Shown here: positions 1 to 64,000 of the stretch, one piece after another
Layout: each line of letters opens with the position of its first letter
Numbering within the stretch: the first letter of the stretch is position 1
Assembly: GCA_018648325.1 (NCBI GenBank)
Contig: JABGRK010000017.1
Span: forward strand, 186,001 to 250,000
Length of the DNA stretch: 64,000 nucleotides
Direction of reading: 5' to 3'
Source: Chloroflexota bacterium
Lineage (GTDB): Bacteria; Chloroflexota; Dehalococcoidia; JABGRK01
Translations under genes and position numbers: made by a program
Notes under the pieces: model-generated
The model's database searches: none
What the model saw: only the letters and a program-made list of their open reading frames with translations
What the model was told of the DNA's origin: nothing

Positions 1-468
1 ATCATTGATCTCTTTCTTGATAAGTTCTGCGGTTTCAACTGTGCCTTTGCCCTTTAAATGAGAGGCATCACGAATCTCAACTTTATCGTTATGTATCCAC
101 AAATAAACCAGTTTCTTTGATTTGCCGCGAATAATTACCTTATCATAGCCGGCATACTTGAGTTCAGGTGCAAAAAAACCACCCATCATTGAATAGGCCA
201 TCAGCTCTGTTTGAGGCGAAATGGTGGAAACAATGGTACGGTTACAGCCGACTGCAGGTGTTCCGCATAAAAGACCTGCGCTAAATATCAGCAGGTTCTC
301 TTCGGAAAAGGGCTTAATTTCTGGAGTAACCCGGTCCCACAATACCTTGGCGCTTGTACCCAGTCCCCCCAGATAAAGCTCCGTGTCACGCGGGTCTGTT
401 GCGACCTTCTCTATGTTTTTTCGAGTAAGATCAATTTCAAGATTATAGCCTGTTTCTGCATATCTCAT
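1..468 (-). CDS. aldehyde:ferredoxin oxidoreductase (tungsten), N-terminal part, truncated by window edge
   Basis: Reverse translation MRYAETGYNLEIDLTRKNIEKVATDPRDTELYLGGLGTSAKVLWDRV...LLCGTPAVGCNRTIVSTISPQTELMAYSMMGGFFAPELKYAGYDKVIIRGKSKKLVYLWI matches the AOR N-terminal domain; no stop before window start. Confidence 0.85.
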   Translation of the reverse strand, partial: MRYAETGYNLEIDLTRKNIEKVATDPRDTELYLGGLGTSAKVLWDRVTPEIKPFSEENLLIFSAGLLCGTPAVGCNRTIVSTISPQTELMAYSMMGGFFAPELKYAGYDKVIIRGKSKKLVYLWIHNDKVEIRDASHLKGKGTVETAELIKKEIND

Positions 469-485
469 TTTTTTTGCCTCGTAGT

Positions 486-1313
486 CTAGTAAGCTTTTAA
501 TACTGAATCAAAATACTGCTTGGCCTTTTCTGCAAGTATATCGTGATATTCATGGAACAGATCACTTGCCTGGGAACGCAACCATGTTTCAGGCAATAAA
601 TCTTCCGGTAAATCCGGGTCCAGATAGGGCAGGCGGCGATACTCGTGAATTAGTGTAAACCTCTCAATGAAGAACTCGCTGGGATCAATATTTTCACCAC
701 TGTCCAGACGCTCCCTGTGCTCATCCAGTTTGGCGCTATATTCTTTAATAAAATTTGCATATCTTTTGTGGATACGATCAAGATCCCAGCAGCGTGAAAT
801 AATGGTTTTTGGATTGCCAAACCCAAGGTGTTTGGCCTGAAAGATCTGAACGTATTCTTTAATCTTAAGCTTTTTTGCCAGTAGCTCAACTTCTTTGCTT
901 AAATCATTTGGTGAAATCCAGGTTGCTGTGCTTAAGGGGCCATAACCCATCCACTTCATTTCCTGACGAAGTGTATCCCTAGTTTTACGCTTCTGCTCTG
1001 GAATGAAGTAAACAACAACGGTCCAGTAGCCATTCCAGCTACTACTCTTTCGCTTTGATATTCGTCGTCCACCCTCTTCCAGTAAGGCTTTGCCTTCCTC
1101 TGCCAGCGAGTAATAACTTCTTAACCCATCATGTCTTACTTTAAGTAGATCGATCCGGCACATCCTGGATACGGCAGACCTGACAGATTGCTCTGACAGA
1201 TCAAAATTACCCAGCAGTTTTATCAGGCTGCCGATTCCGATCCCCATGTCCCTATAACGTACGTAATCTCCGTAAAGGGTTAGCATTGCGGCTCTAGGAC
1301 GAAACATCATCAT
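486..1313 (-). CDS. PaaX-family transcriptional regulator
   Basis: N-terminal winged helix (LSEQSVRSAVSRMCRIDLLKVR) plus PaaX-like middle and C-terminal domains; 275 aa. Confidence 0.8.
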   Translation of the reverse strand: MMMFRPRAAMLTLYGDYVRYRDMGIGIGSLIKLLGNFDLSEQSVRSAVSRMCRIDLLKVRHDGLRSYYSLAEEGKALLEEGGRRISKRKSSSWNGYWTVVVYFIPEQKRKTRDTLRQEMKWMGYGPLSTATWISPNDLSKEVELLAKKLKIKEYVQIFQAKHLGFGNPKTIISRCWDLDRIHKRYANFIKEYSAKLDEHRERLDSGENIDPSEFFIERFTLIHEYRRLPYLDPDLPEDLLPETWLRSQASDLFHEYHDILAEKAKQYFDSVLKAY

Positions 1314-1330
1314 GTCACTTATTTAGTATT

Positions 1331-1345
1331 GCGTATTTTTTACGC
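1331..1345. promoter_or_regulatory. operator-like inverted repeat GCGTA-N5-TACGC near predicted TSS of the PaaX-like gene
   Basis: GCGTA ttttt TACGC; minus-strand promoter TTGACA-N17-TAGTAT just upstream (-10 at 1352-1357). Confidence 0.45.
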
Positions 1346-1479
1346 TATATCATACTATCACTTAACAGCTGCTTTGTCAAACGAAAAAGACCTGTAACAA
1401 TGCATTCTTATATGTCGAAGTAATTACTTCCATATTTGATACTACTGGGTTTGAGTTTGCGATAAGTGGCTTTTATCTG

Positions 1480-1508
1480 TTGAAAGAAATATGCCGGACT
1501 GTTATAAT
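1480..1508 (+). promoter_or_regulatory. sigma70-type promoter for GYD gene pair
   Basis: TTGAAA (1480-1485) N17 TATAAT (1503-1508). Confidence 0.6.
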
Positions 1509-1564
1509 GCGAAGAATTTCAACTCAAAAAACAATTGATAGGTATGAGAGAAAGGGGAGTTGTA

Positions 1565-1873
1565 ATGGCGATTTATGTTACGCTTTCGACTTTGACTGAG
1601 ACCGGCATGAAGACGATTCGTGAATATCCGGCCAGAGTTAAGGAAGTGAATAAAGAACTGGAAAAAATGGGAGTAAAAGTGCTGCATCAGTATGCACTCC
1701 TGGGCACGCACGATTTTATAAATGTACTGGAGGCTTCTGATAACGAGACGGTTCATAGGATTGTTTCCGGTTTGGTCTCAAGGGGTACTCATTACAGTAT
1801 GACCATGCCTGCCATAGTTTCAGACGCATTCATTGAGAGTCTGAAGCAGGAGAATAGTGGGGGTGCCAAATAA
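1565..1873 (+). CDS. GYD domain protein
   Basis: MAIYVTLSTLTETGMKTIREYPARVKEVNKELEKMGVKVLHQYALLGTHDFINVLEA; start chosen at ATG 1565 after GAAAGGGGAG. Confidence 0.8.
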   Translation: MAIYVTLSTLTETGMKTIREYPARVKEVNKELEKMGVKVLHQYALLGTHDFINVLEASDNETVHRIVSGLVSRGTHYSMTMPAIVSDAFIESLKQENSGGAK

Positions 1874-2157
1874 TGGGTATGTACATTATGCTAACAAACC
1901 TGACAGATGAGGGAAGAAAAACCGTTAATAATAATCCTGATAGAATTTCTCAGGTCAATAAGGAAGTTGAAGAAATGGGAGCCAAGATACTGGCTCAGTA
2001 TGCGCTGCTTGGGCCGCACGATTTTGTGACTTTTATAGATGCTCCTGACAAGCAGACAGTAATAAAAATAGCGATGGATTTGGGAGCCAGAGGAACGATG
2101 CACACCACAACTATGGCTGCTATGACAATTGATGAGTTTGTTGAGGCTATGTCATAA
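1873..2157 (+). CDS. GYD domain protein (tandem paralog)
   Basis: MGMYIMLTNLTDEGRKTVNNNPDRISQVNKEVEEMGAKILAQYALLGPHDFVTF; clear paralog of preceding gene. Confidence 0.8.
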   Translation: MGMYIMLTNLTDEGRKTVNNNPDRISQVNKEVEEMGAKILAQYALLGPHDFVTFIDAPDKQTVIKIAMDLGARGTMHTTTMAAMTIDEFVEAMS

Positions 2158-2183
2158 GTAATTGCTAATGAGTGTGGCCGTTA

Positions 2184-4187
2184 CTATTGATTAGTTGATT
2201 CGGCGACTACTTCGGCAATATCCATGACTTTGAGCGTTCCTTCGACACCTTTGGCCTTGGCAGCGTCCTCAAACATAATCATGCATAGGGGGCAGGCGAC
2301 AGCAAGTATGTCTGCCCCCGATTTTATTGCGTCGTCGATGCGCAGATGAGAAATCTTGACCTCTTCTTCCATCCAGCAGCGTCCTCCACCGCCACCACAG
2401 CAGAAGCTACTGCGTTTCGTGCGATGTCGGTCTATTTCGGTATACTCATCGCTGGCAACGGATTTGAGTATCTGCCTGGGCTCTTCATAGATATCGCTGT
2501 AGCGTCCTAAATAGCAGGGATCATGGTAGGTGATCGATTTTCCTTTTGCTGTAGCTGATAGTTTGCCATCGGCAATAAGATCGGCAATAAGCTCGGTATG
2601 ATGAATTACCTCAAACTGGCCTTCAAACTGCGGATACTCATATTTGAGCGCATTAAGGCAGTGAGGGCAGGAGGTAACGATCTTTTTAACGTCGTATTTT
2701 TTGAGTGTTTCTATGTTGCGCATAGCCTGCATCTGGAAAAGGTATTCGTTGCCGGACCTGCGTGCCACATCGCCGCAGCAGCTTTCTTCTTCACCCAGAA
2801 TGGCGAAGTTCACACCGGCGTTTTTCATCAGGTTGGCTGTGTCAATGGCTATGTTTCGGCATCGGTCATCCAGTGCGTTGGTGCATCCCACCCAGAACAG
2901 TACGTCGAAGTCACCATCGGACGCCTGTTTGATGTCCAGACCTTCTGTCCAGTCGGTACGCGTGGCAAGTGTGCCCCGCCAGGGATGGCCTCTTTGCTCC
3001 ACGCTCCTCAGAGCGCCCATGATTGTTTCCGGCATCTGGCCCTGTTCCAGCACCAGGTTGCGTCTGAATTCCATTATCTTGGGCATGTGTTCATTGGCAA
3101 CGGGGCATACTTCCATGCACGAGCGGCAGGTGGTGCACGACCATATGGTTTCTTGCCTAATTACGTTATCGATAAGTTCTGCAGAGTCTTCTTCGCCTTT
3201 AATGATTCCCGGCGCTACTTTCCTTAAGTGTTTGTTTAAATCCTGTATAAGCTCTTTAGGATTGAGCGGTTTTTCGCTGGCAAACGCCGGACAGGCATCC
3301 TGACAGCGTCCGCATGAGATACAGGCGAAGCCATCAATCAATTGCTTCATGGTAAAATCAGTGATTTTATTAACGCCGAAGGTTTCTGTGTTTTCTATGT
3401 CGATCGGTTTCAGTGCGCCTTTTGGTTCCCGCGATCGCAATAGCAGGTTTATTGGAGCCATTAACATATGCAGGTGGCTGGACCAGCCGAACTGTACGAC
3501 GATAAAGAGCACAATAAGCCAGTGTGCCCAGAAGAAATAAGGATAAGCTGCATCGGCTGCAGCCGGGTTGTTAAAGATGTTGCTTAGCAGCTGTGCTACG
3601 GGCGGTGTTGCTCCTCCAAGCCCTGCAGGTGCATGTGATGCGGCAATGGCGGCAGCCTCTTTAAACAGGTGAATAAGTGGTATTGTGCCGATTAGTACCA
3701 GAGCTATGAGCGGGTCCAATATTGGCTCGCCTTTAAGCCTTGCTGGTTTGATAACAAATCTGCGGATAATTCCCCAGATAATTCCGGTAATGATCAGAAC
3801 GGCAAAGATGTTCATGAACCAGGAGTAGACCAGGAAAAACGTGTTATTCTGCATTGCATTGTAAATACCGAAACCGGCGCCGATGACAATAAACAGAAAA
3901 TAGTAAAGGACGAACAAAAAGAAGCCCCAGACAATAAGCACATGTCCTATTGCTGCCCTGTCTTTGCGGGATACGTTTTTAAATCCGCACCACTGTCCGA
4001 CAACATGGAAGAGCGCAGAGGCTATTCTTTTTACGATGTCAGTTAGTTTTGCATCTCTTTTGCCGACTGACAGATATTGTATGAGCTGTCGCAGCCTATA
4101 GGAAGCAACCGCAACTGCTACTGCAAAAAGCCCCCAAAAAAGGATATACCCTATTGCACTTAGTCCGCCTGCGTCTATCGGATTCAT
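2184..4187 (-). CDS. membrane-bound Fe-S oxidoreductase, NarI-like membrane domain fused to HdrD-like CCG domains (EtfD/ETF:menaquinone oxidoreductase-like)
   Basis: Multiple N-terminal TM helices, 4Fe-4S motifs CISCGRCQDACP and CTTCRSCMEVCP, CCG-type motifs SCCGD/CCGGGGGRCW. Confidence 0.8.
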   Translation of the reverse strand: MNPIDAGGLSAIGYILFWGLFAVAVAVASYRLRQLIQYLSVGKRDAKLTDIVKRIASALFHVVGQWCGFKNVSRKDRAAIGHVLIVWGFFLFVLYYFLFIVIGAGFGIYNAMQNNTFFLVYSWFMNIFAVLIITGIIWGIIRRFVIKPARLKGEPILDPLIALVLIGTIPLIHLFKEAAAIAASHAPAGLGGATPPVAQLLSNIFNNPAAADAAYPYFFWAHWLIVLFIVVQFGWSSHLHMLMAPINLLLRSREPKGALKPIDIENTETFGVNKITDFTMKQLIDGFACISCGRCQDACPAFASEKPLNPKELIQDLNKHLRKVAPGIIKGEEDSAELIDNVIRQETIWSCTTCRSCMEVCPVANEHMPKIMEFRRNLVLEQGQMPETIMGALRSVEQRGHPWRGTLATRTDWTEGLDIKQASDGDFDVLFWVGCTNALDDRCRNIAIDTANLMKNAGVNFAILGEEESCCGDVARRSGNEYLFQMQAMRNIETLKKYDVKKIVTSCPHCLNALKYEYPQFEGQFEVIHHTELIADLIADGKLSATAKGKSITYHDPCYLGRYSDIYEEPRQILKSVASDEYTEIDRHRTKRSSFCCGGGGGRCWMEEEVKISHLRIDDAIKSGADILAVACPLCMIMFEDAAKAKGVEGTLKVMDIAEVVAESTNQ

Positions 4188-4384
4188 ATATATCTCTCCT
4201 GCTTGAGTTTAGCATAAAGCCATAATTATTGACAACGTGTTTATACTTGACATCCATGCAAGTGAATATTGGTAAAAGGTTGGTTTTTCAAAAAGTAGCG
4301 CTTCTATTTGTCCAATAATCAGGGCGGAACTTGCATTTTCCTGCTCGATGGTGTACATTCTCGGAGTAAAAAGAGAATAGAATT

Positions 4385-4485
4385 GATGAAAAGGGCAAAC
4401 CTCGGGAAATCGGGGGGCGCAAAGCTGCAGGTCTAAGGCCTTTAATCGTGAAAAGTGAAGGTTAGGATGGCTGAGTTACCGCACT
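4385..4485 (+). ncRNA. cyclic di-GMP-I (GEMM) riboswitch aptamer
   Basis: AAGGGCAAACCTCGGGAAATCGGGGGGCGCAAAGCTGCAGGTCTAAGG...GGTTAGGATGGCTGAGTTACC: GGGCAAACC, GAAA tetraloop closed by CCUCGG/UCGGGG, GCGCAAAGC, GGTCTAA and GGTTAGG...GTTACC blocks. Confidence 0.9.
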
Positions 4486-4490
4486 AGCAG

Positions 4491-4519
4491 CTCTCCTGTC
4501 AATCTTGGCGGAGAGTTTT
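4491..4519 (+). terminator. riboswitch expression-platform terminator
   Basis: CTCTCC-t-GTCA-atct-TGGC-GGAGAG followed by TTTT immediately after the aptamer. Confidence 0.7.
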
Positions 4520-4552
4520 GTGGTTATAGGCATTAAAGAGTAAGGGAGTGGC

Positions 4553-4927
4553 ATGGATAGCAGAATTAACGTTCTGGTTGTAGACGATGAGCCCGGTATG
4601 CTTGAAACCATGGCCGATATACTCGCGGCCACCGGTTACCGTTCTTCTGTAGTTGAGCAGGCCAAAATGGCGCTTGATCTGGTAGGTAAAATCCATTTTG
4701 ATATTGTGCTTATGGATATAGTTATGCCTGAGATGAATGGGGTTGATGCTTATAAAAAAATCAGAAGCGCTAGCCCTGATACCAAGATAATTATGATGAC
4801 CGGTTATGGTTCTGATCACCCGCTGGTAAAAAAAGCACTTGGTTGTGGTGTTGAGTATCTATTGCATAAGCCTTTTGATGTGGATACCCTCATTAGCAGC
4901 ATCAACCAGGCTTGTGGTGACTCATGA
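4553..4927 (+). CDS. response regulator receiver (CheY-like) protein
   Basis: INVLVVDDEPGMLETMADILAATGY...IVLMDIVMPEMNGVDAY...LLHKPFD. Confidence 0.9.
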   Translation: MDSRINVLVVDDEPGMLETMADILAATGYRSSVVEQAKMALDLVGKIHFDIVLMDIVMPEMNGVDAYKKIRSASPDTKIIMMTGYGSDHPLVKKALGCGVEYLLHKPFDVDTLISSINQACGDS

Positions 4928-4964
4928 GCATTGATTTTAGACCGTATTGTTGTGAACCTGCGCT

Positions 4965-5912
4965 ATGAGTAAAGAAGTAAAAGTTCTAATTATTGATGGC
5001 GATAGCGGTTTTTGCCAGACACTGGCGGATATCCTGAATGAAAAAGGCCTTCAGACAGATTGTGCTCATAATGGAGCTGAAGCGCTGGCTAAAATAGAGC
5101 AGGGCTCCTTTACCGTAGTACTAATAGATGTCAATCTTCCCGATGCTGATGGAATTGAGCTTTTCAAAAATATTAAGCAGATGTCGCCTGATATTGAGGG
5201 GATAATAGTTACAGGGTATGCCTCTATAGAGTCAGCAGTGGCAGCGGTGCGGTACGGCACTATCAATTACGTAATGAAACCGCTTGTGGTTGAGGATGTT
5301 CTTACCAGTATTGGTGATGCAGTTAACCGGCAGCAGCTGATTTCTGATGAGAAAAAGAGGCTTTCTGCGGAAATAGCGGAGAAAGAGCGTTTTCAGGCGC
5401 TGGCTACGGTTGATGGACTTACGGGGCTTTATAACCGGCGCTACTTTCATGAATTTCTTACCAGAGAACTTGATCGTGCCGACAGATATTCGCACGATTT
5501 AAGCATATTTATGGTGGATATAGATGATTTTAAGTCGTATCAGGATCCACATGGGCACCAGGAGGGTGATTCTGCTCTGCAATATATCTCGCAGATACTC
5601 GGCAAAACTGTGCGTGGTGATGATATAGTGGCGCGCTATGGAGGCGAGGAGTTTGCTGCTATTTTGCCGGAGGTATCCAAAGGCGATGGTGTAGTTATTG
5701 CTGACAGGATGAGGGTGGCGGTGGAGAATGCCAAAGGCTCACTTAAGGGCAAGATCACTATTAGTGTTGGTGTGGCTTCTTATCCCACCGACGCCAAGAA
5801 CAAAAAACAGTTGATTAAAAGGGCTGATGATGCGCTTTACGCTGCCAAGCGTGCCGGTAAAAACAAAACGGTGCTGTGGGATAAATCAATTACAAAAAAC
5901 AAAACGGACTGA
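4965..5912 (+). CDS. response regulator with GGDEF diguanylate cyclase domain
   Basis: REC domain VLIIDGDSG...VVLIDVNLPDADG; GGDEF domain with intact GGEEF signature (VARYGGEEFAAILPE). Confidence 0.92.
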   Translation: MSKEVKVLIIDGDSGFCQTLADILNEKGLQTDCAHNGAEALAKIEQGSFTVVLIDVNLPDADGIELFKNIKQMSPDIEGIIVTGYASIESAVAAVRYGTINYVMKPLVVEDVLTSIGDAVNRQQLISDEKKRLSAEIAEKERFQALATVDGLTGLYNRRYFHEFLTRELDRADRYSHDLSIFMVDIDDFKSYQDPHGHQEGDSALQYISQILGKTVRGDDIVARYGGEEFAAILPEVSKGDGVVIADRMRVAVENAKGSLKGKITISVGVASYPTDAKNKKQLIKRADDALYAAKRAGKNKTVLWDKSITKNKTD

Positions 5913-5943
5913 TCAATTCGTTCGTTCCCGGTCGGACTTTGCC

Positions 5944-7161
5944 TTAAGCTGTTTCCAGTTCAAATGCCTTGTGCAGTGCTCTTACCGCATCAGCTACTTT
6001 ATCCTCGGCGATAATGCATGTAATTCTTATTTCTGATGTTGTGATCAGTTCTATGTTGACGCCGGCTTCAAACAGGCATTTGAACATGGTTGAGGCGTAT
6101 CCCGGGGCACTTTGCATTCCCGATCCGATGACGCTTACCTTGCCCAGCTTAGTATCGCTTTCGCACGATTCTGCACCGATAGCCTTTACTACGGGCTCAA
6201 CCACTTTCATCGCTTTATCTATGTCGTTTTTATTCACGGTGAATGTGAGATCGGCTATTCTGCCAATGCTGGAGTTCTGGACGATGGTGTCTACACTGAT
6301 GCCAGCCTCGGTCAATGGTTCGAATATGGAAGTGGCCACACCGGGCTTATCGGGAACCCCGACAACGGTTATTTTTGCCACGTTCATATCGTGAGCGATT
6401 CCTCGTACCTTGTTGCTTATTTCCATTGGTGTGCCTCCATGAATAATTGTGCCGGGATTTGAGTTATGCGAAGCGGCGACCTGAATGGGCATTTGGTACA
6501 GCTCGCCCAGTTCGACAGCTCTTGAATGCATAACCGATGCGCCGTATGATGCCATCTCCAGCATCTCTTCATAGCCTATGTCTTTGAGTTTTCGGGCATC
6601 GGGTACGATGCGTGGATCGGACGTGTATACGCCCTCCACATCGGTATATATCTCGCAGATTTTGGCTTTAAGCTCTACTGCCAGTGCCACTGCCGTCGTG
6701 TCTGATCCGCCCCGCCCAAGGGTGGTTATATCCATATTCTGCGTGATTCCCTGGAATCCGGCTACGATTACGATGTGTCCTTTTGTAAATTCTTTTTCAA
6801 TGCGCTCGGCATCTACGCTCAGTATCTGGGCACGGCTGTACTTGGTGCTGGTTCTGATGCCCGCTTGTGCGCCTGATAGACTGATGGCCGGATGTCCCAT
6901 CTCTCGCAGTGCCATAGCCATAATGGTGCTTGAGACCAGCTCGCCGGTGGAAAGCAGAACGTCCATTTCCCTGTCACTGGGCTGGTCGGTAATTTCATTG
7001 GCCAGTGCGATTAGATTATCAGTGGTTTTGCCCATGGCAGATACTACCACCACCACGTCGTTGCCCTGTTCTTTGGTAGCTGCTACACGCCGGGCCACGT
7101 TTTTAATTTTATCGGCGTCTGCTACCGAACTGCCGCCGTATTTTTGTACAATAATTGCCAT
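5944..7161 (-). CDS. lysC: aspartate kinase
   Basis: MAIIVQKYGGSSVADADKIKNVARRV; C-terminal ACT domains. Confidence 0.95.
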   Translation of the reverse strand: MAIIVQKYGGSSVADADKIKNVARRVAATKEQGNDVVVVVSAMGKTTDNLIALANEITDQPSDREMDVLLSTGELVSSTIMAMALREMGHPAISLSGAQAGIRTSTKYSRAQILSVDAERIEKEFTKGHIVIVAGFQGITQNMDITTLGRGGSDTTAVALAVELKAKICEIYTDVEGVYTSDPRIVPDARKLKDIGYEEMLEMASYGASVMHSRAVELGELYQMPIQVAASHNSNPGTIIHGGTPMEISNKVRGIAHDMNVAKITVVGVPDKPGVATSIFEPLTEAGISVDTIVQNSSIGRIADLTFTVNKNDIDKAMKVVEPVVKAIGAESCESDTKLGKVSVIGSGMQSAPGYASTMFKCLFEAGVNIELITTSEIRITCIIAEDKVADAVRALHKAFELETA

Positions 7162-7222
7162 TTATATTCCCATTTTCGTTTTAAATATCAGCTTAAAGTT
7201 TATCACGGGCGCCACGGGTTTG

Positions 7223-8407
7223 TCACCGTGCGATCAGTTTGCTCATCATGTCGTACCCGCTTTCAACCATTAGGCCTGTAGCTTGAGCCTGCACTTCAGT
7301 GAAGCGATTGGCGCCGTTTGACTCTCCACTGTCCCATATCATGAATGGGACAGGATCGCCGCGATGGGTTTTAATTTCCACAGGCGTGGGATGGTCTGGC
7401 ATGATCAGTACTCGCAGCTCGTCTTTATCATAACTCAGTAGCTGGTTTACCATCAGCTGATCGATTTTTTCTATTGCCTCGATTTTGCCGTCCAGATCGC
7501 CCTCATGCCCCGCCTCGTCCGGTGCTTCTACGTGGATGATGACCATGTCATGATCGTCAAGCGCTTTGATTCCGCCTGCTGCCTGGGCCTGATAATCGTT
7601 GCTGCCGTCGTCTTTCACGCCGGGTATTTCTAGAATATCCATGCTGCTTAGCTTGCCCAGACCTTTTAGCAGGTCGACGCCGGATGTGATTGCGCAGTTT
7701 AGTCCGTATTGTTGCTTGAACGGTGGCATCTGGGGACTTTGGCCGCTGCCCCAGAACAGCCATATATCGGTAGCGGGCAGGTCGCCGCGTTTTGTGCGCT
7801 CAATATTGACCGGATGTTTTTCTAGTATTGGTTTGGCTTTGTCCATAAGGTCAAGCAAGTACTGGCTGCCTGAGTTGTGTGGTAGATAGCTTGCTGTGGG
7901 CTGGTCGCTGATGTCATGCGGCGGCGTGCATATGGCGCCCAGAGTTTCGGTATGTGCTTTAATCTTAACGATGTTTCTGTAGCTGACGCCGGGATAGAAC
8001 TGCACTTCATCGCTGCCCAGTTTGCTCTGCAACGTTGCCATGATTGCGTGTGCCTCGTTATCGGTAATGGCTCCGGCGCTGTAGCTTTTCATTATGCCGT
8101 CTGCGATATTTACCAGGTTGCAGCGAAAGAACACCTCACCATCATACAGTGGGATGCCCATGCTTTTTGCCTCTATGCCTGCCCTGCCGCGGTAGTAGGT
8201 TATCGGATCATATCCCAGTATGGACATGCAGGCACAGGCCGAGCTTGCCTCCATACCGTCGGGTACAGTTTTGGTCATGCCAATGAGGCTTTGTGTTGCC
8301 ATGGTATCCATGTTTGGTGTGCGGGCCAGCTCAAGGCAGGTTTTGTTATCTCTTTCTGCGATGGGCCAGTCGGCGGCGCCGTCTACTATCAATATGCAAT
8401 ATTTCAT
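7223..8407 (-). CDS. apgM: COG3635-type phosphoglycerate mutase / predicted homoserine kinase analog
   Basis: MKYCILIVDGAADWPIAERDNKTCLELARTPNMDTMATQSLIGMTKTVPDGMEASSACACMSILGYDP: alkaline-phosphatase-superfamily PGM. Confidence 0.85.
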   Translation of the reverse strand: MKYCILIVDGAADWPIAERDNKTCLELARTPNMDTMATQSLIGMTKTVPDGMEASSACACMSILGYDPITYYRGRAGIEAKSMGIPLYDGEVFFRCNLVNIADGIMKSYSAGAITDNEAHAIMATLQSKLGSDEVQFYPGVSYRNIVKIKAHTETLGAICTPPHDISDQPTASYLPHNSGSQYLLDLMDKAKPILEKHPVNIERTKRGDLPATDIWLFWGSGQSPQMPPFKQQYGLNCAITSGVDLLKGLGKLSSMDILEIPGVKDDGSNDYQAQAAGGIKALDDHDMVIIHVEAPDEAGHEGDLDGKIEAIEKIDQLMVNQLLSYDKDELRVLIMPDHPTPVEIKTHRGDPVPFMIWDSGESNGANRFTEVQAQATGLMVESGYDMMSKLIAR

Positions 8408-8456
8408 AGTGCGAAGTATAGCATCAGGGGGAGGTTGTGTTCAAGGAAGGCAATAC

Positions 8457-9344
8457 TCAAGGTCGGTCAAACTCTAGCTCTACTTGTGTATCTTTGCCAT
8501 TATTTTTCAACTTAAACCAGAATTCTTCTTTTCTAGTGCTGTCTCGCCAGTCGGAGGGAGCCCTTGTAGGAGTTTCATTGTTACATGCGTAGCATGCATT
8601 ATCTTCATCATATTTCAGCACTATATCTAGTGGGCGATGGTTTCCGTTTGCTGGTATATCAATCTCCGTTTCATATTCCGCGGCTAATCCCTTTATGGCG
8701 TATTCTTCAGTTAGCGACCATCTTCCCTCTATTTCTGGGAAGATTAGATTTTCACGTTTTTCATCGTAAAATCCGATTTTAGTCCTAACTTTTTTTGCAT
8801 CAGTGCCTATTTTCTTCTCCGGATCATTTGCAATTAATAGATGAGTGAAATAAGGTTTAAAGATTGTCGTGTGTCCAGTATAATCTTGCGCTTGATGAGT
8901 AGGAACTGCGGTTCCGCCGTATACGATTGGTGCCACTCCACTCATTGTAGTGGGTTCATCATAGATAACTTGTTTAAGTGTGCCCTCAACGTTTTTCCAA
9001 TCAGATAATTTGATGTTAGGTATTTCTGATATAATCTCCTCGAGTTTTGTTTTCAGTTGTGTTATTTCTGTAGTTTTTTCTTTGTTTAAGCTTGTGTGAA
9101 TTTTATATGGAGCTAAAGCGAGTCCCCAAATAGTTGTCGCTGTTAAAACAGTCAAAGGTAAAGCCCAAGAGAGTATGTTAAAAAAATCATGCCAGTGTGG
9201 AAATTGACTCGAAATTATTCCGAAAACGATTGTGGCTATTAAGGAAATGATACTTGTAATTGTAATGGGTTTGGTAAATGCACGACCCAGCCATTGCTTA
9301 TAGTATTGCTTTTTTTGCATAGCACCCATTCTACATCTTATCAA
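8457..9344 (-). CDS. hypothetical membrane-anchored protein
   Basis: 295 aa; two N-terminal TM segments, short coiled-coil-like region, soluble C-terminal domain. Confidence 0.6.
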   Translation of the reverse strand: MIRCRMGAMQKKQYYKQWLGRAFTKPITITSIISLIATIVFGIISSQFPHWHDFFNILSWALPLTVLTATTIWGLALAPYKIHTSLNKEKTTEITQLKTKLEEIISEIPNIKLSDWKNVEGTLKQVIYDEPTTMSGVAPIVYGGTAVPTHQAQDYTGHTTIFKPYFTHLLIANDPEKKIGTDAKKVRTKIGFYDEKRENLIFPEIEGRWSLTEEYAIKGLAAEYETEIDIPANGNHRPLDIVLKYDEDNACYACNNETPTRAPSDWRDSTRKEEFWFKLKNNGKDTQVELEFDRP

Positions 9345-9389
9345 TCTATTTTGACAATTAGTTGTTTTTGTGGCGAATTGAATATTTAT

Positions 9390-10610
9390 TTACCGTGAAA
9401 GACAAGGTGTGTGTAGCTGATAATCCTTGTCACGGATGGAGGTTTTTTGGCGCAAGGGCAGTGTTGCGCCGTTCTGGATGGCACCAAATCCATATCTGCT
9501 ACGTATTTTATCTATAGTGGTGTTGAGGTGTTCCAGCTTGAGCAGGGTGGTATCGAATATATCGAGTTGCCTTTGGCTGTCGACAAAGTTAGATACGCCG
9601 ATGCCGATGAGCCGGATGAGTGTTTTGCGCGCTTTAAATGCTTTTTCAAGCAGCGTCACGCCTGTATCAAATATGGACTCGTTTGTATCCACAGGCTGTT
9701 TGGGGGTGAGGCTGCGGTTGATGGTCTCAAAATCAGAATAGCGCAGTTTTAAGGATACGCATTTTGCTGACTTACCTTCTTTGCGCAGTGCTGCGCCCAC
9801 GCGCTCGCTTAAGTAGCGCAGGTTGGCTTTGATATAGGCGATATCCAGTGTGTCTTTGGCAAAGGTTGTCTCGCGGCTGATGGATTTGATGTGCTGACGC
9901 GAGGCTACGACGCTGGCGTCGATGCCTTTGGCGTGCAAGTTGAGCGTTTGTCCGTGTATGCCGAACATTTTGGTAAGTAAGTTTACCGGCCATTTTGCCA
10001 GATCACCCACGGTTTTGATGCCAAGGCCCGCCAGTTTCTTCTCTGTTTTGGGGCCGACAAAGGGCAGTTTGCCGATGGGTAGGGGGGCAAGCAATTGCTG
10101 TTCATGTCCGGGCGCCACTTCCAGCAGGCCGTCCGGTTTGCACAGGTTGGCCGCTACCTTGGAGACCACCTTTGAGGTTGATATGCCGATGGACGCTGTA
10201 ATGCCGATGTCGCTGCTGATGCGCTCTCTTATTGTTTGGGCCGTTTGTTTTACCGGGCCGTAGAGCGGTTCGAACCCGGTCATATCCAGATATGCTTCAT
10301 CCAGCCCCATTGGTTCTATGTCCGGCGTATATTCGGCGAGGATGGCCATGAACTTTTTTGAGGCGGCTATATAGTGCGAGAACTTGCCGGGTACGAATAT
10401 TGCGTGAGGGCACAGGCGGTGCGCCTTGACTATGGACATGCCTGATTTAAGGCCGAACTCCCGTGCCTCGTAAGATGCGGCGGCAATTACGCCACGCGTA
10501 TTAACGTGTCCGCCGACGACCACGGGCTTGCCGCGCAGCTCGGGGTTGAGCATTTGCTCCACCGAGACGAAAAAGGCATCAAGGTCGATGTGCAGTATCT
10601 GGCGTGGCAT
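9390..10610 (-). CDS. dinB: DNA polymerase IV (Y-family)
   Basis: MPRQILHIDLDAFFVSVEQMLNPELRGKPVVVGG...YEAREFGLKSGMS...GLDEAYLDMT. Confidence 0.95.
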   Translation of the reverse strand: MPRQILHIDLDAFFVSVEQMLNPELRGKPVVVGGHVNTRGVIAAASYEAREFGLKSGMSIVKAHRLCPHAIFVPGKFSHYIAASKKFMAILAEYTPDIEPMGLDEAYLDMTGFEPLYGPVKQTAQTIRERISSDIGITASIGISTSKVVSKVAANLCKPDGLLEVAPGHEQQLLAPLPIGKLPFVGPKTEKKLAGLGIKTVGDLAKWPVNLLTKMFGIHGQTLNLHAKGIDASVVASRQHIKSISRETTFAKDTLDIAYIKANLRYLSERVGAALRKEGKSAKCVSLKLRYSDFETINRSLTPKQPVDTNESIFDTGVTLLEKAFKARKTLIRLIGIGVSNFVDSQRQLDIFDTTLLKLEHLNTTIDKIRSRYGFGAIQNGATLPLRQKTSIRDKDYQLHTPCLSR

Positions 10611-10615
10611 AATAC

Positions 10616-10655
10616 CATCCTATATAACAGAACTAATGTTCTATTATATAGGATG
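10616..10655. promoter_or_regulatory. SOS/LexA-type box (GAAC-TAAT-GTTC at 10630-10641) inside a 40-bp near-perfect palindrome
   Basis: CATCCTATATAACAGAAC-TAAT-GTTCTATTATATAGGATG; 18-bp arms with one mismatch, directly upstream of dinB. Confidence 0.75.
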
Positions 10656-10786
10656 ATAAGGGTTAGTCAAGGGGGGTGTTCGACCGCGCATTGCTTAGGG
10701 GTGGGATGTTTATCCAGTCATGCTTACGATTGGGAGAGGCCATTTTATATGTGTTTTGAGATGAAGCTATAGGTTTGAGGTTAGTC

Positions 10787-11272
10787 TCAAGCTATATCAG
10801 TAGAATATGGAAATAGTGTTTTGTATACTGTCTGCCGTCGGCGAATTGCGATATTGAGTATTACACCACACAAACATGCTATACATGCGACAAAACCAAT
10901 TATCATTACCGAATCATTCAGGTAGTAGGTTCGGATATTATGGGACATTACGAAATTGGCAGAAAGTATAACTAGCCAGAATGCGCATATTATTAGTATC
11001 CCAATAGCACCACTATAGTGACCTTTCCAAGTGGCAATCACTATAAACGCTAATAATACTGCATATGCAAATATGAAAATAGGACCGACAAAAGGAATAG
11101 TGGCAAATATGGATAGTATCAAAATTCTGGCTACCATCTGCAGTATTTTCACGGTTTGTTTTGACCTCCATTGGTTAATTGGTTTTAACAACTGGGGCAG
11201 AATTAGTAAATAATAAAGTACCACCATGTGGTATGTCAAGGTGGTGAGAGTGTAAACTGCATCATAAATCAC
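10787..11272 (-). CDS. hypothetical multi-pass membrane protein
   Basis: 161 aa, several hydrophobic segments. Confidence 0.55.
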   Translation of the reverse strand: MIYDAVYTLTTLTYHMVVLYYLLILPQLLKPINQWRSKQTVKILQMVARILILSIFATIPFVGPIFIFAYAVLLAFIVIATWKGHYSGAIGILIICAFWLVILSANFVMSHNIRTYYLNDSVMIIGFVACIACLCGVILNIAIRRRQTVYKTLFPYSTDIA

Positions 11273-11394
11273 AATACCATTGCCCCGCGGCCAAGTATGG
11301 TAATGGTTTTGGTAATATGTGATGATATCGGGATGATTTCATGGATGTAGTTATTCGCTGTTTGCGGCGGAAGGTTTCAATCAACCCCCTGTAT

Positions 11395-11465
11395 CCCCCA
11401 TTCTTGGGGGAAGTTATTTAAGATTTGGGGGACACCCCCAATGCCCCCGGCAGGAATAATCCTGC
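11395..11465. repeat. intergenic palindromic element of three adjacent hairpins
   Basis: CCCCCA-TTCT-TGGGGG, TGGGGG-ACA-CCCCCA, GCAGGA-ataa-TCCTGC in succession. Confidence 0.55.
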
Positions 11466-11543
11466 ACCACTTTTTTTTGGCCGGAACGTTTTACGTACGT
11501 GGAGAATCGTTTGTTTGTCGGCAGGAGGTTTTAATCGATTAAT

Positions 11544-11581
11544 AAAAAAAGAAGCCCAGAGCGTATAACCCCGGGCTTCTT
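11544..11581 (-). terminator. Rho-independent terminator of bamA-like gene
   Basis: AAGAAGCCC...GGGCTTCTT with a T-run on the minus strand. Confidence 0.8.
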
Positions 11582-11607
11582 AAAAGTTGCTTATAAACTT
11601 TAGCAGA

Positions 11608-12741
11608 CTACTTCTGCTGTGGCGTTCCCAGAACGGCCTCAAACAGGTCGTCATTGACTGCATGACCGTCGCCTATCATTTTACGATATTTGATAAAGTC
11701 GATAGTATCCTGACCGGTAATCTTCTTGGTATTGAAAGCGGTAAAGCCAAGGAAGGCTTCACTGTTCATATTGGTACCCAGCCAGAAAATATGATCGCTC
11801 TTGTTCATATCCCAGAAGTATTTCTTTTTCTGCCTGATACCGATAATGGATTTTGTCAGGCAATGCGGGAACAGGTTGGTAAATGTCCACATCATTTTGT
11901 TGATCTCGGCATCAAGCAGTGAGAAGTCAACGGTGCACTCTTTTGCAAGTGCCTTGGCTGCTTTAGCCTCATCACCGGACGCCATTTCCCCGTATACCAT
12001 TTCGCCGTCATCAAGCCATTTGTCGGTGATAACTCTTGGGTTCCTGATAAATTTGCCATCGTGTTTAAGAACCTTGACTACCTTGCTGATGTAGTTCTTC
12101 CTGAGCATCTTGTAGGAGCTCCACATCTCGCAGGAGATACAGTTCCACATGGCGTCCTCAATGGATAGGGCCCATGGCAGGAAATCCGAAGAACCACCGA
12201 CCGGTGCTGAACCATGGCGCGGGCCTGCCTGTCCGAATATTGCGGTATCTGCGGAAATGGACAGATCGCATGCACCGCCGATTTCCTGTCCGCCGGCAAC
12301 GCTCATACCATTTACACGGCGGATAACGGGTTTCTGGCACAAAAGAATTGCATCAACCATAGCGTTGAACAGGGTCATATACTCTTGGTACTCGGTTGGT
12401 TTCTGTGCATAATATTCTGAGTATTCCTTGGTGTTACCACCTGTGCAGAAAGCATCAGAACCGGCACCGGTCAGGACAACGGCAACTACGTTGCGCTGTT
12501 CCTGAGCACGATGAAAACCGGCGATAACGCCTTTTACCATCTCGGTTGTGTAGGAATTGTACTGCGCTGGATTGTTCAGGGTAATCCATGCAGAGTAAAG
12601 ACCGTCAACCGGATTGCCCGCCGGATCAAGAATTGGTTTTTCTTCATACATTGTGCATGGGGCTTCTGTACCAAAATGTTCCATTCCCCATAGATTATGA
12701 TCTTTTACTCCACCTTCCCTTGGTAGCCAATCTAAAGACAT
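11608..12741 (-). CDS. bamA: 6-oxocyclohex-1-ene-1-carbonyl-CoA hydrolase (ring-opening hydrolase)
   Basis: MSLDWLPREGGVKDHNLWGMEHFGTEAPCTMYEEKP...NNPAQYNSYTTEMVKGVIAGF...FCTGGNTKEYSEYYAQKPTEYQEYM...GQAGPRHGSAPVGGSSDFLPWALSIEDAMWNCISCEMWS: very close to known BamA/Oah sequences as I recall them. Confidence 0.92.
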   Translation of the reverse strand: MSLDWLPREGGVKDHNLWGMEHFGTEAPCTMYEEKPILDPAGNPVDGLYSAWITLNNPAQYNSYTTEMVKGVIAGFHRAQEQRNVVAVVLTGAGSDAFCTGGNTKEYSEYYAQKPTEYQEYMTLFNAMVDAILLCQKPVIRRVNGMSVAGGQEIGGACDLSISADTAIFGQAGPRHGSAPVGGSSDFLPWALSIEDAMWNCISCEMWSSYKMLRKNYISKVVKVLKHDGKFIRNPRVITDKWLDDGEMVYGEMASGDEAKAAKALAKECTVDFSLLDAEINKMMWTFTNLFPHCLTKSIIGIRQKKKYFWDMNKSDHIFWLGTNMNSEAFLGFTAFNTKKITGQDTIDFIKYRKMIGDGHAVNDDLFEAVLGTPQQK

Positions 12742-12828
12742 GTATTTCCTCCGTTTATTGTTTTATTAAAGGCTTGTTTTCCTTCCTGTTTTGACAACAG
12801 TGAAGCTGTGACATGCGGTTTTAAAGTA

Positions 12829-12849
12829 GGTGTTATAACAAATTACACC
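12829..12849. promoter_or_regulatory. operator-like palindrome downstream of bamA -10
   Basis: GGTGTTAT-aacaa-ATTACACC. Confidence 0.5.
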
Positions 12850-12859
12850 CTATAAACGT

Positions 12860-12888
12860 ATAATACTATAGGCTCAAAAGTGAGTCAA
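12860..12888 (-). promoter_or_regulatory. sigma70-type promoter for bamA
   Basis: Minus strand TTGACT-N17-TATTAT. Confidence 0.65.
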
Positions 12889-12923
12889 TGCGTGTTCACA
12901 CTTTATGATAGAGAGTAAGCCAA

Positions 12924-12952
12924 TTGACAAAAATGGGTTGATTTAATATAAA
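12924..12952 (+). promoter_or_regulatory. strong sigma70-type promoter for EF-Tu-like mini-protein
   Basis: TTGACA-N17-TATAAA. Confidence 0.7.
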
Positions 12953-13011
12953 GAAGCTACTATACTGGCGGGCAAAGAGACTTAAACGTACATGGAAAGG
13001 AGGTAATAGTC

Positions 13012-13275
13012 ATGTTGCTTGAAGTTGAAATTGGCGAGGTGATGGACTTTTTTGCCAAACCGGTGGTTGCAGGTATCCATCTGACCGGGCCTGTTAAAAA
13101 GGGCGATCCCATGCATATAGCCGGACATACCACTAATCTGATGTTTCCGGTTGATTCAATGCAGCTGGACAACGAGCCGGTAACCGAGGCCAATGCCGGT
13201 GATTTTGTTGGCATCAAGGTTCCGGACAAGGTAAGGCAAGGCGACTTGGTATATCTAATTCAAGAGGAACTATAA
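13012..13275 (+). CDS. translation elongation factor-like small protein (EF-Tu domain II-like)
   Basis: MLLEVEIGEVMDFFAKPVVAGIHLTGPVKKGDPMHIAGHTTNLMFPVDSMQLDNEPVTEANAGDFVGIKVPDKVRQGDLVYLI; upstream GGAGGT. Confidence 0.8.
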   Translation: MLLEVEIGEVMDFFAKPVVAGIHLTGPVKKGDPMHIAGHTTNLMFPVDSMQLDNEPVTEANAGDFVGIKVPDKVRQGDLVYLIQEEL

Positions 13276-13289
13276 TTTAGATTGATTTG

Positions 13290-13754
13290 TTATATTGATT
13301 TGAGTAAATTTGCAGTTTCAATAGCGCTAAGTGCGGCGTTATATCCGGCGTTGCCCATTTTGGTGCCAGCGCGCTCTATAGCCTGCTCCAGACTCTCTGC
13401 GGTTATTACCCCGTAAATCACCGGAACTCCTGTGTCCAGTCCTACGGCAGCAATCCCCTTTGAAACCTCTGATGCAACGTACTCAAAATGAGGCGTTCCA
13501 CCCTTGATTACCGCTCCCAGACAGATGACGGCGTCGTATTTACCCGATGTGGCCATTTTTTTTGCCACCAGCGGTATCTCAAATGCTCCCGGTGTTCTGG
13601 CGACCTCGATGTCCGTGTCTTTTACGCCATGCCTGATCAGCCCGTCTTTGGCGCCGTCTAAAAGACGTGTGGTTATAAACTCGTTAAAGCGGGAGGTAAC
13701 CAGTCCCAGTTTCAGTCCTTCACCTATAAGGTTGCCCTCGTATTCCTTGGTCAT
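13290..13754 (-). CDS. ribH: 6,7-dimethyl-8-ribityllumazine synthase
   Basis: [27 protein letters not shown]...[14 protein letters not shown]...[16 protein letters not shown]. Confidence 0.95.
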
Positions 13755-13769
13755 TATTGCCTCCTTGCC

Positions 13770-15002
13770 TTACTTATTGCTTGTTTTTGGTTTAGGGGCC
13801 TTGATATCCATGATGTGCCCCATCTTCTGCTTTTTGGTATTTAAGTAGTGGATATTTTCTGCGTGGGCTTCGGCTATGATGGGTACACGCTCGACAACTT
13901 TGATCTGATATCCTTCTTCAAGCCCCACCTGTTTTTTGGGGTTGTTGGTAATAAGTTTGATGTTTTTTAGTCCCAGATCTATCAGAATCTGGGCACCGAT
14001 GCCGTAGTCACGCTGGTCCGGTTCGAATCCCAGTGCCTCGTTGGCCTCTACAGTGTCCATCCCCTGATCCTGAAGAGCGTAGGCTTTTATCTTGTTATGC
14101 AGTCCGATACCGCGCCCCTCCTGACGCATATACAGCAGAACGCCGCGTCCCTCTTGGGCTATGGACTGCATGGCCAAACCAATCTGATCGCCACAGTCGC
14201 AGCGCATACTACCGAACACATCGCCGGTAAGACACTGGCTGTGCACCCGTACTAGAGCCGGTTCGTCGGTATTGATATCGCCCATGACTACCGCCACATG
14301 CTCATCGGGGTCAACGGTGCTTTTATAGGCGATGATTTTGAAATCGCCGTATATGGTGGGCAGCAGTGCCTCGGATACGCGCTCCACCATTTTTTCGTAG
14401 CGGCGGCGATAGGCTATAAGCTGCGCCACGCTGATTATTTTAAGATCGTGGTTTTTTGCTATGATTTCAAGTTGCGGCATACGGGCCATGGTGCCGTCTT
14501 CGTTCATAATCTCACAGATAACACCTGCGGGATACAGCCCGGCCAGCTTAACCAGATCTACGCTTGCCTCGGTTTGTCCAGCGCGTACCAGCACACCGCC
14601 ATCTTTGGCTCTAAGCGGGAACATATGTCCCGGTTTGACCAGGTCTTCCGGTCCGGTTGCCGGGTCGATTATCGTTTGTATGGTGGTGGCACGGTCATGT
14701 GCCGATATTCCGGTGGTGGTGCCATGCTTGGCTTCTACCGGAACCGTAAAGCCGGTGGTAAAGGGCGAGGTGTTGTCCTGAACCATCATTGGTATATGCA
14801 GTTCATCGAGCCTCTTGCCGATTACAGGCATGCATATCAGCCCGCGCCCGTGCATGGCCATGAAGTTTATAGCTTCAGGCGTTACCATCTCGGCGGCCAT
14901 GGCCAGGTCTCCCTCGTTCTCCCTGTCCTCATCATCCACGATAATGACCATTTTGCCCGCTTTAATATCTTCTATTGCCTCTTTTATGGTAGCCAGTGCC
15001 AT
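13770..15002 (-). CDS. ribBA: bifunctional 3,4-dihydroxy-2-butanone-4-phosphate synthase / GTP cyclohydrolase II
   Basis: [19 protein letters not shown]...[18 protein letters not shown]...[20 protein letters not shown]. Confidence 0.96.
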
Positions 15003-15018
15003 GTATTAGTTCTCCTTA

Positions 15019-15645
15019 TTATGTTAAAAAGCCGTGCTCTGCCAGCATTCCAAGTGATATTTTCGATTTATCGCCTTTACTTAGAGCCTCAACGTATTTG
15101 GCCAGTATGTCCACCTCAAGGTTGACGGTGTCCCCGGTTCGCTTGTGACCCAGCAGTGTATGCTTCTTAGTATAACCTACCAGCGAAACAGAAAACGAGC
15201 TTGCATCGCAATCGATAACGGTCAGGCTGGTGCCGTCTATGGCAATAAAGCCTTTTTTAACAATGTAGTGCGTTATTTCTTTGGGTGCGCTAAAGGTTAT
15301 GATTGTGGCCTCGCCATCCGCTTGAATCGCCTGTATTTTCCCGGTGCCGTCTACATGCCCCTGTACGAAATGTCCGCCTATGCGACTACCAACTGCCAGC
15401 GCTTTTTCCAGATTTACTTCGTCGCTGCTATGCAGCAACCCCAGGTTGGTCAGCTTGAGAGTTTCAGGCATTGTTTCGAACGACAGCTTATTCCCGTCGA
15501 TACTGATTACGGTAAGGCATATACCGTTTACAGCGATGCTGTCACCCAGCACGGTTCCCTCGACGGCTATTTTAGCGGACACAATGAGCTTTTTGGCACT
15601 TATCGATTCCACTCTGCCCAGTTCTTCTACAATACCTGTAAACAT
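15019..15645 (-). CDS. ribE: riboflavin synthase alpha subunit
   Basis: MFTGIVEELGRVESI...VNGICLTV...GGHFVQGHVDGTGKI. Confidence 0.95.
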   Translation of the reverse strand: MFTGIVEELGRVESISAKKLIVSAKIAVEGTVLGDSIAVNGICLTVISIDGNKLSFETMPETLKLTNLGLLHSSDEVNLEKALAVGSRIGGHFVQGHVDGTGKIQAIQADGEATIITFSAPKEITHYIVKKGFIAIDGTSLTVIDCDASSFSVSLVGYTKKHTLLGHKRTGDTVNLEVDILAKYVEALSKGDKSKISLGMLAEHGFLT

Positions 15646-15751
15646 AGACCTTCTTTATAAGGGAATGTAATTGAGGCTATTTTATCATTTTATGTTAGGT
15701 GTGTGCAATGTTTGCACTCACTATTTTAGTTTGACAGGTGGCTTGGCGGCG

Positions 15752-15781
15752 TTGACAATGCTTCTTTTGCACATCTATAAT
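15752..15781 (+). promoter_or_regulatory. sigma70-type promoter of MarR-led operon
   Basis: TTGACA-N18-TATAAT. Confidence 0.65.
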
Positions 15782-15787
15782 ATATTA

Positions 15788-15814
15788 ATCGTAAGCCGAT
15801 AGTCGTATTACGAT
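15788..15814. promoter_or_regulatory. putative MarR operator
   Basis: ATCGTAA-N13-TTACGAT, perfect 7-bp arms starting at predicted TSS. Confidence 0.55.
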
Positions 15815-15842
15815 ATACTGTTTTAGAGACGTGTTTATTTAA

Positions 15843-16304
15843 ATGGGCGATACTACTGCAAATCCACAAACATCGGAAGAATACTATGATTTATGGGTGC
15901 TGCTGCAACAGGCTCATTACATTATTGGCAGGCTTAGGGAAGCAGAGCTCAAGGAGCTGAACCTTTCCATGACCCAAGCCAAGGTTCTTGCCGTTATCGA
16001 ATCGCTGGATTCCCCGGCAACGCCTGCTGAAATTGCACGGCATGTTTTGCGTGCTCCTCACACCGTTTCCGAACTGATCAGTCGTATGGCAGCCCGTGGA
16101 CTTGTGCGCAAGGTGAAGGATCTGGGCAGGAAGAACATGGTAAGAATTGAGATTACTGAAAAAGGCCTGCAGATATATGGGCAGTCGAAAAGAATGAAAT
16201 ACATATCAGAGGTGGTATCTGAGTTACCTGCGATGGATCGAAAAACCCTAGATTCTTATCTGACAAAGCTTAGAAACCTTGCATTGGACAAAGTGGAAAA
16301 GTAA
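15843..16304 (+). CDS. MarR-family transcriptional regulator
   Basis: Winged helix: PATPAEIARHVLRAPHTVSELISRMAARGLVRKVKDLGRKNMVRIEITEKG. Confidence 0.85.
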   Translation: MGDTTANPQTSEEYYDLWVLLQQAHYIIGRLREAELKELNLSMTQAKVLAVIESLDSPATPAEIARHVLRAPHTVSELISRMAARGLVRKVKDLGRKNMVRIEITEKGLQIYGQSKRMKYISEVVSELPAMDRKTLDSYLTKLRNLALDKVEK

Positions 16305-16350
16305 CTGTTTTTTAACTATCGCGATTATTGAAATATAAAGGGGATATAGC

Positions 16351-17301
16351 ATGCGAAAAAAGATATCGGTAATAGGTACGGGAAACGTTGGGTCTGCGCT
16401 GGGACAGAGACTGGGGCAGATGGGATTTGCCGATGTGATACTGGTTGATATTATCGAAGGGATGCCGCAGGGCAAAGCCATCGATATGATGCATTCCCAT
16501 CCCATCGTTGGTTCGAACGCGAAAATCGTTGGTACGAACGGATATGAGGAAACGGCCAATTCCGACTTGGTGATAATGGTGGCGCGATCGAAACCGCTGG
16601 GAGGTGCCGGTGGGGCGCAGGTTAGTGGCGGACGTAATCGATTACTGCTTGAAAATATGGAGATGTTAAAAGGAATTACAGAGCGTGCGATAAAGCATTC
16701 GCCTGATTGCATAATCATTGTAGTCACCAATCCAGTTGATGCCATGGCACGGGCAGTGCTGCACTTTTCTAGGTTCGCCAAGAATTGCATAATGGGGCTG
16801 TCCGGCGGGCTGGATACGGCGCGCTACCGGGCAATGATTGCTGATGAGATGAACGTTTCTGCGCAGGACATAAGGGCCTGCATTATCGGTGCGCACGGTG
16901 AGACGATGATTCCCATTCCGCGCATGACAACGATCGGAGGCGTTCCCATAACCGAGCTGCTTTCTGCTGATAAGGTTGATGCCATTGTGGCGCGCGCCAG
17001 GCACGGGGCCGGTGAGGTGGTCAAACTGCTTAAAACGGCCACGCCGTATTATGCTCCGGCGATGGCAATAGCCGAGATGGCTGAGGCCGTGATACTGGAC
17101 AAGAAAAGGGTTATGCCTGTTTCGGCTTATCTTGAAGGTGAGTTTGGGGCAAGCGATGTGTTTATCGACGTTCCGGCAAAGATCGGTGCGAGTGGTATTG
17201 AGCAGGTGATGCAGTTTAATCTATCGCCAACCGAATCAGAGGCTTTCAAGCAATCGGCGCAGTCTATCAAAGATAATGTTGCCATGATGAATCTTGGGTA
17301 G
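16351..17301 (+). CDS. malate/lactate dehydrogenase-like protein with altered substrate loop
   Basis: ISVIGTGNVGSALGQRL, GAHGETMIPIPRMTTIGG; strongly paralogous to 36176..37105. Confidence 0.8.
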   Translation: MRKKISVIGTGNVGSALGQRLGQMGFADVILVDIIEGMPQGKAIDMMHSHPIVGSNAKIVGTNGYEETANSDLVIMVARSKPLGGAGGAQVSGGRNRLLLENMEMLKGITERAIKHSPDCIIIVVTNPVDAMARAVLHFSRFAKNCIMGLSGGLDTARYRAMIADEMNVSAQDIRACIIGAHGETMIPIPRMTTIGGVPITELLSADKVDAIVARARHGAGEVVKLLKTATPYYAPAMAIAEMAEAVILDKKRVMPVSAYLEGEFGASDVFIDVPAKIGASGIEQVMQFNLSPTESEAFKQSAQSIKDNVAMMNLG

Positions 17302-17389
17302 GATTAAAAGCTTGTGTAAAACAGCGTGTGCTGTCAAAATATATTCCGGTATTAATTAAAAATTTAGATAAGTTTTAAAGGAGATATTA

Positions 17390-19192
17390 ATGTACAAAGG
17401 CGTAATGGGTAAAATACTATTTGTTAATTTAACTACGGGCGAGATAAATGTTGAGGAGCCCGATGAGCGGACATACCGCGATTACCTGGGCGGATATGGC
17501 TTGGGTGCAAGGGTACTTTTTTCCAAGCAAAAAAGCGGAGTTGATCCGCTGGGGCCGGATAATACCTTGGGATTTGTTACCGGCGTTCTTACCGGAACAC
17601 CTGCTTTGCTGGGTAACAGGTATATCGTGGTGGCCAAGTCGCCTCTTACCGGTGGATGGGGAGATGCCAACTCCGGTGGTGATTTCGGGCCATACCTCAA
17701 GTTTGCCGGATACGATGCGGTCTTTTTTACCGGCACGTCGGCAAAACCTGTATATCTGCATATAAACGAGGGCGAGGCCCTTCTCAAAGATGCCTCAGCT
17801 TTATGGGGCAAGGACGCTGAGCAGACCGATGACATACTAAAAGACGAGCTTGGCAAGGATGTAAGGATTGCCTGCATCGGGCCGTCGGGAGAAAAACTGG
17901 CTCGCCTTGCATGCATTATGAACGATAAAGGTCGTGCTGCCGGACGCTGTGGCCTTGGTGCGGTGATGGGATCGAAAAACCTGAAGGCTATAGCCGTATA
18001 CGGCACAAAAGCAGTGCCACTGGCAGACGACGTAAAGGTCAAAGCGGTGAAAAAAGAACAGCAGACCACTCTTCTGGAGAGCAGGTTTGTGGGAATGCTG
18101 CAAAAGGGCGGCGGAACATCCGGGTTTACCGCCGGTATGACAGGTCAGGGTGAGGCACCGATTAAGAACTGGGGCGGTAATCCGACTGATATGCCCGATG
18201 TAAGTACATTTGCCGCTGATAAGATACTTGAGCTTCGTGAGAAGAAATACTCCTGCTGGCGCTGCCCCATAGGTTGCGGCGGTATTATGAAGGCGGGGAC
18301 TGAGTATAGCTACCCGGCCGGAGCACATAAACCTGAATATGAGACTGAGGCTGCCTTCGGTGGTTTGTGTCTGAACAATAACCTTGAGTCTGTAATTATG
18401 GCCGGGCATATCTGCAATGTTTACGGACTGGACACGATATCGGCAGGAGGAACCATTGCCTTTGCCATCGAGTGCTACGAGAACGGCATTATTACTAAAA
18501 AAGACACCGGTGGTATCGAGCTGACATGGGGTAACCATAAAGCGATTGTCGAAATGACCGAAAAGATGGCCAAACGCGAGGGATTTGGGGACATTCTGGC
18601 TGACGGAGTCAAGGCAGCAGCCGAAAAGATTGGCAAGGGTTCCGAGAAGTATGCAATGCATGTTGGTGGCGAGGAACCGGCCATGCATGATCCCAAAAAC
18701 TCACCACGGTTTGCTTCCGGGTATGCCATTGATGCTGCTCCGGGTCGTCATACTCAGGGCGGTGCTAATGAGATCGAGGGAGATATGCAGAAGGCCAAGA
18801 ATACTTATTGTCAGGCCTACAACGCGACGGGCGTGTGCATGTGGGCGGCAGGTATGATGGGTGAGAATACGGTTGCCGAGATGCTTAGCGCGGTTACCGG
18901 TGTGGAATACAGTGTAGAGAAATTGCTTGAGGCTGGAGAGCGCATATCCAACATACGTCAGGCCTTTAATGTCCGCGAGGGCATCAATCCCATGGAGCGC
19001 AACTTCCCGGGCAGGATATTTGGGCAGCCACCGCTTTCCGAGGGGCCGACGGCGGGCAAGAGCGTTGATGTTAAACCGCGTGCCGTAGAGTATTTTAAAG
19101 CGATGGACTGGGACGAAAATACTGGCAAACCAAGTAAAGCAAAACTGATTGAGATGGGCATGGAAGACGTAGCATCTGAACTCTGGGGATAG
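17390..19192 (+). CDS. aor: aldehyde:ferredoxin oxidoreductase (tungsten)
   Basis: YKGVMGKILFVNLTTGEINVEEPDERTYRDYLGGYGLGARVLF...GGDFGPYLKFAGYDAV...CWRCPIGCGG. Confidence 0.92.
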   Translation: MYKGVMGKILFVNLTTGEINVEEPDERTYRDYLGGYGLGARVLFSKQKSGVDPLGPDNTLGFVTGVLTGTPALLGNRYIVVAKSPLTGGWGDANSGGDFGPYLKFAGYDAVFFTGTSAKPVYLHINEGEALLKDASALWGKDAEQTDDILKDELGKDVRIACIGPSGEKLARLACIMNDKGRAAGRCGLGAVMGSKNLKAIAVYGTKAVPLADDVKVKAVKKEQQTTLLESRFVGMLQKGGGTSGFTAGMTGQGEAPIKNWGGNPTDMPDVSTFAADKILELREKKYSCWRCPIGCGGIMKAGTEYSYPAGAHKPEYETEAAFGGLCLNNNLESVIMAGHICNVYGLDTISAGGTIAFAIECYENGIITKKDTGGIELTWGNHKAIVEMTEKMAKREGFGDILADGVKAAAEKIGKGSEKYAMHVGGEEPAMHDPKNSPRFASGYAIDAAPGRHTQGGANEIEGDMQKAKNTYCQAYNATGVCMWAAGMMGENTVAEMLSAVTGVEYSVEKLLEAGERISNIRQAFNVREGINPMERNFPGRIFGQPPLSEGPTAGKSVDVKPRAVEYFKAMDWDENTGKPSKAKLIEMGMEDVASELWG

Positions 19193-19197
19193 TATAA

Positions 19198-19773
19198 ATG
19201 GAAGTTCTGGCAATTTCCGGCACTCCGAGGCCGGGTGGTAATACAGAATTATTGATTGAGGCAGCGCTTGAGCCTTTCAAGGAGAAAAGTTGGGAGGTTA
19301 CGCGCTTCCTTTTGAGCACGCGCACTGTTGCACCTTGTGATGGCTGCGACATATGTTTGCAGACAGACGAGTGCGTTATTAGAGACGATATGGATTTGTT
19401 GTATGAAAAGTTTGCCAGTTGCGACGCGATCATAATTGCATCGCCGGTATACTACAGAAACGTTTCTGCTCAGCTAAAGGCTGTTTTTGACAGGCATCAT
19501 GCGTTGGTCAGGAGCAAGCCGCTAACCGGAAAACCCGGAGGAGCGATAGTGGTGGGTGGTGGTACCAACGGGGGCCAGAGCCTGGCTTTGATGATAATCT
19601 ACAACTTCTTTCTTTCGGCAGGAGCGCTTGCTGTTCCCGGGGCTCGTAACGGGGTATCGGTTGTTGCCGACAAGCCCGGCGATGTACTTGCGCAGCCGGA
19701 TCGACTGAAGCAGGCCAGGATACTGGGAGAAAACGTACTCAAGTATGCTACGCTTTTGAGGTCGGATCAGTAA
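19198..19773 (+). CDS. NADPH-dependent FMN reductase / iron-sulfur flavoprotein family
   Basis: VLAISGTPRPGGNTELLIEAAL...CDGCDICLQTDECVIRDDMDLLYEKFASCDAIIIASPVYYRNVSAQLKAVFDR. Confidence 0.88.
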   Translation: MEVLAISGTPRPGGNTELLIEAALEPFKEKSWEVTRFLLSTRTVAPCDGCDICLQTDECVIRDDMDLLYEKFASCDAIIIASPVYYRNVSAQLKAVFDRHHALVRSKPLTGKPGGAIVVGGGTNGGQSLALMIIYNFFLSAGALAVPGARNGVSVVADKPGDVLAQPDRLKQARILGENVLKYATLLRSDQ

Positions 19774-19795
19774 GAATATACAGGGGGAGCAAATT

Positions 19796-20176
19796 ATGCT
19801 GAAGTATGAAATTGATCATATTCATTTGACCAGTCCCGATCCTGCAAAAACGGCCGGTTTCTATGAAAAACTTCTGGGTGCCAAAATCATGGGTGAGGGC
19901 GTAATGCCTGATGGCCGCAAGAACGTTAACATTGATATAAATGGTTTGATAATCCGAATCACTGAACTGTCATCCTCAACCGGTGACTCCGAGCAGGAGA
20001 GCAATGGGCTAAACCACATTGGTTTTAGAACTGATGATATAGAGGGCTCTATGGCTGAGCTTAAGGCAGAGGGTGCTATGGTTGTTAAGGATATAGGACC
20101 GATGCGCGCCGGTAAGATGAGCTTTTTTATGGCACCGGACAATGTGCTGGTTGAGCTTATTGAGCCGGGCAAGTAA
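19796..20176 (+). CDS. VOC-family (glyoxalase/epimerase-like) protein
   Basis: EIDHIHLTSPDPAKTAGFYEKLLGAK...LNHIGFRTDDIEGSMAELKAEG...FFMAPDNVLVELIEP. Confidence 0.85.
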   Translation: MLKYEIDHIHLTSPDPAKTAGFYEKLLGAKIMGEGVMPDGRKNVNIDINGLIIRITELSSSTGDSEQESNGLNHIGFRTDDIEGSMAELKAEGAMVVKDIGPMRAGKMSFFMAPDNVLVELIEPGK

Positions 20177-20217
20177 AAGGTTTTCGTTGTTGAAACAAGA
20201 GAGTTAGGGGTAGGGCT

Positions 20218-21453
20218 ATGCAGACCGTAAAGCTGCCACAATTGGCATGGTATGGGCCAAAGGAACTGGAACTTACTTTTCCTGATAGTTGGGATATTAA
20301 GATATGCAATATCGCCGGGCATGACCGCGTGGCACTTGATGCTGATCAGATAAAGCAGGCTGTTACTGATCCCATAAGCATGGCTCCTTTAAGGGAACTG
20401 GCTAAGGGCAAAAAGGACGTGGTCATCATATTCGATGATCTGACGCGTGGTACCAGGACTGCCAAAATCATTCCTTTCCTGCTTGAGGAACTTGCCTTAG
20501 CTGGTATACCTGATGATCACATCAGGTTTATGTCTGCGCTGGGTGCGCACGCTCCGCTTAGCCGCATTGACCTTGCCAAGAAAGTGGGCGAGGATGTTAT
20601 TGCCCGCTACGCCGTTTATAATCATAACGCTTTTGATAATTGTGTCCACGTGGGTACCACCAGCGCCGGTACTGATGTTCGCATAAATGGCGAGGTTATG
20701 GCGTGTGATCTGAAGATAGCCATTGGGTCGGTGGCACCGCATCCGTTTGCCGTGTTTAGTGGTGGCGGCAAGATTATTTTGCCCGGCGTAGCATCGATAG
20801 ATACGATAATGGCCAATCATATCAGGCCCCTCACCGAGGAACACAGAGCAAACTATGAAACAAATCCTAGGCGTAAGGATATAGAGGAGGCAGCATCGTT
20901 TGTAAAACTGGATATGCTGCTGCAGAGTGTGGTTAACAGTTGGGGCGAGACGGTATCACTTCATGCCGGGGCTCCGCAACCGGTTCGAGAAGCAGCGGTA
21001 AAAGAGGCAAAAACTCACTTCTTGGCTCCCAAGTGCTCTGACAGTGACATAGTGATATCCAATGCCTACATCAAGGCCAGTGAATCCAATGTTGTACTCA
21101 AAAACGGTTTTGCTTCGGTAGCTGACAGCGGCGGTGACATGGTTATGATTGCCAACGCACCGGGAGGACAGGTCCCACATTACCTGATAGGTCACTGGGG
21201 TAAGAATAACGAGGGCGATAGCAGGCACTATAAGCTTAAGCGTCCGCCTATGGAGATTCCTGCCCACATCAATCATTTAATCAGGTACAGCGAGTATCCG
21301 GATGTGGTGAGCATGGATTTTGCCGCAGGGTCGAAAAAGGCTGTGCCTGCAAGCACCTGGGATGACGTTTTAACACTGCTTAAGGCAGGGCATCCTGATG
21401 GGGCAAAGGTGGCGGTTTATCCCAACGCTGATGTCATGTACTTTAGCCCTTAA
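20218..21453 (+). CDS. nickel-dependent lactate racemase-like (LarA/DUF2088) protein
   Basis: VVIIFDDLTRGTRTAKIIPFLLEEL, FMSALGAHAPLS, GSVAPHPFAVFSGGGKIILPGVASIDTIMANH. Confidence 0.85.
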   Translation: MQTVKLPQLAWYGPKELELTFPDSWDIKICNIAGHDRVALDADQIKQAVTDPISMAPLRELAKGKKDVVIIFDDLTRGTRTAKIIPFLLEELALAGIPDDHIRFMSALGAHAPLSRIDLAKKVGEDVIARYAVYNHNAFDNCVHVGTTSAGTDVRINGEVMACDLKIAIGSVAPHPFAVFSGGGKIILPGVASIDTIMANHIRPLTEEHRANYETNPRRKDIEEAASFVKLDMLLQSVVNSWGETVSLHAGAPQPVREAAVKEAKTHFLAPKCSDSDIVISNAYIKASESNVVLKNGFASVADSGGDMVMIANAPGGQVPHYLIGHWGKNNEGDSRHYKLKRPPMEIPAHINHLIRYSEYPDVVSMDFAAGSKKAVPASTWDDVLTLLKAGHPDGAKVAVYPNADVMYFSP

Positions 21454-22124
21454 GTCCACAGGGCGGGGTTCTGTTTCTTGCTCAGGTTTTGAAGGCCTTT
21501 TTGCGTATCGCTTGCTATGCGTTCCTTGTCGCTGTTTTTCAGGCGGTATTTAAACAGCCAATAGGTAAACTCATCGGAATCACCCACAGCATCAACATTC
21601 TTTTTTTCTACTATAGCGCTGTCTTCAAAAAACTTATCGAGCAGTAGTTCTACTGTTTTACCATAGATGCGCCGATGTACGCCCTCAAACTCGCGCGGAT
21701 CCTGACAACAGGGGTACATTCCCAGTTCTTTATTCACCTGTTTTTGAACGGCCCAAAGTAGCGCTCTCTCTATTCTTACGCCGTAGAAGTAGTTGAGGTG
21801 TGCTTTGTGCTTTGTTTCGCCGATAAGATCTTTGACCTCATCCTGCGTAATCTGCATTGGTAACTGGTTGTTTTTGATAAAGGCGCTTTTCTCGTTTGCC
21901 GGGATCAGGCCATCGGCAGACATTAATAGGCGCTTGGCCAGCAGTAGCAGATCAAAGGCCTCGCCACCTATAAGATAGTGATAATGTTTGCCGTTTACGC
22001 GCTCTTCTTCCAGTTCCCATAGCTCAATGGCTTCCAGCATGGCTACGTACCAGTGTGTGCCATCAGTAATTGCCTGCCTGAGATGGATAAGTGCTTCGTT
22101 GCTTTCCTGAAGTTGGTTATTCAA
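21450..22124 (-). CDS. conserved hypothetical protein
   Basis: 224 aa ORF with coherent coding character filling the gap; no family recognised. Confidence 0.6.
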   Translation of the reverse strand: MNNQLQESNEALIHLRQAITDGTHWYVAMLEAIELWELEEERVNGKHYHYLIGGEAFDLLLLAKRLLMSADGLIPANEKSAFIKNNQLPMQITQDEVKDLIGETKHKAHLNYFYGVRIERALLWAVQKQVNKELGMYPCCQDPREFEGVHRRIYGKTVELLLDKFFEDSAIVEKKNVDAVGDSDEFTYWLFKYRLKNSDKERIASDTQKGLQNLSKKQNPALWT

Positions 22125-22285
22125 GTGGTGTCCTTTTTAATAAGCCTTACTTTATTTTAACACGGATTGAGGATTGAGACATAGATTGTTGAGATCAAAG
22201 TGTTGCAAAGCAGCGACATATTTTTGTACACGGGTCCTATTTTTAGGAAGCGGGGCCGAATAATAGAGGGTATGACTAAAAGATC

Positions 22286-24886
<2,601 letters not shown>

Positions 24887-24892
24887 AAGCGT

Positions 24893-25834
24893 TTATTCAA
24901 ACATCGCTCCTATAGACATTCCAGTGTGGATTCGCTTGATTGCTTCTGCAACAAGTGGTGCGATGGGCAAAACGGTGATCTTGTCGATTCGTTTGTTCTC
25001 AGGCACGGGTACGGTGTCCGTTACTACGATGCCCTTGGCGTCGCTTTCTTTGAGTCTGTCGATGGCTGGTCCTGAAAATATGGGGTGTGTGGCACCTACA
25101 TAGACTTCTGATGCGCCGTTTTCCTTGAGCATTTGAATTGCGCTGACTATAGAGCCGCCGGTGGCGATTTCATCGTCCACAAGCAGTGCCCGCTTGCCTT
25201 TAACATCACCAATAAGGTTGAGCGTTTGAGACTTATCTTTGTTGCCCATACGCCTTTTTTCTATGATCGCCAAGGGCGTTTGAAGCTTGGCGGCGAAATC
25301 TCTGGCTTGTTTGGTGAATCCCACATCTGTGGCTACCGTCACCAGGTTGTTTTCATAGTTTTCCTTGAAGTGGCGGCTTAAAATAGAAAGTGCTGTTAAC
25401 TCATCAACAGGTATATTGAAAAATCCCTGTATTTGCTCTGAGTGCAGGTCCATTGTAAGAACCCGATTCGCGCCTGCCGTGGTTACTAGGTCGGCAACCA
25501 GCCTGGCGGTAATGGGTACTCTTGGCTGGTCCTTTTTATCGGTACGCCCGTATCCGTAGTAAGGCATTACCGCGGTAATGCGTGCCGCCGAAGCGCGCTT
25601 TAGGGCATCGATCATAATGAGCAGTTCCATCAGGTTATCATTTACTGGAGAACAGATGGGCTGGATAACAAAGACATCTCTTTCACGCACATTATCCAGA
25701 ATACGAACAAAGGTGTTATCGTTGGCGAACTTGAATACCTCGGCTTTTCCAAGGGGGATTTCTAAACTATCGCATATCTGCTGAGCCAAGGCGGGGTGTG
25801 CATTTCCGGTAAATACCTTTAACTCATCTAACAA
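24893..25834 (-). CDS. prs: ribose-phosphate pyrophosphokinase
   Basis: FVIQPICSPVNDNLMELLIMIDALKRASAARITAVMPYYGYGRTDKKDQPRVPITA. Confidence 0.96.
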   Translation of the reverse strand: MLDELKVFTGNAHPALAQQICDSLEIPLGKAEVFKFANDNTFVRILDNVRERDVFVIQPICSPVNDNLMELLIMIDALKRASAARITAVMPYYGYGRTDKKDQPRVPITARLVADLVTTAGANRVLTMDLHSEQIQGFFNIPVDELTALSILSRHFKENYENNLVTVATDVGFTKQARDFAAKLQTPLAIIEKRRMGNKDKSQTLNLIGDVKGKRALLVDDEIATGGSIVSAIQMLKENGASEVYVGATHPIFSGPAIDRLKESDAKGIVVTDTVPVPENKRIDKITVLPIAPLVAEAIKRIHTGMSIGAMFE

Positions 25835-25929
25835 CTCTCATCCTCCTTGGTGCCTATTTTAATGCTCTTTATCGTATATTTTTTAAGCAGCGATTTATTT
25901 GATTACCGATAGTAACTATATCACATAAA

Positions 25930-26691
25930 TTACTCTTCAATCAATTGTTCTTGCTGTTTCCCCAATTCTTTTTGGGACGGGTCTACATTGTAGAAACTTC
26001 GATCCAGCAGCAGGCGGCTTAACACTATTTTAGTTTTGCTTTTCCCCGTTGAGAAATCTTTTTTGACATCGGCGGTAGCACGTCTTAGCAACACAAGGAC
26101 GAACATGGCTGTCGCTACAAGCGTTGTAGCTAGCGGATGGCCAAACCATGTACTAAATAGCGAGGTGGTAACAAACGGCAGCAGGCCGAAACCTATGCAC
26201 ATGCCTATGGGCAGGCTGTTGCTGGGCGGTCCGCCGAAGGTTAGTCTTTCCCGCGTGGTTTGCCCTTTTTTGAGCAGCCTTGGTATTGTTCTGGTAAACG
26301 CGCCGATAGCAATGACTATGACCATGGCTGCCGCTCCCCTTGGCGCCAGAGCAAGGGCCATACCGATTCCCGTAGTGTTGCCTTTTTCTCCATCAAACTT
26401 GTTGAAAATTGACCACATCTGGCCTGTAACTACGGACAGACCTGCTAAGGCGGCGATAACCGTGTTCATGCCCGTTAGGTTGGCAATTATGATAGGGATG
26501 AATCCTTTTGTTATGTCTCCAACTGCGCCTATAATGCCCAGCGCAGGACCAACCTTGCGAAACAGGGCAATGTGCATATCGTATTCGCCGCTTAAGTTCA
26601 CACCTTTAAGTTTAGCCAATAGATATTGTAGCGGTATTCCGCCCAGAAAATACGATCCGACAATGAGTAAAATGCTAGCCCAAGTCCACAT
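25930..26691 (-). CDS. PlsY-like glycerol-3-phosphate acyltransferase family membrane protein
   Basis: YFLGGIPLQYLLAKLKGVNL...KVGPALGIIGAVGDITKGFIPIIIAN...FDGEKGNTTGIGMALALAP. Confidence 0.75.
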   Translation of the reverse strand: MWTWASILLIVGSYFLGGIPLQYLLAKLKGVNLSGEYDMHIALFRKVGPALGIIGAVGDITKGFIPIIIANLTGMNTVIAALAGLSVVTGQMWSIFNKFDGEKGNTTGIGMALALAPRGAAAMVIVIAIGAFTRTIPRLLKKGQTTRERLTFGGPPSNSLPIGMCIGFGLLPFVTTSLFSTWFGHPLATTLVATAMFVLVLLRRATADVKKDFSTGKSKTKIVLSRLLLDRSFYNVDPSQKELGKQQEQLIEE

Positions 26692-26753
26692 TTTTTTTAA
26701 ATAATCCCTTTAGTGTTTTAATCTGGTGTGTTGCTTTGGAGGCTTTATAAGGG

Positions 26754-27476
26754 TTAGTCCGTTTTGGGCAGAAGTCCGCTAACCCTATCCCATATTATCT
26801 GTTCTATTTCTTTTTTGGATTTGGTTGCATCCACAACCAGCCATCTGCCGGGATCTTGGTCGGCTTGTGCCAGATAACCTTTTCGGATGCGTTTGTGGAA
26901 TGATACTTCTTTATCATCGAAGTGGTCTTTGTGGCTGTCTGCGCGCTTTCTCTTCAGTCCCTCTTCCGGCTCTATATCAAGCAGCACCACCAGGTCCGGC
27001 TGGATGCCTCTGGTGGCTATTTTGTTGGCTTGATTGATTAGTTCGACATCCATGTCACGGCCATATCCCTGATAGGCCACTGTTGAGTAGATATATCTGT
27101 CGCAGATGACGATGGCGCCGGTGTTTTTCGACAGGTGGGGTTGGATCACCTCGTCGATAATCTGCGCCCGGGCCAGCACGAAAAAAAGCAGTTCGGCACG
27201 GGGAGCGGAGGTTTGCAGTATGACATCAGGCAATGCGTGATCGGCCAGCGATGGTTCAAGCATCATGAGCTGGGGAAAGTTTTCCTTGAGTACGGGCTGG
27301 CCCAGATCAGGGTGACGGAGTACTCGCCGCAGCAGTTGTCCAAACAGAGTATCGCCGGGTTCCTGCGTGTGCAGCACCTGATACTTGCCAGTTTTTTTGA
27401 GCCGTTCGGAAAGAGCCTTGCTTTGAACGGTCTTGCCGCTGCCGTCTCCGCCCTCAAAGACTATGAATAAGCTCAA
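26754..27476 (-). CDS. tmk: thymidylate kinase
   Basis: LFIVFEGGDGSGKTVQSKALSERL...CDRYIYSTVAYQGYGR. Confidence 0.92.
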   Translation of the reverse strand: MSLFIVFEGGDGSGKTVQSKALSERLKKTGKYQVLHTQEPGDTLFGQLLRRVLRHPDLGQPVLKENFPQLMMLEPSLADHALPDVILQTSAPRAELLFFVLARAQIIDEVIQPHLSKNTGAIVICDRYIYSTVAYQGYGRDMDVELINQANKIATRGIQPDLVVLLDIEPEEGLKRKRADSHKDHFDDKEVSFHKRIRKGYLAQADQDPGRWLVVDATKSKKEIEQIIWDRVSGLLPKTD

Positions 27477-27505
27477 ATGCCACTCCTTTTATCGCATGCT
27501 TTTAA

Positions 27506-29002
<1,497 letters not shown>

Positions 29003-29044
29003 ACAGTAGTCAATCCAGTTGTATTTTAAGCTAATGTAGCACGA

Positions 29045-29626
29045 TTAGCGACGATTAACAATATCCAGAAAATATTTGTGCAACCTTGAGTCACGCGTAA
29101 GTTCGGGGTGGAAGGCCAGCGTCAGGATATTTCCATCACGCGCAGCCACGATGGTGCCGTCCGGCAATTTGACCAGCACTTCAACGTTTGATCCGGCGCT
29201 TTCAATACGGGGTGCACGGATGAAAATGGCGTGGTACGGCTTTTTGCCTATAGCGGGAATATCCAGATCGATTTCAAAACTGTCCACCTGCCGTCCGAAG
29301 GCGTTTCTCTTTACCTCTATATCCATAAGGCCGGTGGGTAGCTTGCCGTTTGTATCTACTTTATTTGCCAGCAGTATCATGCCGGCGCAGGTACCCATAA
29401 TGGGCAGACCGGATTGCCCCAGACTCTTGATTTTATCTGCCAGTTCGTAGCTTGCCATCAGCTTTGTGATGGTAGTGCTCTCACCGCCGGGTATTATCAG
29501 TCCGTCAATCCCGTCCAGTTCATCGGGCAGGCGAACTTCACTTGTTTCAACCCCCAACTTTTTGAGGATCGAGATATGTTCGGCAAAAGCGCCTTGCAGG
29601 GCTAGAACTCCGATTTTCTTTGTCAC
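29045..29626 (-). CDS. pdxT: pyridoxal 5'-phosphate synthase glutaminase subunit
   Basis: IGVLALQGAFAEHISILKKLGVE...LIIPGGESTTI...GTCAGMILLA. Confidence 0.95.
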   Translation of the reverse strand: MTKKIGVLALQGAFAEHISILKKLGVETSEVRLPDELDGIDGLIIPGGESTTITKLMASYELADKIKSLGQSGLPIMGTCAGMILLANKVDTNGKLPTGLMDIEVKRNAFGRQVDSFEIDLDIPAIGKKPYHAIFIRAPRIESAGSNVEVLVKLPDGTIVAARDGNILTLAFHPELTRDSRLHKYFLDIVNRR

Positions 29627-29647
29627 GTCAGTTGTCCTTAAAATAAA

Positions 29648-29671
29648 AGGGGTATCCTAAAAGATACCCCT
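29648..29671 (-). terminator. Rho-independent terminator-like hairpin between pdxS and pdxT
   Basis: AGGGGTATC-ctaaaa-GATACCCCT with TTTTATTTT downstream on minus strand. Confidence 0.7.
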
Positions 29672-29701
29672 CATTATACAAGATTTAAACCAGTATTTTT
29701 A

Positions 29702-30592
29702 CTACCAGCCCCTTTTTGCCAGTAGTTCCTCGGCGGGTATTTCGCTCATCTCTAGACCCGGCATGGCTGCACCCAGTCCTTTGGAGACCTCGGCGAGTAT
29801 GGCGGGATCGTTGTAATGCGTAACCGCCTTGACGATCGACTTGGCGAAAGCCGATGGGTTGGAAGATTTGAATATACCTGAGCCGACAAAGACGCCGTCT
29901 GCGCCCAGCTGCATCATCAGTGCGGCGTCGGCGGGGGTGGCAACGCCACCTGCGGCGAAGTTGACCACCGGCATTTTACCCGTTCTGCTTATCTTTTTGA
30001 GTAGCTCGTAAGGGGCACCCAGTTCCTTGGCCTCAGCCATTAGCTCCTCTGCGGGCATATTCTTTAACTTGCGAATCTCATCCATAACGGTGCGCATGTG
30101 CCGTACCGCTTCAACGATGTTGCCGGTACCGGCCTCGCCTTTGGTTCTGATCATGGCTGCGCCCTCGCCGATACGGCGTAAGGCCTCACCCAGGTTTCTG
30201 CATCCGCAGACGAACGGCACGCCGAAATCGTTTTTGTTGACGTGATGGCTCTCATCTGCCGGGGTTAACACCTCGGATTCATCTATATAGTCAACACCCA
30301 GCGCTTCAAGCAACTGCGCTTCCACGAAATGCCCGATGCGGCACTTGGCCATTACTGGAATGGAAACACAATCGATAATCGCTGTAATAATGTTTGGGTC
30401 GGACATGCGGGCTACGCCTCCTGTGGCGCGTATATCGGAAGGTACTCTCTCCAGTGCCATAACGGCGCAGGCACCGGCGTCCTCTGCTATTTTAGCGTGT
30501 TCCGGCGTTACTACGTCCATTATCACGCCGCCTTTTAGCATCTGGGCAAGCCCTGCCTTAACTGTGAAAGTCCCTGTATCCTTTTTCGACAT
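29702..30592 (-). CDS. pdxS: pyridoxal 5'-phosphate synthase subunit PdxS
   Basis: [53 protein letters not shown]. Confidence 0.97.
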
Positions 30593-30751
30593 ATCTCTAT
30601 TCTCCTCCTACTTCTCCCTCAACCCTCCCATTTTACTATTGCATATGCCATTTATCAAGGCCCTGCATACGTGCTAGACTTGTTTTTCTACCTAAAGCTC
30701 ATTATACTAACTAAAAAGAAAATTTGAGTAAAGGTAGGATTTGTTTTTTAA

Positions 30752-31675
30752 ATGGCTGATTTAGCCTTTTTTGGCGGCAAAATAGTTCCTATTTCAGAGG
30801 CGAAGATAAGCGTTAAAACGCATGCACTGCATTACGGTACTTCGGCCTTTGAGGGGATTCGTGTGAACTGGCGAGACGATGAGAAAAAGTTCTATATCTT
30901 CCAATTAGAGGAACATTTCAAACGCCTTCTTAGAAGCTGCAACATCCTGAGAATGGACTTGCCGTATACCATCGACCAGATGTGCAAGATAAGCATAGAA
31001 CTGGTCCAGAGGTGCGGACATGAGGAAGACATTTATATACGTCCGCTGGCCTACAAGAGTACCGAAGCGGTTGGTGTAAAGCTGCACGACCTTGATTGCG
31101 ATCTAACCATGTTTGTAATACCATTTGGCCCTTATATAGATTTAGAAAAGGGCATAAAGTGCGGTACTTCATCGTGGCGCAAGATAAACGGCGACCAGAT
31201 GCCAAATCAGGCCAAGATAGCAGGTCCTTACATAAACCATGCTTTGTCCAAGACCCAAGCCATAGGCAACGGTTTTGACGAGGCCATACTGCTTACTCAA
31301 AAAGGGTATGTTTCAGAGGGCAGTGGTGAGAACATATTCATCGTCAAGGATGGACAGATAATAACTCCGCCTCCTTCAGACAATATACTTGTTGGCATAA
31401 CGCGCAACAGCGTAATGGAGCTGGCCAAAAACGAATTTGGGCTTGATACCATAGAGCGCTCGATAGACTTCAGCGAGCTTTATGTGGCAGACGAGTGCTT
31501 TATGACCGGCACAGCGGCTCACGTGGCACCGGTCATTGAGATTGATCGTCGTGCAGTGGGCGATGGCAGTATCGGGCCGATAACCAAGAAGCTGCAAAAG
31601 CTCTATTTTGATGTGGAGCAGGGCAGGAACGAAAAGTACATGCATTGGTGTACGGCGGTAACTCCTAAAAAGTAA
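30752..31675 (+). CDS. ilvE: branched-chain amino acid aminotransferase
   Basis: ALHYGTSAFEGIRVNWRDDEKKFYIFQLEEHFKRLLRSCNILRMDLPYT...SEGSGENIFIVKDGQIITPP. Confidence 0.93.
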   Translation: MADLAFFGGKIVPISEAKISVKTHALHYGTSAFEGIRVNWRDDEKKFYIFQLEEHFKRLLRSCNILRMDLPYTIDQMCKISIELVQRCGHEEDIYIRPLAYKSTEAVGVKLHDLDCDLTMFVIPFGPYIDLEKGIKCGTSSWRKINGDQMPNQAKIAGPYINHALSKTQAIGNGFDEAILLTQKGYVSEGSGENIFIVKDGQIITPPPSDNILVGITRNSVMELAKNEFGLDTIERSIDFSELYVADECFMTGTAAHVAPVIEIDRRAVGDGSIGPITKKLQKLYFDVEQGRNEKYMHWCTAVTPKK

Positions 31676-31706
31676 ACATTGTGTTTTTTAAAAATAAGGA
31701 AGTTGT

Positions 31707-33260
31707 ATGGGTAGCGTATCGGACAGGCTTGATAATCTAAAAGACCGGGAAGCCAAAGCCAAAGCGCTTGGCGGATCCGAACAGATTGCCCGTCAAAAGG
31801 CGAAAGGCAAACTTACTGCCAGAGAGCGGCTGGAATTGCTGTTTGACCCCGGCACGTTTGAAGAGCTGGACATGTTTGTGGCCAGCCGCAGCACCGATTT
31901 TGACATGCAATCTGCCTATGTTGCTGCTGAAGGTGTGATTACCGGCCATGGTCTGGTAGACGGCCGTCAGGTATGTGCCTACTCGCAGGACTTCACATCC
32001 ATGGGTGGAACGCTGGGTGAGATGCATGCCAAAAAGATTTGGAAGGTGCTTGATCTTGCCCTTAAAACCCGGTGTCCGGTAGTCGGGCTTAACGATTCGG
32101 GTGGCGCGCGCATTCAGGAGGGCGTGGATGCTCTTTCCGGATATGGCGGTATATTTTACCGCAACACTTGTGCGTCCGGTGTTATTCCCCAGATATCGGC
32201 CATAATGGGACCCACCGCCGGTGGCGCCGTATATTCACCAGCGCTGATGGACTGGGTGTTTATGGTGAAAAACTCAAGTTATATGTTCATCACCGGACCT
32301 GATGTGGTGCGCTCTGTTATTGGTGAGGAAGTATCAGCTGAGAAGTTGGGTGGCGCAGTTACTCAAAACAGCAAAAGCGGCGTGGCTCATTTTGCCTGTG
32401 ACGATGATGCATCTGCAATCCAGCAGATAAAAGAACTGCTTTCATATTTGCCATCAAGCAACGATGAAGCTGCTCCCCCGGTTGCAACCATGGATGAGCC
32501 AGATCGCACTAACGAGGCTTTGGATACGATTATTCCCGATAGCAGCAAAAAAGTGTACGACATGATGGATATCATCAGGTCGATAGTTGATGATGGCGTG
32601 GTGCTGGAGCCACATTCCAATTATGCCAAAAACATGATAGTTTGTTTTGCCCGCATGGATGGCCAGACGGTGGGCATTATAGCCAATCAGCCCAAGGCTC
32701 TTGCCGGGTGTCTGGACGTTAACGCTTCTGATAAAGCATCGCGCTTTATCAGGTTCTGCGATGCCTTTAATATTCCACTGGTTACGCTGGTGGATGTTCC
32801 CGGATATCTGCCCGGTACCAAACAGGAGTGGACCGGTATTATTCGCCATGGAGCCAAGCTGCTTTACGCATATTCAGAGGCCACTGTGCCCAAGGTTACA
32901 CTGATTACCCGCAAAGCATATGGTGGTGCATATCTGGCGATGTGCTCAAAGGATCTGGGTGCCGATTACGTTATGGCGTGGCCCACTGCCGAGATAGCGG
33001 TTATGGGTGGACTGGGCGCTGCTTCCATAATTCACCGGCGTGAGATAAACGGGGATGCAGATCCTAAGGCCAAGCTTGTTGAGAAGATAAAAGAGTATAA
33101 CGATCTATTCTGCAATCCCTACATTGCTGCATCACGCGGATACGTTGATGCTGTGATAAGTCCACGTGACAGTCGAGCCAGAATAATAAGCGCGCTTGCC
33201 CTGCTTGAGACCAAGTATGAGACGCGCCCTGACAAAAAACACGGCAATATGCCCGTCTAG
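31707..33260 (+). CDS. acyl-CoA carboxylase carboxyltransferase (propionyl-CoA carboxylase beta / methylmalonyl-CoA decarboxylase alpha-like)
   Basis: KLTARERLELLFDPGTFEELDMFV...GLNDSGGARIQEGVDALSGYGGIF...GGAYLAMCSKDLGADYVMAWPTAEIAVMGGLGA. Confidence 0.92.
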   Translation: MGSVSDRLDNLKDREAKAKALGGSEQIARQKAKGKLTARERLELLFDPGTFEELDMFVASRSTDFDMQSAYVAAEGVITGHGLVDGRQVCAYSQDFTSMGGTLGEMHAKKIWKVLDLALKTRCPVVGLNDSGGARIQEGVDALSGYGGIFYRNTCASGVIPQISAIMGPTAGGAVYSPALMDWVFMVKNSSYMFITGPDVVRSVIGEEVSAEKLGGAVTQNSKSGVAHFACDDDASAIQQIKELLSYLPSSNDEAAPPVATMDEPDRTNEALDTIIPDSSKKVYDMMDIIRSIVDDGVVLEPHSNYAKNMIVCFARMDGQTVGIIANQPKALAGCLDVNASDKASRFIRFCDAFNIPLVTLVDVPGYLPGTKQEWTGIIRHGAKLLYAYSEATVPKVTLITRKAYGGAYLAMCSKDLGADYVMAWPTAEIAVMGGLGAASIIHRREINGDADPKAKLVEKIKEYNDLFCNPYIAASRGYVDAVISPRDSRARIISALALLETKYETRPDKKHGNMPV

Positions 33261-33314
33261 GTTTCTATCTTATCACCTCGTAAATCGTTTCCTAATAAGA
33301 TATAATAGTTAGCT

Positions 33315-34568
33315 ATGGGTAAAACTTTAGTTGAAAAAATCTTAAGCAATAAATCCGGGACTGATGCCGTGGCAGGTGGTATAGCCATTGCCAAGGTTGA
33401 TGTGGCCTTTGTGCAGGATGGAACCGGGCCGCTGGCGGTACGCCAGTTTGACGAGGCCGGTTTTGCAAAAGTAGCCAATCCTGATAAATCAATCCTCTTT
33501 TTAGATCATGCAGCACCCAGTCCTAATCAACAGCTTTCTAACGACCATATGCTGCTGCGCCAGTTTTCCAAAAACACTGGTGTGCAACTCTCGGAAGTGG
33601 GTGAGGGTGTATGCCATCAGATAGTTGCCGAGAGCTACGCTAGTCCGGGCGATGTTGTTGTGGGTGCGGATTCACACACGGTGACAGCGGGCGCTTTTTC
33701 TGCAGTGGCAACAGGCATGGGCTCAACGGATATTGCTGTGGCAATGGCGCTGGGCAAGACGTGGTTCCGTGTTCCCGAGACTTATAAAATTGTCGTAAAT
33801 GGTAAGTTTCAAAAAGGTGTTTATCCCAAAGACCTGATACTTCATCTCATTGGTATGATAGGTGCCGACGGTGCCACATACAAGGCGCTTGAATTTGCCG
33901 GTGATACGATTGATGCTATGTCCATGGTGGGGCGACTGACTATCGCCAACATGGCGGTGGAGGCCGGTGCCAAGGTTGGGTTGTTTGCCTCTGACGAAAC
34001 GACTCGCGATTATCTAATCAAACAGGGCCGTGGTGACAGTTACGTTGCTATTGCTCCCGACGCTGATGCTGTGTACGAGCGCGTTATTGAGATTGACGCC
34101 GGTACCATTGAGCCGACGGTTTCCAAACCGCATACGGTAGATAATACTGCACTTGCTAAAGAGCTGGGCGATGTCAAAATCCAGCAAGTGTTTATGGGTA
34201 CCTGCACTAACGGCAGGCTTAACGATTTTGCCGTTGCGGCGGGGATACTTAAGGGTAAGAAACGCCATGCGGATACGAGGTTGCTGATTGCTCCCGCATC
34301 CAGAAAAGTGCTGTCAGATGCCATAGCCGCCGGTTATATTCAGACATTGCTTGACGCCGGTGCGACTATAATGCCGCCGGGCTGTGCCGCCTGCGTGGGT
34401 GTGCATCAGGGCATTCTGGGAGACGGCGAGGTTTGTCTGTCAACCGCCAACCGTAATTTCAAGGGCAGGATGGGCAATCCCGACAGCTATATTTACCTGG
34501 CAAGCCCTGCTACTGCAGCGGCGTCTGCTATAACGGGACGTATTACCGACCCGCGGGAGGTGGTGTAA
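33315..34568 (+). CDS. LeuC/AcnA-type hydro-lyase large subunit (candidate aconitase or homoaconitase/isopropylmalate isomerase)
   Basis: GKTLVEKILSNKSG...FLDHAAPSPNQQLSNDH...GADSHTVTAGAFSAVATGMGSTDIAVAMALGKTW...GTCTNGRLNDF...PPGCAACVGVHQG. Confidence 0.9.
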   Translation: MGKTLVEKILSNKSGTDAVAGGIAIAKVDVAFVQDGTGPLAVRQFDEAGFAKVANPDKSILFLDHAAPSPNQQLSNDHMLLRQFSKNTGVQLSEVGEGVCHQIVAESYASPGDVVVGADSHTVTAGAFSAVATGMGSTDIAVAMALGKTWFRVPETYKIVVNGKFQKGVYPKDLILHLIGMIGADGATYKALEFAGDTIDAMSMVGRLTIANMAVEAGAKVGLFASDETTRDYLIKQGRGDSYVAIAPDADAVYERVIEIDAGTIEPTVSKPHTVDNTALAKELGDVKIQQVFMGTCTNGRLNDFAVAAGILKGKKRHADTRLLIAPASRKVLSDAIAAGYIQTLLDAGATIMPPGCAACVGVHQGILGDGEVCLSTANRNFKGRMGNPDSYIYLASPATAAASAITGRITDPREVV

Positions 34569-35062
34569 TGTTAAAGGGCCAAGCGCACAAATTTGGCAGT
34601 GACATATCTACCGACCTTATTGCGCCGGGTAGATACTTTCATCTCAGGAGCAATTTGCCTGAGCTCGCAAAGCATGTGCTTGAGGATGCTGATCCAGAGT
34701 TTGCGTCCATAGTCAAAAGTGGTGATTTTGTTGTTGCAGACAGCAACTTCGGGCTGGGCTCCAGCCGCGAGCATGCGCCGATCATCATTAAAATGGCGGG
34801 TGTTGCTGCTGTGTTGGCCAAGTCATTCGCACGTATATTTTTTAGAAATGCCATAAACGTTGGACTGCCGGTGCTCATTTGTGACACGGATCAGATTGGG
34901 CAGGGAGATGAGCTTGAGGTTGATCTGGCAGCAGGTATCATCAAAGATAAGACCAATGGAATTGAACTCACATTCAGCAAAATTCCCGAGGCCATGCTCA
35001 AGATTTTAGACGAGGGCGGGCTTGTTCCCTATATAAAAAAGCACGGCGATTTTAAGCTTTAA
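34568..35062 (+). CDS. LeuD-type hydro-lyase small subunit
   Basis: KFGSDISTDLIAPGRYFHL...NFGLGSSREHAPIIIKMAGVAAVLAKSFARIFFRNAINVGLPVL. Confidence 0.92.
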   Translation: MLKGQAHKFGSDISTDLIAPGRYFHLRSNLPELAKHVLEDADPEFASIVKSGDFVVADSNFGLGSSREHAPIIIKMAGVAAVLAKSFARIFFRNAINVGLPVLICDTDQIGQGDELEVDLAAGIIKDKTNGIELTFSKIPEAMLKILDEGGLVPYIKKHGDFKL

Positions 35063-35073
35063 GGATTAGTTTA

Positions 35074-36162
35074 GTGCCTTATGATGTAACATTAATTCCC
35101 GGCGACGGTATTGGGCCGGAGGTGACTTCCGCAACGGTGCGTGTGCTGGAGGCAACAGGGGTTGCCTTTAACTGGGATACACAGGATGCTGGCGAAGGTG
35201 TTATGGCCAAATACGGTACGCCTCTTCCTGAGCACGTAATTGAATCGATTAAGAAGAACGGTATTGCGCTTAAAGGGCCCATTACCACTCCGGTGGGCAC
35301 TGGTTTTCGCAGCGTAAACGTTGCTTTGCGCCAGACGCTTGATCTTTATGCCTGTCTGCGTCCGTGCAAGACCTACGATGGCGTTCCGTCGCGGTACAGC
35401 GATGTTGACCTGATAGTAGTCAGGGAGAACACTGAGGGGCTTTATTGCGGTATAGAGTTCGAAAAGGGCACTGCCGAGCTTGATAAGCTGATAGCGCTGG
35501 TCAAAGAAAACGAAGGCAAGGAGCTGGACAAGAACTCCGGTGTAAGCCTGAAGGTTATATCCGAGCATGCCAGCAGGCGCATTGTAAAGTTTGCTTTTGA
35601 GTATGCGCGCAAAAATGGCAGAAAAAAGGTAACCGCCGTTCATAAGGCTAACATTCTCAAGTACTCCGACGGGCTTTTTCTGTCGATCGCTAATGAAATA
35701 GCTGCCGGTTACCCTGATATTGAGTACGACGACGTGATAATAGATAACATGTGTATGCAGCTGGTGCGCAATCCCGAGAAGTATGACGTTATGGTGCTGC
35801 CCAACCTGTTTGGGGACATAGCATCGGACCTGTGTGCCGGACTGGTGGGAGGGCTTGGTGTTGCGCCGGGTGCCAACATAGGTGAAGGGTACGCCGTTTT
35901 TGAGCCGACTCATGGTAGTGCTCCCAAGTATGCCGGGCTGAACAAGACCAATCCGATGGCAACGATGCTATCCGGTGTTTTGATGCTAAGGCATTTGGGT
36001 CACATAGATGAGGCCGACAGGATGGAGAAGGCGCTTGCTGATATCATCGCAGAAGGTAAGTCGGTCACTTACGATTTGAAGTCCGACCGCGAGGATACAA
36101 CGGCGGTGGGAACATCAGAAGTGGCTGATGCCATAATCGAAAAAATGATTAGTTTAAAGTAG
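35074..36162 (+). CDS. icd: NAD-type isocitrate dehydrogenase / isopropylmalate dehydrogenase family
   Basis: VTLIPGDGIGPEV...FRSVNVALRQTLDLYACLRPCKTYDGVPSRY...VVRENTEGLYCGIEF; 3' context mdh. Confidence 0.85.
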   Translation: MPYDVTLIPGDGIGPEVTSATVRVLEATGVAFNWDTQDAGEGVMAKYGTPLPEHVIESIKKNGIALKGPITTPVGTGFRSVNVALRQTLDLYACLRPCKTYDGVPSRYSDVDLIVVRENTEGLYCGIEFEKGTAELDKLIALVKENEGKELDKNSGVSLKVISEHASRRIVKFAFEYARKNGRKKVTAVHKANILKYSDGLFLSIANEIAAGYPDIEYDDVIIDNMCMQLVRNPEKYDVMVLPNLFGDIASDLCAGLVGGLGVAPGANIGEGYAVFEPTHGSAPKYAGLNKTNPMATMLSGVLMLRHLGHIDEADRMEKALADIIAEGKSVTYDLKSDREDTTAVGTSEVADAIIEKMISLK

Positions 36163-36175
36163 CAGGAGTTATGAA

Positions 36176-37105
36176 GTGAAGAGCAAGGTAACTGTTATAG
36201 GGGCCGGTAATGTGGGAGCGACCTGTGCACAGCGTGTGGCGCAGGGTGGTTACGCCGATGTGGTATTGCTGGACATTGTTGAAGGGATGCCGCAGGGCAA
36301 GGCCATAGACATGATGCACAGCCATCCTATAGTCGGATCATCTAGAAGCATAGTTGGTACCAACAGTTACGATGATACTGCTGGGTCGGATGTGGTGGTC
36401 ATAACATCAGGTTCGCCGCGTAAGCCGGGCATGAGCAGGGACGACCTTGTTGCGGTAAACAGTGCGGTCATGAATAGCGTTGTGCCCCAGGTACTCAAAC
36501 ATTCACCCGATTGCATTCTCATAGTGGTAACCAATCCTCTGGATGCCATGGTATATCTGGTTTTAAAAATATCGGGATTGCCATCAAGCCGGGTTATGGG
36601 TATGTCGGGTGTGTTGGATACGGGGCGTTTCAGATCGATAATTGCGGCACATCTCGATGTTTCAGTTCAGGACGTACATGCTTGCATACTGGGAGCGCAT
36701 GGCGATACTATGGTGATCATGCCGAGGCTTAGCACTGTGGGCGGTGTGCCGCTGACCCAACTTTTATCTAAACAGGAGATTGATAAGCTTGTTGATCGCT
36801 CGGTCAAAAGCGGTGCTGAGGTTGTCAGTTTGCTCAAAACCGGAAGCGCGTTCTATGCTCCGGGCATAGCAGCGGCGCAGATGGCCGAATCCATCGTGCT
36901 GGATAGTAAGCGTATTCTCCCCGTTTGCGCATATCTTGATGGACAGTTTGGCCTAAGTGACATATATCTGGGTGTTCCGGCAAAGATTGGTGCCGATGGT
37001 GTGGAAAAGGTGCTTGAGTTCGAGCTTACAGATGAAGAAAAGCTGGCGCTGGATAAATCCGCTGAGTCTGTGCGAGAGCTTATCGCCAAACTGGATTTGA
37101 GTTAG
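36176..37105 (+). CDS. mdh: malate dehydrogenase
   Basis: VTVIGAGNVGATCAQRVAQGGYADVVLLDIVEGMPQGKAIDM...GSPRKPGMSRDDL...GAHGDTMVIMPR. Confidence 0.95.
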   Translation: MKSKVTVIGAGNVGATCAQRVAQGGYADVVLLDIVEGMPQGKAIDMMHSHPIVGSSRSIVGTNSYDDTAGSDVVVITSGSPRKPGMSRDDLVAVNSAVMNSVVPQVLKHSPDCILIVVTNPLDAMVYLVLKISGLPSSRVMGMSGVLDTGRFRSIIAAHLDVSVQDVHACILGAHGDTMVIMPRLSTVGGVPLTQLLSKQEIDKLVDRSVKSGAEVVSLLKTGSAFYAPGIAAAQMAESIVLDSKRILPVCAYLDGQFGLSDIYLGVPAKIGADGVEKVLEFELTDEEKLALDKSAESVRELIAKLDLS

Positions 37106-37109
37106 CCAT

Positions 37110-37472
37110 ATGCCGATTTACGAGTATGGATGCAAAGACTGTAGACGCAAAACCACTGTATTTCTGCGCAGCTTCTCCGTTGAACCGAAGGCGCTTGTTT
37201 GTGATTCCTGCGGCGGTAGCAATCTTGTTCGCCTCATTTCCCGCGTTGCTGTTGTGAAGTCGGAGGCAGCCCGCATGGAAGCGATGGCCGATCCGTCCAG
37301 TTGGGGAGGCGTTGACGAGAACGACCCCAAGAGCATTGCCAAAATGATGCGCAGTATGCAAAACCAGATGGGCGAGGCCGTAGATCCGCAGATGGAAGAG
37401 GCTATTGAGAAGATGGAGCAGGGTGAGATACCCGATGAGCCATCTTATGGTGGCGGAATGGAAGATTTTTAG
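37110..37472 (+). CDS. FmdB-family zinc ribbon protein
   Basis: MPIYEYGCKDCRRKTTVFLRSFSVEPKALVCDSCGGSNLVRLISRVAVVKSE. Confidence 0.85.
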   Translation: MPIYEYGCKDCRRKTTVFLRSFSVEPKALVCDSCGGSNLVRLISRVAVVKSEAARMEAMADPSSWGGVDENDPKSIAKMMRSMQNQMGEAVDPQMEEAIEKMEQGEIPDEPSYGGGMEDF

Positions 37473-37512
37473 GTAAATAAGCCTCCATCAGACTCATTCC
37501 CCAAGAGCCTTT

Positions 37513-38235
37513 TTATTCCACCATCTTGCGCCTGAACAGGAAAATACCCAGTGCAAAGAACACTATGGTATAGCCCATAACCCAATAGAAATCTACAGCA
37601 ACGTCACTAAAACCTGCCCCTTGAACCATTACATCTCTGGTCGCATCAAGGGCATGGGCGAACGGCAGAAGGTTCATTACACTTTGAAATCCGCTTCCAA
37701 ACACTTCTAAATCAAACCATGCACCTCCAAATATTGTTAAAAGGAGTACCGCTGTATAAGCATAAGGCACTTGTTTGTATGTAAGACGCGAACCAGCGAC
37801 CATCCCCAGACCTATATAGCCCAAAGACATGATAAAAAGGACGAGAAAAACAAGGCCTAAATTCCCACTTGTTTCGAGCCCGAGTAAAGCTGCTATACCA
37901 AAGATCAGAGCCGTTTGGATAATCGCTACTGGTATGTATGGTAGGGAATAAGCTGAAATGAAGTCTTTTGGCTTTAGTGGTGCAGTGAGCAGCCTCGACA
38001 AAAGCGCGCTATCTCTGTCTTTAGCAAGTATCATAGACGAACTGAATTGCAGCATGACGAAAGCAAAGAGGGTTATTCCGGGTGCTAAATTGGCAGGGCT
38101 GAACATGACTTCTACTTTACTGATAGGGGATAGTATAAGCAGCAGGGCTATTGGTAGACCCATTGCCAGACCCAGGGATAGATAGTCCAGGAACATTTCC
38201 TTGAAATTCCTCTGGGCAAGTGCCAAAAATCTCAT
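37513..38235 (-). CDS. ABC-2 type transporter permease
   Basis: 240 aa, multiple TM; overlaps start-stop with ATPase gene. Confidence 0.85.
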   Translation of the reverse strand: MRFLALAQRNFKEMFLDYLSLGLAMGLPIALLLILSPISKVEVMFSPANLAPGITLFAFVMLQFSSSMILAKDRDSALLSRLLTAPLKPKDFISAYSLPYIPVAIIQTALIFGIAALLGLETSGNLGLVFLVLFIMSLGYIGLGMVAGSRLTYKQVPYAYTAVLLLTIFGGAWFDLEVFGSGFQSVMNLLPFAHALDATRDVMVQGAGFSDVAVDFYWVMGYTIVFFALGIFLFRRKMVE

Positions 38236-39176
38236 TCTCTGAGCTCCTTGCCTGTAAGATGCAGGAATACATCATCCAGAGTGACCTGCTTTTGAGATGT
38301 GGATTCGATAACGACTTCTTTGGATCGCAAATAATCTACTATCTCGTTGAAATTCAGTTCTTTTGCCTTAATTTCAATCCCGCCATCGACTTCTTTTATT
38401 TCCGGATATATCTTCCTTAATCCCTCAATGGCGTCATTGGTCAGACTCTTTGCCTTAACAACCATTACTTGCATATCTGATATGCTATCTTTCAACTCAC
38501 CAGGCGTTCCGAGGGCTATTATATTGCCCTCGTCTATTATCGCTATTCTATCTGCCAGGCTGTCAGCTTCTTCCAGATAGTGAGTTGTAAGTACTATCGT
38601 CTTTTTACCTTTAAGTTCTGTGATATGTTCCCACGTGCTTCTTCGTGACTGAGGGTCCAGCCCAAGCGTCGGCTCGTCTAAAAATAACACCTGAGGGTCG
38701 GAGACAAGGGCCATAGCGATGCTAAGCCTTCTTTTCATCCCTCCTGAATATTTTCTTACTTGCTCTTTTGCCCTACTTCTCAGCCCCATCATCTCCAGAA
38801 GTTCCTCTGACCTCTTTTTCACCTCATCTTTACCAAATCCGTGTATCCTGCCCATCAAGCTCAGGTTCTCCCATGCGTTAAGATGCTCGGCGATTGCGGT
38901 CTCCTGTGGTGAGAGGTCTATTATTTGTTTTACTGCTATGGGATCTTTTAGTGTATCGTGACCCATAATCGTGGCTGTACCGCTGGTGGGTCTGAGCAGG
39001 CAACACAGCATTTTGATCGTGGTTGTTTTACCGGCACCATTTGGCCCTAGCAATGCGAACAACTCTCCTTTGTTAATAGATAAATCTATGCCATTTACTG
39101 CTATAAAATCCCCGAAGTTTCTGGAAATATTGGATGTTTGGATTGCAATACGATTGTCGCTTGTCGTGTTGCTCAC
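38232..39176 (-). CDS. ABC transporter ATP-binding protein
   Basis: Walker A GPNGAGKTTTIKML; signature YSGGMKRRLSIAMAL; Walker B VLFLDEPTLGLD. Confidence 0.96.
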   Translation of the reverse strand: MSNTTSDNRIAIQTSNISRNFGDFIAVNGIDLSINKGELFALLGPNGAGKTTTIKMLCCLLRPTSGTATIMGHDTLKDPIAVKQIIDLSPQETAIAEHLNAWENLSLMGRIHGFGKDEVKKRSEELLEMMGLRSRAKEQVRKYSGGMKRRLSIAMALVSDPQVLFLDEPTLGLDPQSRRSTWEHITELKGKKTIVLTTHYLEEADSLADRIAIIDEGNIIALGTPGELKDSISDMQVMVVKAKSLTNDAIEGLRKIYPEIKEVDGGIEIKAKELNFNEIVDYLRSKEVVIESTSQKQVTLDDVFLHLTGKELRE

Positions 39177-39254
39177 GGTTACTCCTTATTTGATCCGGTC
39201 ATTTTCAAAACTAGTCTACCACAATACCTTCTGCTCATAAAGTTCCTTAATCGG

Positions 39255-39283
39255 TTGACTGTAGCGCGTTACTGTACTACTAT
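39255..39283 (+). promoter_or_regulatory. sigma70-type promoter for fumarase genes
   Basis: TTGACT-N17-TACTAT. Confidence 0.55.
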
Positions 39284-39306
39284 GGTGCTGCGCCAGGAAT
39301 GAAACT

Positions 39307-40158
39307 ATGACGATACGCGAAATCTATATAGATGATATAACAGCGGCTGTTGCGTCTTTATGCCAGCAGGCCAACTACTATCTCCCTGATGATGTTCTAA
39401 GTGCACTCAAACATGCTCATGAGCAGGAAGAGTCACCACTGGGACGGCAGGTGTTAAGCAGTATACTTGAAAACGCAGATATTGCTGCCAAAAAGAATAT
39501 GCCTCTTTGTCAGGATTGCGGTACCACGCTGGTGTTTTTAGAAATTGGGCAGGATGTTCACATTAGCGGAGGTTTGCTTAGTGGCGCTGTTGCCGAGGGC
39601 GTGAGAAGGGGATACGCGGATGGTTATCTGCGCAAGTCGATAGTAGAGAGTCCCTTTACCGACCGCGTGAACACTGGTGATAATACGCCGGCAGTTATTC
39701 ACGAAGAAATTGTAGCTGGTAATAAGCTCAAGATCACGGTCATGCCCAAGGGCGGTGGCAGTGAGAATATGACCAGGTTTACCGCACTTACTCCGGCGCA
39801 AGGCAGGCAGGGCGTGGTTGATTTTGTGGTTGGCGCCGTCGATAAAGCGGGCAGCAGCCCGTGTCCGCCAATAATCGTAGGTGTTGGCATCGGAGGTACT
39901 ACCGATAAGGCGATGCTGCTTTCAAAAAGGGCGCTACTGCGCAAGGTTGGAAGCCCCAGCGATGATGACGAGGCTGCCAATCTGGAGGAAGAACTGCTTG
40001 AGCAGATAAACGCTCTTGGTATAGGCCCGCAGGGGTTTGGCGGCAAGGTAACGGCTCTGGCGGTACACGTGGAGGTATTTCCATCCCACATTGCCAGTTT
40101 ACCGGTTGCGGTAACCCTGCAGTGCCATAGCGCACGGCACAAGGAAATCGTACTTTAG
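39307..40158 (+). CDS. class I fumarate hydratase/tartrate dehydratase, alpha subunit
   Basis: MPLCQDCGTTLVFLEIGQDVHI...MPKGGGSENMTRFTALTPAQG. Confidence 0.93.
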   Translation: MTIREIYIDDITAAVASLCQQANYYLPDDVLSALKHAHEQEESPLGRQVLSSILENADIAAKKNMPLCQDCGTTLVFLEIGQDVHISGGLLSGAVAEGVRRGYADGYLRKSIVESPFTDRVNTGDNTPAVIHEEIVAGNKLKITVMPKGGGSENMTRFTALTPAQGRQGVVDFVVGAVDKAGSSPCPPIIVGVGIGGTTDKAMLLSKRALLRKVGSPSDDDEAANLEEELLEQINALGIGPQGFGGKVTALAVHVEVFPSHIASLPVAVTLQCHSARHKEIVL

Positions 40159-40167
40159 GAACAAGTA

Positions 40168-40728
40168 GTGTTAATTTTAGAACCACCAATTGATGATCTG
40201 ATGATAGAAAGTCTTAAGGCGGGTGATCAGCTTACGATCAGCGGTGTCATATACACTGCGCGTGATGCAGCGCATAGAAGGATGATAGAGGCGCTTGATA
40301 AAGGCGAACAGCTGCCATTTGATCCCAGGGGCCAGATATTGTACTACATGGGTCCGGCTCCCGCTAAACCGGGCGATGTCATTGGCTCGGCGGGGCCAAC
40401 TACCAGTTATCGCATGGATGTTTATACTCCACGTCTGCTTGAAGCCGGTCTTAAAGGGATGATAGGCAAGGGTGGGCGCTCTGATGATGTGAAAGCGGCG
40501 ATTGCCAAGTACAAAGCGGTGTATTTTGCAGCTATAGGTGGGGCTGCTGCACTTATCGCTCAGTCAATAAAGCGAGCAGAAGTTATTGCCTATGATGATT
40601 TGGGAGCCGAGGCGGTAAGAAGGCTGGAAGTTGAGAATTTTCCAGTCATTGTGGTAAACGATGTTTATGGTGGAGACCTTTATCATGAGGGCAGAAGCAA
40701 GTACCGCAGGCCAACCCAGATATCGTAA
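40168..40728 (+). CDS. class I fumarate hydratase/tartrate dehydratase, beta subunit
   Basis: LKAGDQLTISGVIYTARDAAHRRMIEALDKGEQLPFDPRGQILYYMGPAPAKPGDVIGSAGPTTSYRMD. Confidence 0.93.
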   Translation: MLILEPPIDDLMIESLKAGDQLTISGVIYTARDAAHRRMIEALDKGEQLPFDPRGQILYYMGPAPAKPGDVIGSAGPTTSYRMDVYTPRLLEAGLKGMIGKGGRSDDVKAAIAKYKAVYFAAIGGAAALIAQSIKRAEVIAYDDLGAEAVRRLEVENFPVIVVNDVYGGDLYHEGRSKYRRPTQIS

Positions 40729-41504
40729 TGAGTGAAAAACAATCAAAAGTTGATACTAAGTGGGACGACAGTGATGTCGTCCCTGATGTTATCTGCCCAG
40801 ATACGGCGTATGTTTTTGAGCGTATGACGCGTGCTACACAGGACGCAGTTGAGGCCACACTAGGGATTCTGGTGCTGGATGTGGGGTGCGGCATTGGTGC
40901 TGACGCCGGTGCTCTTGCCAAGTCTGGGGCAACCGTGGTTGGCCTTGAGCCATCTGAGGTTATGCTTCAAAAAGCCATTGAATTCACTTCAGGCGGACCA
41001 CGAGTGGCATTTGTACAGGGTATTGGGGAGAGTTTACCGTTCAAAACAGGAGCATTTGATTGTATTGTTTGCAAGGGTGCGCTGGATCATTTTACAAATC
41101 CGCTGGTTACGCTCAAAGAAATGTCGCGTTTGCTAAAAAGCGACGGGCGATTAATTATTTCCATTGCTAACTACGACAGTCTGAGTTGCAAACTGGGGCG
41201 TGCTTTACATAAGGTGCTGGGTCTTTTTGGCTGGGGACGTGGTAAGGGCAGGATGATGTGGCAGATTCCGCCGGATCACATTTACAAGTTTGATCATGCT
41301 TGTCTGAAAGCTATGCTAAAGCAGGTTGTCTGTATCGAAAAGACGGTTGGGGTTTCACTGCTGTGGGGGCTTCCATATTGGGGTATTTGCCTGTCAAAAC
41401 TACCACACAAGCTGTCGTGGTCGGTACTTGAGGTTCTGGGTAGGCTGGCCGGTTGTATGCCATCACAAGGCGATGTGATAGTGGTAAGGTGTTGTAAGGT
41501 TTAG
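40728..41504 (+). CDS. class I SAM-dependent methyltransferase
   Basis: VLDVGCGIGADAGALAKSGATVVGLEPSEVML...DCIVCKGALDHF. Confidence 0.85.
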   Translation: MSEKQSKVDTKWDDSDVVPDVICPDTAYVFERMTRATQDAVEATLGILVLDVGCGIGADAGALAKSGATVVGLEPSEVMLQKAIEFTSGGPRVAFVQGIGESLPFKTGAFDCIVCKGALDHFTNPLVTLKEMSRLLKSDGRLIISIANYDSLSCKLGRALHKVLGLFGWGRGKGRMMWQIPPDHIYKFDHACLKAMLKQVVCIEKTVGVSLLWGLPYWGICLSKLPHKLSWSVLEVLGRLAGCMPSQGDVIVVRCCKV

Positions 41505-41587
41505 CAACGCCGGCAGCTTTCAGGGGTACAGCAACGATGGATTAGGTATGTGCGTTGAGGTGCCTTCTCTATCTTGATTAGGCAGTT

Positions 41588-42679
41588 TTATTTTTGCAAT
41601 TGCTGTTCCTGATAGCATGCAAGTGCTTTTCCCTTCATTGCGACGGAAAAGCACTTGCGGCAGGAGATGCATGTGGCAGGTTTTTGGTCATCGCTTTGCC
41701 AGCGGTTGATAAGGCCCGGTTCTCTGATGAAGGGTCGGCACATTGATATCATATCGGCATCATCGCTGTCCACTATGTCTTGCGCAAGTTTAAGGCTGCG
41801 TATTCCAGCAACCACCATTACCGGCACAGATACCGCTTTTTTGAGTGCAGCGGCTCTTTGCCTGTAAAACGCGTGTTCCGGAGTGCTTTCGTCTGCTCCC
41901 AGTGGGGGTGATCCGATGCCTCCGCTGACTTCTATGGAGTCGATGCCCTCGGCTATCATACTGCGTGCTGTTTCCATTCCTTCATCTAGCGATAGGCCGC
42001 CGGGTGCATCGTCCATCACGCCGAACTTTATCATCAGTGGGAAATCTGGCCCTACTGCCTGGCGAATGCGTCTTATGACCTCTATGTGAAATCTGCGTCT
42101 GTTTTCGGGGCTGCCTCCCCATTTATCGGTGCGGTGGTTGTTTACCGGAGAGAGGAATTGGCTCATGAGATATCCGTGGGCTCCGTGAAGCTGCGCTGCG
42201 TCGAAACCAGCGTCTTTGGCTCGCAATGCCGCTGCTGCAAAACCGTCGATAATATCCTCTATTTCGCTATCTGACATTTGCTTGTGTGGCCTATTAACAT
42301 CAGGCATGGGCGATACCGCCTGACAGGGGGTTTTTGTGTGCTGCAAGTAGCCGGAGGCGATGCCGGCATGTACTATCTGCAGTGCGATTTTTGCGCCGCC
42401 GCTGTGTGCTGCTTGTACCAGTTTTTGCAGGCCCGGTAGCATCTCATCGCTATGGGCGCCGTACTGGCCCTGCATCGCCTGACCAAGAGAGCTTGTGAAG
42501 GCAAACCCGGTTATGATCAGGCCGACGCCACCACGGCCAAGCTGGTTGTATATGTCAACGGATGCGTCGGAGGCAGCACCTGAGTCGTCTGCCGAGCCGT
42601 CCCATGTGGCCGAGCGCATGAAGCGGTTTTTAATTTTGAGGTTTTTAATTTTGTATGGTGCAAATAGGTCTGTTGGCAT
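41588..42679 (-). CDS. NADH:flavin oxidoreductase (Old Yellow Enzyme family)
   Basis: LFAPYKIKNLKIKNRFMRSATWDGSADD...FDAAQLHGAHGYLMSQFLSPVNNHRTDKWGGS. Confidence 0.92.
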   Translation of the reverse strand: MPTDLFAPYKIKNLKIKNRFMRSATWDGSADDSGAASDASVDIYNQLGRGGVGLIITGFAFTSSLGQAMQGQYGAHSDEMLPGLQKLVQAAHSGGAKIALQIVHAGIASGYLQHTKTPCQAVSPMPDVNRPHKQMSDSEIEDIIDGFAAAALRAKDAGFDAAQLHGAHGYLMSQFLSPVNNHRTDKWGGSPENRRRFHIEVIRRIRQAVGPDFPLMIKFGVMDDAPGGLSLDEGMETARSMIAEGIDSIEVSGGIGSPPLGADESTPEHAFYRQRAAALKKAVSVPVMVVAGIRSLKLAQDIVDSDDADMISMCRPFIREPGLINRWQSDDQKPATCISCRKCFSVAMKGKALACYQEQQLQK

Positions 42680-42700
42680 TTTATCTCCAGCAAAAACGTT

Positions 42701-43927
42701 TTATTTTATCACTTCACTATAGATATCAACAATGTGTTGTGCCATGCGTTGCCAGGTAAACTTTTGCTCAACGCGTTTTCTGCCTGCAGCTCCCAGCTCG
42801 ATGCGCATTTGTTCGCTGCCCAGCATATGTTTTATTGCTCCGGCCAGCGCGCTTGCATCTGCGGGCGGGACAAGCACTCCACTGTGGCCGTGCGATACTA
42901 CTTCTGGCAGGGCGCCACCTGTGGTGGCGATAACAGGAAGCTGGCAGGCCATGGCCTCGGCGGCGGGTAATCCGAATCCTTCATACAGGGATGAGGTAAT
43001 CGCTATTTGCGATTGGCCGTAGTGCTCCACAAGTTGCTCTGTGCTGATTCTGCCGGTGAACGTTATCTTATCCATGATATCGTACTGTTCGGCAAGCTTG
43101 TAGGCCATGGAAAACGGGTAGACATGGTCCACTATGGTCAGGTTTATATCGGGCTCATGCTCCAGCATCTTGAGAGCCTTTAACAGGTAGACCGCTCCTT
43201 TTTTGCGATCGTCGGTTCTGCCCACCATAATCAGTTTACCCGGCTGTTTTATGAAACCGTTAGGGCTGAACGTAGATGTATCTACGCCGCAATAGGCTAT
43301 TCGCATTTTGTTCTGTTTCACCTTGAATATCTTGCGAATATCTTCTTCTGATGCAATTGAGTCGGTGATGACCATGTCCAGCCGCCTGGCCACGATGCCC
43401 TGCATGAATGGGGGGTACATTATCGCCCGCCTGATGCGGTCGCGCACGCCGGTAAGCTGGGACAGGTCGGACTTGGTGTCGATAGGTAGCGGGTGATGGA
43501 TGGTGGCAACGATGGGTACTTTAAGCGTTTTCATTAGCAGCAGGCCGTATCCCAGCGTCTGGTTGTCATGTATAACATCGAAGCGGTGTTTGGGCATCAG
43601 TTCTTTTAACTTGAGAAACGCCTTTACAGAAAAGGTAAGCATTTCGTTAAAACGGCCTACCCTTGAGGTGACTAGCTCATACAGGTTGAAGGGTTTGAAT
43701 ATGCCGAACGGGTTGCCTTTAGGGAAGATGTCCTTCTTTTTTAAGAACAGGTCCAGCCCGTCCAGCTTGTGTACGGTTACGCCATCGGGTAGTTCAGGGA
43801 ATGGCGGGCCGACGATGGCGTGCACTTCATGTCCCAGCGCCAGCAGTTCGCGCGCCAGATAGTACATGTAGATGCCCTGTCCACCGCAGTACATGTTGCC
43901 TCTATAGTTAAGCAGGCATATCTTCAC
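42701..43927 (-). CDS. glycosyltransferase family 4
   Basis: GGQGIYMYYLARELLALGHEVHAIVGPP...SLYEGFGLPAAEAMACQLPVIATTGGALPEVV. Confidence 0.92.
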   Translation of the reverse strand: MKICLLNYRGNMYCGGQGIYMYYLARELLALGHEVHAIVGPPFPELPDGVTVHKLDGLDLFLKKKDIFPKGNPFGIFKPFNLYELVTSRVGRFNEMLTFSVKAFLKLKELMPKHRFDVIHDNQTLGYGLLLMKTLKVPIVATIHHPLPIDTKSDLSQLTGVRDRIRRAIMYPPFMQGIVARRLDMVITDSIASEEDIRKIFKVKQNKMRIAYCGVDTSTFSPNGFIKQPGKLIMVGRTDDRKKGAVYLLKALKMLEHEPDINLTIVDHVYPFSMAYKLAEQYDIMDKITFTGRISTEQLVEHYGQSQIAITSSLYEGFGLPAAEAMACQLPVIATTGGALPEVVSHGHSGVLVPPADASALAGAIKHMLGSEQMRIELGAAGRKRVEQKFTWQRMAQHIVDIYSEVIK

Positions 43928-43930
43928 TAC

Positions 43931-44644
43931 TTAGTCCGTTACCTTTCTGGCGTACATAACAATACTTTTGGGGATAAAGAAGTTGCCTAGTCCCTCTATG
44001 GCATTGGGGATTTTAGAGTTGTTCATTATCTGTAATTCTAACATTTTATAGAATAGCGCCGGTACTTTTGCCTTTTCGTTTTTCAGGCCGAACAGGCAGC
44101 GTAGCGTCCAGTATATGGTGTGCAGGGCATGCTCGAAGCGCACGGCGTACAGCTTTAGTCCGGCAGAGCGCATCAGGCTGGCAAGCTGTTTCGCCTTAAA
44201 TATCCTGACATGTCCGCCGGGGTGGTTGTAGTAGTCGCTGTCTATTTTCCAGTTTATGGCCTCGGACAGATAGGTAGGTACGGTTACGGCGATACATCCT
44301 TTTTCTTTGAGTACGCGCACCAGTTCTTTCATTCCGGCCACTTCATCATCCACATGTTCCAGTACCTCGGAGCAGATGATTTTATCAAAGCAGGCGTCTT
44401 GGAAGGGGAGGCGCAGGCCGTCCGATGTCATGGCCTCGCCCCAGCCGATGGCCTCGCCGGTCTGGTCCATATACTTGGTTAGTATCTTTGTTTTTTTTAC
44501 GTCATCTTTCAGTATGTCTACGCTGCATATTCTGCACTTGGCCAGCTTGCAGGCATGCAGGGTATGTCTTCCTGTGCCGCAGCCGGCGTCCAGAACGTTG
44601 TCGCCGTCTCTGATTTTTAGCAGCTTGAAATCAACCGTTAGCAA
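43931..44644 (-). CDS. class I SAM-dependent methyltransferase
   Basis: VLDAGCGTGRHTLHACKLAKCRICSVDI...IICSEVLEHVDD. Confidence 0.88.
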   Translation of the reverse strand: MLTVDFKLLKIRDGDNVLDAGCGTGRHTLHACKLAKCRICSVDILKDDVKKTKILTKYMDQTGEAIGWGEAMTSDGLRLPFQDACFDKIICSEVLEHVDDEVAGMKELVRVLKEKGCIAVTVPTYLSEAINWKIDSDYYNHPGGHVRIFKAKQLASLMRSAGLKLYAVRFEHALHTIYWTLRCLFGLKNEKAKVPALFYKMLELQIMNNSKIPNAIEGLGNFFIPKSIVMYARKVTD

Positions 44645-45867
44645 TTGATGACCTCGTTATAAACGTCGATAGTGGCCTTGGCCGACTTTTGCCAGGTGAA
44701 ATTGTGCCTGACCCTCTCTACCCCTGCTGCGCCCATTTTTTGTCGCAGGTCGGGGTCATCCAGTAGCGTTTGAATTGTACCGACCAGTGCTTGTGGGCTT
44801 CTTGGTGGGACCAGTATGCCTGTTACGTTATTTTCGATTACCTCGGGGAGGGCGCCTGCCGTGGTTCCGACTACGGGTACGCCACAGGCCATGGCTTCGG
44901 CGGCGGGTAGTCCGAAACCCTCGTAAACCGACGGGGTCACCGCTATCTGCGCGGCGGCGTATTTTCTGGCGACGTCATCATGGCTTAGTCTGCCGGTGAA
45001 GGTTACCATGTCCTCAATTCCGTACTCTTTTACCAGGCCCGGTGCGTAGTCATTGAGCGGTGGTTTCTCATCGACGATAGTAAGTTTTACCTTACCGCGC
45101 ATTTGTGTCAGTGCCTGCAGAAGATAGATGATGCCCTTGTTGCGGTCGCGGGTGTTGGTAACTACTATCAGGCTGTTTGTCTCTTTTTTTACGTCTGTGC
45201 GAACTCTGAAGTTATCTGTATCTACGCCGTTATACACCACGCGCAGTTTACTTTGCGGGATTTTAAACGCTTGCTTGGCATTTTGCGCCGAACTATTAGA
45301 AACGGTTATTACGCGGTCCATGCGTTTTGTAACTATGCGCTGCATGAAAAACGGGTAGAACATGATTCGACCCCACTTGGCCTTAAAGCTTTTTGTATGG
45401 GTAAGGTCGGACTTGCGGTCTATCGATAGCGGATGATGGACTGTGGCTACGATTGGCGTTTTTAGACTTTTCATCAGCAGGTTGCCGTAGGCCAGCGTCT
45501 GGTTATCGTGTATGATATCGAACTTATTTTTAGCCATGAGCTCTTTTAGCTTGATATATGACCTGATACCGAAGGTAAACATCTCCGGGAACATCCCCAT
45601 ACGGGTTGCTGCAACCTCGTATAGATTCAAAGGTTTGAAAACCTGAAAAGGCTTGTCTTTAGATAAAAAGTTTTTTTGCGATTCAAACAGGTTGAGGTTG
45701 GGTATTTTATGCACTCTGGCGCCATCGGCAATGAGGGGATAGGGCGGACCGACGATGATATCGACCTCGTGGCCCATTAATCTATACTCTTTAGCCAGGT
45801 AGTGGATGTACACGCCCTGCCCGCCGGAATACATATTGCCTCTGTTGCAGAGCAGACAAATCCTCAT
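44638..45867 (-). CDS. glycosyltransferase family 4 (paralog of 42701..43927)
   Basis: MRICLLCNRGNMYSGGQGVYIHYLAKEYRLMGHEVDIIVGPP...SVYEGFGLPAAEAMACGVPVVGTTAGALPEVI. Confidence 0.92.
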   Translation of the reverse strand: MRICLLCNRGNMYSGGQGVYIHYLAKEYRLMGHEVDIIVGPPYPLIADGARVHKIPNLNLFESQKNFLSKDKPFQVFKPLNLYEVAATRMGMFPEMFTFGIRSYIKLKELMAKNKFDIIHDNQTLAYGNLLMKSLKTPIVATVHHPLSIDRKSDLTHTKSFKAKWGRIMFYPFFMQRIVTKRMDRVITVSNSSAQNAKQAFKIPQSKLRVVYNGVDTDNFRVRTDVKKETNSLIVVTNTRDRNKGIIYLLQALTQMRGKVKLTIVDEKPPLNDYAPGLVKEYGIEDMVTFTGRLSHDDVARKYAAAQIAVTPSVYEGFGLPAAEAMACGVPVVGTTAGALPEVIENNVTGILVPPRSPQALVGTIQTLLDDPDLRQKMGAAGVERVRHNFTWQKSAKATIDVYNEVINC

Positions 45868-46406
45868 GCCAACGCTTGCTTGCGGTTCATAATAACGGTG
45901 AATAAGGCGGCAACGCTTTTAGCATCGCATATCTGGCCCGAGGCTATCATCTGAGGTATCTCAGTTAAAGGGGCTCTGATGATTTCGATATTTTCGTCAT
46001 CATCACCCTTAAGCTTGCTTTCTATTAAATCGGTTGCCAGGTAAAGGTACAAAAACTCATTGCAGTATCCGGGGCTGGCGTAAACGCCGCCTATTCGTTC
46101 CATACGCCCGGGCAGGTAGCCGATTTCCTCCTGAAGCTCGCGCTTGGCGCTATCATCCGGGGTTTCGCCTGCCTCAATGCCACCAGCGGGAATTTCCAGT
46201 AGCGCTTTTTCTACAGGCTTGCGGTATTGCTTGACCAGCAGCACGTTGTCATTTTCATCCAGCGCTACTATGGCTACAACGTCGGCATGTTCAACGATTT
46301 CTCTGTGGGTTGTACTGCCGTTGGGCAGCAGCACAGTATCGTCTTTTACGCTGATTATACGGCCCTGGTATATATTTTTTGTTTCAATAGTTTTTTCTTC
46401 GGACAA
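45864..46406 (-). CDS. NUDIX hydrolase (ADP-ribose pyrophosphatase-like)
   Basis: Nudix box GGIEAGETPDDSAKRELQEEIGY. Confidence 0.92.
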   Translation of the reverse strand: MSEEKTIETKNIYQGRIISVKDDTVLLPNGSTTHREIVEHADVVAIVALDENDNVLLVKQYRKPVEKALLEIPAGGIEAGETPDDSAKRELQEEIGYLPGRMERIGGVYASPGYCNEFLYLYLATDLIESKLKGDDDENIEIIRAPLTEIPQMIASGQICDAKSVAALFTVIMNRKQALA

Positions 46407-46461
46407 AAGACACTCCTGAGTGGGCTACTGCTTAATCGTTTTGTTAAAAGTGAGGATGATT

Positions 46462-46926
46462 TTATGGATTTGCTGCGTAGATCATGCCGACCTCGTCGCA
46501 GTCGGGGAATTTGGGGCACCTCTGGCATTCGCCCCATACCTTGTGTGGCAGGTCTTTCTTCTCTACCTGCACAAAACCATGGTTTTCAAAGAATTCAGGT
46601 TCGTAAGTGAGGCAGAAGATAGTCTGGATGCCCATCGCTGTGCCTTCCTGCACGCATGCCTTAACCAGAACCGAGCCCAAGTCCTGCTGCTGCATTTCCT
46701 CAGCAACGGCCAGTCCTTTAATCTCAGCAAGGTCGGCCCAATTAATGTGAAGCGCAGCGCAAGCCACGGTTTTATCGTTTTCCCTGATGACGAAGTAGTC
46801 ACGCAAATTCTCATATAGATCGGTAAGAGAGCGCGGTAACATCTTATTTTTGGCAGCGAAGTAGTTGATCAGTTTATGAATCTGAGCTACATCGGTGATT
46901 TTAGCTTTTTCTACTTTTGGATTCAT
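46462..46926 (-). CDS. GNAT N-acetyltransferase (short ArgA/N-acetylglutamate synthase-like)
   Basis: KITDVAQIHKLINYFAAKNKMLPRSLTDLYENLRDYFVI...EIKGLAVAEEMQQQDLGSVLVKACVQEG. Confidence 0.78.
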   Translation of the reverse strand: MNPKVEKAKITDVAQIHKLINYFAAKNKMLPRSLTDLYENLRDYFVIRENDKTVACAALHINWADLAEIKGLAVAEEMQQQDLGSVLVKACVQEGTAMGIQTIFCLTYEPEFFENHGFVQVEKKDLPHKVWGECQRCPKFPDCDEVGMIYAANP

Positions 46927-46928
46927 TT

Positions 46929-47810
46929 TTAAAGCTCTTTCTTTGTTGATAGTTTAAGTACAAGCGTTTGATAGAAATAATTCTCAGGTTGCATCCTTAA
47001 GAAATGCGATGTGAAGGTGCTTCTGGTTATCTTTATTCTATCTCCGCTGGTAAGTTCGGTCTCATCCTGTCCGTCTACACTCAAAATCGCCTGATGATCG
47101 AACTGGACTTGAAGTTCAACCGTTGATGTAGCAGAGATCACCAGCGGTGTCGACATTGTGAGGTGTGCTGCTACAGGAAGCAACACCATTTCTTTGGCTC
47201 GTGGGTTTAGTATCGGCCCCTTGCATGACAGCGCATATCCGGTGCATCCTGTGGCAGTAGAGACAATGACACCGTCTGCTTTGTAAGACGTAAGGTGGGC
47301 TCCGTTGATACTGGTAGATACGTTTATAACGCGCAGCTTCGCTCCTCGTCCGATGGCGATATCGTTTAGCGCATAGTATGTTTGAGGGTTGTCTTTTTGC
47401 GGGTTGATCTCTGCCTGTATCATAGCCCGCTCATCCAGCCAGCCTTTGCCAGCAAGGAAATCGGGTAGTACGTCCACAGCGTCTTTAGCTGAAACCTCGG
47501 TCATAAAACCCAGCTTGCCAAGATTTATACCCAGTATTGGGATAGACCAGGGAATGGCGGCACGTGCAGTTTTTAAAATGGTGCCGTCACCACCTATGCT
47601 GATGAGCATCGAGGTTCCCGTAACCAGATCCTTGGCTTTTTGCTCATCCCATGACGAGCACAGCCATGCTGACGTGCCCATTTCAGGCAGTTTTTGCTCA
47701 AGGACTCGAGCCAGTTTGTCGGCCGCAGCTATTGTGGGTTTGTAGATTATGCCCGCCGAGGGGTATCCGCTCACGGTCTTTTTTCCTAACGATTTTGATA
47801 TTCTTAGCAT
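46929..47810 (-). CDS. nadK: NAD kinase
   Basis: SIGGDGTILKTARAA...GINLGKLGFMTEV...STATGCTGYALSCKGPILNP. Confidence 0.93.
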   Translation of the reverse strand: MLRISKSLGKKTVSGYPSAGIIYKPTIAAADKLARVLEQKLPEMGTSAWLCSSWDEQKAKDLVTGTSMLISIGGDGTILKTARAAIPWSIPILGINLGKLGFMTEVSAKDAVDVLPDFLAGKGWLDERAMIQAEINPQKDNPQTYYALNDIAIGRGAKLRVINVSTSINGAHLTSYKADGVIVSTATGCTGYALSCKGPILNPRAKEMVLLPVAAHLTMSTPLVISATSTVELQVQFDHQAILSVDGQDETELTSGDRIKITRSTFTSHFLRMQPENYFYQTLVLKLSTKKEL

Positions 47811-47905
47811 ATTGTGGGGCTATTTAAAAGTCAAGGGGATTTTCAAACTCAGGTCGCAATGGTACAATCACGCTAAGAGGGTATGTAAAAGGAGATAGAT
47901 AGCCT

Positions 47906-48748
47906 TTGAGTTTAGCCGTAACCAGATGTGGGGATACCGAGTTTAGATGGGGGCAAAAAACCTATGTAATGGGTATCTTAAACGTTACACCCGATTCTTT
48001 TTCCGGTGATGGATTATCGGGTAGTGTTGCCGCGTCACTTGATCAGGCAAAACACTTTGAGCAGCTTGGTGTTGATATTATAGACGTTGGAGGGGAGTCA
48101 ACGCGTCCCGGTTCGGATCCGGTGGACGCTGATGAAGAACTGAGGCGTGTTATTCCGGTTATTGAAGCGCTTACAAAAGAGATATCAGTTCCTGTAAGCA
48201 TTGATACCTATCGGGCAAGAGTTGCTAAGGAGGCGGTTAAAGTCGGTGCACATATGATTAACGATGTGTGGGGGCTGAAGAAAGACCCTGAGATGGCAGC
48301 GGTTGCCGCTGCATGCAATGTTCCCGTTATTATTACTCAGAATCAACGCGGGTTTTCATATAAAGATCTGATACCTGATCTTATCGCCGATCTTAGCACG
48401 AGCGTTGATATGGCGCTTGACGCCGGGATCAGGCGCGAAAACATTATACTTGATCCGGGCGTAGGATTTGGCAAGACGGCGGTGCAGAACCTTGAGATTA
48501 TCAGTCGGTTGGCGGAGTTAAAGGTTTTAGAGTTGCCTATTTTACTTGGTACATCGCGCAAGTCATTTATCGGCTATGTGCTTGATTTGCCTGCACAGCA
48601 GCGCGTTGAGGGTACAGCGGCGACGGTTGCTATCGGTATCGCGGGCGGTGCTGATATTGTGCGTGTGCATGACATTGCGCAGATGATGCGAGTGGTTAGA
48701 ATGAGTGATGCCGTGGCAAGGCCGGGCTACTATAAGGCGGAAGATTAG
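47906..48748 (+). CDS. folP: dihydropteroate synthase
   Basis: MGILNVTPDSFSGDGL...DVGGESTRPGSDPV...ILDPGVGFGKT; TTG start. Confidence 0.95.
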   Translation: MSLAVTRCGDTEFRWGQKTYVMGILNVTPDSFSGDGLSGSVAASLDQAKHFEQLGVDIIDVGGESTRPGSDPVDADEELRRVIPVIEALTKEISVPVSIDTYRARVAKEAVKVGAHMINDVWGLKKDPEMAAVAAACNVPVIITQNQRGFSYKDLIPDLIADLSTSVDMALDAGIRRENIILDPGVGFGKTAVQNLEIISRLAELKVLELPILLGTSRKSFIGYVLDLPAQQRVEGTAATVAIGIAGGADIVRVHDIAQMMRVVRMSDAVARPGYYKAED

Positions 48749-48749
48749 A

Positions 48750-49247
48750 ATGAGGGTTTACCTTGGCTTGGGTTCGAACATTGGTGACAGGGAGTCCAAC
48801 CTACTTGATGCAATTGAGCGCCTTGGCCGAGAAGTCGAAATTGAGCTTATATCCTCGCCATATGATACTGAGCCAGTAGGTTATGATCATCAACCCAGGT
48901 TTTTAAATGCGGTAGTTGGTGGGGATACGGGGTTATCACCTGATGATCTACTTAAGTTGGTAAAAAAGATCGAAGATGATATGGGCAGGGCTACCACTTT
49001 TGTTAACGGTCCTCGCTTAATAGATATAGATATATTGCTCTGTGGCGATATAGTGTTGGATAGCGAGTTTCTTACAGTTCCGCACGCTCGATATGCCGAG
49101 AGGGCGTTTGTACTGGTGCCTCTGGCGCAGATAGCGCCGAACGTGGTTTGTCCCCTGCGGCACAAATCGGTTAGAGTATTACTAAATGATCTTAAAGACC
49201 CCGGTCAGATAATCAGGAAGGACTGGGCAAGGAGTCAACATGTTTGA
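48750..49247 (+). CDS. folK: 2-amino-4-hydroxy-6-hydroxymethyldihydropteridine pyrophosphokinase
   Basis: MRVYLGLGSNIGDRESNLLDAIERLG...FLNAVVGG...RLIDIDILLCGD...VPHARYAERAFVLVPLAQI. Confidence 0.94.
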   Translation: MRVYLGLGSNIGDRESNLLDAIERLGREVEIELISSPYDTEPVGYDHQPRFLNAVVGGDTGLSPDDLLKLVKKIEDDMGRATTFVNGPRLIDIDILLCGDIVLDSEFLTVPHARYAERAFVLVPLAQIAPNVVCPLRHKSVRVLLNDLKDPGQIIRKDWARSQHV

Positions 49248-49608
49248 GGTTTCAGTTAAGCAACATTTCGATGCGGCGCATTACTTGAGAGATTACAACG
49301 GAAAATGCGAGGTGTTGCACGGACATCGTTTTGAGGTTGTGGTCAACTTGAAATGCGAGGTGCTCAATGATATTGGGCTGGCCTATGATTTCACCGAACT
49401 AAAGAAACACCTTAACGACATTCTGGATAATTATGATCACACCTGTATCAATGAAGTAGCGCCGTTTGATAAGCTGAATGCTTCATCGGAGAATATGGCG
49501 GTTAGTATATACGAGCAACTAAAACAAAAATTAGGAGAATTCGCTACAACCCTTTCCAGTGTTCAGGTGTGGGAATCTCCTACTTCGTGTGTAACCTACA
49601 GCCCCTAG
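49240..49608 (+). CDS. 6-pyruvoyltetrahydropterin synthase family (COG0720) with CExxHGH motif, candidate FolB replacement
   Basis: VKQHFDAAHYLRDYNGKCEVLHGHRFEVVV; overlaps folK. Confidence 0.88.
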   Translation: MFEVSVKQHFDAAHYLRDYNGKCEVLHGHRFEVVVNLKCEVLNDIGLAYDFTELKKHLNDILDNYDHTCINEVAPFDKLNASSENMAVSIYEQLKQKLGEFATTLSSVQVWESPTSCVTYSP

Positions 49609-49676
49609 AGGACACAAAAGACCTCGACAGGTATCAACGATGTGACTCCTGCCAAGGCCTTTAAAAAGATCACGTG

Positions 49677-49922
49677 TTATTCGCTGGCGACTTCTTCTTC
49701 TTCTTCTTCTTCTGCCGGTGGTGGCAACTCAACCTTGGTTGAGAGCATGGTCCAACCGATCCAGAATCCGAGAGCACATACCACCATAACCCCGGCACCT
49801 ACCGGAATACCGATGGCATACTTCCAAGTGCTTAGTGAGTAAAACAGGCCCCAAATAAATGCGGCGGCTGCTACAACGACCACCAAACAAATTAATAATC
49901 CACCCAGTCTGGCCTTATCCAT
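49677..49922 (-). CDS. small membrane protein with C-terminal poly-Glu tail
   Basis: 81 aa, two TM segments, ...PPPAEEEEEEEVASE. Confidence 0.6.
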   Translation of the reverse strand: MDKARLGGLLICLVVVVAAAAFIWGLFYSLSTWKYAIGIPVGAGVMVVCALGFWIGWTMLSTKVELPPPAEEEEEEEVASE

Positions 49923-49985
49923 GTTATAAATTCCCTCCTTATAGTAGTTATATTTATGAGCAAACGTTTATTAAAGGTAAATAAT

Positions 49986-50168
49986 CTAGTTGCGCATGTC
50001 CGGTGGGAGCAGGTTGGGAATGGTATCCCTTATGGGATAATCCTGCGAACATTTTGCGCAATACAAAGAGCCGGTTACTATCTCCTGGTCATCCTCATCC
50101 ACAACATCGAGCGAAAGCTCTCCCTTGCAAACGGGACAGGCCAGTATCCCCATGATCTCTTTTTTCAT
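49986..50168 (-). CDS. Trm112-family zinc ribbon protein
   Basis: MKKEIMGILACPVCKGELSLDVVDEDDQEIVTGSLYCAKCSQDYPIRDTIPNLLPPDMR; start trimmed to 50168. Confidence 0.85.
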   Translation of the reverse strand: MKKEIMGILACPVCKGELSLDVVDEDDQEIVTGSLYCAKCSQDYPIRDTIPNLLPPDMRN

Positions 50169-50316
50169 ACGTCTTCCCCAAGTGTTCTTTGCAGAATTAT
50201 AAGGCCTGCAGTGTGGCATGTCAACACAAACTACAACCTTTTACCTGATGGTGTTTACTTGCTGCAGCTTGGCTGTTATAATCGTAAACTGGAAAAACAG
50301 TAACTAAAGGAATAAA

Positions 50317-51840
50317 ATGACACTTGCAAAGGTTAATTCTGCGGCGGTAATAGGACTTGATGGCAAGCTTGTTGAGGTGGAGGTCGATATATCGGCGGGG
50401 CTTCCGGCAATGACAATCGTCGGGCTGCCTGATACTGCGGTGCAGGAGTCGAAAGAACGGGTACGGGCCGCGGTCAAAAATTGCGGATGTGCATTTCCCA
50501 CCAGGCGTATAACTATCAATCTTGCGCCTGCTGATCTCAAAAAAGAAGGCCCGGCGTACGACTTACCCATCGCTATCGGTATACTTGTCAGTTCCGGACA
50601 ACTGGCCTTTGAGACATCGAAATCACTTTTTTTTGGTGAACTGTCGCTTGATGGCGGGTTGCGTCATACGCATGGCATATTGCCAATGGTGGGGCTGGCA
50701 AAGGAGATGGGGGCCAGCACCGTCTTTGTGCCGTCGGTCGATGTTAAAGAGGCATCTCTGCTCGAAGGTATGGAAATTATACCCGCTGATTCACTGGAGC
50801 AGTTGGTATCGCATCTGAGGTCGGAAGAACTGATACCTCCCTATGTATCCAATGATGACGCCGGTCATGTGCCGGAGGTGGTCTGGTCGGTAACGGACAT
50901 GGCACACATAAAAGGGCAGGAGCATGTTAAGCGTGCGCTGGAAGTGGCGGCTGCCGGAGGACACAACATACTGATGACAGGACCTCCTGGCAGTGGCAAA
51001 ACACTGCTGGCACGCGCTCTGCCATCCATACTGCCGCAGATGACCTCCGATGAGGCGCTGGATGTGACCAAGATCTACAACGTAAGCGGCCTGCTGCCTT
51101 CGGATACACCGCTTATCAATCAGCGGCCGTTTCGTGCGCCGCACCACACGATTTCTCATGCCGGGCTTGTTGGGGGTGGGCGCTGGCCCCGTCCCGGTGA
51201 GATAAGTCTTTCTCACCGAGGGGTGTTGTTTCTGGACGAGTTGCCTGAGTTCGGGCATGGCAGTCTGGAGGTATTGCGTCAGCCGCTTGAGGACAAGGTG
51301 GTGACCATCAGTCGGGCGCTGGGTAGTGTATCATATCCGGCCAATTTTATGATGGTGGGGGCGATGAATCCCTGTCCGTGTGGCTTTTACTCAGACCCGG
51401 TAAAGGCATGCTCTTGCACGCCGACCATGGTTGCCCGCTACCAGAAGCGTATATCGGGGCCTTTGATGGACCGAGTTGATATATATGTAGAAGTACCGCG
51501 CATTGAGTACGAGAAGCTGGCGGACATACGCGATGGCGAGTTTTCAGAGGACGTTCGGGTTCGGGTCGAGAAGGCACGCAGTATACAGCGCGGACGCTTT
51601 AACGGCAACGGTATATCCTGCAACTCTGATATGACGCCACTGGCGGTGCGCGACCACTGCAACGTTGAGGTGGATGCGCAGGACTTGCTCAAGTCGGCCA
51701 TGAAAAAGATGTCGCTATCAGCGCGGGGTTTTCACCGTATACTCAAGCTGGCGCGCACCATTGCTGATCTGGACGACGCCGATGAGATTACAGCAACCCA
51801 CGTAGCCGAGGCCATACAGTACAGGCCCAGGAGTGTTTAG
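50317..51840 (+). CDS. comM: YifB/ComM-family Mg chelatase-like AAA ATPase
   Basis: SAAVIGLDGKLVEVEVDISAGLPAMTIVGLPDTAVQESKERVRAA...GPPGSGKTLLARALPSILP. Confidence 0.95.
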   Translation: MTLAKVNSAAVIGLDGKLVEVEVDISAGLPAMTIVGLPDTAVQESKERVRAAVKNCGCAFPTRRITINLAPADLKKEGPAYDLPIAIGILVSSGQLAFETSKSLFFGELSLDGGLRHTHGILPMVGLAKEMGASTVFVPSVDVKEASLLEGMEIIPADSLEQLVSHLRSEELIPPYVSNDDAGHVPEVVWSVTDMAHIKGQEHVKRALEVAAAGGHNILMTGPPGSGKTLLARALPSILPQMTSDEALDVTKIYNVSGLLPSDTPLINQRPFRAPHHTISHAGLVGGGRWPRPGEISLSHRGVLFLDELPEFGHGSLEVLRQPLEDKVVTISRALGSVSYPANFMMVGAMNPCPCGFYSDPVKACSCTPTMVARYQKRISGPLMDRVDIYVEVPRIEYEKLADIRDGEFSEDVRVRVEKARSIQRGRFNGNGISCNSDMTPLAVRDHCNVEVDAQDLLKSAMKKMSLSARGFHRILKLARTIADLDDADEITATHVAEAIQYRPRSV

Positions 51841-51930
51841 GGGGTAAACGTTTTGTGAAGGTGGATTTACGGTTATCAGATTATTGGTAGCCAAGTAAGT
51901 ATGGATATCGCCGGAACGATAATAGTGTAA

Positions 51931-51967
51931 TAAAATGACATATATTGGCATATATGCTATCATTTTA
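51931..51967. promoter_or_regulatory. long imperfect palindrome upstream of TIR-like gene
   Basis: TAAAATGA-CATATAT-TGGC-ATATATG-cta-TCATTTTA. Confidence 0.5.
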
Positions 51968-52025
51968 ATACCCCATATGTATATTAGCGAATAAGTGTCA
52001 GAAATTAAACGAAGGTAGGTTAAAC

Positions 52026-53174
52026 ATGGCAGAAATAGTTTTTAAAGCTTTTTTAAGCTGTAGTTTCTCCGATGAAGACAAAGAAATAACTGAATTCTTC
52101 AAGAAGCTTATACGATCCTTTGGTATTGAACCAATGGTTTATGATTATCAGGAAATAGGTAAAGTACCTGATAAAGTAAAAGAACATATTGATAGAAGTG
52201 ACTGTCTAATAGCTTTAGCAACAAAGAGAGAGAAGATAGAGGATTCTGACTCATGGGCGTACGCAGATTGGATTCAGCACGAAATTACAATTGCCAATGC
52301 ATATAACAAGCCAATTGCGATACTTGTTGAAGACGGGGTGAAGATTGAAGGATTAATAAAAATGGAGGAAAGAAGGGAAACATTTACACGTGATGATTTG
52401 CTTAGAAATATTGACAAGATATCAACCTTTCTTTTTAACTTAAGAAAATACCTAGAATCTACTTATCGATCTGATGGAGCTCAATTACCGGTTATGTTGA
52501 GGCACTATATCCACGCAAAAGGAGAAATAACATCTAAAGATACGTACGTCCTGAGAAGTGAAATATTGATGGAATCTTTGATTGATGAACTGGAAGCAAC
52601 TCATCATTCGATTGAACTCGAGGATACTACACCTGGTTTATCTATTAAACTGAAACAATTTGATTTTGCTTGTATTGAAAAACCTTCAAATACAAGAGTA
52701 AATTATGAAATAATTCTAGATACAGATAGTAGAGGGTTATGGAAAGTTACTTTCGATCCACCTCTAAAGAAAGGCGAGAAGGTCAAATATGCATTTAAGT
52801 CAGTTCGACCGAATTATCGACCTTGGACATATGAAGAGGCACTTGAAAGAATTAGACAAGGTACTTACGAATACCAAGAACCTATTTGTGAAGCCGCCGA
52901 GTATTTAATTGCTTACCCAACAGCTGAACTGTCTTTTGATCTTGAGTTTCCTGAAGGTTATGAACTACAAAAATACTATGCCGACGTAAGAATTGGTGAA
53001 GGGGTTAGGCTGAAATCTGAGAGTGAGTTAGATAGAGTAAAGGAGGGTGGCTTCTTCACCGCGGAAAAAATGTTTGATAAGTGGCTGCTAAAATTAAGAG
53101 TTCCGAAACCCATTCAAGGACACGTATACTATACTTTCTTTGAACCTCCGAAGACTGCTGATCTAAAACAGTAG
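52026..53174 (+). CDS. TIR-like domain protein with unassigned C-terminal domain (candidate immune effector)
   Basis: FKAFLSCSFSDEDKEITEFFKKLIRSFGIEPMVYDYQEIGKVPDKVKEHIDRSDCLIALATKREK...SWAYADWIQHEITIANAYNKPIAILVEDGV. Confidence 0.65.
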   Translation: MAEIVFKAFLSCSFSDEDKEITEFFKKLIRSFGIEPMVYDYQEIGKVPDKVKEHIDRSDCLIALATKREKIEDSDSWAYADWIQHEITIANAYNKPIAILVEDGVKIEGLIKMEERRETFTRDDLLRNIDKISTFLFNLRKYLESTYRSDGAQLPVMLRHYIHAKGEITSKDTYVLRSEILMESLIDELEATHHSIELEDTTPGLSIKLKQFDFACIEKPSNTRVNYEIILDTDSRGLWKVTFDPPLKKGEKVKYAFKSVRPNYRPWTYEEALERIRQGTYEYQEPICEAAEYLIAYPTAELSFDLEFPEGYELQKYYADVRIGEGVRLKSESELDRVKEGGFFTAEKMFDKWLLKLRVPKPIQGHVYYTFFEPPKTADLKQ

Positions 53175-53253
53175 ATATAATGGAGGGAGATAAATATGAG
53201 TGCTTCTATTAGGGCTAGTGGTTATTTTTTCTTAGTTTGAGCTGCTTCTTGCT

Positions 53254-53589
53254 CTATGACCTTATCATCACCAGCAACATCTTGAATTGTTTTATGGCAG
53301 TTAAGGCATGAGGTTTGTCTGCCGGCATGATTATCATTTCACCGGTGCCGACCTGATGATATTTACCTGCAATGGTGATTTCGGCTGAACCATCGAGAAT
53401 GTAGACCAGAGCATCAAAAGGAGCGGTGTGCTCGCTGAGTCCCTGACCTTTTGAAAAGGCAAAAACGGTAAGAGTGCCTATTTTCTTGTCGATAATTGTT
53501 TTGCTGACAACTGAGCCCTCCTGATATTCCACCAGGTCTGCCATGTTAAGGACTTTGGCCAGAAGATCGCCTGTATTTCCACTTTCCAT
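53254..53589 (-). CDS. cupin domain protein
   Basis: LSEHTAPFDALVYILDGSAEITIAGKYHQVGTGEMIIMPADKPHAL. Confidence 0.85.
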   Translation of the reverse strand: MESGNTGDLLAKVLNMADLVEYQEGSVVSKTIIDKKIGTLTVFAFSKGQGLSEHTAPFDALVYILDGSAEITIAGKYHQVGTGEMIIMPADKPHALTAIKQFKMLLVMIRS

Positions 53590-53647
53590 TACTGCCCCCT
53601 TTTCAAGATTGTGTCGGTATTATAACACGGTTGGTTTGCTAGGCGTA

Positions 53648-54718
53648 TTATCTTTTCTTCCTCATCCCGAACTGCTTCTTGTAGGTTTGAATCATCTTGC
53701 CAAAGTCTTTGTCTTTTTGCCTTTTTTCTAAATAAGACATCTCGTTGAAGGCGGATTCCTTGTTCATCTTGACGTAGTTTTCGTGCCGCTCAGGCTCAAT
53801 TACTTTGTCCTTTACCGCTTGCAGCACGGCGCAGCCCTCTTCAAGCGAATGGGTGCAGTCTGCATAGCGGCAGTTGACGGCAAGCTCTACAATCTCAGCA
53901 AAGGTATCACTCAAGCCGGAGTCGACGGCAAAATTGCCCAGTTCCCGCATGCCGGGAGTGTCTATTATCATGGCGCCGTTTTCAAGACGTATGAGCTGGC
54001 GGCGCGTGGTGGTGTGTCTTCCCTTGTCGTCTTTATCGACGGCTTGAACCTCAAACATCTCGCCGCCCAGAAGGTTGTTTAGCAGGGTAGTCTTGCCAAC
54101 GCCGGACGATCCGATCATGCAATATGTATTGCCGGATATCAGCAGTGCTTTTATATCGTCCAGACCAGAATCGCTAATATTACTGAAGGCCGCTATTTTG
54201 ACATCCGGCATCAGTTTGTGGATTTGCGCTATCTTCTGCTCCAGTTCGTCTGCTGATATCAGATCGCTTTTGCATAGCAGTATAACGGGGTAAATATTGC
54301 CCTGGTTTACCATTACCAGATAGCGCTCCAGACGCCGCAGGTTATAGTTGGCATCCAGCGATTGCACGATAAACGCGGTATCGATGTTTGCGGCAATTAA
54401 TTGAAACTCTATCTTTTTACCCGCTGTTTTACGTTGCAAGCTGGATTTTCTAGGCATGATCTGGTGGATGATGGCGAAGCTGTTTTCATCAAGGTACTGC
54501 GCATAGACCCAGTCACCAACGGCGGGATAGTCCAGCGGTGAGGTGGCGCCGTACATCAGTTTGCCGGTAACTTCCGCAAGGGCATCGCCAGCATTGTTGC
54601 GCAGGGCGTAGTTGTCCTTGTTTACGGCAATAACCCGGGCTATTTTGTATTCGGTTGTTTGGGCCGGATCGACTTGATCCATAAACCAGTCGCTAAAGCC
54701 CAGTTCTTGCAGACTCAT
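53648..54718 (-). CDS. rsgA: ribosome small subunit-dependent GTPase A
   Basis: MIGSSGVGKTTLLNNLLGGEMFEVQAVDKDDKGRHTTTRRQLIRLENGAMIIDTPGMRELG; Cys/His motif CRYADCTHSLEEGC. Confidence 0.95.
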   Translation of the reverse strand: MSLQELGFSDWFMDQVDPAQTTEYKIARVIAVNKDNYALRNNAGDALAEVTGKLMYGATSPLDYPAVGDWVYAQYLDENSFAIIHQIMPRKSSLQRKTAGKKIEFQLIAANIDTAFIVQSLDANYNLRRLERYLVMVNQGNIYPVILLCKSDLISADELEQKIAQIHKLMPDVKIAAFSNISDSGLDDIKALLISGNTYCMIGSSGVGKTTLLNNLLGGEMFEVQAVDKDDKGRHTTTRRQLIRLENGAMIIDTPGMRELGNFAVDSGLSDTFAEIVELAVNCRYADCTHSLEEGCAVLQAVKDKVIEPERHENYVKMNKESAFNEMSYLEKRQKDKDFGKMIQTYKKQFGMRKKR

Positions 54719-55566
54719 TTGTCTTTGCTCCGTGTAGCTTTAAAGAATGTTACATCGTTTGCGCGGTACAGCCGACCATCCGGCAATACGTTTTCATAGT
54801 ATTCTACATCTGTAAATCCGTTTTGGTCAAGCTCCGTTTTGAGGTCATCCGGCGCAAAATAATGGTGCCAGAAGCGGTATATGTTGCAATTGCCTGAGTC
54901 ATCGGCGACTATGTGCTGATCCAGCATTACCTTGTTTTCCGGGTAATGGAATGTTTCTGAAAGCAGCAGGTACGGTTTGGCTCTCCAGAATCCGCCCTCT
55001 GATGCTTCCCAACTTCTGGCAAATGTTTTACCTGCAAGCGTTTTATCATTTAACACGTCGAATATAAATACGCCGGACGGCTTGAGTGCCCGACGAACGT
55101 TTGCCAGCAGTATAGCTCTTTCCTGCGGAGACAGGACTACAAAATCGCAGTAGATCATAATTGCCAGATCGAACCGGTTTTCCATGTCCAACTCAAGGTA
55201 GTTCTGGTACAGGTATGTGATATCCTGCGCCTTTTCTGCTGCATGGTTCTTGGCGTACTCGATTGAGCGTTTGGAGAAGTCCACGCCGGTTACGCTGTGG
55301 CCTTTGGACGTTAGAACCTCTGTGTAGAGGCCGGGGCCACATCCCAGATCCAGAATGCTCATACCTTCTTTATCACACTGTCTTAAAATCCAATCAACGG
55401 TTTTGTTGATGGTTGATTGTTTTCTGCTGGCCACATCTATATCCGGGTTGATGTGAGCTTCCAGCAGATACGTTGATATATGCTCATCATTCCACATGCT
55501 GGCTGTGCCTTTTGTATATATATCAGGTTTGGTTGATAGTTTTGCCAATTCTTCCAGTTTTATCAA
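54715..55566 (-). CDS. class I SAM-dependent methyltransferase
   Basis: MSILDLGCGPGLYTEVLTSKGHSVTGVDFSKRSIEYAKNHA. Confidence 0.88.
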   Translation of the reverse strand: MIKLEELAKLSTKPDIYTKGTASMWNDEHISTYLLEAHINPDIDVASRKQSTINKTVDWILRQCDKEGMSILDLGCGPGLYTEVLTSKGHSVTGVDFSKRSIEYAKNHAAEKAQDITYLYQNYLELDMENRFDLAIMIYCDFVVLSPQERAILLANVRRALKPSGVFIFDVLNDKTLAGKTFARSWEASEGGFWRAKPYLLLSETFHYPENKVMLDQHIVADDSGNCNIYRFWHHYFAPDDLKTELDQNGFTDVEYYENVLPDGRLYRANDVTFFKATRSKDK

Positions 55567-55704
55567 TGTTTCTCCTTATTCGTCTGACCATTTTATAGAA
55601 TGCGGGCGCACTCGTCAATCGTATGTTGCTTGTGAAATCGGCCCGAAATCTATACAATTGGATAAGACCTCTTTTTAATAAGGGGCCTATTTTTACGTTT
55701 AAAT

Positions 55705-56991
55705 ATGGAGGGCAAAAAAGTGCCGTTTGCCAAAGATGAGAAGATAAAGACCTGGACGATAGCCGATCACCATGCGCTGTATGATCGAGTAGAAACGTAT
55801 GCCAAAGGCCCCAACGCAGAACCTATTCCCAACGTTAGTGATGACAGGGACATTTTTGGGGTGATACTGGCGCGCTTGAATTGGGACGGCGCTGTTAGAC
55901 TCAGGCGATTGCTTGAGTGGCTGTTTACTCCTATAGAGATGGAGGCCTGTCATCTGCTCAGGGAGTTTGAGCTGGATAAGCAGGTTGATGGTCTGGAAAA
56001 GTGGCTGGATATACCGGTTGATCAGGTAAACGATATACTCGAGGCTTGCTTTCAGAAGGGCGTTATTTTCCCCCGCGATCGTAAGACACGGATAGGATAC
56101 CGCTTTCTGCCGCGTGGTCAGATGCAGTTCCACGATGGTTCTCAGACCAACGCATCGCTGGATATGAAATATGGTCCGCAGCTGTTTAACCTGTGGGATG
56201 ACTGGTGTTACCACGAGGACGGCGAGGAAGACTATAACAGGCAAAAGAAAAGGTTTGAGGCACCCACCAACTACCGCAACAGACGGGTGCTGCCCGCCTT
56301 CGATGCAATTTTGGCAAGTCCGGATGTAGATCAGCTACAGCCGTGGGAAGATGGCCGTGAAATAATCAACAAGCACTATCGATGGGCTATCTCACCGTGT
56401 TCATGCCGTCGTCGTGTATCCGGTGGTGGTATGATCTGCAAGCGCACAAAGAGCCAGGTATGTCTCAACTTCGATATCGCTGCTGAGACAGTGATCCTGC
56501 GGCACGGGCGTGAAGTATCAAAAGATCAGGCGCTTGAGGCCATGCGCCAGGCTCACCGCGACGGGCTTGTCGGTTCCATGGATCACTGGCAGACGACTGA
56601 CTTCTTTTTGATGTGCTTCTGCTGCGATTGCTGTTGTCATCATTGGGCACCGCATATAAGCCAGTGGGGCGAGTACAGCCCGGAGTGGCGCTGGAAGCAG
56701 AGCCGCTGGAACGTATCGATAGATCAGGGCAAATGTATTGCCTGCAAACATCCGTCGGGCGAGTCCAGATGTGTTGCTGTTTGCCAGTTTAAGGCGACCG
56801 AGATGCGCGAAGTAGAAGGTAAGAGCAAAGCGTTTGTGGATACCGATAAATGCTTTGGATGCTTAAGCTGTGCGGTGATATGTCCGGCCAAGGCCATTAC
56901 GGCGCACTGCGTACGGCCAGTGGAGTGGGTACCATCCGCACCGCAACGTGAACGCCGCAAGCGCCCTGAGGGTAAGCTGGATGCCGCTTAA
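55705..56991 (+). CDS. 4Fe-4S ferredoxin-type protein with additional cysteine clusters
   Basis: SPCSCRRR...FLMCFCCDCCCHHW...CIACKHPSGESRCVAVCQ...CFGCLSCAVICP. Confidence 0.82.
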   Translation: MEGKKVPFAKDEKIKTWTIADHHALYDRVETYAKGPNAEPIPNVSDDRDIFGVILARLNWDGAVRLRRLLEWLFTPIEMEACHLLREFELDKQVDGLEKWLDIPVDQVNDILEACFQKGVIFPRDRKTRIGYRFLPRGQMQFHDGSQTNASLDMKYGPQLFNLWDDWCYHEDGEEDYNRQKKRFEAPTNYRNRRVLPAFDAILASPDVDQLQPWEDGREIINKHYRWAISPCSCRRRVSGGGMICKRTKSQVCLNFDIAAETVILRHGREVSKDQALEAMRQAHRDGLVGSMDHWQTTDFFLMCFCCDCCCHHWAPHISQWGEYSPEWRWKQSRWNVSIDQGKCIACKHPSGESRCVAVCQFKATEMREVEGKSKAFVDTDKCFGCLSCAVICPAKAITAHCVRPVEWVPSAPQRERRKRPEGKLDAA

Positions 56992-57060
56992 GTAATTCAC
57001 CTTGACTATTGTCACGCGGCCTTATACCATATGCAAACACCTTATTTTAGGAGAAGGCAT

Positions 57061-57630
57061 ATGGATTATAATGAATTGCTTGAGATGATAAAGAGTCGGC
57101 GAAGTATTCGCCGCTTCAAACCGGACCCCATTCCTGACGATATCGTAGATAAGATACTTGAGACAGCGCGCTGGGCGCCGTCGTGCGGGAACTCGCAGCC
57201 GTGGGAGCTAATCGCTGTTAAAAAGCAGACTGTACGAGATGAAGTCGTGCGAATGCTTGATGACGATTACAGGGCTAAGGATAAGGAGCCGCCCGCCGGA
57301 CCGGCACAGGCGCAACTGCTAATACTTATCTGCTACAATCCCGAGAATAAACCTCCGGCATGGCTGGGCCGTTTGGTCGATTCCATGTTCTACTCCAGTC
57401 TGGGCAACGCCGCTTTATTTATGTCTATGGCAGTAACTTCACTGGGATTAGGATCGCAGTGGGTATCTCATATCGCCGATCCGTCTATTGAGGGAAATAT
57501 CAAGGAACTGCTGGGCATTCCGGCCGCGTGGGAGATATTTGATATGCTGGCCGTAGGCTACCCGGATGTGGCGCCCAAACCCCGTGCGATGAGAAGCTTT
57601 GATGAAGTTGTGCACTACGATTTCTACTAG
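57061..57630 (+). CDS. nitroreductase family protein
   Basis: MDYNELLEMIKSRRSIRRFKPDPIPDDIVDKILETARWAPSCGNSQPWELIAV; start trimmed to ATG 57061 with upstream AGGAG. Confidence 0.92.
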   Translation: MDYNELLEMIKSRRSIRRFKPDPIPDDIVDKILETARWAPSCGNSQPWELIAVKKQTVRDEVVRMLDDDYRAKDKEPPAGPAQAQLLILICYNPENKPPAWLGRLVDSMFYSSLGNAALFMSMAVTSLGLGSQWVSHIADPSIEGNIKELLGIPAAWEIFDMLAVGYPDVAPKPRAMRSFDEVVHYDFY

Positions 57631-57668
57631 GTTCTGATTCCAATCACGCTTTAAAAAAGGAGTATTGA

Positions 57669-59768
57669 TTGTATAGCATTGATCGGGGTCAAGCTAGTAT
57701 TTATCCGGCAGGTCCTGTTGAGGCCGGCTCGTTTGTTACTGTTGTTTACACGTATACGGCAGGCCATCCCATTGACGATGGTGGACGCATAAAAATTGTT
57801 TTTCGGCAGGTGGGTGATTTTGGCATACCGCAATTTGCCGATTCTGCAAAACCCAACTATTACACTATCAGCACTACAGGCGATTGCACTGTCGAAGCAT
57901 CATGGGATCCCAGGGGGCATGCGCGTCCTTGGGTGCCCGCTCTGGTTATCAGGGTAACAAAGGGCTTTTTGGATAGGGGCGAAAGCATCAAGATAGTCTT
58001 TGGCGATCGAAGTGGTGGATCTGATGGCTGGCGCATGCAGACCTTTTGCGAGGAAAGTTTTGAGTTGCGGACGCTTGTTGATCCCATAGCCAAGTCCGAC
58101 TTTAAGGATATTCAGGAGTCTCCTACGCTTAAGGTTATATCCGGTAAGCCCGTACATGCAGTATGCATTGCTCCATCTGAAGTTGGCGTTAGTCAAGCTT
58201 TTAACTATTATCTGAAGCTTGAGGACAGGTGGGGCAATCCCACGGGGCAACCTGTTAGCATTTCTCATCCTGGTTTTTCATCGTCAGGACTACAGTCGAT
58301 AGTTACTGAGGATAAGGAAACGGGTCTGTTGGCCCGCAGCAACCCAATCGACATTGTATTAAGTACAGACAAACTGCATCCCTACTGGGCCGATTTTCAC
58401 GGACAGTCTGAGGAGACGGTTGGCACAAACACCATCGATGATTACTTTGCTTTTGCGCGTGACTACGCGCTCTTGGACATTTGTGGGCATCAGGGCAATG
58501 ATTTTGAGGTGAGCGACGATTTTTGGCAGACAATCAATGATACGACCAAGCGGTTTTATCAGAATGATAAATTTGTTACTTTCCCCGGATACGAATGGAG
58601 CGGGAATACGCCGATGGGTGGCGACCGCAACGTATATTTTGTATCCGAAGGTGGGCGTATAAGCAGAAGCAGTTCGGAATCGCTTGCGGATAGTAAATCG
58701 CGTGATGATGACCGCCCGACGGCGACTGATCTGTTTGATAATCTAAAAGGTCAATCTGTAAAATCATTTGCTTTTGCGCATGTGGGTGGGCGCTATGCCG
58801 ACATTACCATGCATGATGAGGATATTGAGGTGGCTGTTGAGGTGCATTCGGCGTGGGGTACGTTTGAATGGCTGGTGGCTGATGCGCTGAAAATGGGTTA
58901 CCGCATTGGCATTTGTGCCAATTCCGACGGGCATAAAGGACGCCCTGGTGCATCATATCCCGGTGCTCGGACGTTCGGCTCCTTGGGTGGATTGACATGT
59001 GTTCTGGCCCAAAGTCTTGATCGGCAGAGCGTTTACGAGGCCATGAAGTCGCGGCATTTTTATGCCACTACCGGCAATCGCGCTCTGATCGACTTGGTGT
59101 TGGTTGCCGCTGATGGGCATGTTGCCATGATGGGGGATGTAATACAAATCGACAGTGGTGTGCCAACTCTCAAAGTTGCGGTGGCGGGTACGGGTCCGAT
59201 TGAGAGTGTCCAGGTTCGCAATGGGTCGAATGTTGTTAAAACCATGCGGCCTTACGATTTGAGTGGGCTTGGCAGACGTATCAAGATAGTCTGGGCGGGT
59301 GCCGAGGTGAAGGGCCGGGCACGCGTTGTGAACTGGGACGGGCGTTTACAGCTTACGGGCAACAGCATTGTTTCTGCCAGCTCCGTTAATTTCTGGAACG
59401 ATGACCTGCGGCCGGTGATTTGTGGTGAGGATCGGCTTGAGTGGAAATCGAGCACTACGGGTGGGATTGCCGGCGTTATTGTTGAACTGGCACGTTCTGA
59501 TACAGGGTCGGTTCGCATTGAGACGGCGCAGCGCACGGTTGAGCTGGACATAGCCTCTATAGGACTCGATCCGACGACTTATGATTGTGGAGGCGTTGAA
59601 AAAAGGCTCGAGGTGTATCATTTACCCGACGAGCCGTGCGCTAGCAGTTTTGCCTTTGATCTGCCTCTTACTGATTTATACGCGGGCGATAATCCCATCT
59701 ACATTCGCACGTCGCAGGAGGACGGGCACATGGCCTGGACCAGCCCGGCTTACGTGGTTAGATCGTAA
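57669..59768 (+). CDS. DUF3604 / PHP-like protein
   Basis: HPYWADFHGQSEETVGTNTIDDYFAFARDYALLDICGHQGNDFEVSDDFW...FPGYEWSGNTPMGGDRNVYF...ICANSDGHKGRPG; TTG start. Confidence 0.78.
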   Translation: MYSIDRGQASIYPAGPVEAGSFVTVVYTYTAGHPIDDGGRIKIVFRQVGDFGIPQFADSAKPNYYTISTTGDCTVEASWDPRGHARPWVPALVIRVTKGFLDRGESIKIVFGDRSGGSDGWRMQTFCEESFELRTLVDPIAKSDFKDIQESPTLKVISGKPVHAVCIAPSEVGVSQAFNYYLKLEDRWGNPTGQPVSISHPGFSSSGLQSIVTEDKETGLLARSNPIDIVLSTDKLHPYWADFHGQSEETVGTNTIDDYFAFARDYALLDICGHQGNDFEVSDDFWQTINDTTKRFYQNDKFVTFPGYEWSGNTPMGGDRNVYFVSEGGRISRSSSESLADSKSRDDDRPTATDLFDNLKGQSVKSFAFAHVGGRYADITMHDEDIEVAVEVHSAWGTFEWLVADALKMGYRIGICANSDGHKGRPGASYPGARTFGSLGGLTCVLAQSLDRQSVYEAMKSRHFYATTGNRALIDLVLVAADGHVAMMGDVIQIDSGVPTLKVAVAGTGPIESVQVRNGSNVVKTMRPYDLSGLGRRIKIVWAGAEVKGRARVVNWDGRLQLTGNSIVSASSVNFWNDDLRPVICGEDRLEWKSSTTGGIAGVIVELARSDTGSVRIETAQRTVELDIASIGLDPTTYDCGGVEKRLEVYHLPDEPCASSFAFDLPLTDLYAGDNPIYIRTSQEDGHMAWTSPAYVVRS

Positions 59769-59782
59769 TTGCTTTGGGATGG

Positions 59783-59974
59783 CTATTTCTTTTTGAGCCT
59801 TAATAACTTCAGTAACTTTGTCAGTATTGACTCTCCCTCATCATCTACTGCATATCCACATTCCTGGTTAATGCATATGTGACGCCCCGCTGCACTATCA
59901 TGATAGAATCCCGGTTCCCCACATTCAGGACAAATCTCTTGTCCCAATGAGCCATCATGTAAATCTCTGCTCAT
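59783..59974 (-). CDS. small zinc-ribbon protein
   Basis: ICPECGEPGFYHDSAAGRHICINQECGYAVDDEGE. Confidence 0.65.
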   Translation of the reverse strand: MSRDLHDGSLGQEICPECGEPGFYHDSAAGRHICINQECGYAVDDEGESILTKLLKLLRLKKK

Positions 59975-60003
59975 TTTTAACCCCCTAATATTTGTACTCG
60001 GTT

Positions 60004-60195
60004 TTACTCTTTTTTCTTATACTCTGAAATGCCTTCTTTGTTGTGATTCCATATACTGTGGTATTCGTTGGTATGCGCCTGAACTTTTTGCTTGAGCTGG
60101 TGGTCATCATCTGCATCGCAATGCCAATCGCAATCGAACCCCTCATCCCTGCAATCATAAGCACATTTTTTGCCTTCTTCTTTGCCTTCTATCAT
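60004..60195 (-). CDS. DUF1059-like small protein
   Basis: KKCAYDCRDEGFDCDWHCDADDDHQLKQKVQAHTNEYHSI. Confidence 0.7.
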   Translation of the reverse strand: MIEGKEEGKKCAYDCRDEGFDCDWHCDADDDHQLKQKVQAHTNEYHSIWNHNKEGISEYKKKE

Positions 60196-60219
60196 GGCTG
60201 GTTTTTCCCTTCTATAAAC

Positions 60220-60348
60220 TTACTTTGGCTCTACTTTCTTCATCTTACGTCCGCAACAGATACGTGGTCCCTCGCAGTTCTTGGATATTACCACGATATG
60301 CCCACAATTACTACACTGATATTTCTCGCCCGCTTTCAATGTATTCAT
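60220..60348 (-). CDS. desulforedoxin-like mini-protein (42 aa)
   Basis: Hand translation MNTLKAGEKYQCSNCGHIVVISKNCEGPRICCGRKMKKVEPK*; CxxC plus CCG pattern of desulforedoxin/desulfoferrodoxin N-domain; not in ORF track. Confidence 0.78.
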   Translation of the reverse strand: MNTLKAGEKYQCSNCGHIVVISKNCEGPRICCGRKMKKVEPK

Positions 60349-60365
60349 TGACGGTTTTCGAAAAG

Positions 60366-60527
60366 TTATTTTCCACATTTGTCGGCTGCATTTCCTTGAG
60401 AGTGGTACTCCTTGATATGTGCCTGGACTTTTGCATTTAACTGGCTCTCGTTATCATCAGCGTATTGCCAGTCGCAATTGAATCCTTCATCTCTGCAATC
60501 GTACGTAAACTTTTTGCCTTCTGCCAT
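60366..60527 (-). CDS. DUF1059-like small protein (53 aa, paralog)
   Basis: Hand translation MAEGKKFTYDCRDEGFNCDWQYADDNESQLNAKVQAHIKEYHSQGNAADKCGK*; AGGAGG upstream; not in ORF track. Confidence 0.78.
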   Translation of the reverse strand: MAEGKKFTYDCRDEGFNCDWQYADDNESQLNAKVQAHIKEYHSQGNAADKCGK

Positions 60528-60586
60528 AATGCTATCCTCCTAATGAAATAGATGTCTTAATATATAAAAACCGGGAAAAGGTGTAT

Positions 60587-60600
60587 GTGATTTATATCAC
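60587..60600. promoter_or_regulatory. CRP/FNR-family type operator
   Basis: GTGAT-TTAT-ATCAC perfect palindrome in divergent intergenic region. Confidence 0.55.
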
Positions 60601-60627
60601 TTTGCCGCACATCAGATTGAAAAAGCA

Positions 60628-60656
60628 TTGACCTCATATGTTGTAGCTCATACAAT
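60628..60656 (+). promoter_or_regulatory. sigma70-type promoter ending 6 nt before an ATG
   Basis: TTGACC-N17-TACAAT. Confidence 0.6.
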
Positions 60657-60662
60657 ACAGCT

Positions 60663-60785
60663 ATGAGTCAGCTTATAGAACTACCTCATCTATCTTGCAC
60701 GAGATGCGCTCATATCTGGATACCCCGAATACAGCGATTACCCAAACAATGCCCCAATTGCCGCTCCCCATATTGGATAAACTGA
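60663..60785 (+). CDS. 40-aa zinc-ribbon mini-protein
   Basis: Hand translation MSQLIELPHLSCTRCAHIWIPRIQRLPKQCPNCRSPYWIN*; not in ORF track. Confidence 0.7.
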   Translation: MSQLIELPHLSCTRCAHIWIPRIQRLPKQCPNCRSPYWIN

Positions 60786-60804
60786 AGTGGAAGGGAATTA
60801 AGAC

Positions 60805-61131
60805 ATGACGGACATGGAGAAAAATGAAACTGTAAATCCTGTTGCAGCATTTAAGATGCACCTGAAAGTGCACTTATCCTCCGGCGGAACTAATGACCAT
60901 ATTGTTGATGTGCCAACAGAAAGAGAGGTAGGCAAGGCTACCGTTATACACTATTTCAATCTAATAAAAAAAGTAGTGAATGGTAAAGGGAAGCAATTCT
61001 ATTTACCAAATCCAAACATTTTTTATAACCCAACTTATATAGTTTTTATCCAGGTAGAACTAATAGGGCCGGATGAATGGCAGGAACTTATCGATCAATC
61101 ATTGAAAGGGCCTGTAGGATTTAGACACTAG
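60805..61131 (+). CDS. hypothetical protein
   Basis: 108 aa ORF downstream of zinc-ribbon gene. Confidence 0.5.
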   Translation: MTDMEKNETVNPVAAFKMHLKVHLSSGGTNDHIVDVPTEREVGKATVIHYFNLIKKVVNGKGKQFYLPNPNIFYNPTYIVFIQVELIGPDEWQELIDQSLKGPVGFRH

Positions 61132-61458
61132 AATAGTGTATAGCTTGGTGGATGTTAGTCTCAGCTGGTTCTTATCTACTCATTTTAGACTGTTTAATAG
61201 TACTGACAACTTTAGCCCTGAGAAAAGCAATTGTCAAACTCCCCCAAATTTCTCTGTAGTATACGCTCTTGCGATGAGTGGCGCAAACTAAAAAGTATTC
61301 GAAAATGAAGGGTAACCGTGGAGCTAAAGTATCAACACCTAGCACTTTTAGGTGATTTTTGTATTGCCAACCTAGTCGTTGCTAGTATAATGTTGTAGAA
61401 ATAGCAATATTAGTAACATCATTTAATAAATAAACAAATATTAGGGGCAGGTCAGTCA

Positions 61459-61878
61459 ATGGAAGGCAAGGAACTTGGTAAAATACGCAGCTTTTTGGGT
61501 AAGACTCAGGCCCAATTAGCGCAATTATTAGGGGTTTCTTCCAAAGCTGTGCAGAGTTATGAACAGGGGTGGAGGACAGTTCCACCTATGATTGAACGGC
61601 AAATGCTGCTATTTCTGGAAACTAAGAGGTTATCTGGTACAAATGTACAACCCTGTTGGGAGATTAAAAATTGTTCGGATGAATGGAAAGCCCCTTGTAT
61701 TGTTTGGAAGTTAAAAATCAGGCGTTTTTGCTGGTTTATGATCGGCACGTATTGCCAGGGCCAACTGCAGAAGATCTGGGGCAATAAGATAAAAATATGT
61801 CGTGATTGTGAAGTATATAAATTGGTATTTTCGGTTGACCCAACATTAAGCTCTGATTCTACAGATTATAGAATTTAG
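61459..61878 (+). CDS. HTH (XRE-like) protein with two-CW-type cysteine domain
   Basis: GKIRSFLGKTQAQLAQLLGVSSKAVQSYEQG; CWEIKNCSDEWKAPC...CWFMIGTYCQG...KICRDCEVYK. Confidence 0.75.
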   Translation: MEGKELGKIRSFLGKTQAQLAQLLGVSSKAVQSYEQGWRTVPPMIERQMLLFLETKRLSGTNVQPCWEIKNCSDEWKAPCIVWKLKIRRFCWFMIGTYCQGQLQKIWGNKIKICRDCEVYKLVFSVDPTLSSDSTDYRI

Positions 61879-61887
61879 CACTTTCTT

Positions 61888-62673
61888 CTAATTGCTTTTT
61901 AGCTGCTCGTATAGCAGGTCGGAAAGCTTTTGCACTGTGTCTGCGTGGTTGGTGGCGGTGGTAAGGTTGGGGTTGAGCGTGGTTATTGAGACCATGTTTT
62001 GATTGATAGCCCACATATCGGTGCCCTCTGTCAGGTCCCAGTCAGCCTGCGGTCGTGTTATCCAGAAGTAGTTGCTTTTACCAATAAGGTTGTCCTCACG
62101 CACACTTTCGATGTAGCTAAGCTCGCCCAGTCGTGTGGGTTTGACGCCTTTTATATCCTTTGTGAGAATGTTTGGCAGGTTGACGTTAAGGAATATGTCG
62201 GCAGGTAGTTTACCGGTGGCGAACTGGTTGGCAAGTATTGCAGCGGTTTTTGTAGAGGCTTCAAAGTGGTTGTTTTCCAGCCCTTCGACTGATATCGCGA
62301 TGGCAGGTATGCCCCTGATAAAACCGTTGCGGGCGGCTGAGACCGTGCCTGAAAGAAGTACGTCGTAACCGAGGTTGAGACCTGTGTTTATGCCGGAGAC
62401 AACCAGATCGACTTTGTCCTTGATAATCCATTCCAGCGCCAGAATGACGGCATCGGCTGGTGTGCCTTCAACCGAGTAGGTTGGGACGTCTTTGACCAGC
62501 GGAGCAGCTTCGTGCAGCTTGACCGGTAGTCTTACCGTCATCGATGTGCCCACAGCGCTTTGCTCGCGGTCGGGCGCTACAACGATAACGTCACCAACTT
62601 CCTTGAGTTGCTTAACAAGCACTTTCAGTCCTTTGGCATTTACGCCGTCGTCGTTTGAAACAAGTATTTTCAA
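61888..62673 (-). CDS. surE: 5'/3'-nucleotidase SurE
   Basis: LKILVSNDDGVNAKGLKVLVKQL...APDREQSAVGTSMT...VSGINTGLNLGYDVLLSGTVSAA; TTG start at 62673 preferred. Confidence 0.94.
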   Translation of the reverse strand: MKILVSNDDGVNAKGLKVLVKQLKEVGDVIVVAPDREQSAVGTSMTVRLPVKLHEAAPLVKDVPTYSVEGTPADAVILALEWIIKDKVDLVVSGINTGLNLGYDVLLSGTVSAARNGFIRGIPAIAISVEGLENNHFEASTKTAAILANQFATGKLPADIFLNVNLPNILTKDIKGVKPTRLGELSYIESVREDNLIGKSNYFWITRPQADWDLTEGTDMWAINQNMVSITTLNPNLTTATNHADTVQKLSDLLYEQLKSN

Positions 62674-62708
62674 AGTTATCTCCCTACGCTGCAAAAGTTT
62701 AGCATATA

Positions 62709-62737
62709 AAAACAGGGGCGACAATCGCCCCTGTTTT
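62709..62737 (-). terminator. Rho-independent terminator downstream of panC
   Basis: AAAACAGGGGCGA-CAA-TCGCCCCTGTTTT, perfect 13-bp stem. Confidence 0.85.
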
Positions 62738-62762
62738 GGTATTTCGTATATGCCGTTACTTT

Positions 62763-63596
62763 TTAGCCGATGGTTCTGTTATCTATAAGACGTGTGTTGC
62801 CGATTCTTACCGCCATGGATATCAGCGCGGACCTGTCCATATAGGTAAGCTCTTCCAGTGTGTCTGCATCGGCGATGCTGATGTAGTCGATTTTGGCAAG
62901 AGGTTCTTGGTTTATGATGCCGGTTATTTTGACGCGGATTCTGGCAACATCCTGCTCGCCCCGCATGTACATTTCTTCGGCGGTGCTCAGCGCCTTGTAC
63001 AGCACCAGCGCTGCCTCACGCTCCTCTTTGCTCAGGTAGTTGTTGCGGCTGCTCATGGCAAGGCCGCGTCTGCTGCGCACAGTGGCAACCGGCATTATCT
63101 TAACGTGCATATCAAGATCGGCAACCATCTTCTGGATGACGCGTAACTGCTGTGCATCCTTTTGCCCGAAGTAGGCTTTGTGGGGCAGTACTATATTAAA
63201 CAACTTGTTTACGATGGTGGTAACGCCTTTGAAGTGACCGGGGCGTTTTTCACCCTCAAGTTTGGATGTAATGCCAAACGTTTCCACCCACGTGTTATAA
63301 CCGTCAGGATACATGTCATCCGGTGTAGGCATGAATACGAAATCCACACCTTCTTTTTCCAGCATTTCCAGGTCCCGCTCAGTGTCGCGCGGGTAGGTGG
63401 CGAAGTCTTCGCCGGGGCCGAACTGCGTAGGATTGACGAAAATGCTGACCACTGCGACATCGTTATCGCGCTTTGCGCGGCGGACCAGCGTTAGATGCCC
63501 TCTGTGCAAGTAACCCATAGTCGGAACAAAGCCCACCGTACAGGCGAGCTTTTTGCGTTCCTGCTTCATTTCTTCAATGCTGTTAATAACCTGCAT
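62763..63596 (-). CDS. panC: pantoate--beta-alanine ligase
   Basis: VGFVPTMGYLHRGHLTLVRRAKRDNDVAVVSIFVNPTQFGPGEDFATYPRD. Confidence 0.97.
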   Translation of the reverse strand: MQVINSIEEMKQERKKLACTVGFVPTMGYLHRGHLTLVRRAKRDNDVAVVSIFVNPTQFGPGEDFATYPRDTERDLEMLEKEGVDFVFMPTPDDMYPDGYNTWVETFGITSKLEGEKRPGHFKGVTTIVNKLFNIVLPHKAYFGQKDAQQLRVIQKMVADLDMHVKIMPVATVRSRRGLAMSSRNNYLSKEEREAALVLYKALSTAEEMYMRGEQDVARIRVKITGIINQEPLAKIDYISIADADTLEELTYMDRSALISMAVRIGNTRLIDNRTIG

Positions 63597-63602
63597 ACTT
63601 TT

Positions 63603-64000
63603 TTATAAATCCTTGAGGATGCTTTCATCCATGGCGATGCTCTGTTTGTCTGTGGGGAATGTACCTGCTGTGACTTCGGCTATGTACTCGGCGGCGGCGG
63701 TTTTGATAGTTTTGCCTATTTGAGCATATTGCTTGGCATGTTTGGGAACGAACTCGGTATATATGCCCAGCAGGTCACTTATTACCTGCACTTGCCCATC
63801 GCAGCCTGCGCCTGCGCCGATGCCGATGGTGGGTATGCTTATCTTTTCGCTTATCTTTTTGGAAAGAGGTGCGGGCACGGTTTCCAGAACGATGGCATAT
63901 GCTCCGGCCTGCTCCAGTGCCACTGCGTCTTTTATCAGTTTGACGGCGGTATCAGGGGTTTTCCCCACTGCCTTGTATCCACCAAGCTGGTTTATTGATT
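63603..64000 (-). CDS. panB: 3-methyl-2-oxobutanoate hydroxymethyltransferase, truncated by window edge
   Basis: ...SINQLGGYKAVGKTPDTAVKLIKDAVALEQAGAYAIVLETVPAPLSKKISEKISIPTIGIGAGAGCDGQVQVISDLLG; frame open to window end. Confidence 0.95.
   Translation of the reverse strand, partial: SINQLGGYKAVGKTPDTAVKLIKDAVALEQAGAYAIVLETVPAPLSKKISEKISIPTIGIGAGAGCDGQVQVISDLLGIYTEFVPKHAKQYAQIGKTIKTAAAEYIAEVTAGTFPTDKQSIAMDESILKDL

Follow-up and report, generated by a model that had tools for sequence, protein, structure and literature searches.

The window, the 64 kb stretch of DNA that was analysed, carries a riboswitch leader and a terminator in front of a response-regulator gene and a diguanylate cyclase gene. 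The features of the locus are as follows.

4331-4359, forward strand, candidate sigma70-type promoter, TTGCAT-N17-TACATT with TG before the -10 element, proposed from sequence conservation
4384-4483, forward strand, c-di-GMP-I (GEMM-I) riboswitch aptamer, full-length match to RF01051, 10th to 12th bases GGG
4465-4496, forward strand, candidate antiterminator, in which GGATGGCTG (4465-4473, the 3' side of P3) pairs with CAGCTCTCC (4488-4496, the 5' arm of the terminator)
4490-4519, forward strand, intrinsic terminator, hairpin 4490-4515 and TTTT 4516-4519
4542-4548, forward strand, likely ribosome-binding site AAGGGAG of the REC gene, read directly from the sequence, 4 nt before the ATG at 4553
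4553-4927, forward strand, stand-alone response-regulator receiver (REC) protein, 124 aa (PF00072, E 9.9e-28)
4965-5912, forward strand, REC-GGDEF diguanylate cyclase, 315 aa (PF00072 and PF00990, E 3.8e-48)

A preliminary description had placed the riboswitch, the terminator and the two genes within 4385-4927. The elements themselves are present but the range is too short, since it ends at the REC stop codon and omits the cyclase at 4965-5912.

An Rfam cmscan of the 64 kb returned exactly one match above the gathering threshold, RF01051 at 4384-4483(+), which scores 72 bits against a cutoff of 35 (E 3.6e-12) and covers the model over its full length (1-87/87). This covariance search bears out the c-di-GMP-I assignment, originally made from GEMM sequence blocks that are all found in the leader. 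The riboswitch was judged by its covariance score rather than by the minimum free energy (MFE) of the whole leader, whose comparison with shuffled sequences was uninformative (z -0.18 and -0.66). The window RNA is a new c-di-GMP-I riboswitch; the class itself is already known.

The ligand-discriminating position, equivalent to G20, falls within bases 10-12 of the aptamer (GGG); in GGGCAAACC, placed by alignment and sequence context, it is G. Rare GEMM-I relatives sense cAMP-GMP (PMC7266159), and the variants that sense cGAMP have A at this position, the G20A change accompanying cGAMP binding (PMC6274999). That the window RNA is a sensor of 3',3'-cGAMP instead of c-di-GMP is very unlikely, given the G in the aptamer and the Asp of the GHxxGD motif, which is kept in the guanine pocket of the window cyclase. 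Cyclases of the hybrid-promiscuous type, which make cGAMP, carry Ser at that Asp position. Because the discriminating base is G and the pocket residue Asp rather than Ser, c-di-GMP is favoured as the ligand and the cGAMP reading was rejected; the aptamer is predicted to bind c-di-GMP selectively. Both the ligand class (c-di-GMP-I) and the target gene are well supported. In two other genomes of the class, G003 and G028 (L009 1501-1523, L019 1501-1523), the discriminating position is A, and at a second locus of G003 (L027 1501-1523) it is C. These riboswitches may sense cGAMP or another dinucleotide.

In G001, a genome of the same genus, the counterpart of the candidate promoter is TTGCGT-N17-TAAATT and lies 53 nt from the aptamer, a distance identical to that in the window. 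The promoter at 4331-4359 was not reported by a generic promoter scan at its threshold. The CTCTCC...GGAGAG hairpin with TTTT, noted earlier from the sequence, is a real fold: the sequence GCTCTCC-T-GTCA-ATCT-TGGC-GGAGAG (4490-4515) has an energy of -14.0 kcal/mol (RNAfold) and is kept in G001, where the arm GGAGAG and the greater part of the loop are unchanged and six T replace TTTT. In G042, which belongs to another family, another strong terminator, different from that of the window, occupies the same place. The window has a short T run (TTTT, followed by GTGG), and RNA polymerase may therefore terminate there in part only.

Pfam confirms a REC protein followed by a REC-GGDEF protein with an intact GGEEF, as had been described. 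In the cyclase this motif spans residues 226-230 (about 5640-5654) and is preceded by an RxxD site (R217-D220, about 5613-5624) and IVARY, placing RxxD five residues before GGEEF. The closest solved structures are the REC-GGDEF enzymes 6zxm and WspR (3i5a). The window enzyme resembles these and PleD in domain order, GGEEF, RxxD and the phosphoacceptor Asp of its REC domain, and it is a diguanylate cyclase predicted to synthesise c-di-GMP when phosphorylated. It differs from them in having Gln for Asn in the FKxxND motif of the guanine pocket (as do its counterparts in G001 and G042), in the acidic residues of REC and in a neighbourhood without a kinase gene. The REC domain reads IIDGDSG (DGD) in the window but IIDDDGG (DDD) in G001; having lost one acidic residue, it may bind metal and be phosphorylated less well. 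The stand-alone REC has 46% identity to the first REC domain in a REC-REC protein of G042 and is absent from the G001 locus.

The arrangement recurs in relatives. In G001 (locus L018) the neighbours are the same, an iron-sulfur protein upstream and aspartokinase downstream, and the leader, with a riboswitch of 71 bits, stands directly 5' of the orthologous cyclase (69% identity), without the stand-alone REC. Promoter spacing, aptamer and terminator are conserved between the two loci. In G042 an 87-bit riboswitch with a strong terminator stands at the head of a chain of PAS kinase, REC-REC, REC-GGDEF and HD-GYP genes, the kinase gene being frameshifted in the assembly. A kinase/REC/REC-GGDEF series is found in G053, G027 and G016; no recognised riboswitch lies ahead of it in G016, and the contigs of G053 and G027 end upstream of it. 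The orthologous cyclases of these four genomes are 45-52% identical to that of the window. On a small contig of G053, a c-di-GMP-II-GAG variant riboswitch (L049 4568-4650) accompanies a c-di-GMP-I riboswitch. The window operon has the orthologous cyclase and REC in common with the four operons, and the riboswitch and terminator in front with that of G042, but has no kinase or HD-GYP gene of its own, these having been lost or never present. Because riboswitch and terminator head the kinase/REC-REC/REC-GGDEF/HD-GYP operon in G042, the window operon is best understood as a form of that module that has no kinase.

The genome to which the window belongs (2.0 Mb, 19 contigs, 93.5% complete) has a single GGDEF match, the window cyclase, and a single HD-GYP protein, which has HDIAK and HHEWYNGSGYP motifs and is encoded on the same contig as the operon. 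No EAL, PilZ or MshEN domain was found in the 93.5% of the genome represented. The status of sole synthase could fail, given this completeness and the presence of a second GGDEF in G001. Four c-di-GMP-I riboswitches are present, each followed by a terminator-like hairpin. Besides the window operon, the genes that follow them encode a small protein (contig C12) that matches no Pfam family and has a hydrophobic segment near its N terminus, a PAS histidine kinase together with a REC (C10) and, on C2, a multi-PAS histidine kinase whose sequence is divided between two frames. The C2 gene (L054 5158-10729) encodes about 11 PAS domains, GAF and a histidine kinase, and its two overlapping frames reflect a frameshift or an assembly error. 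Two of the four aptamers (L052 about 4014-4098; L053 5524-5607, minus strand) fit the GGC variant RF03167 better than RF01051; they are near copies with similar long terminators, and the genes downstream of them are unrelated. A search for c-di-GMP-II riboswitches gave no hit in the genome, and none in its control either.

The remark that no histidine kinase lies nearby holds. Neither the window nor the 20 kb that precede it contain a match to a kinase HMM, and contig C7, on which the operon occupies 190-192 kb, has no HisKA match between about 62 kb and 288 kb, the nearest being ~96 kb from the operon. There are 30 HisKA matches in the genome, and a distant kinase may provide the phosphorylation input to the operon. 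The kinases behind the C10 and C2 riboswitches were considered as relocated cognate partners and rejected; their similarity to the kinases of G042, G053, G027 and G016 is distant (mostly 24-30%) and neither can be named as the partner.

The missing kinase, together with the absence of the stand-alone REC from G001, the DGD of the cyclase REC, the short T run and a P1 pairing that on inspection of the sequences is weaker in the window than in G001 and G042, would fit a decaying relic, that is, c-di-GMP signalling in the course of being lost from a reduced genome, with a switch that now works poorly. The aptamer nevertheless scores 72 bits, the catalytic GGEEF and the RxxD are intact, promoter-to-aptamer spacing is exactly conserved and the genome has three further riboswitches with terminators. 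We consider decay very unlikely.

The sign of regulation can be approached through the topology of the leader. In the OFF switch Cd1 aptamer and terminator can coexist, whereas in the pilM ON switch they are mutually exclusive (PMC9262584). In the window the two do not overlap, lie ~10 nt apart and, with the aptamer enforced, coexist in all three leaders (window, G001 and G042). Because aptamer and terminator are separate and able to coexist, an OFF switch is favoured, and therefore negative feedback. The analogy is with Cd1 of Clostridioides difficile, a transcriptional OFF switch whose terminator is likewise separate from its aptamer; Cd1 controls flagellar genes, whereas the window riboswitch precedes a diguanylate cyclase.

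How the ligand-free RNA might escape termination was considered from secondary-structure energies, which leave out ligand and kinetics. In transcripts stopping just before closure of the terminator, the ligand-free MFE structure pairs 4465-4473 with 4488-4496 and breaks the aptamer, a refolding favoured by about 6-8 kcal/mol in these intermediates. Among 200 shuffled terminators 55 gave a pairing equal to or stronger than that of the window; the same control gave 2/200 in G001 and 30/200 in G042. G001 does not keep the exact pairs of the window. We do not claim a conserved antiterminator, since such a pairing is plausible in the window but significant in G001 only, and the two do not have their pairs in common; the modelled window antiterminator is offered as a weak suggestion.

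If c-di-GMP instead prevented termination, the riboswitch would be an ON switch that raises the synthase, with positive feedback and perhaps bistable commitment as the outcome. Both signs exist within the class, the pilM type being an example of ON (PMC9262584), the window antiterminator is no stronger than its shuffle control, and the free ensemble of the full-length transcript still favours partial disruption of the aptamer by 2-4 kcal/mol. Against this, a strand of the aptamer belongs to the terminator in the described ON switch, which makes the two mutually exclusive (PMC9262584), whereas the ~10 nt separation in the window and the coexistence in all three leaders have no such exclusion. 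An ON switch is thus unlikely.

We propose, as the probable reading, that the leader acts as a transcriptional OFF switch and so exerts negative feedback on the sole synthase, in addition to RxxD product inhibition. Transcription would start ~20-25 nt 5' of the aptamer. At high c-di-GMP the nascent RNA would bind the ligand, the aptamer would remain folded and the separate downstream terminator would form, halting RNA polymerase ahead of the REC and REC-GGDEF genes. At low c-di-GMP the 3' side of the aptamer would be free to pair with the terminator sequence, allowing read-through and production of the cyclase. Expression of the one recognisable c-di-GMP synthase in the genome would in this way be under negative feedback, and the I-site (RxxD) would be expected to act on the enzyme alongside it. 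Product feedback had been suggested in the preliminary description and now has comparative support: (i) the leader is syntenic in G001; (ii) it heads the operon in G042; (iii) the GGDEF is the only one found in the genome. Since riboswitch and terminator head the operon that encodes the one c-di-GMP synthase found, c-di-GMP probably restrains its own synthesis.

The pattern extends to the wider class. Among 51 riboswitches above the cutoff in 60 genomes, whose contigs are short, at least 12, an approximate figure, have a GGDEF or HD-GYP gene downstream on the same strand within about 4.5 kb (G000, G001, G042 twice, G008, G017, G020, G026, G028, G036, G051 and G056). Any other orientation within 5 kb accounts for three among the matches listed (G042:C39:3704, G053:C41 and G056:C64), an orientation bias with an approximate binomial probability of 1.2e-5 when four equal quadrants are assumed for the matches listed. 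Open reading frame chains and Pfam support those of the 12 cases that were examined. Many genes associated with c-di-GMP riboswitches function in production or degradation of the ligand or in signalling (PMC7266159). Turnover genes are therefore a known kind of target, and it is their frequency in this class that is notable. In G017 and G032 a riboswitch precedes a gene of the sigma-70 family that has regions 2, 3 and 4; in G017 the next gene encodes a membrane HD-GYP protein, and G051 is similar (loci L022 683-1471, L015 568-1332 and L158 around 530-1430). These cases suggest that c-di-GMP controls an alternative sigma factor.

A broader view, which we hold tentatively and think somewhat less probable than its negation, is that the organism has an almost RNA-only c-di-GMP economy. 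It would comprise one synthase, one HD-GYP phosphodiesterase, no PilZ or MshEN receptor, and four c-di-GMP-I riboswitches serving as principal or sole receptors, one closing the loop on the synthase and two placed over PAS kinases, with feedback on turnover genes being common in the wider class.

According to a review, diguanylate cyclases are a rare target class for c-di-GMP riboswitches, which are unusual among riboswitches in seldom regulating the metabolism of the ligand they sense (PMC6366702). A literature search that covered papers available without subscription gave no matching case of a c-di-GMP riboswitch autoregulating a sole cyclase. The closed wiring described here, a riboswitch over an apparently single synthase, is unusual, and the interest of the finding lies in this loop together with the class-wide pattern. 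The occurrence of turnover genes behind at least 12 of the 51 riboswitches suggests that the statement on rare targets reflects the phyla studied so far. In many model species the cyclases are many and redundant, which makes feedback difficult to study in isolation. With a one-synthase circuit closed by a riboswitch, it would be possible to test directly whether RNA feedback controls the set point of a second messenger, and whether riboswitches as main receptors suffice for c-di-GMP signalling.

Follow-up and report, generated by a model that had tools for sequence, protein, structure and literature searches.

An apparently solitary bamA gene in the draft genome of a Dehalococcoidia-type Chloroflexota bacterium (2.0 Mb in 19 contigs, 93% complete, 1.2% contamination) raises the question of which pathway its product serves. 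The gene lies in a stretch of 64,000 nucleotides (C7:186001-250000, hereafter the window), and the sequence-only reading of this stretch had regarded it as an orphan, with either the rest of the benzoyl-CoA pathway encoded elsewhere in the genome or the enzyme recruited for another cyclic 1-oxo-enoyl-CoA substrate.

The product of the gene matches the NCBIfam equivalog profile TIGR03200 (6-oxocyclohex-1-ene-1-carbonyl-CoA hydratase) along the entire model (1-360 of 360), scoring 528.7 bits where the cut-off is 464.45, and the second-best family reaches only 96 bits. All five diagnostic BamA/Oah blocks, including LPREGGVKDH, are found, at residues 6, 57, 99, 170 and 193, and most of them have core positions that hardly vary across 83 BamA sequences (NsYTt.M, afCtGGNtkEY, GQaGP.HGSap.GG and Amwnc.SCe.Ws). 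The full-length equivalog match and the five blocks are shared with the G. metallireducens BamA and the Thauera aromatica Oah. A phylogeny, as had been called for earlier, was computed by maximum likelihood for 58 rows with midpoint rooting and a long outgroup branch; it places the protein inside a BamA clade of 52 rows that is split from its own and related crotonases at 100/99, with Dehalococcoidales and Dehalococcoidia sequences as the closest rows (support 100/97). When 85,462 species were scanned, the nearest genomes, at 76-81% identity, were Dehalococcoidales, Dehalococcoidia and Chloroflexi MAGs, which points to a Dehalococcoidia-type Chloroflexota as the host; the matches in the PDB are distant crotonases only, with no BamA structure among them. 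Judged by its sequence, the gene encodes an authentic BamA/Oah of the benzoyl-CoA pathway, and the identity proposed in the sequence-only reading stands on the blocks, the profile score and the position in the tree alike.

The gene is monocistronic and is located between a small membrane-protein gene and ribH, all on the minus strand, with 548 bp separating it from the latter (Table 1). The earlier description of a gene standing alone with its own promoter and terminator is borne out for the solitary unit and for the terminator, which is represented by a hairpin followed by a T-run, but not for the promoter, as the five promoter-like hexamers near bamA are no excess over the 4.4 ± 1.9 in shuffled sequence. 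The length of the gap to ribH makes a promoter of its own plausible. The order bamA-dinB-apgM is retained in a same-genus genome (L162), which argues that the position of bamA is stable and not an assembly accident, and the product is 88% identical to a same-genus copy over the available fragment. In G. metallireducens, in contrast, bamA adjoins bamB, the two being the consecutive loci Gmet_2088 and Gmet_2087 (PMC1924859).

Table 1 Features of the window and of the host genome discussed in the text. Plain numbers are window positions; C7 and C12 precede contig positions, with L116 or L115 positions in brackets.
Feature	Position	Strand	Basis or remark
BamB copy 3, N-terminal 156 aa	1-468, extends past window to C7:184513	minus	open ORF and BamB match
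PaaX-family regulator	486-1313	minus	directly upstream of bamB; PF07848, PF20803, PF08223 over cut-off
HdrD/membrane Fe-S oxidoreductase-like	2184-4187	minus	CCG and 4Fe-4S domains
Small membrane-protein gene	10787-11272	minus	
Intrinsic-terminator-like hairpin 3′ of bamA	11549-11581	minus	14-pair stem, 7 G-C pairs, loop of 5, T-run
bamA (BamA/Oah)	11608-12741	minus	ORF, 377 aa from ATG; TIGR03200 match
ribH	13290-13754	minus	
AFOR-family gene of the window	17390-19192		Pfam, NCBIfam
AFOR-SDR-SDR-BamR block	C7:166210-170764 (L116:210-4764)		two SDRs and AFOR precede BamR candidate
SDR next to BamR candidate	C7:169194-169970		
BamR candidate	C7:169994-170764		
MvhD-like gene	L116:8403 to about 9230		in-frame TGA at FVCHW[U]AYGAAD
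HdrA-like gene	C7:175276-178383 (L116:9276-12383)		in-frame TGA at DCSM[U]ILSPKLVE
BamB copies 1 and 2 (divergent paralogs)	C7:179843-183752 (L116:13843-17752)		818 and 831 bits
Two HGD-D proteins and two acyl-CoA dehydratase activases (BcrAD/BadFG-type)	C12:36721-40725 (L115:6721-10725)		in a row
tRNA-Sec	C12:79476-79569		71 bits, anticodon tca (ARAGORN)

The statement that no bamB-I genes are visible does not hold, since the ORF that starts MRYAETGYNLEIDL and crosses the left edge of the window encodes within it the first 156 residues of a BamB, and the remaining cluster lies directly beyond the edge. Read across the edge into the contig, this BamB copy 3 is a protein of 651 aa that matches the crystallised G. 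metallireducens BamB (4z3w) without gaps at 1186 bits, compared with 222 bits for the aldehyde oxidoreductase 1aor. The tungsten ligand Cys322 as well as Glu251, His255, Glu257 and His260, which distinguish BamB from aldehyde oxidoreductases (PMC12096430), are all retained in the alignment to 4z3w. Downstream on the same strand, bamC adjoins the gene outside the window (245 bits to 4z3w_E), and two BamB-like genes, a second bamC-like gene, fdhD and HdrA-, MvhD-, HdrC- and HdrB-like genes are also present; by domains and homology only, the HdrA-like subunit would be of the BamE type, the MvhD-like subunit of the BamF type and the HdrC- and HdrB-like subunits of the BamD type. BamB and BamC orthologs with the active-site residues, together with HdrA-, MvhD- and HdrB/C-type subunits, are thus shared with the class II BamB-I system of G. 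metallireducens (PDB 4z3w), whereas the three BamB copies, the TGA-bearing HdrA and MvhD genes and the distance of 11 kb from bamA set the present cluster apart. The two divergent copies keep Cys322, Glu257 and His260 and are altered in the Glu251/His255 region, and may act on other arenecarboxyl-CoA esters. The HdrD-like protein is a possible electron-transfer partner; a 40% identical gene in a close relative (L079) sits between bamE/F-like genes and bamQ-bamA.

AFOR-family (tungsten oxidoreductase) genes number thirteen in the 2.0-Mb host genome. The AFOR at 17390-19192 of the window is not supported as a BamB; its matches to BamB proteins mostly show about 25-35% identity (42% over one short stretch), and Pfam and NCBIfam class it as a generic aldehyde oxidoreductase.

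The HdrA- and MvhD-like genes each contain an in-frame TGA, and both positions are matched in three related loci (L009, L159 and L079), that of HdrA also in L163. A tRNA-Sec is encoded in the host genome (Table 1), and both subunits are likely selenoproteins. The selenocysteine reading reinforces the assignment and is not new in kind.

Linkage of bamA with the reductase genes is conserved in relatives. In the locus L009, the BamA of which is 79% identical, the order mvhD-hdrA-fdhD-hdrB-bamC-bamB-PaaX-bamA (corresponding to bamF-E-fdhD-D-C-B-PaaX-bamA) occupies about 11 kb, and in G005, from another family of the same class, the order is bamR-bamA-PaaX-mvhD-hdrA-hdrB-bamC-bamB (L159/L160). The locus L079 holds hdrA, mvhD, the HdrD-like membrane protein, two ORFs named by eye as EtfB- and EtfA-looking, bamQ and bamA, the last of these (L079:10001-11102) with a frame break at about 10880 that is either an assembly error or the mark of a pseudogene. 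PaaX is found beside bamB or bamA in L009, L159, L045 and L161. Among 148 sampled genomes of the class, BamA exceeds the cut-off in three (G000, G005 and G076), with a fragment in the same-genus G034, and close BamB homologs occur in five (G000, G034, G005, G020 and G105); the two proteins are found together in G000, G034 and G005. The orphan appearance of bamA arises for the most part because the edge of the window cuts through the reductase cluster and because a rearrangement at the level of the genus has separated bamA from the bam cluster. With a class II benzoyl-CoA reductase cluster beginning about 11 kb from bamA at the left edge of the window, the label of an orphan falls, and of the two explanations offered with it, the first, by which the other pathway genes are encoded at another place in the genome, is supported.

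The genome-wide search for pathway genes that had been suggested gave bamB-F-type genes, a BamR candidate under the cut-off, and neither BamQ nor bcr or bzd equivalogs. The BamR candidate, about 28 kb from bamA, scores 182 bits on TIGR03189 (cut-off 292.5) and its next own paralog 95; the bamA-adjacent BamR of G005, with 199 bits, is likewise under this cut-off. The candidate is 50-56% identical to bamA-linked hydratases in the NaphS2- and Syntrophus-labelled loci and in G005, compared with 35-39% for the next own paralog. The bamQ gene immediately precedes bamA in L008, L010, L011 and L079, which are four of the five loci closest in BamA, and the BamQ of L008 scores 463 bits on TIGR03201. The best MDR match of the host genome to this profile reaches 118 bits where 338.65 is the cut-off, and a relative's BamQ used as query gave no match at E<=1e-20 in the host or the same-genus G034 genome, both of which are drafts. 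The MDR proteins were rejected as BamQ at this score, the best in the regions searched being 27% identical. Six candidates for a benzoate-CoA ligase are present in the host genome, none over the TIGR02262 cut-off.

The BamR candidate is part of a block conserved in G034, which also lacks BamQ, with identities of 95% for SDR2, 91% for SDR1 and 87% for BamR; among the BamQ-bearing genomes tested the best match to SDR2 is 42%. One of the SDR genes lies 24 bp upstream of the BamR candidate, and it is conceivable, though rather less likely than not, that the genus has lost the zinc-type BamQ and that this SDR replaces it non-orthologously, with a possible tie to the Sec-containing HdrA/MvhD reductase. 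The SDRs could instead act on 3-hydroxypimeloyl-CoA.

The adjacent bam cluster, the BamR candidate and the linkage of bamA with bam genes in relatives make it very probable that bamA serves an ordinary benzoyl-CoA pathway, in which the reductase is of the tungsten (class II) type, in a strictly anaerobic Dehalococcoidia-type bacterium. The sequences show that BamA and BamB belong to their families, that the active-site residues of BamB are kept and that the linkage is conserved in relatives; the anaerobic lifestyle, what the enzymes catalyse, the route of the electrons and the dehydrogenase are inferred. Dearomatisation of benzoyl-CoA would fall to an ATP-independent class II reductase with tungsten, composed of BamBC and electron-transfer subunits of the HdrA/MvhD/HdrBC type, and the dienoyl-CoA would be hydrated by the BamR-type hydratase. 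A dehydrogenase, for which the SDR beside BamR is a candidate, would then oxidise the alcohol to 6-oxocyclohex-1-ene-1-carbonyl-CoA, to which BamA would add water, opening the ring hydrolytically to 3-hydroxypimeloyl-CoA, which would enter beta-oxidation.

The second explanation of the sequence-only reading, recruitment of BamA to a different cyclic substrate, has found no positive evidence. Such a 1-oxo-enoyl-CoA could be, for instance, substituted, alicyclic or polycyclic, and the reductase would then serve a different arenecarboxyl-CoA. Recruitment would account for BamQ and a curated benzoate-CoA ligase not being found in the host genome, for the divergence of BamB copies 1 and 2 around the Glu251/His255 site and for bamA and bamB not forming one operon, yet with the full benzoyl-CoA active site in BamB copy 3, the BamA score well over the equivalog cut-off and bamA adjoining canonical bamQ or bamB-F in close relatives, it appears unlikely. 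Still smaller is the chance that bamA is a relic, unused since the loss of bamQ: the gene is indeed solitary and bamQ missing, but its ORF is intact with all five conserved blocks, the same-genus fragment is 88% identical with gene order unchanged, and the genes for BamB copy 3 and BamC are intact, so that disuse is hardly credible.

It is also conceivable that an ATP-dependent class I reductase encoded on C12 is used and that the class II genes have a different role. The layout of the two HGD-D and two BcrAD/BadFG-type ORFs resembles bzdNOPQ, class I genes are found near bamA in other phyla, and a class I reductase has been reported for marine Chloroflexi (PMC5736913). All four C12 proteins, however, are far under the bcr and bzd equivalog cut-offs; the first HGD-D scores 167 bits against BzdN and much the same, 164 bits, against 2-hydroxyisocaproyl-CoA dehydratase, and the second has no match above 60 bits. 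The C12 enzyme was accordingly rejected as the main dearomatising reductase, and its use in place of the class II system is very improbable.

The presence of bamA and bamB in Dehalococcoidia is already published, both having been noted in MAGs of the order SZUA-161 (PMC10570749), with which the present genome has the BamA and BamB genes in common. Marine Chloroflexi single cells, in contrast, carry a class I reductase (bzdNOPQ) along with dch-had-oah (PMC5736913), whereas here a class II block with a canonical BamB is found near bamA, and bamQ is not found. The case also shows that a pathway gene can appear orphaned through the placement of a window boundary. Among the details, the absence of BamQ with a conserved SDR-SDR-BamR block and the likely selenoprotein nature of HdrA and MvhD are the more interesting. 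The ATP-independent tungsten route of benzoyl-CoA reduction is extended in Dehalococcoidia-type Chloroflexota, in which the ATP-costly class I enzyme is the one known from detailed single-cell reports. This is relevant to the question of how these anaerobes could subsist on aromatics at low energy yield.
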